Origin: Oscillospiraceae bacterium
Lineage (GTDB): Bacteria > Bacillota > Clostridia > Oscillospirales > Acutalibacteraceae
Assembly (NCBI GenBank): GCA_031290595.1
Contig: JAITNG010000206.1
Span: 1-37,824 of the forward strand
DNA length: 37,824 nt
Direction: 5' to 3'
Position numbers and translations under genes: made by a program. Under the pieces are notes generated by a model. The model searched no databases, was not told where the DNA came from, and worked only from the letters and a program-made list of their open reading frames with translations. Below, one piece after another: positions 1 to 37,824 of the stretch. The first letter of the stretch is position 1. Every line of letters begins with the position of its first letter.

Positions 1-569
1 ACGTTTTCGATGCGCAGGTTTTTATCCACGGCGTGGATGGTCATTTCGGTTTCAATTTCAAAGCCCGTGGAAAGCACAGGGAAGCTCTTGACGAACGCGT
101 GGCTGAACGCCCGCATCCCGGTCAGGATGTCTTTGACGTCGCTGCGGAAGAACAGGTTGATGCTCTTGCGCACCAAAACATTGCCGGAATTGTGGAACCG
201 GCGCTTGTTTTCGGTGAAATAGGTGGAAGAAAGCCGGTCGCCCACCACCATATCGGCCTGGCGTTCGCGCACAAGGCGCACCATTTCCGGCGCGGAATCG
301 GCGGGGTAGGTGTCGTCCCCGTCCGTCATGAGGTAGACCTCGGCTTCCACTTCGCGGAACATGCGGCGGATCACATTGCCCTTGCCCTGGCTGTATTCGT
401 GGCGCACAACGGCGCCCGCGGCTGCGGCCAGCTCCGCTGTGCCGTCGCTGGAATTGTTGTCGTAAACATAGATCACAGCCTCCGGCAGCGCGGCGCGGTA
501 ATCCTTGACCACGCGCTCCACGGTGAGGGCTTCGTTGTAGCAGGGGATCAGGACGGCGAGTTTATCCAT
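1..569 (-). CDS. GT2-family glycosyltransferase (dolichyl-phosphate-mannose-synthase-like), N-terminal part; 3' end lies beyond the left edge
   Basis: Minus-strand translation begins MDKLAVLIPCYNEALTVERVVKDYRAALPEAVIYVYDNNSSDGT...MTDGDDTYPAD...GDRLSSTYF; typical GT2 nucleotide-sugar and DxD-type motifs; 8-bp overlap with the upstream gene. Confidence 0.9.
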   Translation of the reverse strand, partial: MDKLAVLIPCYNEALTVERVVKDYRAALPEAVIYVYDNNSSDGTAELAAAAGAVVRHEYSQGKGNVIRRMFREVEAEVYLMTDGDDTYPADSAPEMVRLVRERQADMVVGDRLSSTYFTENKRRFHNSGNVLVRKSINLFFRSDVKDILTGMRAFSHAFVKSFPVLSTGFEIETEMTIHAVDKNLRIEN

Positions 570-1848
570 GGGATGACCTCCTTTTCAGTTTTGGGATTGC
601 GGCGGATACACAGTAGAACAACGCGCACAGTAGCGCGAGCAGCGCAATCAACTGGTTGCGGTAGGTGAACCAATAATGGACGTAGGAATGGTTCAGCACC
701 GCCAAATACCAGGCATAGGGCAGCAGCGCCAGCGAAAACACCGGCAGCGCCTGTAGGGCGCGGCGCCGCGCTTCCCGCCGCAGCAGGCAGAGCAGCAGCA
801 CAGCGGCAAGCACCACCGCCAGGGCAATCAGCAGCCTTGTGTGCATGAAAACACGCGCATTTTCGCCAAGCGCATCGAAGCGCCCCAATGCGGGTGCGGC
901 GTCCTTTGCACGGTCATTGCTCACGCGCAAAAATATGCGATCCAGGCCATCGCGGAATTGGTTGCGGTGCAAAACCAGGCTTGCTATCCCCCATTTCGCC
1001 AGCCACAGCCCCACATAACCGGCTGCCCAGGCAACGCCGCCTTTGATCATAAAGAGGAAGTTTTGCCACAGCGAAGGGGCGGGCGCATCCTTTTCTGTGC
1101 GCAGACGCACGAGCAGTAGGAAAACCAGGGGAACCCCCAGGGTGAGCAGCGGCGTTGTGAGCAGATCCAGGAAGACCGTGAACGCGCCTACTATGAAGAA
1201 GCCGTAGGGCATTCGCCGGGCAAACCAGGGCTTTTGGCAAAAGTGCAGCGCGGCAATCACCGCCAGCTGCATGGTGATGAACATCGAGCTATATTGCAGC
1301 GAAAACGGCACATACAGGAACCCGACCGCAGCGAGCGTTATGGCATAGATCACCGCATTGCCCGTGCCCAGGCGCTTGTTGACCAGCGACAGCGCGGCGG
1401 CCAGCAGGGCAAGCTGCAACATCCCCAAAAGCCAGCGGATCATCGGCAGGTGCACCACCGCCAGCAACGGCCGCAGCGCCACCTGGTACCCATGCCAATA
1501 GCGGGCATAGATCGGCACCATCGCCCGGCGGAGCAGCGAGGTTCCTTCTTCCGCCGTGGCCATTTCCAGCATCAGGTCATCGGTGAAGGAATCCATCAGA
1601 ATGACGTGATCATCCCGCAAGCGGTATTTCATGCCCGCACCTGCATAGAAGCGCGTTTGATAGTAGCCCCTCCGCGAGGGCGCATTGCCGTTTTCCTTGG
1701 CCAGAACCTTACGCGAAAATGCCGCGTTCTGTGCAATCCACCGGTTTGGGATTGCATAGGCGGCGACCATCAGCCCGGTGAAGAGAACCGTCAGGCCAAG
1801 GAAGAGCAAAAGCCACCCCCTAACCAGACGCAGGAACTGTTTCATCAT
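562..1848 (-). CDS. Polytopic membrane protein, tandem paralog 1 (possible GT-C-like glycosyltransferase or uncharacterised)
   Basis: Begins MMKQFLRLVRGWLLLFLGLTVLFTGLMVAAYAIPNRWIAQ; motifs YARYWHGYQ and HYWFTYRNQ shared with three neighbours; many hydrophobic segments; AAAGGAGA RBS. Confidence 0.8.
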   Translation of the reverse strand: MMKQFLRLVRGWLLLFLGLTVLFTGLMVAAYAIPNRWIAQNAAFSRKVLAKENGNAPSRRGYYQTRFYAGAGMKYRLRDDHVILMDSFTDDLMLEMATAEEGTSLLRRAMVPIYARYWHGYQVALRPLLAVVHLPMIRWLLGMLQLALLAAALSLVNKRLGTGNAVIYAITLAAVGFLYVPFSLQYSSMFITMQLAVIAALHFCQKPWFARRMPYGFFIVGAFTVFLDLLTTPLLTLGVPLVFLLLVRLRTEKDAPAPSLWQNFLFMIKGGVAWAAGYVGLWLAKWGIASLVLHRNQFRDGLDRIFLRVSNDRAKDAAPALGRFDALGENARVFMHTRLLIALAVVLAAVLLLCLLRREARRRALQALPVFSLALLPYAWYLAVLNHSYVHYWFTYRNQLIALLALLCALFYCVSAAIPKLKRRSSHG

Positions 1849-3070
1849 GCAATTCTCCTTTCTTTGGCAAACATGCGCACAGCAGCGCGAACACCAGCAC
1901 CGCCAGGTTGCGGTACGTGAACCAGTAGTGGATCGTCGTGTGCTGCCCCAGCGCAAACATCCAAAGCAAAGGCAGCAACGCCGCAAGTTTTAGCTGTGTT
2001 GCAAGGGGCTTGGCGCATTTTCTGCCCTTCCTCCGGGCGTAAATGGCCAGACCCGCCAGCAACAGGAAGAAAAGCAGCAGCTCCGGCACGCCAATCGAAA
2101 ACAATGCCTTCAGGGGGGCGACGAAGCGGCTCAAAATGCCCGTTGCGCGCCACTGCTGGAGCTGCGCGTCTTCGCCCAGATCAATGCGGATGTAACCTTC
2201 GCTGCTTGCGCCGGTGCGGAAGAGGATCTGTTCGATGGAAATCCTGATCTCGTTGCGGCGCAGCACAAGGGAGGCGATGCACCACTTGGCAAACCAGAGC
2301 GCGGTATACCCCGCGCCCCAGGCGGCTGAAACGCCCAGCACCGGCAGAACGCCTTTCGGCGGTTCTGGTTCCTTTGCCCGGAGCAAAAGCAGAAGCACCA
2401 GCGGGACGCCCAGGGTGACGACGGGCGCGGTCAAAAGATCAACAAACACGGTGAACGCGCCGATGCAAAAGAAGAACTGCGGGATGCGCCGCCGGAACCA
2501 CGGTTTATCATAGAGCAACAGGAGCAGGTTTGCGGCGGGCAGCAGAATCAAAAACACGCCGGAATACTGGAACAGCAGCGGCACGGCGGCATAGCCCGCC
2601 AGCGCGAGTGCAAGCGCAAGGCAGATGGCGTAGCGCAGCCCCAGCCGTTTGGCCAGCAGCGCCAGCAAGCTCAGCAGCAGCGCGGCCTGGAGGAGGGCGT
2701 TCCCCCAGCGGATTTGCCGGAGGGAACCAACCGCCAGCGCCGGGCGGAGGTACGCCTGGTACCCGTGCCAATAGCGGGCATAATGCGGCACCATCGCGCG
2801 GGTGAAAATCCCCTCGTCCGCTTCGCGCAGGGCGTAGCCATACATGCGCTTTTCGGTGCCGTAATCCAGAATAATGGCGCGGCTGCCGAGCTTGATCCTG
2901 TTGCCCGCCTTATCTTCCGCCCGCAGGGTTTGCAGGGCGGCGTTTGTGCTCTGCGCAATCCACCGGTCCGGGATCGCGTAAGCGGCGACCATCAACCCGG
3001 TGAAGAGGATCACCAAACCCAGGAAGAGCAAAAGCCAGCGGGTTGCCAGGCGAAGGATGCGTTTCATCAT
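1820..3070 (-). CDS. Polytopic membrane protein, tandem paralog 2
   Basis: Begins MMKRILRLATRWLLLFLGLVILFTGLMVAAYAIPDRWIAQ; YARYWHGYQAYLRPALAVG and HYWFTYRNLAVLVFALL motifs; start overlaps the stop of paralog 3 by 4 bp. Confidence 0.8.
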   Translation of the reverse strand: MMKRILRLATRWLLLFLGLVILFTGLMVAAYAIPDRWIAQSTNAALQTLRAEDKAGNRIKLGSRAIILDYGTEKRMYGYALREADEGIFTRAMVPHYARYWHGYQAYLRPALAVGSLRQIRWGNALLQAALLLSLLALLAKRLGLRYAICLALALALAGYAAVPLLFQYSGVFLILLPAANLLLLLYDKPWFRRRIPQFFFCIGAFTVFVDLLTAPVVTLGVPLVLLLLLRAKEPEPPKGVLPVLGVSAAWGAGYTALWFAKWCIASLVLRRNEIRISIEQILFRTGASSEGYIRIDLGEDAQLQQWRATGILSRFVAPLKALFSIGVPELLLFFLLLAGLAIYARRKGRKCAKPLATQLKLAALLPLLWMFALGQHTTIHYWFTYRNLAVLVFALLCACLPKKGELHDETVPASG

Positions 3071-4290
3071 GCATTTCTCTTTTCTTTGGCAAAGCCCCAT
3101 AGGCACCCCATCGCCGCCAGCAGCGCAAACACGCTGACCTGGAGGTTGCGATAGGTGAAGTAGTAATGAATGACGGTTTGATTCCCCAGCACTGCCAGCC
3201 AAATGAAGGGGATTGCCGCAACAGCGCAAAACGGCAAGAGCTGCGAAACAACAAACCCGGCCTTGCGGGCACGGATGAGCAGGTAAACCCCTGCCGCCAA
3301 AATGCAAACAACTGCAACCGGCAACGCCCGTTTATCCACTATCAGGTCAACGGAACGAAAAAGCGCTATCGCCCGCGCACCCAAGCCGTTCATTTCCGGC
3401 AAGTCATAATTTTCCGGGCTAGTGCTTTCCACCCCAGCGCGAAATAAGACCTGCTGAACGGCTTCACCAACCGCATTGGTGCGCAAAACAGCACTGGCAG
3501 CCACCCATTTGGCCGCCCACAGGGAAGCGTACCCGCTACCCCAGGCCAATCCCTGCCAAAAGATGGCTTTGAATCCGCCAACGGTTGTTTCCTGCCCGTC
3601 GCGCCGACGCAGCAGCAGGAGAATCACCAACGGTATGCCAAGCGTCAGAATGGGCGCCGTCAAAAAATCAATGAAGACCGTTATTGCGCCCACAACAAAG
3701 AAGAACTGTGGCAACCGCTTTCGGAACCAGGGTTTATCATAAAGCGACAGCAACAGAATCGTGCTAACCAGCATGATGAGAAAGACGCTCGAAAACTGGA
3801 AGGAGAAGGGGACGACAACCCAACAAACCGACGCCAGCGAAATACCGAATAGCGCGGCAAAAACGGTGTGCAACCGTTTGGCCAGCAGCGCGGCGAGGAT
3901 ACAAAGCAGCGTGATTTGCGCAACGGCGTTCCATTGGCGTAGCCGTGCGTAATCCCCCAACACCAGCGCCGGGCGGAGGTAAACCTGGTACCCGTGCCAA
4001 TAGCGGGTGTAGCTTGGCACCATCGCGCCGCGCAGCAGGGGTTCCTCCCCCCGCAGAGCGAGTTCCAGCATCCAACGATCCGTAAAGTGATCCATCCTCA
4101 CATCGGAAGCGCCGACATGCATGTAGCGATTAAAGCCTTCGCTTTCCAGCATTTCGATGGAATTTGCTGTGTTCTGCGCAATCCACCGGTCCGGGATCGC
4201 GTAAGCGGCGACCATCAACCCGGTGAAGAGGATCGCCAGACTGAGGAAAAGCAAAAGCCAGCGGCTTGACAGGCGAAAAATGTGTGTCAT
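3067..4290 (-). CDS. Polytopic membrane protein, tandem paralog 3
   Basis: Begins MTHIFRLSSRWLLLFLSLAILFTGLMVAAYAIPDRWIAQ; YTRYWHGYQVYLRPALVLG and HYYFTYRNLQVSVFALL motifs; 4-bp overlap with paralog 4. Confidence 0.8.
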   Translation of the reverse strand: MTHIFRLSSRWLLLFLSLAILFTGLMVAAYAIPDRWIAQNTANSIEMLESEGFNRYMHVGASDVRMDHFTDRWMLELALRGEEPLLRGAMVPSYTRYWHGYQVYLRPALVLGDYARLRQWNAVAQITLLCILAALLAKRLHTVFAALFGISLASVCWVVVPFSFQFSSVFLIMLVSTILLLSLYDKPWFRKRLPQFFFVVGAITVFIDFLTAPILTLGIPLVILLLLRRRDGQETTVGGFKAIFWQGLAWGSGYASLWAAKWVAASAVLRTNAVGEAVQQVLFRAGVESTSPENYDLPEMNGLGARAIALFRSVDLIVDKRALPVAVVCILAAGVYLLIRARKAGFVVSQLLPFCAVAAIPFIWLAVLGNQTVIHYYFTYRNLQVSVFALLAAMGCLWGFAKEKRNA

Positions 4291-5582
4291 GACGGATCCT
4301 TCTCCTTCTCCTTCTTTTTCACCTGCAACCAAAAGCAACACGGCAAACACAGCAGCGCGAAGCCTGTAGGTAGCAGGTTGCGGTAGGTGAACCAGTTGTG
4401 GATTGCCGTGTGCTGCCCCAGGAGCAGGAGCCAGAGCGGGGCGATGAGCGCCACGGCCAACAGCGGCGCGGCGTCGGGGATTGCGTTGCGGGCGCGGCGG
4501 CTGAGCAGGCAGGCCACCAGGCTCGCCGCCAGCACGGCGGCCACAAAGAGCGAAAGCCAGTTCAGCTCCATCCAGGTTTCGATGGCGCTGCGGAAGGCCG
4601 CAAAGCGGTCGAGGTTTTCATAATCCCCCCAGGTCTGCAAATCCGCGTTTTCCCCCATGCTGATGTAGATGTATCCATCCGCGCTGGTGCCGGTGCGGAA
4701 GAGGATCTGCCGCAGGGAAATCAGGATCTCATTGCGGTGCAGCACGACGCTGGCCATCAGCCACTTGCTGAACCAGAGCGCGACATAGCCCGCCGCCCAG
4801 GCGACCCCGTTGCCAATCAGGGCAAGGAAGCTGCGCAGCGGGTGTTCGTTTTTCCCCCGCGCCCGGAGCAAAAGCAGCAGCGCCAGCGGCACGCCCAGGG
4901 TGATGACGGGCGCGGTGAGCAGATCGGTGAACACCGTGACCGCGCCGGTGATGAAGAAGAACTGTGGCATTCGCGCCTGGAACCACGGCTTTTCGCACAG
5001 CGCGAGCAGCGCGATGGAAGCCGCCAGCATTACCAAAAACACGCCGGAAAACTGGAAGGAATACGGCACGACCAAATAATCCACCAGCGCCAGCGATGCG
5101 CCGAAGCACACGGCAAACACCGGGTGCAGCCGCTTGGCCAGCAACGCCGCCAACAGGCAGATGGCCGCATATTGCACCAGGGTGTTGACCCAGCGCAAAT
5201 CCTGCAAATTGCCCAGCGCCAGCGCCGGGCGCAGATACACCTGGTAGCCGTGCCAATAGCGGGCGTAATGCTCCACCTGCGCCGTGCGGATCACGCCGAC
5301 GCCCTCCTCCCGCTCCGCAAGGGTGAGCATCAGCTTGTCGGTGTAATAATCCATCAAAATGCCTTTGCCAAAGGGGAGCTGGGGGTTTAGGCTATCGGAT
5401 GCTTCCAGCAACGCCCGCGAGGCCTGCAAATTCGCGTCAATCTTGCTTTGCGGCACCGCATAGGCCGCCGTGATCAAAACAAAAAAGACGATGGTCAGCA
5501 CCGCAAAAAGGCAAAGGAATTCCACAGCATGCCGCAGCAGCCGGGGGAAAATTTTTTTACATGCGTCTTTGAATTTGTTCAA
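4287..5582 (-). CDS. Polytopic membrane protein, tandem paralog 4 (first in the array; likely TTG start)
   Basis: LNKFKDACKKIFPRLLRHAVEFLCLFAVLTIVFFVLITAAYAVPQSKI...HYARYWHGYQVYLRPALALG...HNWFTYRNLLPTGFALL. The ORF runs open upstream to 5690 into leuB; a TTG at 5582 preceded by GGGGAAG is the probable start. Confidence 0.75.
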   Translation of the reverse strand: MNKFKDACKKIFPRLLRHAVEFLCLFAVLTIVFFVLITAAYAVPQSKIDANLQASRALLEASDSLNPQLPFGKGILMDYYTDKLMLTLAEREEGVGVIRTAQVEHYARYWHGYQVYLRPALALGNLQDLRWVNTLVQYAAICLLAALLAKRLHPVFAVCFGASLALVDYLVVPYSFQFSGVFLVMLAASIALLALCEKPWFQARMPQFFFITGAVTVFTDLLTAPVITLGVPLALLLLLRARGKNEHPLRSFLALIGNGVAWAAGYVALWFSKWLMASVVLHRNEILISLRQILFRTGTSADGYIYISMGENADLQTWGDYENLDRFAAFRSAIETWMELNWLSLFVAAVLAASLVACLLSRRARNAIPDAAPLLAVALIAPLWLLLLGQHTAIHNWFTYRNLLPTGFALLCLPCCFWLQVKKKEKEKDPS

Positions 5583-5617
5583 TATACTTCCCCTTTTTGG
5601 CGGCTGCGCCGCAATAA

Positions 5618-6709
5618 TCAGCCGTTCAACGCCGCCGCCACCGCGTCGCCCATGGCGGCTGTGCCGCATTTTTCGTAGCCTTGCTGCCAAATATCCGGCG
5701 TGCGCTTTTCGGCCAGCACGCGGTTGACGGCGGCTTCAATTGCATCGGCGGCGGCGGGTTCGCCCAGGGTGTAGCGCAGCAGCATTGCGCCGGAAAGGAT
5801 CGTCGCCAGGGGGTTCGCCACGCCCTGCCCGGCAATATCCGGCGCGGAGCCGTGGATGGGTTCATAAAGGCCAAAGCTGCCGCCGCCGTTGCTGCTGTCG
5901 CCCAGGCTCGCCGAAGCCAGCATCCCGATGGAGCCGCTGATCATCGACGCTTCATCCGAAAGAATATCGCCAAACAGGTTGGAAGTGACAATCACATCAA
6001 ACTGGCCGGGGTTGCGCACCAGCTGCATGGCGCAGTTATCCACATACATGTGGCTCAGTGCAACGCCGGGGTATTCCCTCGCCAGGCGGTTCACCGTTTC
6101 GCGCCACAGGCGGGAAGATTCCAGCACGTTGGCCTTATCCACGCTGCAAAGCCGCCCGCTCCGCTGCTGCGCAAGGGTGAAGCCCACGCGGGCAATGCGC
6201 TCAATTTCCGGCACGGTGTAGCTTTCGGTGTCATATGCGCCAGGCACGCCGCCTTCTTCCCGGCGGCCGCGCGCGCCAAAATAGATGCCGCCCGTGAGTT
6301 CCCGCACCACCATAATATCCAGGCCTTCGCCGATGATGTCTTCGCGGATCGGCGAAGCGCCGCGCAGCGGTTCAAAGATTTTGGCCGGGCGCAGGTTGGC
6401 ATAAAGCCCCAGCGCGGCGCGGATGCCGAGCAGCCCGGCTTCCGGGCGCAGGTGACCGGGCAGGGTATCCCACTTGACGCCGCCGACTGCGCCAAGCAGC
6501 ACAGCGTCGCCGGCTTTGCAGATGCGCACGGTTTCATCCGGCAGCGGCACGCCCGTCGCATCGATGGCGCAGCCGCCCATCAGGCAGGACTGGTAGGCAA
6601 AGCCAAAGCCAAAGCGTGCGCCAACACGGTCAAGTACCTTGATGCACTCGTCCACAATTTCGGGGCCGATGCCATCGCCTTTCATCACAGCAAGTTGGTA
6701 GGTCTTCAT
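5618..6709 (-). CDS. leuB: 3-isopropylmalate dehydrogenase
   Basis: [21 protein letters not shown]...[27 protein letters not shown]...[25 protein letters not shown]; diagnostic LeuB signature. Confidence 0.97.
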
Positions 6710-6778
6710 ACAGGGTTCCTTCTCTCTCTAGTTTGATATATCAGCCGCTTTCGCCTCACACGTCTTATATTTAAAAGA

Positions 6779-6807
6779 ATTATACCATGAACCGGCAAGG
6801 AATGCAA
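6779..6807 (-). promoter_or_regulatory. Sigma-A-type promoter for the leuB/membrane-protein operon
   Basis: On the minus strand TTGCAT, 17-nt spacer, TATAAT, upstream of leuB. Confidence 0.6.
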
Positions 6808-6819
6808 CCGCATTTTTAC

Positions 6820-6848
6820 TTGACACATCCGCCAAAATGCATTACAAT
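6820..6848 (+). promoter_or_regulatory. Sigma-A-type promoter for rnpB
   Basis: TTGACA, 17-nt spacer, TACAAT, about 7 nt upstream of the rnpB P1 helix. Confidence 0.75.
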
Positions 6849-6852
6849 AGAG

Positions 6853-7268
6853 TTGTGAGTCGGCTGGGCAGTCGCGCGCGGGTCAAACCGCGTGAGGAAA
6901 GTCCGAGCTCCGCAGAGCAGGATAACGGCTAACGGCCGCCGAGGGTGACCTTAGGGAAAGTGCAACAGAGATATACCGCCAGTTATTTGCTTTCTTGTTG
7001 GTTAGCGGGTCTAGCATCTACTATCTAACATCTAGCATCTAACTTGGTAAGGGTGGAAAGGCGAGGTAAGAGCTCACCGACGCTGCGGGGGACCGTGGCG
7101 CCCTGTAAACCCTATCCGGAGCAACACCGACCGGGGACGCGTGTTAAAAGCGCAGCGCTTGCTCGGCGCATTCCCCAACGGGTGGCAGGACCGCGCCAGC
7201 AATGGCACGGCAAGAAAGATGATTGTCTTCAACGACAGAACTCGGCTTATACGCCGACTCACACCAAC
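6853..7268 (+). ncRNA. rnpB: RNase P RNA
   Basis: GAGGAAAGTCCGAGCTCC, AGGGAAAGTGCAACAGAGATATACCGCC, GGTAAGGGTGGAAAGGCGAGGTAAGAGCTCACCG and ACAGAACTCGGCTTATACGCCGACTCACA; P1 arms TGTGAGTCGGC/GCCGACTCACA pair. Confidence 0.97.
7011..7045 (+). repeat. Five 7-bp tandem repeats (CTARCAT-like) inside the P12 region of rnpB
   Basis: ctagcat-ctactat-ctaacat-ctagcat-ctaactt read contiguously. Confidence 0.9.
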
Positions 7269-7324
7269 TTGGAGTTCTGCTGCAAATTTCGCTGTATTCC
7301 CAATCCGCCTCCCCTGCATATAAT

Positions 7325-7363
7325 AAATTAAGCGACACGGCAAACACGGCGCTTAATTTTTTT
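7325..7363 (+). terminator. Rho-independent terminator downstream of rnpB
   Basis: AAATTAAGCG ... CGCTTAATTT stem followed by a T run. Confidence 0.7.
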
Positions 7364-7381
7364 GAGGGGGATGTGATTCCT

Positions 7382-7732
7382 GTGTTCAACGTGATCCTGT
7401 ATGGTCTGCTGATTTTCTTTTTGCTGCTGGGCATTGTTGCAAGCGTATACCTGCTGATGATGCGGCTGCTGCACCCGCGGGCGGCGGGGCGCTTTGTGGT
7501 TGTGATCCCCGGCGGGGCGGATGAAGAGGACATGGCGTCGCTGCTCTGCGCGGCGCGGATGCGCCTGGGGCTGCTGGGCGACGTCGCCCGCAGCGAGGTA
7601 ATTGCCCTGGATTGCGGTCTGCCCGCAGCCAGCCGCCGCCAATGCGAAGCCCTTTGCCGCGAGATGGAGCAGATCCGCCTGTGCACCCCCCGGGAATTGT
7701 TAGATGCGCTGAATTTTGGTAACACGGAGTAG
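7382..7732 (+). CDS. Small membrane-anchored protein of unknown function
   Basis: MFNVILYGLLIFFLLLGIVASVYLLMMRLLHPRAAGRFVVVIPGGADEEDMASLL...; GTG start with GAGGGGG upstream; the ORF-track extension to 7223 runs into rnpB. Confidence 0.7.
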   Translation: MFNVILYGLLIFFLLLGIVASVYLLMMRLLHPRAAGRFVVVIPGGADEEDMASLLCAARMRLGLLGDVARSEVIALDCGLPAASRRQCEALCREMEQIRLCTPRELLDALNFGNTE

Positions 7733-7744
7733 CCAGCAAATGCC

Positions 7745-8470
7745 ATGAAAAACCAATCTGCCGCTTTGCGCCGCCTGCTCCTCCTTTGGGAGCGGGCGCT
7801 GTTTTGGATTTTCCCCCGGCGCTGCGCCTGGTGCGGCGGCGTAACGGAGCCGGATTGCGCCCTGTGCACCGATTGCGCGGTGGCGGGCGAAGGCGCTCTT
7901 TCCTCCGCTTTGGCGGATGCCGTGCGCGTCTTCAGTTGCTACCAATACCGCAGCCCGGCCAGGCGGCAGTTTTCGCAGCTGAAGTTCTATGGCAAGCGGG
8001 GGCTTGCGCCCTCCCTTGGCCGCACCATGGCCGAATGTCTACGGCAAAGCGCCGCGCCCCAATTTGACGGCAAAACCAACGACTGGCTGGTCACAGCCGT
8101 GCCGATGACGCAAACGCAGCAGCGTGCGCGCAAGTATAACCAGAGCTTGCTGCTGGCGCGGGCGGTTGCGCGGCAGCTGGGGGCGCAGTTCGCGCCCAAC
8201 CTGCTGCAAAAAACGCGTGAAACCGGCACCCAGCACGGCTTGCCCGCCCGTGCGCGTAAAGCCAATGTGGCAGATGCATTTTCTGTTGGCGAACCAAATG
8301 CCGCCCGCGGCCGCCGCGTTGTGCTTTGCGACGACGTCGTCACCACCGGCGCAACGCTGCGCGTGTGCGCAGATGCACTCCGCGCGGCGGGCGCTGCCGA
8401 AGTGATCTGCCTGACCCTTTTGCAAACCGTGCAAACGTATGATATTGCGACCCACATCCGGCCATCCTAA
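7745..8470 (+). CDS. comF: ComF-family phosphoribosyltransferase-like protein
   Basis: CAWCGG...CALCTDC zinc-binding N-terminus, LVTAVPMTQTQQRARKYNQSLLLARAVA and VVLCDDVVTTGATLR (PRPP-binding) motifs. Confidence 0.92.
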   Translation: MKNQSAALRRLLLLWERALFWIFPRRCAWCGGVTEPDCALCTDCAVAGEGALSSALADAVRVFSCYQYRSPARRQFSQLKFYGKRGLAPSLGRTMAECLRQSAAPQFDGKTNDWLVTAVPMTQTQQRARKYNQSLLLARAVARQLGAQFAPNLLQKTRETGTQHGLPARARKANVADAFSVGEPNAARGRRVVLCDDVVTTGATLRVCADALRAAGAAEVICLTLLQTVQTYDIATHIRPS

Positions 8471-8547
8471 CAACAGCGGGGATACAGCCGGCAGTTTGAT
8501 TATTTTGTTGTGTGTTATTAAAGAGCATCGGAAGGAGCCATCGAAAA

Positions 8548-9594
8548 ATGCCGGGGTTGCAAATTGGCATTGATCTGGGGACGACCTCCATCCTCGTTTA
8601 TGTGCGGGGCAAGGGGGTTGTGCTGCACGAAGCATCTGTCGCGGCGCTGGATGCAAAGACCGGCGACGTGCTGGCGCTGGGCAACCGCGTCTATCAGATG
8701 GTGGGGCGCAACCCGGATTCCCTGCGGGTGGTACACCCCATGCGCGATGGCGTGATCTCGGATTTTTCGGTGATCCACGCGATGATCGCCTATTATATCA
8801 AGCGCATCTGCGGCAACCGCATGTTCAAGCCCAGCGTGATGATCTGTATGCCCGCCTCCGTCACCGGGCTGGAACGCAGCGCCATTTTGGAGCTGGCCAT
8901 CGCCGCCGGCGCTGGCCGCGCTTGCCTGGTGGAAGAACCCCTCGCCGCCGCCCTGGGCGCGGGGATGAACATCGCCTACCGGGGCGGGCAAATGATTGTT
9001 GACATCGGCGGCGGCACAACCGACGTCGCCGTGCTGACCATGGGAACCATGGCGCTTTCGCGCAGCGCGAAGGTGGCGGGCAACGCCCTGAGCGCCGCCA
9101 TCCAGCGCTATTTGCGCCGCGAGCGCAACGTGATGGTGGGCGACCTCACGGCGGAAGAGATCAAGCGCAAGGTGGGCTGCGCCCGCCTGCGCAGCACGGA
9201 GCTTGCGATTTACACCCGCGGGCAGAGCTACATTACGCGTCTGCCCACGCGGTTGGAGGTGAGTTCCACCGAAAGTTTTTTGGCCATGCGCGAGCGCCTG
9301 GATGACATTATAGACGTGATCCACCGCGTGCTGGAAGAAACGCCGCCGGAAATGGCGGGCGACATCGCCGACCAGGGCGTGGTGCTGACCGGCGGCGGCG
9401 CACTGCTGCGGGATCTGGACGCCCTGCTCCAGGAACGTACGCAGCTCAGGGTGCGCGTAGCCAAAGACCCCGTCAACTGCGTAGCCCTGGGCTTGGGCGT
9501 GATGATGGAAAGCCAGAACATCCTGGAAGAAAACAGCTACTTTTACCGCACGGACGACGACATTGGCGAATACGCACGCAATCGGAACCTGTAG
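8548..9594 (+). CDS. mreB: Rod-shape-determining protein MreB/Mbl family
   Basis: IGIDLGTTSILVYVRGKGVVLHEASVAALD...VVHPMRDGVISDFSV...VDIGGGTTDVAVLTMG...VVLTGGGALLRDLD. Confidence 0.93.
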   Translation: MPGLQIGIDLGTTSILVYVRGKGVVLHEASVAALDAKTGDVLALGNRVYQMVGRNPDSLRVVHPMRDGVISDFSVIHAMIAYYIKRICGNRMFKPSVMICMPASVTGLERSAILELAIAAGAGRACLVEEPLAAALGAGMNIAYRGGQMIVDIGGGTTDVAVLTMGTMALSRSAKVAGNALSAAIQRYLRRERNVMVGDLTAEEIKRKVGCARLRSTELAIYTRGQSYITRLPTRLEVSSTESFLAMRERLDDIIDVIHRVLEETPPEMAGDIADQGVVLTGGGALLRDLDALLQERTQLRVRVAKDPVNCVALGLGVMMESQNILEENSYFYRTDDDIGEYARNRNL

Positions 9595-9623
9595 AAACTG
9601 TTCCACATCTTAAAGCGGACCTC

Positions 9624-9764
9624 GCTGCGCTCCGCGCCACCACCCCGCCGCTGCGCGGCACCCCTCCCACGGAGGGGAATTTCCGTAGCCGTTGGGTTCG
9701 TGTGACAATTCCCCTCCGTGGGAGGGGTGGCGCGAAGCGCCGGGGTGGTGGCGCGGAGCGCAGC
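9624..9764. repeat. Large intergenic inverted repeat (two 58-bp arms, 25-nt centre), REP/MITE-like
   Basis: Left arm 9624-9681 and right arm 9707-9764 are reverse complements apart from a short internal mismatch block; each arm contains smaller palindromes (CCCCTCC-GTG-GGAGGGG, GGCGC-GAA-GCGCC). Confidence 0.85.
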
Positions 9765-9829
9765 ACGGTTGGCTTTTAGATAAGGAACAGCATAAGAGGG
9801 AATACTACAAACGGCCTATGGCTAGGGCT

Positions 9830-10576
9830 TTAAAACATACCCCCCGCCGCCTGCACCCCCTTCAGCCCTGCAACCTCCGCCGCCGTCAGTGGTCTGCACT
9901 GCCCTGGCTGCAGCTCGTCTTCCAGGCGCAGGCTGCCCATCGCTGTGCGGTGGAGCGCCAGCACTTCGTTGCCCCGCTGGGCAAACATCCGGCGGATTTG
10001 GTGGTATTTTCCTTCCCGCAGCGTCACTTCTGCCCGGTTGCCCGGCAGCGGAATCAGTTTGGCGGGTTGGCAGTCCTCCGGCGGATGGCCGTCCGCCGGG
10101 GGCAGGTGCATCCCGGCGGCAAAGGCGGCGGCGTCGGCGGGCGTTGCGGCGGCGGCCAGGGTGGCGACGTATGTTTTTGCCACATGCCGCCGGGGGCTGA
10201 GCAGCGCGTGCGCCAGTGCGCCGTCGTTGGTGAGCAGCAGCAGCCCCGTGCTTTCCTTATCCAGCCGCCCGGCGGGGAACAGCCCCCGTCTGCGCCACGG
10301 TTCCGGCAGCAGATCCAGCACCGTTGCGGCCTTGGGGTCGCGGCTGGCGCTGATCACCCCCAGGGGCTTGTGCAGCAAATAATAGACGTAATCTTCCAGC
10401 GCCACCGGCTCCCCGCGGAGGGTGACGCTGTCTTTTTCTGTGTCGATTTTCTGATCCCCGCCATGGGCGGCGTTGCCGTTGACCCGCACCGCCCCCGCTT
10501 TGATCAGTGCGGCGGCGTCCTTGCGGGAACCGCAGCCACGGGCGGCCAGCAGCTGATCCAACCTGCGCACCGGCAT
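9830..10576 (-). CDS. rsuA: RsuA/RluB-family pseudouridine synthase
   Basis: MPVRRLDQLLAARGCGSRKDAAALIKAGAVRVNG (S4 domain), LHKPLGVISA, LFPAGRLDKESTGLLLLTNDG, VTLREGKYHQIRRMFAQRGNEV. Confidence 0.93.
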   Translation of the reverse strand: MPVRRLDQLLAARGCGSRKDAAALIKAGAVRVNGNAAHGGDQKIDTEKDSVTLRGEPVALEDYVYYLLHKPLGVISASRDPKAATVLDLLPEPWRRRGLFPAGRLDKESTGLLLLTNDGALAHALLSPRRHVAKTYVATLAAAATPADAAAFAAGMHLPPADGHPPEDCQPAKLIPLPGNRAEVTLREGKYHQIRRMFAQRGNEVLALHRTAMGSLRLEDELQPGQCRPLTAAEVAGLKGVQAAGGMF

Positions 10577-10589
10577 GGGCGGCACCTCC

Positions 10590-11207
10590 TCAAGTGTTTT
10601 CAGGCAAGCCTAGGGCTTGCCGCAGCCTTGCAATATCCCGGTCGGCGAAGCAGTGGCCTGTGATGCCCACCGCCGCCGCGCCGTCGATGTTCGCCTGCAC
10701 ATCGTCAACGAAGAAGCAATCCTGCGCTTGCAGGTGAAAGCGCTCCAAAAAGGCCAGGTATATTGCGCGGTCCGGCTTGAGCATATGCACTTCATACGAT
10801 GCGAAAATGCCGTCAAAGGCATCCAGGGTCGGGATGCGCCATTTTTCCCGCGCAAAGGCGTAGGGCGCGTTGGTCAGCAAAAAGAGCTTTTGCCCCATCC
10901 CTTTGAGTTCGCGCACCAGGGCGTTGGTTGCGGGGAGGGGCGTGAGCGCCTCAAAATAGCGGGGGATCATCGCCCGCACGGGCGCGTGCAGCCGCTCCGG
11001 CAGCAGGGCGCAGATGGCCGCAATCATCCCTTCTTCATCAAAGTCGCCGCGATCCATCCGCGACCACAGCCCGCTGTCATACTGCGCCGCCCGGATGGCC
11101 TCCTGATCCGCCGCCGGGAGGTCGCCGTAAAACCAATCCATCAGCCGCTGCACCGAAAAATCCAGCAGCACGCCGCCCATATCAAAAATGATGTTCTGGT
11201 GCATCAA
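10590..11207 (-). CDS. HAD-superfamily hydrolase (HAD-IA)
   Basis: NIIFDMGGVLLDF, LFLLTNAPYAFA, KPDRAIYLAFLERF, CFFVDDVQANIDGAAAVG motifs. Confidence 0.9.
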   Translation of the reverse strand: MMHQNIIFDMGGVLLDFSVQRLMDWFYGDLPAADQEAIRAAQYDSGLWSRMDRGDFDEEGMIAAICALLPERLHAPVRAMIPRYFEALTPLPATNALVRELKGMGQKLFLLTNAPYAFAREKWRIPTLDAFDGIFASYEVHMLKPDRAIYLAFLERFHLQAQDCFFVDDVQANIDGAAAVGITGHCFADRDIARLRQALGLPENT

Positions 11208-11267
11208 GTTCTCCTTGCCTGTTTTTCTTTATAGTATAACACATTGCCGTGGAAAATGCAATCGGCC

Positions 11268-11296
11268 TTGACAAATCCAGCGGACGGTGTTAAAAT
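11268..11296 (+). promoter_or_regulatory. Sigma-A-type promoter upstream of the eutB-eutC fusion gene
   Basis: TTGACA, 17-nt spacer, TAAAAT. Confidence 0.7.
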
Positions 11297-11305
11297 GAAT
11301 ATAGC

Positions 11306-11351
11306 GTAAACAACGAGGTTTGCTGCGGGTTTTGCCGCAGCAATTTTTATT
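11306..11351 (+). promoter_or_regulatory. Attenuator-like leader: small hairpin overlapping a terminator-like hairpin plus U-tract
   Basis: GTAAAC-AACGAG-GTTTGC (11306-11323) shares 11320-11323 with TTGCTGCGG-GTTTTG-CCGCAGCAA (11320-11343), followed by TTTTTATT; lies between promoter and start codon. Confidence 0.5.
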
Positions 11352-11375
11352 GATCCAGAAGCGGAGGGATGGCGC

Positions 11376-13454
11376 ATGGCATTCAAAGGGGCGCTTTTTG
11401 GCGAAACATTTGTGTTTGATGACGTGAAAACGGTGCTTGCCCGTGCGGGCGAAGAAAAAACCGGCGACCAGATGGCCGGCATCGCCGCCGGGAGCGTCAC
11501 CGAGCGCGTCGCGGCCAAAATGGTGCTGGCCGATTTGCCGCTCAGTGTGCTCTATGAAAACCCGGTCGTCCCTTATGAAGAGGACGAAGTCACCCGCGTG
11601 ATGGTGGATGGCCTTGACCCCTTGGCCTACAACGCAATCAAGGGGTGGACGGTGGGGGAACTGCGCGAATTTTTGCTTGCCGCGCAGCCGCAGCGCCTGC
11701 GGGCGGTCACGCCCGGGCTGACGGGGGAAATGGCGGCGGCGGTGGCGAAGCTGATGAGCAACATGGATTTGGTGTATGCGGCCAAAAAGCTGCCGGTTGT
11801 TGCCGAATGCAACACCGCCATCGGGTTGCCCGGCACGTTTTCGGTGCGGCTCCAGCCCAACCACCCGACGGATTCCGTTGCGGGCATCCTGGCTTCCACC
11901 TGCGAGGGCTTGAGCTATGCTTGTGGCGACGCGGTGCTGGGCGTGAACCCCAGCACGGATGACCCGCAGCGCGTGCGCGAGATCCTCACTGCGCTGACGG
12001 ATTTCCGCACGCAGTGGGCGATCCCCACCCAGAGCTGCGTGCTGGCGCACATCACGACCCAAATGGCCGCCCTGGCGCAGGGTGCGCCGATGGATCTGAT
12101 GTTCCAAAGCATCGGCGGTTCCGAAATCACCAACAGCAATTTCGGCCTCAGCATGGAGCTGTTGGACGAAGGCTATGCCATGATGGAGGAGCAGCGGTCT
12201 TCCGTTGGCGCCAATTTTATGTATTTTGAAACCGGGCAGGGTTCTGCGCTTTCTTCCGACGGGCATCACGGGGCGGATCAGTTGACCATGGAAGCGCGGG
12301 CATACGGTCTGGCGCGGCATTACGATCCTTTTTTGGTCAACACCGTGGTGGGCTTCATCGGGCCGGAATACCTCTATGACGGGCGGCAGATCACCCGCGC
12401 CGCGCTGGAAGATCATTTTATGGGGAAGCTGCTGGGCTTGCCCATGGGTGTTGATGTGTGCTACACCAACCATGCCCGCGCCGATTTGAACGACATGGAT
12501 AACATCACCCTGCTGCTGGCGGCGGCGGGCTGCAATTTCATCATGGGCGTACCCGCAAGCGATGATATTATGCTGATGTATCAATCCACCGCGTTCCACG
12601 ATAGCGCCGCCGCGCGTGAACTTTTGCAATTGCGCCCCACTGCGCCGTTTGAAGCGCGTATGGAGGAACTGGGTATCCTGCAAAACGGGCGGTTGACCGG
12701 CCGGGCGGGCGACCCCGGCATTTTTGGGCGCAGCGCCGCACAGGCCAAAAAGGTCACTTCCGCCAGGGTTGGCGTGGGGCGTGCGGGCGCACGGATGCGC
12801 ACCGCCACCAACCTGCAACTGCGGGCGGATCATTCGGTGGCGATGGACGCGGTCTGGAACGACAGCGACTGCCCCTGTGTGGATCCCCTCGGCTTTTACC
12901 GCATCCGGAGCCTTGTGGCGAGCAAGGAAGAATACATCCGCCGCCCGGACCGCGCACGCTGCTTCACGCCGGAAGCCCTGGAAGCGTTGTACGCACACGC
13001 TGCGTTTGCCCCCGATGTGCAGGTGATTGCCGCCGACGGCTTGAGTCCCCGCGCCATCGAAGCCAATATAGAGGAGATGTTCGCCCTGGTGCGCACCGCC
13101 TGTGCGGAGCGCGGGTATACCTTTGGTACGCCCGTTTTTGTGAAGTATGGCCGCGTGGCCACGATGGATAAAATTGCCGATGCGCTGCAAGCGAAGGTGA
13201 CGCTGCTCTTCGTTGGCGAGCGCCCCGGCCTTGCCACCAATGAGAGCATGAGTTGCTACATGGCCTACGAATCCAGCGCCGCAAAGCCGGAATCCCAACG
13301 CAACGTGGTGTCGAACATCCACCGTGCGGGGCTGCCGGTTGCGGCGGCGGCGGCGCAGATCATGGCGCTGGTGGAGCAGATGTTTGCCTATGAAACCAGC
13401 GGCGTTGCGCTCAACCATATTTTGCGCGGCAGCGGGGTGCTGGCTGCCGATTGA
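11376..13454 (+). CDS. eutBC: Ethanolamine ammonia-lyase, large (EutB) and small (EutC) subunits fused in one ORF
   Basis: EutB-like: LPVVAECNTAIGLPGTFSVRLQPNHPTDSV...LLGLPMGVDVCYTNHARADLNDMDNITLLLAAAGCNFIMGVPASDDIMLMYQSTAFHD; EutC-like: ARVGVGRAGARMRTATNLQLRADHSVAMDAVW...VQVIAADGLSPRAIE...FVKYGRVATMDKIADALQAKVTLLFVGERPGLATNESMSCYMAYE...RNVVSNIHRAGLPVAAAA. Confidence 0.93.
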   Translation: MAFKGALFGETFVFDDVKTVLARAGEEKTGDQMAGIAAGSVTERVAAKMVLADLPLSVLYENPVVPYEEDEVTRVMVDGLDPLAYNAIKGWTVGELREFLLAAQPQRLRAVTPGLTGEMAAAVAKLMSNMDLVYAAKKLPVVAECNTAIGLPGTFSVRLQPNHPTDSVAGILASTCEGLSYACGDAVLGVNPSTDDPQRVREILTALTDFRTQWAIPTQSCVLAHITTQMAALAQGAPMDLMFQSIGGSEITNSNFGLSMELLDEGYAMMEEQRSSVGANFMYFETGQGSALSSDGHHGADQLTMEARAYGLARHYDPFLVNTVVGFIGPEYLYDGRQITRAALEDHFMGKLLGLPMGVDVCYTNHARADLNDMDNITLLLAAAGCNFIMGVPASDDIMLMYQSTAFHDSAAARELLQLRPTAPFEARMEELGILQNGRLTGRAGDPGIFGRSAAQAKKVTSARVGVGRAGARMRTATNLQLRADHSVAMDAVWNDSDCPCVDPLGFYRIRSLVASKEEYIRRPDRARCFTPEALEALYAHAAFAPDVQVIAADGLSPRAIEANIEEMFALVRTACAERGYTFGTPVFVKYGRVATMDKIADALQAKVTLLFVGERPGLATNESMSCYMAYESSAAKPESQRNVVSNIHRAGLPVAAAAAQIMALVEQMFAYETSGVALNHILRGSGVLAAD

Positions 13455-13484
13455 AGAAATCCGGCAATTATTTGCAAAAAGCCC

Positions 13485-13513
13485 TTGCGTTTCCCGCAGG
13501 GCTGTGTTATAAT
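13485..13513 (+). promoter_or_regulatory. Sigma-A-type promoter for the rimP-nusA-infB operon
   Basis: TTGCGT, 17-nt spacer, TATAAT; leader then contains AGAGTGGGC-ATAG-CCCGCTCT hairpin upstream of rimP. Confidence 0.65.
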
Positions 13514-13620
13514 GGTATTAATGATGATTTGCTGGAACATGAACTAAGATGAAGCTAGAGAGTGGGCATAGCCCGCTCTTTGTTTTGTGCCAGCGCAAGA
13601 GCGGAAGGGTATGGTGGAAA

Positions 13621-14139
13621 ATGCCGGAAATCACGCCGAACAGCGGCAACATTGCACTGCGTGTGCGCACCCTGGCGCAGCCGTTTGCTGCGGAACTGGG
13701 GCTTGACCTTTGGGACGTCCGCTTCCTCAAGGAAGGCGTCAACTGGTACCTGCGCCTGTGGATCGATAAACCCGGCGGCGTAGGGCTGGAAGACTGCGAG
13801 GCCATGAGCCGCGCCATCGATGCGCCGCTGGATGAAGCGGATTTCATCCCGCAGTTTTACTTTTTGGAGGTCTGCTCGCCCGGCATTGAGCGGGAACTGA
13901 CGCGGGAGGAACACTTTGCGCAGTACACCGGCAGCCAGGTGCGCGTGCGGCTCCAGCGCCCGTTGGAAGGGCAGCGGGAACTGACGGCGGTGCTGCGTGC
14001 CTACGAAAGCGGCAATGTTACGCTGGAACTGGAAGACGCAAGCGAAATCGTACTGCCCAAGAAGGCCTGCACCAGCATCCGGCTGGCGGAGGATGTGGCG
14101 CAGCCGGAAGAAGAACCGGCTGAAGAAGAGAATATTTAA
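13621..14139 (+). CDS. rimP: Ribosome maturation factor RimP
   Basis: ALRVRTLAQPFAAELGLDLWDVRFLKEGVNWYLRLWIDKPGGVGLEDCEAMSRAID...FYFLEVCSPGIERELTREEHF; directly upstream of nusA. Confidence 0.93.
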   Translation: MPEITPNSGNIALRVRTLAQPFAAELGLDLWDVRFLKEGVNWYLRLWIDKPGGVGLEDCEAMSRAIDAPLDEADFIPQFYFLEVCSPGIERELTREEHFAQYTGSQVRVRLQRPLEGQRELTAVLRAYESGNVTLELEDASEIVLPKKACTSIRLAEDVAQPEEEPAEEENI

Positions 14140-14184
14140 AAAATATGCAGAAAATGCATTATTTGAGAAAGGATGATTCACGAC

Positions 14185-15300
14185 ATGGTAAACCCGGAAT
14201 TTTTTGAGGCGCTCCGCCTGTTGGCCAAGGAGAAGGGCATTGCACTCGACGCCCTGTATGATGGCATCCAGCGGGCAATCGTGACTGCGGTGCGGGGGGA
14301 TTACAACAACAAGGATGTGGTTTTTTGCGAGATCCTGCCCGTGACGAAGGAGATGAAGGTTTACGTCCGCAAGACGGTGGTCAGCGAGTTGGCTGACCCG
14401 GATACCGATATGCTGCCCGAAGAAGCGGAGCATCATAAGCCCGGCGCACAGGTGGGCGACATCATTGAGATGGAGCTGGACACCAAGGAAGTGAGCCGCA
14501 TCGCGGCCGAAAAAGGCAAGCACGTCCTGCGCCAGGGTTTGCGCGAAGCCGAACACGGCAAGCTGCGCGAAGAATTCCAGAGCCGCGAGCAGGAAATTGT
14601 GACCGTCAAAGTGCAGCGGGTCGAACCCAACGGCGATGCTGTGGTCGAAATCGGCAAGGTGGAAGAAACGCTGCCCCTGGCCGAGCAGGTGCCGGGTGAA
14701 GTGATCACCGCGGGCGACCTGATCAAGGTGTATGTCGCCGACATCAAAGGCCTTGACCGTAAATACCCCCGTGCGACGATTTCACGCGCACACCCGGGGC
14801 TGGTCAAGCGCCTGTTTGAACTGGAAGTGCCGGAAATCAAGGAAGGCCTGGTGGAAGTCAAGGCCGTGGCGCGGGAAGCGGGTTCGCGCAGCAAGGTGGC
14901 CGTCGCCAGCAGCGAGCCGGATGTTGACCCCGTCGGCGCGTGCATCGGCGCGCGCGGTTCCCGCGTGGAGCGGATTGTGGATATTTTGGGCGGCGAAAAG
15001 ATCGACGTCGTGAAATACAGCGACGACCCGGCGGAGTTTGTGGCGGCAGCCCTCGCCCCGGCGGAGGTCATCAGCGTGACGGTGATCGACGGCGACGAAC
15101 ACACCTGCCGGATCACGGTGCCGGATTCCAAGCTGTCGCTCGCCATCGGCAACAAGGGGCAAAACGCCCGCCTGGCCGCCCGGCTGACCACCTGGAAGAT
15201 CGACATCAAATCGGACCTTGCGCAGCCCGCTGAACCGGCGATTGCGTTGGAAGCGGCATTGCCGGAAGCAGCGCAGCCGGAAGAAGCGGAGGATGAATGA
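14185..15300 (+). CDS. nusA: Transcription termination/antitermination factor NusA
   Basis: MVNPEFFEALRLLAKEKGIALDALYDGIQRAI...S1/KH motifs VDPVGACIGARGSRVERIVDILGGEKIDVVKYSDDP...LSLAIGNKGQNARLAARLTTWKIDIKS. Confidence 0.96.
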   Translation: MVNPEFFEALRLLAKEKGIALDALYDGIQRAIVTAVRGDYNNKDVVFCEILPVTKEMKVYVRKTVVSELADPDTDMLPEEAEHHKPGAQVGDIIEMELDTKEVSRIAAEKGKHVLRQGLREAEHGKLREEFQSREQEIVTVKVQRVEPNGDAVVEIGKVEETLPLAEQVPGEVITAGDLIKVYVADIKGLDRKYPRATISRAHPGLVKRLFELEVPEIKEGLVEVKAVAREAGSRSKVAVASSEPDVDPVGACIGARGSRVERIVDILGGEKIDVVKYSDDPAEFVAAALAPAEVISVTVIDGDEHTCRITVPDSKLSLAIGNKGQNARLAARLTTWKIDIKSDLAQPAEPAIALEAALPEAAQPEEAEDE

Positions 15301-16097
15301 GGAAAAACCCGGTTTCTACACGCGCTTTTGGCGTGTTGCTGGCAGTGTTGATGCTGCTTTCGGCAGCGTTCGTTGCCCCGCGTGCGCAAACGGCGAAACC
15401 GCTGACGAAAACAGAGCTTTACGCGGCATTCCTGCAATACGAGGGGCTGTTCATCTATGACGCGGCGCCGCTTTACACCGTGCGGCATTCGCTCGACCTC
15501 CTGCTGGCGTATGAGGAGAGCTTTGACCGCTACGCGCAGCTGTATCAGGTGCCGAAATCCCTGGTGGAAGTTTCCGTGCTGCGGGAACTGTTCTATTACA
15601 ATTTGTTGGATTGGGGCGCGGATATTTTTGTGAGCGCCTATTACGAAACGGCCTTGTTATCCGAAAAACGCGGGACGCAGGAAGCGTTTGCGCAGATCGA
15701 GCCGCTGTTCTTCAAGCAGGATGCAAGCACGGGGGTTGCGCAAATCTTTGTCACCACGGCCTACAACAACGCGATTGACGTGCTGAACTGGGCAGCGGAA
15801 ACCGGGGTGCGCCCCGGCGGGCGGGTCTATGACGCGGCCAATGTGCAGGATCGTTACGACCTCTGGTTTGCGCTGAAGGACGACCCGGATTTCAGCATTG
15901 AGGTGATGACGCTGATCCACCTGCGCAACGCCTTGCTGGCGGACCCCACGCAGGGCTTCCGGGCGGAGGACTTGAGCGAAGACGAGATCAAATGGATTTT
16001 CGCCCGCTTCAACACCGGCACGCTGGATTCAGACCACACGGTGGATTGTTACGCGTATTTCCTGCTCTTTGAGCAGTATAATGCAAGCGAAATTTAG
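15297..16097 (+). CDS. Exported protein, possible lysozyme/transglycosylase-like fold, inserted in the nusA operon
   Basis: Signal-peptide-like MRKNPVSTRAFGVLLAVLMLLSAAFVAPRAQTA; YQVPKSLVEVSVLRELFYYNLLDWG and QDASTGVAQIFVTTAYNNAID resemble the catalytic Glu and GxxQI-type motifs of lysozyme-superfamily proteins; ATGA overlap with nusA. Confidence 0.6.
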   Translation: MRKNPVSTRAFGVLLAVLMLLSAAFVAPRAQTAKPLTKTELYAAFLQYEGLFIYDAAPLYTVRHSLDLLLAYEESFDRYAQLYQVPKSLVEVSVLRELFYYNLLDWGADIFVSAYYETALLSEKRGTQEAFAQIEPLFFKQDASTGVAQIFVTTAYNNAIDVLNWAAETGVRPGGRVYDAANVQDRYDLWFALKDDPDFSIEVMTLIHLRNALLADPTQGFRAEDLSEDEIKWIFARFNTGTLDSDHTVDCYAYFLLFEQYNASEI

Positions 16098-16107
16098 GAG
16101 TATGCTT

Positions 16108-16392
16108 ATGCCAAACCCGCTGGTACCCAAGAAGATCCCCCTGCGCAAATGCGTGGGCTGCAACGAAATGAAGCCCAAGCGCGAACTGATCCGCGCGGTG
16201 AAATCCCCGGCGGGGGAAATCGCGCTGGATTTGACGGGCAAAGCGCCGGGCAGGGGCGCCTACCTTTGCCACGACCCGGAATGCCTGCGCAAGGCACGCA
16301 AGCGCAAGAGCCTGGAGCGGGCATACAAATGCGCGGTGCCGCAGGAAGTATATGAACGGATGGAAGCGGAGATGACGGATGATGCGGGATGA
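16108..16392 (+). CDS. ylxR: YlxR-family RNA-binding protein (RnpM)
   Basis: PLRKCVGCNEMKPKRELIRAVKSPAGEIALDLTGKAPGRGAYLCHDPECLRKARKRKSLERAYK; AGGAG RBS. Confidence 0.93.
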   Translation: MPNPLVPKKIPLRKCVGCNEMKPKRELIRAVKSPAGEIALDLTGKAPGRGAYLCHDPECLRKARKRKSLERAYKCAVPQEVYERMEAEMTDDAG

Positions 16393-16702
16393 AGCCAAGC
16401 TGCTCTCCCTGCTGGGGCTTTGCCGCAAGGCGAACCTGGCCGGGTTTGGGCATGACGCAGCCAAAAAAGCGCTGCGCGACAAGCGGGCAAGGCTGTGCCT
16501 GCTGGGGAGCGAGGCTTCCCCCAGGCTGCGCGAAGAGTTCCGCGCACTGACGGCCGAAGCAAACGTGCCGCTGCTGGAACTTGCGCTCACGGCGGCGCAG
16601 ATCAAACAGGCGGCGCAGGTCCCCGCCGGGGTGATCACCATCAACGAAAAAGGGCTTGCGCGCAAGATTTTCGATTGCGCACAGGAACCCGGCGAAGCAT
16701 AA
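16379..16702 (+). CDS. ylxQ: YlxQ/L7Ae-family ribosomal-protein-like
   Basis: MMRDEAKLLSLLGLCRKANLAGFGHDAAKKALRDKRARLCLLGSEASPRLREEF...; position between ylxR and infB. Confidence 0.85.
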   Translation: MMRDEAKLLSLLGLCRKANLAGFGHDAAKKALRDKRARLCLLGSEASPRLREEFRALTAEANVPLLELALTAAQIKQAAQVPAGVITINEKGLARKIFDCAQEPGEA

Positions 16703-16828
16703 ATTGTAACACAAATCATAGCAAAGCCCAATCACAAAGCAAAAAAGTTCACGTCAACACATCAAAAAGCCAAATGCAGCGCGGCAAAGGCCGCCATGGC
16801 GGCGGCAGGCACCAGAAAGGATGATTGT

Positions 16829-19444
16829 ATGCTGGAAAAAATCAGGATCAAAGAGGTGGCCATTCAGTTGGGAACCACCAACAAGGATATTGTGGATCTG
16901 CTGGCCAAGTATTTCGACGGCCTGCGCAACCTCAATTCCATCCTGCAAGAGGCGGAGTTGGATGTGATCTTTGAACATTACACCCGCGCCCTGGCGGTGG
17001 AGAGCTTCGACAGCTACTTCGCGCTGATGGAACACAAGCCCAAGGCGCCCTCGGCGCCTGAGGCAGCGCCCGTGGCGGAGGAGAACGCGCCCGCAGCGGC
17101 GGCGGAACAAACGCCGCCCCCGCCGGAAGCGCCCGCCCAACCGGCGGCGGCTGCACAGCCCGCCGCAAAACAGCCGAATGCACCGCAGACCCCGCCGGCG
17201 GCGCAGCAGCCCAGGGGGGGCAAGCCGCCGCAAAAGCAGCCCAACCAACCCCAAGGCCAAAATCAAAACCAAAGCCAGAACCAGCAGCGCAGGGGGAAAC
17301 CCACCAGCGCGGAGCGCGAAGCGAGCCTGGCGCTGGCCAACGCTGCGGCGGCACGCCGCCAGGGGCAGCAGGGGCAAGCACAGCCCGGCGCGGCGCAGCA
17401 GCCGCCCAAAAAGAAGAAAGAAGGCGTGGCGACGACGCCCCAATCGCGCACCAAGGGCGAAGCGCGGACGGTGGATACCCGTTCGGGCACCGTCAACCTG
17501 GAAAAATACAACGAGCGCTATGAACAAATTGCGCCCGGGCAGCAGAATGCAAAGAAGACGGATACCCAGACCAACAAGCAGAAGCTCAACCAAAAATCCC
17601 GTCAATACCGTAGGCAGGGGATGCGTTCTTCCCACAGGGAAACCGAATCCGAACGTCTGCGCCGCATCGCCGCCGAGCGTGCGCGTAAACCCCAGCTGGT
17701 GATCCGCGTGGGGGAAGAAATCACGGTCAGCGAGCTGGCGCTGCTGCTCAAACGCACCGCCACCGAGGTGATCCAGAAGCTCTTTGGTTCCCTTGGCGTG
17801 ATGGCGGCGATCAACGACGCCATCGATTATGACACAGCGGAGCTGGTGGCGCAGGAACTGGGCGCACGGGTGGAGCGCGAGGTCATCGTGACGATTGAAG
17901 ACCGGATCATTGACGACAGCGTGGATAGCGACGAAGCATTGCAGCTGCGCGACCCGGTGGTGGTGGTCATGGGTCACGTGGATCACGGCAAGACTTCGCT
18001 GCTCGATGCGATCCGCGACACCGCCGTGACCGAAACGGAAGCGGGCGGCATCACCCAGCACATCGGCGCATATAGAGTCGATTGCAACGGTAGGCAGATC
18101 ACCTTCCTGGATACCCCTGGCCATGCGGCGTTCACCGCCATGCGTGCGCGGGGCGCCCAGGCGACCGATATTGCCATCCTGGTGGTGGCGGCGGATGACG
18201 GCATCATGCCCCAGACGGTGGAGGCCATCAACCACGCCAAGGCGGCGGGGGTGGCCATCGTGGTGGCGATCAATAAGATGGATAAACCCGGCGCGGAGCC
18301 GGATCGCGTCCGCCAGCAACTGACGGAATACGAATTGGTGGATGAGCAGTGGGGCGGCGAAACGATCTGCGTCCCGGTTTCGGCCAAAAGCCGCGAGGGG
18401 CTGGAACAATTGCTGGAAGCCGTGCTGCTGGTGGCTGAAATGCGCGAACTGCGCGCCAACCCCAACCGCGCCGCAAAGGGCGTGGTCATTGAAGCCAGGC
18501 TTGATAAAAGCTGCGGCCCCATCGCCACGGTGCTGGTGCAAAACGGTACGCTCAGAGCGGGCGACATCATTGTTGCGGGCGAGAGCGTGGGGCGCGTGCG
18601 CGTTATGACGGACGACAAGGGCAAGCCCATCACAGAGGCCGGCCCCAGCGTGCCGGTGGAAATCATGGGTATGGCCGAAACCCCGCACGCGGGCGATTCC
18701 TTTGACGCCGTGACGGATGAACGCCTGGCGCGTGAGCTGGTGGAACAGCGCAAGCACAGCGCCAAGGAGGAAATCTTCCGCCTGAACGAGCGCGTGACGC
18801 TGGAAAACCTTTTCGATTCGCTCAAGGAAGGCGAGCGCAAGGACTTGAACATCATCGTCAAGGCCGATGTGCAGGGTTCCGCCGAAGCGGTGAAGCAAAA
18901 CCTGCTCAAGCTCAGCAATGAAGAAGTGCGCGTGCAGGTGATCCATTCCGGCGTGGGCGCGGTCAGCGAAAGCGATGTGATGCTCGCGGCGGCTTCCGGC
19001 GCGGTGATCGTCGGCTTCAACGTCAGCTCCGACCCCGTGGCGGCTTCCAATGCCGAACGCGACGGCGTGCAGCTGCGCACCTACCGCGTGATTTATAACA
19101 TGATTGAAGACGTGCAGGCCGCCGTGAAGGGGATGCTTGCGCCGAAATACCGCGAAGCCGCCATCGGCCGCGCCGAAGTGCGCCAGGTGGTCAAGATTTC
19201 CTCCGTCGGCAACGTGGCGGGGAGCTACATCCTCGACGGCAAAGCGCAGCGGGGCGCAAAGCTCCGCGTGCTGCGCGACGGCAAGATCATCGCCGAAGAC
19301 GAGATTTCCTCCCTGCGCCGCTTCAAAGACGACGTGAAGGAAGTCAACGGCGGCTACGAATGCGGCATCAGCCTGAACAAATACGCCGACTTCCGCGAAG
19401 GCGACATATTTGAGATGTATGTGATGGAGGAATACAGGGACTAG
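16829..19444 (+). CDS. infB: Translation initiation factor IF-2
   Basis: [25 protein letters not shown]...[42 protein letters not shown]...[33 protein letters not shown]...[10 protein letters not shown]; Ala/Pro/Gln-rich N-terminal linker. Confidence 0.98.
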
Positions 19445-19457
19445 GAGGTTTTGCTGA

Positions 19458-20735
19458 ATGGAAGAAAACTGGATTTGGAAGCCTGTAGCGTTTGATGAAC
19501 GATGGCTTGCATTGAACACAGAACAGATTGATCAAGTGACACCTGTTTGGTTTGAAAAAAGAGCTTCCATCAAAGAGAGCAACGAGGAACTCAAGGCCTT
19601 TTTCACGCGGATCAAGCGCAGGCAGGCGATAGAAACAGGGATCGTTGAAGGCCTTTACAGCCTTAGCCGTGGAGCGACGGAAACTTTTGTTATGCAGGGG
19701 TTTGCGGAAGATTATTTGCAGCATGGCGATTCCAACCTGCCCAACGATGAACTCTTGGCACATTTGAACGACCAATACGAAGCGCTGGATTGGGTGTTTG
19801 ATTTTATCAAAAGTGACCGGGATCTCAGCGTTGGATTTATCAAGGAACTGCACGCGCTGCTCACCTGCCACCAGGCAACGGCGGTGGGAATCACGCCGGA
19901 TGGGCAGCGGATTCAAATCCCGCTGCTTCACGGTGAATTTAAGGTGCGCCCCAATAATCCTATGCAGTCTGATGGAGCAATTGCCTGCTATTGTCCGCCT
20001 ATGCAGGTGGATTCGGAAATGGATGCCTTCATTTCTGTATATAGCAACGAAATGAAACAAGCACACCCCGTGGTTCGCGCAACATGGGCGCACTATACCT
20101 TTGTTACGATTCATCCGTTTCAGGATGGCAATGGCAGGATGGCACGGTTGGTTGCAAGTTTGATTCTGATACAGGGTGGATTGTTGCCGTTTGCTTTGGA
20201 ACGAACCCAACGCCCCCAATATTTTGCGGCTTTGGAAAAAGCCGATGCAGGCATCTACCAACCGCTGTTGGATATGTTGATTGCTGATCAATTGGAAAGT
20301 ATGGGGCCGGAAGTGGTAGCGCGGGCACTGGCAGGCAAGATACAAACCAGTGCGCAACTGCAAAAATTTGTTGCGCTGGAAGAAAAGCGAAAGGCAATCA
20401 ACGCATATTCCAACGATATTGCAGTTCAAAAAGCGGAGGCAGTTAATCTGCAGCTCCAAGCGGTTGGAACAGCGCGCAGTTTTAAGGGGGTTGAAGAACC
20501 ATCTATATATATAAATCTTATTACGCAAAGAAAATTCCAAATTCGCTTTACAAGCGGCATTGAGCGGGATACAATTGTCTTGCAATATGAGATGCGGGAA
20601 GCATTCCACTCCATTTCTACGGATGCGATTACTATCACAGCAGATATGGATGAAGAATCCGCAAAGTTGCTTGTTGAAGCGTTCATACAAAAGAAGCTGA
20701 CCTGCGCTTTGCAATTCATCTCTCAATCTTTATAG
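19458..20735 (+). CDS. Fic-domain protein (predicted AMP-transferase) with N-terminal inhibitory motif
   Basis: HPFQDGNGRMAR Fic motif; upstream TGIVEG fits the (S/T)xxxE(G/N) inhibitory-helix motif; GGACTAGGAGG RBS. Confidence 0.92.
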   Translation: MEENWIWKPVAFDERWLALNTEQIDQVTPVWFEKRASIKESNEELKAFFTRIKRRQAIETGIVEGLYSLSRGATETFVMQGFAEDYLQHGDSNLPNDELLAHLNDQYEALDWVFDFIKSDRDLSVGFIKELHALLTCHQATAVGITPDGQRIQIPLLHGEFKVRPNNPMQSDGAIACYCPPMQVDSEMDAFISVYSNEMKQAHPVVRATWAHYTFVTIHPFQDGNGRMARLVASLILIQGGLLPFALERTQRPQYFAALEKADAGIYQPLLDMLIADQLESMGPEVVARALAGKIQTSAQLQKFVALEEKRKAINAYSNDIAVQKAEAVNLQLQAVGTARSFKGVEEPSIYINLITQRKFQIRFTSGIERDTIVLQYEMREAFHSISTDAITITADMDEESAKLLVEAFIQKKLTCALQFISQSL

Positions 20736-20786
20736 ATTGTCTTACAGGAGCAGCTGCGACAGCGACTGCTTTAGAGGAGGTACAAT

Positions 20787-21185
20787 ATGCCCGGTTATCA
20801 CATCAACCGCGTGGCGGAGGACATCAAGCGTGAGCTGGTTGTTTTGCTGCGCGAAATGAAGGACCCGCGTTTGCATGGCAAGCTCTTGACCGTGGTGCGC
20901 GTGGCGCTGAGCGGCGACGGCTCCAGCGCAAAGGTTTACATCAGCGCAATGGAGGGCAAGACCGCCGCTGTGGAAGCCGTCAAGGCCTTGCAGAGCGGGC
21001 AGGGCTTTGTGCGCGGCGAAATCGGCAGACGGCTGCACCTGCGCAAAGCGCCCGAGCTGCGTTTTGTGGCGGATGACTCCATTGAAACAGGGACGCAGAT
21101 CCTGCGCATGATGGATGCGCTGGATATTCCGGCCGCAGATGAAACAGTCGAAGAAGGACAGGGAAATGCAAATGAAGCGGATTGA
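20787..21185 (+). CDS. rbfA: Ribosome-binding factor A
   Basis: HINRVAEDIKRELVVLLREMKDPRLHGKLLTVVRVALSGDGSSAKVYISAMEG. Confidence 0.93.
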   Translation: MPGYHINRVAEDIKRELVVLLREMKDPRLHGKLLTVVRVALSGDGSSAKVYISAMEGKTAAVEAVKALQSGQGFVRGEIGRRLHLRKAPELRFVADDSIETGTQILRMMDALDIPAADETVEEGQGNANEAD

Positions 21186-22146
21186 TGTGCGGCAGGCCGC
21201 CGAGCGCCTGCAAACAGCCCCCGCGCTGCGCATCCTGGTGCATAGCCACCCGGATGGCGACACGCTGGGCTGCGCCTTTGCCCTGGCGCGGGCGATGCAT
21301 TGGCTGGGCAAGGACGTTTGCGTGTTGAGCGAGGATCCGATCCCCGAAATGTTCGCCTTTATGGCGGCGGGTCTGCCCCAGCGGGAGCGGGAATACGGGC
21401 TGCTGGTCTGCGTGGACGTCGCCGACGAACATCTGCTGGGCAAACGCCAGGTGGAACGCTTTGGCGGGCGCATCGCCCTCAACCTGGATCACCATGCCAC
21501 CAACCCCCTCTTTGCCGCCGAAACGTGTGTGGACCCCGCTGCGGCGGCTGCGGCAGAGCTGGTTTGCGACGTCATCGATACGTTGGGTGTGCCGCTGGAT
21601 ACCGCCATGGCCTCCTGCCTGTATGCCGGGATTTCGACGGACACGGGCTGCTTCCGCTATTCCAACACCACCGCCCGCAGCCACCGCTGCGCCGCGCGGT
21701 TCATGGAACTCGGTACCCCCGCTGCGGAGCTGGACAGGGCGTTTTTTGAAACCAAAACCAAGACCTGCGCGGCGTTGGAGCGCATGGCGTTTGAGGGTCT
21801 CCGCTTTTATTGCGGCGACCGCGTGGCGATGATCGTCGTCACACAGGCGATGTTCCGCAAAAGCGGTTCCAACGAAGAGGAGTTCATCAAGCTCGTGCCG
21901 CAAACCCGGCAGATTGAAGGTGTGCTGGTGGGTGTTTCCATACGGGAACGCGAGGACGGCAGCTTCAAAATCTCGCTGCGCAGTCACGCGCCGGTGGATG
22001 CAGCGGAAATTTGCGCCCGCATGGGCGGCGGCGGCCACGCCAGAGCGGCAGGTTGCGCCAGCGAAAAGCCCCTGGGGGCAACAGTGGAAGAGATTGTGGG
22101 GTATATTGACGAGGCGTTGCAGGGGGTTGGCAAGGAATTCTGCTGA
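21166..22146 (+). CDS. nrnA: DHH-family phosphoesterase (NrnA-like oligoribonuclease/pAp phosphatase)
   Basis: ILVHSHPDGDTLGCAFALARAM...VCVDVADEH...LNLDHHATN...YAGISTDTGCFRYSNTT...GGGGHARAAG. Confidence 0.92.
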   Translation: MQMKRIDVRQAAERLQTAPALRILVHSHPDGDTLGCAFALARAMHWLGKDVCVLSEDPIPEMFAFMAAGLPQREREYGLLVCVDVADEHLLGKRQVERFGGRIALNLDHHATNPLFAAETCVDPAAAAAAELVCDVIDTLGVPLDTAMASCLYAGISTDTGCFRYSNTTARSHRCAARFMELGTPAAELDRAFFETKTKTCAALERMAFEGLRFYCGDRVAMIVVTQAMFRKSGSNEEEFIKLVPQTRQIEGVLVGVSIREREDGSFKISLRSHAPVDAAEICARMGGGGHARAAGCASEKPLGATVEEIVGYIDEALQGVGKEFC

Positions 22147-22161
22147 GGGGAGGGACATTGC

Positions 22162-23286
22162 GTGGGAAAAACGGAGCGGGATGTGTATATTTGCGCAACA
22201 TACTATCACATTCTTATCGCAGCGATTAAAGGTTTGCGGGCAGAGGAAAAGCCGGATATTGTGATTTGCGATTTGCTTACAGATGACAACAATTGTGAAG
22301 CTGTAGCCAACAATATCCGATGCAGTCAGATTTTTCGCAATGTGACCGTGTTCCCGGAACTCAAGATTCGACTCTTTTTGGGGAAGGGAAGAATCCCAAA
22401 TATCTGCTGGGGAACTGCAAGGCATGGACAACCATTGGACGGATGGGAACCTCTTGAAAATCTTCCAATCAAACACCTATTAGCTGACCACATCTTAATC
22501 AAAAAAGCAATCAAGGAATTTCAGCTGAACGAATATGCATTCCAGAACTATCGCAATGTCTATGCTTTTGCTGATCAACTGTTTGCCAGTGTTTATTTGC
22601 GTTATACAAAAACTGCGTATCACATCATTGAAGACGGGCTTGATCATTACAAGAATGTGTTTAAGTATTGTACGTTTTCATATAATAAAACGCTCCGGGA
22701 AAAGATTCTGTCGCCATTGCTTGAAGTGCATTATATCCATGGAAAATCAAAATACACGAAGAGCGTTGAGGTCAACGACGCGGAAGGCATTGTCCCAATT
22801 CCACCCCCAAAAGTGCACGTTCAACCGAAAGCAGCGCTGTTTTCCGCTTTGCATTCAGACGAAAAGCAAAAACTGCTGCGGCTTTTTACGGATGGATATG
22901 ATTTTTCAGTTCCTGAAAGTTTGAATTGTATATTATTGTTGACAAGTCCATTTGTTGAAGATGGACTTTTAGCTACGCAGGAACAGCAGATACAGCTTTT
23001 TCGTGAAGTGCTTAACACCACCTGCGGGGGGGGGCAAACAGTCATTCTCAAGCCTCACCCGCGTGATTTTGATGGCGATATTTACCGCGAAGCATTTGCA
23101 GGTCAAAATGTGATTGTGATGGAAAAGAATATCCCTGTTGAAGTGCTTCTCTTTTTAGAGGGCGTGCATTTTGCGAAGAGTGTCACTGTTTTGTCTACTG
23201 CATTGGCACAGTTGGACTTTGTAGAAGAAAAGATTTCTCTTGGTTTCGATTGGCTGAACGCATGGAAGGAGAGAAACGGCGCATGA
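22162..23286 (+). CDS. GT52-like sialyltransferase/polysialyltransferase-type glycosyltransferase
   Basis: (D/E)(D/E)G-type motif AYHIIEDGLDHYKN and HP motif VILKPHPRDFDG; N-terminal VYICATYYHILIA; ATGA-coupled to a CMP-sugar synthetase gene. Confidence 0.7.
   Translation: MGKTERDVYICATYYHILIAAIKGLRAEEKPDIVICDLLTDDNNCEAVANNIRCSQIFRNVTVFPELKIRLFLGKGRIPNICWGTARHGQPLDGWEPLENLPIKHLLADHILIKKAIKEFQLNEYAFQNYRNVYAFADQLFASVYLRYTKTAYHIIEDGLDHYKNVFKYCTFSYNKTLREKILSPLLEVHYIHGKSKYTKSVEVNDAEGIVPIPPPKVHVQPKAALFSALHSDEKQKLLRLFTDGYDFSVPESLNCILLLTSPFVEDGLLATQEQQIQLFREVLNTTCGGGQTVILKPHPRDFDGDIYREAFAGQNVIVMEKNIPVEVLLFLEGVHFAKSVTVLSTALAQLDFVEEKISLGFDWLNAWKERNGA
23026..23034 (+). repeat. Homopolymeric G9 tract inside the sialyltransferase-like CDS
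   Basis: acctgc GGGGGGGGG caaaca read directly. Confidence 0.95.
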
Positions 23287-23936
23287 AGATAGTCGCATTT
23301 GTTCCATTGAAGCTCAATAACGAACGGCTTCCGGGTAAGAATCTGAAACCGTTTTTGGATGGACAGTCGCCGCTGTCGCTTACGCTTGCAATGCTGCAAA
23401 GGGTTCATTTGGTGGATGAGGTGTATGTGTTTTGTAGTTCAGGCAGCCTTCGTGACCAGATACCGGATTCCATACGTTTTATCCAAAGAAGCGCAGAATT
23501 GGATTCGGCAACAACGACCGGTAACGATCTTGTACAGGCGTTTGCGCAAGTTGTGGAAGCAGATATTTACGTTAAGATGCACGTGACGGCTCCCTTTATT
23601 GAACCCGCCAGCATTGAACGCGGAATCAACGCACTGCTGAACGAGGGTTATGATTCGGCTTTCCCGGTAACAACGCAACATGAATTCCTTTGGATAGGCG
23701 GTAAGCCGAATTACAACACAAAGCATATTCCGCGGACGCAGGATTTGATGCCCTTTCATATTGAAACCACAGGATTTTATGTTTATAAAAAAGAAGTGCT
23801 TTGTCGATGCGACAGCAGGATCGGCACAAAACCGTTCCTGATTCCAGTATCCAAGATCGAAGCAACCGACATCAACGATCCTATTGATTTCGATATTGCA
23901 AGTGCGATTTATAGCCAGGTCATCCTTAAACGCTAA
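23283..23936 (+). CDS. CMP-N-acetylneuraminate/nonulosonate cytidylyltransferase-like protein
   Basis: MKIVAFVPLKLNNERLPGKNLKPFLDGQSPLSLTLAMLQRV...QRSAELDSATTTGNDLVQAFAQVVEADIYVKMHVTAPFIEPASIERGI; NeuA/PseF-like signature. Confidence 0.85.
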   Translation: MKIVAFVPLKLNNERLPGKNLKPFLDGQSPLSLTLAMLQRVHLVDEVYVFCSSGSLRDQIPDSIRFIQRSAELDSATTTGNDLVQAFAQVVEADIYVKMHVTAPFIEPASIERGINALLNEGYDSAFPVTTQHEFLWIGGKPNYNTKHIPRTQDLMPFHIETTGFYVYKKEVLCRCDSRIGTKPFLIPVSKIEATDINDPIDFDIASAIYSQVILKR

Positions 23937-23943
23937 TACACCC

Positions 23944-23985
23944 GCCCCCGCATCGGCCATTGACGGCTGGTGCGGGGGCTTATTA
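23944..23985 (+). terminator. Rho-independent terminator after the nonulosonate pair
   Basis: GCCCCCGCA ... TGCGGGGGC stem followed by TTATTAT. Confidence 0.7.
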
Positions 23986-24011
23986 TATGCGCCAAGCGGC
24001 GAGCAGCCCCC

Positions 24012-24995
24012 CTACACCTGCTGCGTCACCCCGCTTGCGTTTGCCTTGTAGCTGGCTTCGATCATCTTCGTCATCACCAGCGCATCTTCCAGGCCGAGGC
24101 CTGCGGGCGCATCGACGCCCGCAAGGCAGGCTTCCACAAACTGCCGCAGCGGGGCTGGTTTGGCTGCGGGCAGCTCTTCCTGTGTGACCGGGCGTAGGCC
24201 TACGCCTTCGCTGCGCAGGTTTTGCGCCAGTTCGTTGCCGCGCAAGTAGACCGCGCCTTCCGTGCCGTAGACTTCGAGCAGATCCGGCACGCCGTTGGTG
24301 AGGAAGCCCGTTTCCATCGTGCCGAGGATGCCGCCGGGGAATTCCGCCAGGGCGATGGCGTTTTCATCCGAAGATGTGCCTTCGGGGTTGTTGAGCAGCG
24401 CCGTCAGGCGGGTGGGTGCGCCAAAGAGCCAGGCCAGGATGTAGACCGGGTGTGCGCCCAAATCCATCAGTGCGCCGCCGCCGGTCATGGCGGTGTCGAA
24501 CCAATAGGCCGGCAGCCAGTTGTCGCTCACGCCGCTGTGGCTCCTGCGGAAGCGCGCCCCCGTGACCTTGCCCAGCGCCCCGGATTCCACCAGCGCCTTG
24601 ATGTAAAGCGCTTCCGGGCTGCATTTGCAGGGGAGCGAAATGGTGAAAGTCACCTTGCTTGCCCGGATCGCCCGGCAAAGCGCCGCGCATTCCACCGCGC
24701 CGGGGGTCAGCAGCTTTTCGGTGAAGATGTGCTTCCCGGCGGCGGCCGCCTTGGCCAGCAACGCGGCGTGCATCGTGGTGGGCGCACCGCAGGCAACGGC
24801 GTCAATGTCTTCACGCGCAAGGAATGCGTCATAGTCCGCCTCAAACGCAACGCCCAGTTTTTCCGCCCATTCCTGCCCCCGTGCGGGCAGCTCATCCCAA
24901 ACGGCGGTGATCTCGGTTTCCTCCCAGGTATCCAAATCCTTTGCATAGCCCGGCGCATGAACGTGCCAAAAACTGATCAACCCAATGCGAAGCAT
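24012..24995 (-). CDS. Gfo/Idh/MocA-family oxidoreductase
   Basis: MLRIGLISFWHVHAPGYAKDLDTW...DAVACGAPTTMHAALLAKAAAAGKHIFTEKLLTPG...GGGALMDLGAHPVYILAWLFG. Confidence 0.92.
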   Translation of the reverse strand: MLRIGLISFWHVHAPGYAKDLDTWEETEITAVWDELPARGQEWAEKLGVAFEADYDAFLAREDIDAVACGAPTTMHAALLAKAAAAGKHIFTEKLLTPGAVECAALCRAIRASKVTFTISLPCKCSPEALYIKALVESGALGKVTGARFRRSHSGVSDNWLPAYWFDTAMTGGGALMDLGAHPVYILAWLFGAPTRLTALLNNPEGTSSDENAIALAEFPGGILGTMETGFLTNGVPDLLEVYGTEGAVYLRGNELAQNLRSEGVGLRPVTQEELPAAKPAPLRQFVEACLAGVDAPAGLGLEDALVMTKMIEASYKANASGVTQQV

Positions 24996-25104
24996 AGCGA
25001 TGTTCCTTCCTATCATATGAAAATACAGGTACGGCCAAAATGATACCACAAAACGGGGCAATCGTCAATCTAATATTTTTGCGTATAAACCCCGCGCTTT
25101 TCGC

Positions 25105-25133
25105 TTGCATTTTGTGGCAAGCTGTCGTATAAT
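25105..25133 (+). promoter_or_regulatory. Sigma-A-type promoter upstream of the TPR gene
   Basis: TTGCAT, 17-nt spacer, TATAAT. Confidence 0.6.
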
Positions 25134-25164
25134 GTTTCCATCAGGCAAATGAAGCGATAAAGGG

Positions 25165-26523
25165 GTGGGGCGGGTGTTGGAAACATTGAAAACACTTTGG
25201 CTGGAGAATTGGAAAATCATCGTAGGGGTTGTTGTAGTCGTGCTGGGATTGATTACGACCTACATTACGTTGAAAACAGCACAGGTAAATCACAAGGCAG
25301 CAAAAGAGAAGGCAGCAGCAGAGAAGCAGGAGCGCGAAGAACGGCAGAAGCGCGAAGCGCAGCAAGCGCAGCCCGCCGCCCCGCCTGAAATCAAGCCAGC
25401 CAAGCCAAACTTTGCCTTCAACCAAGGCGAAGCCTTTTACGAAAAAGGCGATTACAAAAATGCGCTGGTGGCGTTCGAGAAATCCGTGGCAGTATATGAA
25501 GCCGACGAAAACGCGCAACCCATCGATCTTGCAAAGGCATATTATTTGGCAGGGGTGTTGCATTATGAACTTGGGGAATATGATGCAGCATATAAGCGCT
25601 ACATCGCAGCAGAGGGCATTTATAAAAATGACGCGAATGCGAACCAGTTGGAACTGGGAGCGATTTATACTGCCCACGGCAACGTGTATGAAAAACAGGG
25701 CAAGTGGGATACGGCGCTTATTTGGCACAAAAAAGCGTTGTCTGTTGACGAGAAAATATTGGGAACAGGAGATTTATATACGGCAACGGACTACAACAAC
25801 ATTGCGGTAGTGTATAAAAAGCAAGGTGAATATGAAGAAGCGTTGGAATGGCACCGCAAGGCGCTGGTTGTTCGCGAAAAGGTATTGGGCAAAGAACATC
25901 CAAGCATCGCAGCGAGCTATAACAACATTGCGGTTGTGTATGATGAGCAAGGCAAATATGAAGAAGCCCTGGAATGGTACAGCAAGGCGCTGGTTGCAAA
26001 AGAAAAGGCATTGGGCAAAGAACATCCAAGCACCGCAATGACCTATGGTAACATTGCGATTGTGTATAAAGAGCAAGGCAAATATGAAGAAGCGCTGGAA
26101 TGGTACCGCAAGGCTTTAGCTGTTTGCGAAAAGGCATTGGGCAAAGAGCATCCAGATACCGCAGCAACCTACAACAACATTGCGAATGTGTATGAAGAGC
26201 AAGGCAAATATGGAGAAGCGCTGGAATGGCACCACAAGGCGCTGGTTGCAAAAGAAAAGGCATTAGGCAAAGAGCATCCAAGCACCGCAGTGACCTACAA
26301 CAACATTGCGAATGTGTATGATGGGCAAGGCAAATATGAAGAAGCGCTAGAACTATCCGTAAAGGCCTATCGCGTTGGTGTTGTTAAACTGGGCGAAGAT
26401 CACCCATACACACAAACGTACCTTAACAATATGCGTAACACCTACGCCCGCTGGCGCGCCGACGGCACCCCGCCTTTTGAAGCCTGGTTGGCTGCGCAGA
26501 TGAAAGACAACATTCTTTCGTAG
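25165..26523 (+). CDS. Membrane-anchored TPR (kinesin-light-chain-like) repeat protein
   Basis: N-terminal TM (IIVGVVVVVLGLITTYITL), coiled charged linker, then 42-aa repeats YNNIAVVYDEQGKYEEALEWYSKALVAKEKALGKEHPST. Confidence 0.92.
   Translation: MGRVLETLKTLWLENWKIIVGVVVVVLGLITTYITLKTAQVNHKAAKEKAAAEKQEREERQKREAQQAQPAAPPEIKPAKPNFAFNQGEAFYEKGDYKNALVAFEKSVAVYEADENAQPIDLAKAYYLAGVLHYELGEYDAAYKRYIAAEGIYKNDANANQLELGAIYTAHGNVYEKQGKWDTALIWHKKALSVDEKILGTGDLYTATDYNNIAVVYKKQGEYEEALEWHRKALVVREKVLGKEHPSIAASYNNIAVVYDEQGKYEEALEWYSKALVAKEKALGKEHPSTAMTYGNIAIVYKEQGKYEEALEWYRKALAVCEKALGKEHPDTAATYNNIANVYEEQGKYGEALEWHHKALVAKEKALGKEHPSTAVTYNNIANVYDGQGKYEEALELSVKAYRVGVVKLGEDHPYTQTYLNNMRNTYARWRADGTPPFEAWLAAQMKDNILS
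25885..26388 (+). repeat. 126-bp tandem coding repeats (42 codons) in the TPR gene
   Basis: TTGGGCAAAGA... recurs at 25885, 26011, 26137 and (TTAGGC) 26263, exactly 126 bp apart. Confidence 0.9.
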
Positions 26524-26616
26524 GCACAACATCGCCCGCTGTGGAATTCTTTCACCCCGCGCACCCTTTCTGCATACCATGGAACAGTATCATTTCGTGT
26601 GCAGGGAGGCTTCAGA

Positions 26617-28521
26617 ATGGCATTGGATAGGGCGCGGATGTTGCAGCTCCGTGCGGCGGTGTGCAGCACGCCGGTGATTGTGCCGCCGGATCCGCAGGTC
26701 GATGCGCAGCTGGATTATACCGGAACCAACTTTTGCTCCAACCCGGGTGCGCCGGATTCGGCTTACATGATTTCCAACGCAGGCGGCGGACACAATCAGT
26801 TTTATTATATCCCCGCCACGGTCAACGGTGTGACGCGCTGGGCGCTTTGCCTGGATCACACATTGGGCGGGCCGGAGGGCAGCTTTGAGAACATATCGGC
26901 GGCGGATGCGTTGCCGGGTTCCACCGTGCAGCAGCAGTTGGCGGTTGCCTTTGTCGCCGTCAACGCCCCGGCGGACGGGGCGGACACAACGGCGGCAGAT
27001 AACCTTTTCACTTTGCTGGGGGTTGACCCCACCGGCTTGAATCCCTATGACGCGCTTGCCGTCAGCCAGGCGGCCATCTGGGCGATTTTGGGGCAGATCA
27101 ACCCGGCGGACGTGACCTTCCCCCTGTGCGACGGTTCGCCCAACCCAAAAGCGCCGCAGCTGCAACAGGCGCTCACCCAGCTGGTTTATTTGGCGCAATC
27201 CTACGGCAATGGCAACACGTCGGTTTGCGCAACCGGCACAACTGGCGCAACGGGAGCAACAGGCGCAACGCTGGCCGCGTCAACTGCGGAAAGCGCGATG
27301 CCCGCCGGGCGTTGCTGCGGTTCCTGCGGCGTGGGCGGCGTTGGCGCTGTGGCGGTGGGTTGCCAAATCGGCAGCATCCAAACCTGCATCACCAGCGCGG
27401 CTATCACGGATAGCAGCGATACATATCTGGTCTTCGTCGGCTGTGCCTACGACGTCCGGGAGGTCTGTGGCCGGGTGCTGGTTGGGCCGTTTATGCTCCA
27501 GTCTTCCAACACAAACGGGGCGACGCCCCCCGTCATCACCGCAAACCCCTGCCTTGGCTGCGACCCGGTTACGTTCACCTTTGCCGATTATTGCGGCGGC
27601 GCGATTGCTGCACCCGGCATCGGCCAGGAATTTTATCTGCTGATCCGCCCGCCCTGCATGAATTTTTGCTTTGATTTGGAAGCGACCTACGACGGCATGG
27701 CCGATGCGGTGTATTTTTTTCGTGATCCCCTGGAACCGGGTTCCGACCAGCCGGTGGCGCTGCTGGTGCCGGTGGAGCGGCACATGACCACCCACGAACA
27801 CGTCTGCATCGACCTGGAACAACCCGTCGAACCCGCGCCAACGCCCCCCGGCGGCGTGCCTTCGTGGCTGGAACATATTCTGATCAACAACAATAATAAC
27901 AACAACAACCAGAGCAGCAGCAACGTCAGCAATAATAACAACAACAGCAACAACAATAACAACAGCTTTATGCAGGGGCTGTTCAGCGGGATGGCGCTGG
28001 GCGGTGGTGGTGGCGCATACCCCGGCGGTGCGCCGCCATACCCACCGTATCCTCCGTATGCACCGTACCCGCCCTATCCGCCGTATGCGCAATTCCCGCC
28101 GTACCCGCCGTTTCCCCCAGCACCGCCCTATCCGCCGTTTATGCCATACCCGCCGTTTCCGCCGTATCCGCAGGAGCCGTCGCAGCCGATCCCGCCCATC
28201 CCGCCAATTCCGCCGATTCCTCCCATTCCACCGATCCCCCCCACGCCGCCGGAACCGCCGCCGCCCTATTTTTACATACCGCCCCTGCCGCCGCCGCCCA
28301 GCCAGCCCCCGGCACAACCCGCGCCGCCGCATGTCTATAACCCGGTGACGGTGGTGGTTCCCCCCGGCGGGAACCAGGCGCCGCCGCCCGCCTATAGCGC
28401 AGACCCCTGCGAAGCATTGCCGCTGTTGTTGCCGGAAGCCTCCAGCGCACCGCACCCGGCGTATTGGGGCGAACCTCCCCAAGGCTGGGAATTTTCGCCG
28501 GCTGTGCCGCAAGGCTGGTGA
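26617..28521 (+). CDS. Modular surface/spore-associated protein: thioester-domain-like N-terminus, Cys-rich middle, poly-Asn and Pro/Tyr-rich tail
   Basis: WALCLDHTLGGPEGSFE and VSQAAIWAIL resemble the Cys and Gln motifs of bacterial thioester domains; GTTGATGATGAT; CCGSCG; NNNNNNNNQSSSNVSNNNNNSNNNNN; (PPYPPYPPYAPYPPYPPYAQFPPYPP) and (PIPPIPPIPP) runs; no obvious signal peptide. Confidence 0.75.
   Translation: MALDRARMLQLRAAVCSTPVIVPPDPQVDAQLDYTGTNFCSNPGAPDSAYMISNAGGGHNQFYYIPATVNGVTRWALCLDHTLGGPEGSFENISAADALPGSTVQQQLAVAFVAVNAPADGADTTAADNLFTLLGVDPTGLNPYDALAVSQAAIWAILGQINPADVTFPLCDGSPNPKAPQLQQALTQLVYLAQSYGNGNTSVCATGTTGATGATGATLAASTAESAMPAGRCCGSCGVGGVGAVAVGCQIGSIQTCITSAAITDSSDTYLVFVGCAYDVREVCGRVLVGPFMLQSSNTNGATPPVITANPCLGCDPVTFTFADYCGGAIAAPGIGQEFYLLIRPPCMNFCFDLEATYDGMADAVYFFRDPLEPGSDQPVALLVPVERHMTTHEHVCIDLEQPVEPAPTPPGGVPSWLEHILINNNNNNNNQSSSNVSNNNNNSNNNNNSFMQGLFSGMALGGGGGAYPGGAPPYPPYPPYAPYPPYPPYAQFPPYPPFPPAPPYPPFMPYPPFPPYPQEPSQPIPPIPPIPPIPPIPPIPPTPPEPPPPYFYIPPLPPPPSQPPAQPAPPHVYNPVTVVVPPGGNQAPPPAYSADPCEALPLLLPEASSAPHPAYWGEPPQGWEFSPAVPQGW
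27885..27965 (+). repeat. Asn-coding AAC/AAT trinucleotide-rich tract
   Basis: Repeated aac/aat codons interrupted by Gln, Ser and Val codons. Confidence 0.85.
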
Positions 28522-28550
28522 TCTTCGTCGGCTGTGCCGCAAGGATGGGG
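28481..28550 (+). repeat. 30-bp tandem repeat spanning the stop codon of the modular protein
   Basis: aaggctgggaattttcgccggctgtgccgc (28481-28510), aaggctggtgatcttcgtcggctgtgccgc (28511-28540), partial third copy aaggatgggg. Confidence 0.9.
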
Positions 28551-28611
28551 ACTTTGATCAAAATTCCAGCAAAACTTGTATTTGAAAGCGGCACAGCCGG
28601 TGGAAAAATGC

Positions 28612-28640
28612 TTGCATTTTGTTGGGGATCGTGGTACACT
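28612..28640 (+). promoter_or_regulatory. Sigma-A-type promoter upstream of the lipoprotein gene
   Basis: TTGCAT, 17-nt spacer, TACACT. Confidence 0.55.
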
Positions 28641-28663
28641 ATATAAGACGGAGGTGTGCTACG

Positions 28664-29347
28664 ATGAAACGATGCCTTTCCGCTTTTTTGTGCCTGCTGC
28701 TTTTGCTGCTGCCCCTTGCGGGGTGCGGTGGCGCAGCGCAGCCGGAAACGACGGGCGAACCCACGACAGGTGAAAATAATGTGACGCCGCCCCCCTTCCT
28801 CCCTGCGGCGGAAGTGGAGCAGTGGCTGCAATTGCCCCTGTGGGTGATCCGTTATTGCCTGGTTGAAGCGGGGGATTCGCTTGTTTTCAATAGCAACAAA
28901 CATGCGCAGTTTTGGAAGTACGCCTACGCGATGGTATACACAGGGGTGGCGCATTATGTGGAATTCCAGCCCTATGTGCCGTTCGCGGAATCCCGCACGC
29001 TCACCACGGCGCAGTTGAAGGAGCTGGCGGCCATGCTTTTCACGGATTTTGACGGCACAGACTTGCCGATTGACCCGGATAAGTATGCAGTATACGACCC
29101 GGCAACGGATAGCTACACTTTTTCAAGCACCGCCCCTGCGGCGCAGGAAGGCGTTGCCCTCGAAGGCTTCTGGCGGCTGAAGGAATACGACGTGGATACC
29201 GGCGGAACTCTGACGCTCTTTTTCGAGAAGTGGATAGACGACGAATTCATGAGCGACTGGAAGGTCGTAGTCAAGCCAAACACGACCGAAGATGCGGTTT
29301 GCCCGCTGCGCATCGCTTCCATGGAACTGATTGACGGAATTGCGTGA
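28664..29347 (+). CDS. Lipoprotein of unknown function
   Basis: MKRCLSAFLCLLLLLLPLAGCGG: signal peptide with LAGC lipobox. Confidence 0.85.
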   Translation: MKRCLSAFLCLLLLLLPLAGCGGAAQPETTGEPTTGENNVTPPPFLPAAEVEQWLQLPLWVIRYCLVEAGDSLVFNSNKHAQFWKYAYAMVYTGVAHYVEFQPYVPFAESRTLTTAQLKELAAMLFTDFDGTDLPIDPDKYAVYDPATDSYTFSSTAPAAQEGVALEGFWRLKEYDVDTGGTLTLFFEKWIDDEFMSDWKVVVKPNTTEDAVCPLRIASMELIDGIA

Positions 29348-29381
29348 GCGATGATACTTTGAACGAAAGGGCAAGCCACAT

Positions 29382-30590
29382 ATGCACGTGCGCGAACTGA
29401 CGCCGGAAGACCTCGACGCCCATTGCCGGGTTTCCGCCATGGCGTTCCACTGGAGCTATAAGCCGGGGGAGGAAACCTTCCCGGAACACGAGCGTCTGCT
29501 GGGCTGCTTTGATGACGGCGGCACACTGCTCGCCGACCTGGAATTTGCGGTGCGCCAAGCCGTTGTGGGGGCAACCACCCTGCCGCTGGTGTGCATCGGC
29601 GGCGTGGCGGCGCTCCCCTTTGCCAGGCGGCAGGGCGCGGTGCGCCAGCTCTTTTTGGCGCTGGAATGCCTTGCGCAGCAAGAAGGCTGGGCGCTGGGTG
29701 CGCTCTACCCCTTTTCCACAGCGTATTACCGCAAATTCGGCTACGAAAACACCCTGTGTTCGCTGCGTGTGACGGTCGCCATGCGGCATCTGGACGCCCT
29801 GGCAGCGACAATCCCGGCAGAGCGGCAGGGCAGCGTAGAGCTGGTGGAGGGCGAACGCGGGCTGGCAGAACTCCTGGAAGTCTATAACACCGCCGCCCGG
29901 CGGCACCAAATGATGCTCCTGCGGCACGATGCGCGGCAGTTCCACACCAAGCCCCTGGAGGAAAAGAAATACAGCTGCCTGTGGCGCAGCACGCAGGGCG
30001 AAGCGCAAGGCTATGTGAGTTATCAGCTGAACACCGGCACGCATACACTGGAAGTGGAGGAGATCGTCTTCCACACGCCGGAAGCGCTCTACGGTCTGCT
30101 CTGCTACCTGCGGGTCTATAACAAGGCCGACGCAGTCTGTTTTGAGCAGGTTCCGCCGGGTTCCCCGCTGCTGCTGGCGCTGCGGGAATACAACGACGGC
30201 GGGCTGAACGCGATCTACCGTTTTTTGGCGTCCTTCCGCCTCTATGACCCCGAAGCCCTGCTGCGCAGCCACCGCTACCCCCAACAGCCGGGGGCGTTCA
30301 CCCTGGCGGTTGCGGGCGATACGCTGGAATGTTGCAACGGCGTTTACGCCGTCCAATATACAAACGGCGCGGCGACGCTCGAACGCCGCCCGGCCGATGC
30401 ACCGGCAGCTTTAACGCTCACCCGCGAAGCCGCGGCGCGGCTGCTGCTTTCCGGCCAAACGACGGATTCCTTTGCTCTGCGCTTCCTGCCCGGCGTCACG
30501 CTGGCGGAAAGCGAAACGGCACAGGCGGAGCAGGCGGACTTTTTGCGGGCATTTGCCGCCACATCGACCGCCCTATGGGACGGCTTTTGA
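29382..30590 (+). CDS. Eis-like GNAT N-acetyltransferase with SCP2-type C-terminal domain
   Basis: VRELTPEDLDAHCRVSAMAFHWSY...VCIGGVAALPFARRQGAVRQLF...LYPFSTAYYRKFGYEN; C-terminal region typical of the family. Confidence 0.88.
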   Translation: MHVRELTPEDLDAHCRVSAMAFHWSYKPGEETFPEHERLLGCFDDGGTLLADLEFAVRQAVVGATTLPLVCIGGVAALPFARRQGAVRQLFLALECLAQQEGWALGALYPFSTAYYRKFGYENTLCSLRVTVAMRHLDALAATIPAERQGSVELVEGERGLAELLEVYNTAARRHQMMLLRHDARQFHTKPLEEKKYSCLWRSTQGEAQGYVSYQLNTGTHTLEVEEIVFHTPEALYGLLCYLRVYNKADAVCFEQVPPGSPLLLALREYNDGGLNAIYRFLASFRLYDPEALLRSHRYPQQPGAFTLAVAGDTLECCNGVYAVQYTNGAATLERRPADAPAALTLTREAAARLLLSGQTTDSFALRFLPGVTLAESETAQAEQADFLRAFAATSTALWDGF

Positions 30591-30617
30591 TGGTAAAATC
30601 ATGAAAGGGGAAAGGGG

Positions 30618-31088
30618 ATGGCAGAAACAACAAACAACGCCGTGCAAATGATTGCAAACAACAAGAAGGCATGGTACGAATACTTCATCCTGGAACGCTT
30701 TGAAGCGGGCATCGAGCTTTGCGGCACAGAGGTGAAATCCCTGCGGCAGGGCAAGGTCAATTTGCGCGATAGCTGGTGTTCCGTCAAGGAGGGCGAAATT
30801 TTCGTCAACGGGATGCACATCAGCCCCTATGAGCAGGGCAACATCTTCAACCGCGACCCCCACCGGGTGCGCCGCCTGCTGATGCACAAGCGCGAAATTT
30901 TACGCCTGTTTGGCCAGGTGAAGCAGCAGGGGCTGGCGCTGGTGCCGCTTTCGCTCTATTTTAAGCAGGGCAAGGCGAAACTGGAAATCGGCCTTTGCAA
31001 GGGCAAAAAGCTCTATGACAAACGCGCCTGTGCCGCCGAACACGACGCAAAGCGCAACATCGAGCGCGAATACAAAGGGGAAAACTAG
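30618..31088 (+). CDS. smpB: SsrA-binding protein SmpB
   Basis: [64 protein letters not shown]...[12 protein letters not shown]. Confidence 0.97.
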
Positions 31089-31112
31089 GCCACGGCCTGG
31101 ATCTCAATATAT

Positions 31113-31470
31113 GGGGACGAAAGGATTTCGACGGGGATCTTGAACCATTGGTAGCGAGCAGCGGCGCGGACCCGCTATAAAAGCCGCAGTTTAGAAATAA
31201 ACGACGACAACTACGAACTACTTGCTGCTTAACCTAATCGGTTAGCAGCCGTTCCGCCCGGGAGGACTGCGGCCCGGAACGGAGCGTCACTGAGCAGTGC
31301 ACGTGCATGAGCGGGACGCCGTGCCCCTCATCATGAATATACACGGCTACCGTACCGCGCAGCCTGCCCGTTGGCGGCGCGCGAGGGGAACCCCAAACAA
31401 CGGGATACGCTCGTAGAAACCAATGCGGATGGATGTTCGGACGCGGTTTCGATTGCCGCCGTCTCCACCA
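31113..31470 (+). ncRNA. ssrA: Transfer-messenger RNA (ssrA)
   Basis: 5' GGGGACG pairs with 3' CGTCTCC-ACCA; T-arm GCGGT-TTCGATT-GCCGC; tag ORF AAC GAC GAC AAC TAC GAA CTA CTT GCT GCT TAA = NDDNYELLAA*; CCA encoded. Confidence 0.96.
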
Positions 31471-31534
31471 AATGGCAAGACGGTCGAACCAGATGATACG
31501 CAACGCGGTTTGGCATAGTGCTTGCAATCAACAA

Positions 31535-31567
31535 GGGGGAGCGCAGGGATGCGCTCCCCTGTGTTTT
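31535..31567 (+). terminator. Rho-independent terminator of ssrA
   Basis: GGGGAGCGCA-GGGA-TGCGCTCCCC followed by TGTGTTTTTT. Confidence 0.85.
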
Positions 31568-31610
31568 TTGATTAGAGCCTCTTCGAGTGCAGAACCTACC
31601 TGTTTTTTTG

Positions 31611-31639
31611 TTGACATATAAGAAAAAATGGGCTATACT
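31611..31639 (+). promoter_or_regulatory. Sigma-A-type promoter for the toxin-antitoxin-like pair
   Basis: TTGACA, 17-nt spacer, TATACT. Confidence 0.75.
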
Positions 31640-31700
31640 ATAAGCGTAACGTAATTTATTGTGTAGTGAATTGCAAAATCAGAAAGTGAGGTGCGTGGAT

Positions 31701-31853
31701 ATGTTACAAAAAATACGGCTTGCATTCGCACGTCGTCGCTTTAACCGTTCCTGTCGGCACGGCGTGGAAATTTTGCAAGGCAAGCGAAAAGGGCTGGACG
31801 CTCGAACGGAGAACGAAAAGCTGACGAGGTGGGTTGAGAAACATGCCAAGTGA
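31701..31853 (+). CDS. Small basic protein, candidate antitoxin partner
   Basis: MLQKIRLAFARRRFNRSCRHGVEILQGKRKGLDARTENEKLTRWVEKHAK; overlaps the next ORF by 11 bp. Confidence 0.45.
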   Translation: MLQKIRLAFARRRFNRSCRHGVEILQGKRKGLDARTENEKLTRWVEKHAK

Positions 31854-32235
31854 AATTGAAGTCTATGAGATTCGCTATACTGAGGGCTACAACAAAGATA
31901 TAAAGCGCTTCGTGAAAAAGAAGCGCTTTATGTCGCTTCCTGCGCAAATGCAGGAGCTTGAAGCCGAAATGGAAAAAGGCAATCTCTCCGGCGACATACT
32001 CACGCGCTCGGATTCGCCTGTGCCGTATGACGTTTACAAGAAGCGCCTGCCGAACCCCGACACCAATGTTGGGCAATCCAATGGTTACCGATTGATTTAC
32101 TTTGCGCGGCATGACAACAAAATTATCGTGTTTATCACAATTTATTACAAGAAAGAGCAGGAAACAATCAGCGATTCCTACATACAAGGCTGGATTGACG
32201 CACTGGCGCAAAAGGAACTGGCCGAAGAGGAATAA
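31843..32235 (+). CDS. RelE/ParE-like toxin candidate
   Basis: MPSEIEVYEIRYTEGYNKDIKRFVKKKRF...DVYKKRLPNPDTNVGQSNGYRLIYFARHDNKIIVFITIYYKKEQETIS: RelE/ParE-type C-terminal beta-strand pattern. Confidence 0.6.
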   Translation: MPSEIEVYEIRYTEGYNKDIKRFVKKKRFMSLPAQMQELEAEMEKGNLSGDILTRSDSPVPYDVYKKRLPNPDTNVGQSNGYRLIYFARHDNKIIVFITIYYKKEQETISDSYIQGWIDALAQKELAEEE

Positions 32236-32243
32236 CCACCCAC

Positions 32244-32268
32244 AGCCGCCCCGCCGGGCGGCTTTTTT
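32244..32268 (+). terminator. Rho-independent terminator
   Basis: AGCCGCCC-CGC-CGGGCGGCT followed by T run. Confidence 0.8.
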
Positions 32269-32297
32269 GTTCGCGGCCACCCCTCCGCAAAATCGTA

Positions 32298-33485
32298 TTA
32301 TTGTGCCAAGTCGAGCCGATAGAGGTTTTTTTTGCCGTCTTTTTGGGTGGTAATTGGAACCCCCAATGCCGCTAGCTTTTGCAACCGCTTATACACTGTT
32401 GAATCGCACGCTTCGGCGTATCTTCCAATGCCGCCAACGCTGATCCCCACGTCTGAAAACACCGTGACTTCCAATAGAGCCGCCAATACGCCGCGTGTTA
32501 TTTCGTCGTCTTCTTTGCCCAGCGTTTTGTGGAAGGCTTCGCTGTAGTGTTTCAACTTGGCGTTTGCGCTTTCCAAATCCTTTTGCAATCCTTCTGTTGA
32601 CTGTGCAATGACCGAAAGATAATACAGTATGAAAGGGGTAATATCCCCCTTTGCGCGCACGTTATTGCACACATCAAAAGCGTCATAGTATGCCTTGCGG
32701 TTGTTTGCGATCCCCTGCGATATATGCAGGCCGATCAGCGGATGGAGGCTTTCGCGCAAAAACGCGCTGCTCAAAAATCTTGCCATCCTTCCGTTGCCAT
32801 CATAAAAAGGGTGCGCATAGCCGAACAAATAGTGGAAGGCGGAAACTGCGGCCAGCGAATACCCCGTTGCCTGTAGGTATTCCAAAGAGAGCGTGAGAAA
32901 CCGAATCAGGTCAGCTTCGGGCAATATGCCGTGGTGCTTTTCTTTCTCGGTGGCGGTCACAACCGAAACGCCGCTTTTGCGGAACAACCTTCCATCCGGC
33001 GCGTCGGCCGGATTCAGGTTTGGCAGAATCACGACGTCATAGAGCATACGGATGTCGCTCACCTGTTCGACTGAAATTTTGCCTGGCAAGAGGATGCGGT
33101 AATATCCATCCACAATGCCCGTGAAGCTCGTCGGCTTATTGCTTTTTCCGCTCACGGCGTCGAATGCCGCACGCAGTTCTTGCTTGCTGCTGCGAACGCC
33201 CTCAATTTTGTTGGAACCCATGATTTCAGCAATCAATGCTTTTGAAAAATATCGATCTTTTGATTTTGCAGGTATTCCATCCCACAGGGAAAATATCGAC
33301 CCATTTAGCCGATAGATATGCTCGGTTTGTTCCAGCAGTTGTGGAGTACAGCAATAAAAAGCCTGTTCGCCATGAATCTTGACGGGCAATTTAACCGTAT
33401 ACTCTCCGCCGCGTCTGCTGGCAAGCGTATGATTGTACTTCTCCTCGTCCTTATAATAAAGAACTGGAAGAAACTCGTAATCCAC
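32298..33485 (-). CDS. Fic-family protein with N-terminal inhibitory motif and C-terminal winged-helix-like region
   Basis: HPFYDGNGRMAR Fic motif; SNKIEG inhibitory motif; C-terminal VGGIGRYAEACDSTVYKRLQKLAALGVPITTQKDGKKNLYRLD resembles a wHTH; AAAGGAGGTG RBS, probable GTG start. Confidence 0.92.
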   Translation of the reverse strand: MDYEFLPVLYYKDEEKYNHTLASRRGGEYTVKLPVKIHGEQAFYCCTPQLLEQTEHIYRLNGSIFSLWDGIPAKSKDRYFSKALIAEIMGSNKIEGVRSSKQELRAAFDAVSGKSNKPTSFTGIVDGYYRILLPGKISVEQVSDIRMLYDVVILPNLNPADAPDGRLFRKSGVSVVTATEKEKHHGILPEADLIRFLTLSLEYLQATGYSLAAVSAFHYLFGYAHPFYDGNGRMARFLSSAFLRESLHPLIGLHISQGIANNRKAYYDAFDVCNNVRAKGDITPFILYYLSVIAQSTEGLQKDLESANAKLKHYSEAFHKTLGKEDDEITRGVLAALLEVTVFSDVGISVGGIGRYAEACDSTVYKRLQKLAALGVPITTQKDGKKNLYRLDLAQ

Positions 33486-33517
33486 AGGAAACACCTCCTT
33501 TAACTAGCGTTTCCTAT

Positions 33518-33546
33518 AGTATACTCGCTTTCTTAGTAAAATACAA
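33518..33546 (-). promoter_or_regulatory. Promoter of the second fic gene
   Basis: Minus-strand TTGTAT, 17-nt spacer, TATACT. Confidence 0.65.
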
Positions 33547-33563
33547 GCGCTTTTACTAAGAAA
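33529..33563. repeat. Perfect 13-bp inverted repeat over the fic promoter
   Basis: TTTCTTAGTAAAA (33529-33541) / TTTTACTAAGAAA (33551-33563), 9-nt centre. Confidence 0.9.
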
Positions 33564-34362
33564 CTTGCGCTGCGGATTCATCCCCCCCGCTCACCGCCGC
33601 CTTCATTTCCGCCACAAACCTGCGCAGGTGCGCACCGGCTGCTTCGCCGTGTTGTTCCACCAGGCGGACGAGGGCGCTGCCCACGATTGCGCCGTCGGCG
33701 AGCTGCGCCATGGCATGTGCCTGCGCGGGGGTGCCGATGCCGAAGCCGATGGCCACCGGGATGCCTGAAACCGACCGGGCCAGTTGGAGCATCGGCGCAA
33801 GGTTGGTGCTGATTTCGCCCCGCACGCCGGTGACGCCCATGGAGGACACCACATAGAGGAACCCTGTCGCGCTTTCCGCGATTTTGCGCACACGCGCTGC
33901 GCTGGTGGGGGCGATGAGGGAGATGACGTCAACGCCCTCCTGCCGGGCGAACACACAGGCTTCTTCCTGCTCTTCCGCCGGGAGGTCGGGGATAATCACG
34001 CCGTCCAGCCCCACTTCGCGGCATTTTTGGAAGAACGCCGCGTAGCCGTAGCGGAACACCGGGTTGAGGTAGGTCAAAAACACCAGGGGGATTTCGCTTT
34101 TTTGCCGCACCCGTGCGACCAGATCAAAGAGCTTGGGCAGGGTGGCGCCCGCCTGGAGCGCCCGCAGGTTAGCCCGCTGGATCACCTCGCCTTCGGCAAT
34201 AGGATCCGAAAAGGGCACGCCGATTTCAATCAGATCAGCGCCGCCCGCAATCATTTCGTAGATGAATTCTTCGCTTTTGGCAAGCGTTGGGTCGCCCCCG
34301 GTCAAGAAGGCGATGAAGGCTTTTCCGTTTTGGAACGCCTTTGCAATTCTGCTGCTACTCAT
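33556..34362 (-). CDS. trpA: Tryptophan synthase alpha subunit
   Basis: [18 protein letters not shown]...[29 protein letters not shown]...[19 protein letters not shown]. Confidence 0.97.
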
Positions 34363-35539
34363 GCACCTGCACCCCCCTATACCGCGCGATGGCGGCGACG
34401 TCTTTATCTCCCCGGCCGGAAAGGCAGAGGATCACGCTTTCCCCCTTGGGGATCTGCGGCACGAGCTTGCGCGCATACGCCACGGCGTGGGCGCTTTCAA
34501 TGGCGCAGATGATCCCCTCCGTTTGGGCAAGGAACTCGAAAGCCGCAACGGCCTCTTCATCCGTGACGGGGACGTATTCCGCCCGGCCGGAATCGTGCAG
34601 CCATGCGTGTTCCGGGCCGATGCCGGGGTAATCCAGCCCGGCGGAAATCGAATACACCGGGGCGATCTGCCCCTGGTCATCCTGGCAAAAATACGATTTC
34701 ATCCCGTGGAACACGCCCAGGCTGCCGTTGGCGATGGTCGCGGCGTTCTGCGGCGTTTCAACGCCCAGCCCCGCCGCTTCGCAGCCGATGAGGCGCACGC
34801 CCGCATCGGGGATGAAGTTGAAAAACATGCCCATGGCGTTGCTGCCGCCGCCCACACAGGCCAGCACGGCCGCCGGGAGTTTTCCTTCCAGCTGCAAAAT
34901 TTGTTCCCGCGCTTCCTTACTGATCACACTTTGAAAATCCCGGACGATCAGTGGGAAGGGGTGGGGACCCATCACCGAACCCAGGAGGTAATGGGTATCC
35001 GCCGTGCGGGCGACCCATTCGCGCATGGTTTCGTTGACTGCATCCTTGAGCGTCTTCGTGCCGCTATCCACCGGATGCACCGTCGCGCCCAGCAGCTCCA
35101 TGCGATAGACGTTGAGCACCTGGCGTTCGGTATCCTCGCGCCCCATGAAGATTTCGCATTCCAGATCCAGCAGCGCCGCCGCCGTGGCCGTGGCGACGCC
35201 GTGCTGCCCCGCGCCGGTTTCGGCAATGATGCGCCGTTTGCCCATGCGCTTGGCCAGCAATGCCTGCCCCAGCACGTTGTTGATTTTGTGGGAGCCGGTG
35301 TGGTTCAAATCTTCCCGCTTGAGGTAGACCTTCGCCCCCCCCAGCGCCGCCGTCATTTTCTCGGCATAATAGAGCAGCGACGGCCGCCCTGCATATTCGC
35401 GCAATAACGTGTCCAGCTCCGCGTTGAAGTCGGGGTCGTCCTTGTATTTCGCATAGGCCTCCTCCAACGCATGGATCTCGTTCATCAGGGTTTCGGGGAT
35501 ATACTGCCCGCCGAAGGTGCCGTATCTGCCTTTGCTCAT
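34355..35539 (-). CDS. trpB: Tryptophan synthase beta subunit
   Basis: [16 protein letters not shown]...[50 protein letters not shown]...[13 protein letters not shown]. Confidence 0.98.
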
Positions 35540-36150
35540 GGAGCATCGCCGCCTTTCCGTACCCTTGCAACAAGGGCTTTGATTTTTGCCGGGTCTTTGT
35601 ATCCGTCCGTTTCCGCGCCGCTGCTGACGTCCACCGCGTAGGGGTGCAGCGCCAACGCCTGTTCGATGTTGTGCAGCCCCACCCCGCCCGCCAAAAAGAT
35701 TTTTTGCTGTGTTGGAACCGGGTTCAGGAGCGACCAGTCGAAGGGCTTTCCGCTGCCTGCGCCGCTATCGAGCAGCAGCCAGTCGGCCTGGTAGTCCGCT
35801 ATGCGTGCCAGATCCGCCGGGGTGGCGATGCGCAGCGCACGCAGGATTGGAATCCCGCACTGCGCCCGCAGCGCCGCCGCATAGGCCGCGTCTTCGCTGC
35901 CGTGCAGCTGGGCAATATCGATCACCCCTTGCCGGTGCAGTGCTGCGATGGTTGCAACGGGTGCATCCACAAACACGCCGACCGTTGCAATCCCCGGCGC
36001 AAGCCCGGCACGCAGCTGTGCCGCCGCTTCCGGCGTGACCTGCCGCTTGCTTGCCGCAAACACAAAGCCGACGTAATCCGGCGCCGCTTCGTTGCAGGCG
36101 CGAATGTCCGCTTCCCGGCGGAGGCCGCAAATCTTAATCTTCGTTTGCAT
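35536..36150 (-). CDS. trpF: Phosphoribosylanthranilate isomerase
   Basis: [36 protein letters not shown]...[14 protein letters not shown]...[13 protein letters not shown]...[14 protein letters not shown]. Confidence 0.96.
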
Positions 36151-36922
36151 CGCGCATCGCCTCCAAAAACGCACGTTTATCCGGCGCACGCATCAACGCT
36201 TCACCGATCAGCAGCGCGTCTGCACCGGCGCGGCGCAGGCGTGCGGCGTCCGCCGGGGTGGCGACGCCGCTTTCGGCCACGAACAGCACCCCCGGCGGCA
36301 GCAGCGCCCCCAGCCGCTCGCCGGTGGCAAGGTCAACCTGAAAGCTGCGCAAATCGCGGTTGTTGACCCCGACCACCCGCGCCCCGGCGGCCAGGGCGGT
36401 TTCCACCTCCGCTTCGCTGTGGGTTTCCACCAGCGCCGAAAGGCCGAGGGAATCGGCCAGGGCGTGGTATTCCCGCAGAGCGGGCAAATCCAACAGCGCG
36501 CAGATGAGCAGCACCGCCGATGCACCCAGCGCTTTCGCTTCGTATATTTGGTATGCGTCCACCGTGAAATCCTTGCGCAGCGCGGGCAGGGGAACCGCTG
36601 CGGCAATTTCGCGCAGGTATTGATCCGACCCCAGGAAGTATTCCGGCTCCGTCAGCACCGAAACCGCCGCCGCCCCCGCCGCCGCATAGCTCCGGGCAAT
36701 CTCCAGGTAGGGGAAATCCCGCGCAATCACGCCCTTGGAAGGGGAGGCCTTTTTCACCTCGCAAATGAACGAAAGCCCCGGCGCGGCAAGGGCTGCTTCA
36801 AAGGGGAACCCGGCTTGCACCGGCAGGGCTTCCGCCCGGGCGCGCAGCGCAGCAAGGGGCAGCGCGGCCTTCGCGGCGGCCACGCGCAAACGCGCCGCAG
36901 CGGCAAGGGCATCCAGAATCAT
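36134..36922 (-). CDS. trpC: Indole-3-glycerol-phosphate synthase
   Basis: FICEVKKASPSKGVIARDF...AVSVLTEPEYFLGSDQYL...LRKDFTVDAYQIYEAKALGASAVLLI...VGVNNRDLRSFQVDL...VAESGVATPADAARL. Confidence 0.97.
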   Translation of the reverse strand: MILDALAAAARLRVAAAKAALPLAALRARAEALPVQAGFPFEAALAAPGLSFICEVKKASPSKGVIARDFPYLEIARSYAAAGAAAVSVLTEPEYFLGSDQYLREIAAAVPLPALRKDFTVDAYQIYEAKALGASAVLLICALLDLPALREYHALADSLGLSALVETHSEAEVETALAAGARVVGVNNRDLRSFQVDLATGERLGALLPPGVLFVAESGVATPADAARLRRAGADALLIGEALMRAPDKRAFLEAMRDANED

Positions 36923-37058
36923 ACGTCACCTCTTCACCATCAACAGAATGATACCAATATTCTACACCATTCAAGCGCAAAAGTCCAGTTGTGCGGGGAA
37001 TTTTTTGCGCTTTTTTGCAAGGCAGGTGCAGATAATACTATTCTGTAATTTAAAGCGT

Positions 37059-37105
37059 TATTTAAAAGCCCCGGTCGACTAGCAGTCGACCGGGGCTTTT
37101 AAATA
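37059..37105. terminator. Perfect 22-bp hairpin with 3-nt loop, bidirectional terminator-like
   Basis: TATTTAAAAGCCCCGGTCGACT-AGC-AGTCGACCGGGGCTTTTAAATA. Confidence 0.8.
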
Positions 37106-37153
37106 TCCCTTGCCCAAAGCAGACAAACGATTATTTGACCGGAACGCCGTCCG

Positions 37154-37360
37154 TTACTCTTCCTCCGGCAAAAATTCCGCAATCTCTTCCAGGCGGCAGT
37201 GCAGGATGCCGCACAGCATATTCAAGGTGTAGGTGTTCACGTTGCGGTTGTTGCGCAAGCGATCCAGCTGCCCGGTGCTGAAGCCGTATTCCTGGATCAA
37301 ACGGTATTGCGAAAAACCACGGTCTTTCATGGTTTGCCAGAGGCGGTCAAAAACAATCAT
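37154..37360 (-). CDS. XRE-family (Cro/C1-type) helix-turn-helix regulator
   Basis: MIVFDRLWQTMKDRGFSQYRLIQEYGFSTGQLDRLRNNRNVNTYTLNMLCGILHCRLEEIAEFLPEEE. Confidence 0.85.
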   Translation of the reverse strand: MIVFDRLWQTMKDRGFSQYRLIQEYGFSTGQLDRLRNNRNVNTYTLNMLCGILHCRLEEIAEFLPEEE

Positions 37361-37393
37361 GAAGGCAAGCGCCCCTTTCGTTGCGATGCCTTC

Positions 37394-37444
37394 ATAATAA
37401 AGTATCGCCCGGTACTTGACAATTGCCCATATACGGGCTATAAT
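37394..37444. promoter_or_regulatory. Divergent promoters sharing an overlapping -35 element
   Basis: Plus: TTGACA 37416-37421, 17 nt, TATAAT 37439-37444. Minus: TTGTCA 37422-37417, 17 nt, TATTAT 37399-37394. Confidence 0.7.
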
Positions 37445-37477
37445 TAGTATTGACAAAAAGAAAGGGGAAATTTATCA

Positions 37478-37824
37478 ATGCAATACGAAATACTGTTTGG
37501 GATCGGAACCCTGCTAATCGGCATTACCACCATCGTTTTGGCTGTTCGCAGCACAAAGCGGGAAGACGCTGAAAAAAGCATATTGTATGCGCCGCTGTTG
37601 CAGGTGAACAGTTATTCAATTCGTCCACCTGACAAATACAGGAAAAAATCGACGCAAAAAAATCCACCAGACTTCAAACGCTTTTCTTTGGATCGAAGAA
37701 CATTCAACAAAGCTAACGGATGGGAAACTTGTACGATGAAAAAAGTCCTAAATATGAATCAAGGAGGAAGCACCTTTATGAAAAAAACATTTTTATCCCT
37801 TCTTACACTTTTTTTGTTGATCGG
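37478..37824 (+). CDS. Membrane protein ORF, open at the right window edge
   Basis: No stop from ATG 37478 to the window end: MQYEILFGIGTLLIGITTIVLAVRSTKRE...MNQGGSTFMKKTFLSLLTLFLLI; not in the supplied ORF track because it lacks a stop in the window. Confidence 0.55.
   Translation, partial: MQYEILFGIGTLLIGITTIVLAVRSTKREDAEKSILYAPLLQVNSYSIRPPDKYRKKSTQKNPPDFKRFSLDRRTFNKANGWETCTMKKVLNMNQGGSTFMKKTFLSLLTLFLLI

Follow-up and report, generated by a model that had tools for sequence, protein, structure and literature searches.

A nine-guanine tract in a polysialyltransferase-family gene is a candidate site of surface-glycan switching in an Oscillospiraceae bacterium

A homopolymer of nine guanines (G9) lies in frame inside a polysialyltransferase-family glycosyltransferase gene in the window, that is, the whole stretch of 37,824 nucleotides analysed here. 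We propose it, tentatively, as a candidate slippage-prone site of a selected, reversible ON/OFF switch of a surface glycan. We give this reading the same weight, a little short of even, as an incidental run of glycine codons. The features of the window on which the argument draws are as follows.

21115..22146, + strand: DHH/DHHA1 phosphoesterase gene (nrnA-like), GC 63%, flanking the low-GC insert on its left (profile match)
22162..23286, + strand: polysialyltransferase-family glycosyltransferase ORF, PF07388 (profile match and motifs)
23026..23034, + strand: G9 homopolymer, three GGG glycine codons, residues 289-291 (sequence and translation)
23050..23067, + strand: HP motif KPHPRD, absent from the +1 and -1 frames (translation and homologue alignment)
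23064..23066, + strand: TGA stop reached with 7 or 10 G (translation)
23111..23113, + strand: TGA stop reached with 8 or 11 G (translation)
23283..23936, + strand: CMP-sugar synthetase-like gene, cytidylyltransferase PF02348 (profile match)
23944..23979, + strand: terminator-like hairpin after the two-gene insert, 15 pairs, 12 of them G-C (consensus match only)

The G9 tract, the encoded enzyme and its low-GC insert

The glycosyltransferase ORF opens with GTG and encodes 374 amino acids. The tract, whose coordinates within this ORF the initial annotation had given correctly, is read in codon phase 0 (TGC GGG GGG GGG CAA) and lies 77% of the way along the ORF, not close to its start. Translation of altered tract lengths kept the frame open with 6, 9 or 12 G, and any one-base change in the homopolymer truncated the ORF; the stops annotated for 10 G and for 8 G were both recovered at the positions listed above. 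KPHPRD likewise begins, as annotated, 15 nt after the tract end (at 23050) and is lost in both shifted frames. Polymerases can slip on homopolymers, and transcriptional or ribosomal slippage on G9 would yield full-length and truncated products in a constant ratio from unchanged DNA; the in-frame state, however, requires no recoding, and we regard this explanation as very improbable.

The family assignment rests on a Pfam profile search (PF07388, E 1.4e-12, 48.2 bits against a curated cut-off of 23.3, residues 149-348) and on the two family motifs, both of which align with the homologues: HP (KPHPRD) and D/E-D/E-G, the latter present as EDG (HIIEDGLDH) upstream of the tract and kept in the homologues. 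The initial description of the product as sialyltransferase-like thus stands for family and motifs, and the word sialyltransferase itself is to be taken as a family label that does not specify the donor sugar, because the sole NeuB match in the genome, adjacent to aroB, reads as a DAHP synthase and was dropped as a NeuB candidate (genome completeness is 91%, and the donor may be scavenged). Searches with the glycosyltransferase protein recovered no relative from the genome_contigs collection and no match among phage and plasmid proteins, and a PDB sequence search gave no meaningful match. A single-sequence structure prediction of the enzyme (pLDDT 41) was set aside.

In the alignment of the nearest homologues (27-34% identity), no G run occurs at the position of the tract, so that a tract at the homologous position in relatives, which phase-variable loci usually but need not have, is absent; homologues at this identity say nothing either way on strain-level tract variation. 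The tract falls in the loop before the HP strand, which differs in length by a few residues among the homologues, so gain or loss of whole glycine codons at this place looks tolerable.

The stop codon of the glycosyltransferase gene overlaps the start codon of the cytidylyltransferase gene (ATGA, 23283-23286), and the latter is probably translationally coupled to the former. For the putative CMP-sugar synthetase, no NCBIfam model scored above its cut-off, the best being PseF (38 bits versus 205.7). The GC content is 42.8% in the glycosyltransferase ORF and 46% in the cytidylyltransferase gene, as against 63% in the nrnA-like gene. The nearest named relative is an Oscillospiraceae MAG with an nrnA-like gene 68% identical to the one here, and in this MAG truB (named from its translation) directly follows that gene; the two-gene pair is therefore probably an insertion, a horizontally acquired cassette.

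Elsewhere in the window, a Fic-domain gene (19458-20735, 47% GC) lies just upstream of rbfA, has no counterpart there in the relative L208 and is probably another insertion. Positions 25165-26523 encode a highly regular TPR_12/TPR_10 repeat protein (E 4.9e-102) at a low GC of 48%, and positions 26599-28521 a 640-aa protein that is Asn-rich, carries PPYPPF/PPIPP repeats and a Cys-rich middle, and has no match in Pfam or NCBIfam.

G/C runs across the gene and the genome

Within the window, 3 runs of at least eight G were observed against 2.5 expected. Across the genome, 7 internal G/C runs of at least nine bases were found versus 11-16 expected, where the expectation was drawn from a 265-kb sample of genome stretches and contig-end runs (C125, C190) were left out as likely artefacts. 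G9 by itself is thus not above chance genome-wide, and the total of G/C runs of this length is at or below expectation. GGG accounts for 25% of glycine codons genome-wide, so codon choice alone would give three in succession about once per 265 kb. These figures favour an incidental run, in which a loop that tolerates change happens to hold three GGG codons, these mutate at a somewhat higher rate than average, and frameshifts are repaired or purged with no selected switch, an account that we find just as credible as the selected switch. The absence of the tract from the homologues agrees with it, as does the occurrence of several further G9 runs in ordinary places (among them a gene for an NAGLU_C domain protein and an intergenic site). 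So does the presence of MutL, which was found in 14 of 14 genus genomes; judged from MutL, loss of mismatch repair as a cause of long tracts is unsupported.

Against an incidental run stands the gene itself, in which AT content is high and GGG is avoided. This codon encodes just 2 of the other 17 glycines, giving a probability of 0.0016 for three, and 20,000 simulations of a gene with this composition never produced a G9. In sampled loci below 50% GC, G/C runs hardly ever exceed five bases; this class is small (24 kb), and its genome-wide expectation of 0.0 by its own decay ratio, or about 0.5 by the ratio of the other classes, is accordingly a weak estimate. Four of the seven internal G/C tracts of at least nine bases occur at loci with less than 56% GC, for which the expected share was 16% (post hoc binomial P about 0.014), and these four are in membrane- or surface-type genes. 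The G9 is therefore locally unexpected, being out of keeping with the GC content and codon use of its gene, although such comparisons carry limited weight because they were made after the tract was seen.

The genome also has other tracts far beyond chance, which likewise argues against an incidental run. Two G/C13 tracts were found where 0.03-0.06 were expected (P 0.0003-0.0015). One, a G13 (L038 1236-1248, G000:C96, minus strand), lies in frame in a gene for a polytopic membrane protein with DUF6056. The other, a C13 (L037 6864-6876, G000:C34), follows a zinc-ribbon segment and shifts the DUF6273 part beyond it out of frame. A paralogue of this zinc-ribbon gene has a C9 at the same place (L040 1598-1606, G000:C15), with its downstream DUF4234 part out of frame. 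C13 and C9 at one homologous place with similar flanks form the kind of pattern that slippage leaves, and in the remaining zinc-ribbon genes inspected in the genome the linkers are proline-rich and contain no run longer than six. In another locus, a G9 (L039 4067-4075, G000:C54, minus strand) occupies the Shine-Dalgarno position directly upstream of the start codon (ATG) of a transporter-like gene.

The length that an assembly gives for a long G run can be in error or stand for a mixture of lengths, as illustrated by a G11 in a genome of the same genus (L139 1999-2009, G005:C42) that splits an aspartyl-tRNA synthetase gene into two frames, off by one base; this enzyme should be intact, and the run is either an assembly miscount or real heterogeneity. 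Single assemblies consequently do not prove tract length, and every inference of this kind is weakened, that from the zinc-ribbon paralogues included. The G9 in the glycosyltransferase gene might itself be miscounted or the consensus of a mixture, in which case neither its length nor the ON state could be taken at face value. The break in the essential synthetase gene speaks for this explanation, as does a terminal G36 on contig C190 that looks like a read artefact; conversely, nine G give a full-length ORF with matches to the family both before and after the tract, and a run of this length is within short-read reach. We therefore consider an erroneous length improbable.

The proposed switch and its known counterparts

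In the proposed switch, the G9 in the probably horizontally acquired cassette, comprising a polysialyltransferase-like glycosyltransferase and a CMP-sugar synthetase, would slip during replication. A one-base slip would leave a protein of 301 or 316 residues that lacks the HP motif, and the truncated glycosyltransferase would presumably be inactive; translation of the coupled downstream CMP-sugar synthetase gene would probably be lowered as well. A reverse slip would restore the full-length enzyme, and the outcome, if selected, would be reversible ON/OFF expression of a cell-surface glycan resembling the meningococcal siaD poly-C switch. The initial annotation had already suggested phase variation of this kind. 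Gene identity, frame arithmetic, the predicted consequence of slippage and other G/C tracts of the lineage that resemble length-variable sites speak for it; the lack of genome-wide enrichment of G9, the homologues without the tract, the presence of MutL, the late position of the tract in the ORF and the unreliability of assembled lengths speak against it.

The closest known counterpart is siaD, the serogroup B polysialyltransferase gene of Neisseria meningitidis, in which the tract is a poly-C within the coding sequence. Hammerschmidt and colleagues reportedly described in 1996 (cited in PMC3723569 and PMC8893959) a slipped-strand capsule switch in this gene, with both length variation and capsule loss shown. 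The two cases share a polysialyltransferase-type gene, an intragenic G/C homopolymer and truncation of the enzyme by a one-base slip. In siaD, however, variation and capsule loss are on record, whereas our case is one assembled sequence from a Clostridia-class host.

In Campylobacter jejuni, length changes have been directly observed in poly-G tracts of glycosyltransferase genes such as cgtB (PMC6437147; PMC8355987), and these tracts are mainly G9 and G10 (PMC8355987). The present tract is likewise an intragenic poly-G in a putative surface-glycan gene, of a length within the mutable range of C. jejuni; the changes were seen directly in that species, whereas in our genome runs of at least nine G are not enriched and MutL is present. 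In Bifidobacterium breve, a pilus switch depends on replication slippage at a G tract within a gene, as quantified by maximum depth sequencing (PMC9187656). This Gram-positive gut commensal uses slippage of the kind that the candidate described here would use; the gene class differs, and slippage was measured there but is predicted from sequence here. No description of poly-G phase variation in Clostridia was found in the open-access literature searched, of which coverage was partial. If the tract does switch, an uncultured bacterium of the class Clostridia, with a gut-type genome, would have a glycan switch of the siaD kind.

Poly-G promoter spacers in related genomes

A pattern search identified runs of G8-G16 between the -35 (TTGAC) and -10 (TANAAT) elements of promoters in relatives from several Clostridia families. 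There were 10 such sites in 3 of 14 genus genomes, 15 in 10 of 300 family genomes and 32 in 11 of 392 class genomes, with at most 9 in one genome (G712); a reversed-pattern control returned 0 sites in any genome of the three sets. No promoter with a poly-G spacer was found by this search in the window's own genome. Examples are listed below.

G001:C1:123784-123815: poly-G promoter spacer (pattern search)
G001:C1:175394-175424: poly-G promoter spacer (pattern search)
G001:C12:65430-65461: poly-G promoter spacer (pattern search)
G010:C23:1993-2021: poly-G promoter spacer (pattern search)

Many of the genes after these promoters begin with a signal-peptide-like sequence, as read from translation, and one has a BspA-type LRR domain, confirmed by Pfam. 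Run length differs between related promoters: two promoters of G269 whose downstream leaders are almost the same have G11 and G9, and lengths of G12, G13 and G9 occur among related promoters of G001 and G010. The spacers are probable slippage-variable promoters, and this result is stronger than the G9 finding itself. Promoter-spacer homopolymers act as switches in porA and opc of Neisseria and in the fim genes of Bordetella. The promoters of the relatives share this architecture (TTGAC..G8-16..TATAAT); they differ in belonging to Clostridia, in preceding predicted secreted-protein genes outside the window and in being known from sequence.

Because poly-G runs in the promoters of relatives differ in length between paralogues, poly-G variation is plausible in this lineage. 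We put at about even the chance that this bacterium and related Clostridia have a slippage phasome comparable to that of Campylobacter or Neisseria. It would consist of poly-G/poly-C tracts in the coding sequences of membrane and surface-glycan genes, among them the glycosyltransferase gene described here, and, in sister species, of poly-G spacers between the -35 and -10 elements of promoters of genes for secreted and other surface proteins, BspA-like ones included. Judging by the wider pattern in relatives, surface variation through slippage may have gone unnoticed in Clostridia.

When other tracts were screened for frame shifts, antisense and high-GC ORFs were also among the hits, and only clear cases were used. 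A C11 (L131, G008:C12) and a C10 (L152, G013:C7) lie near the start of secreted-protein genes, one of which encodes a CHAP domain, and each leaves its gene one base off frame.
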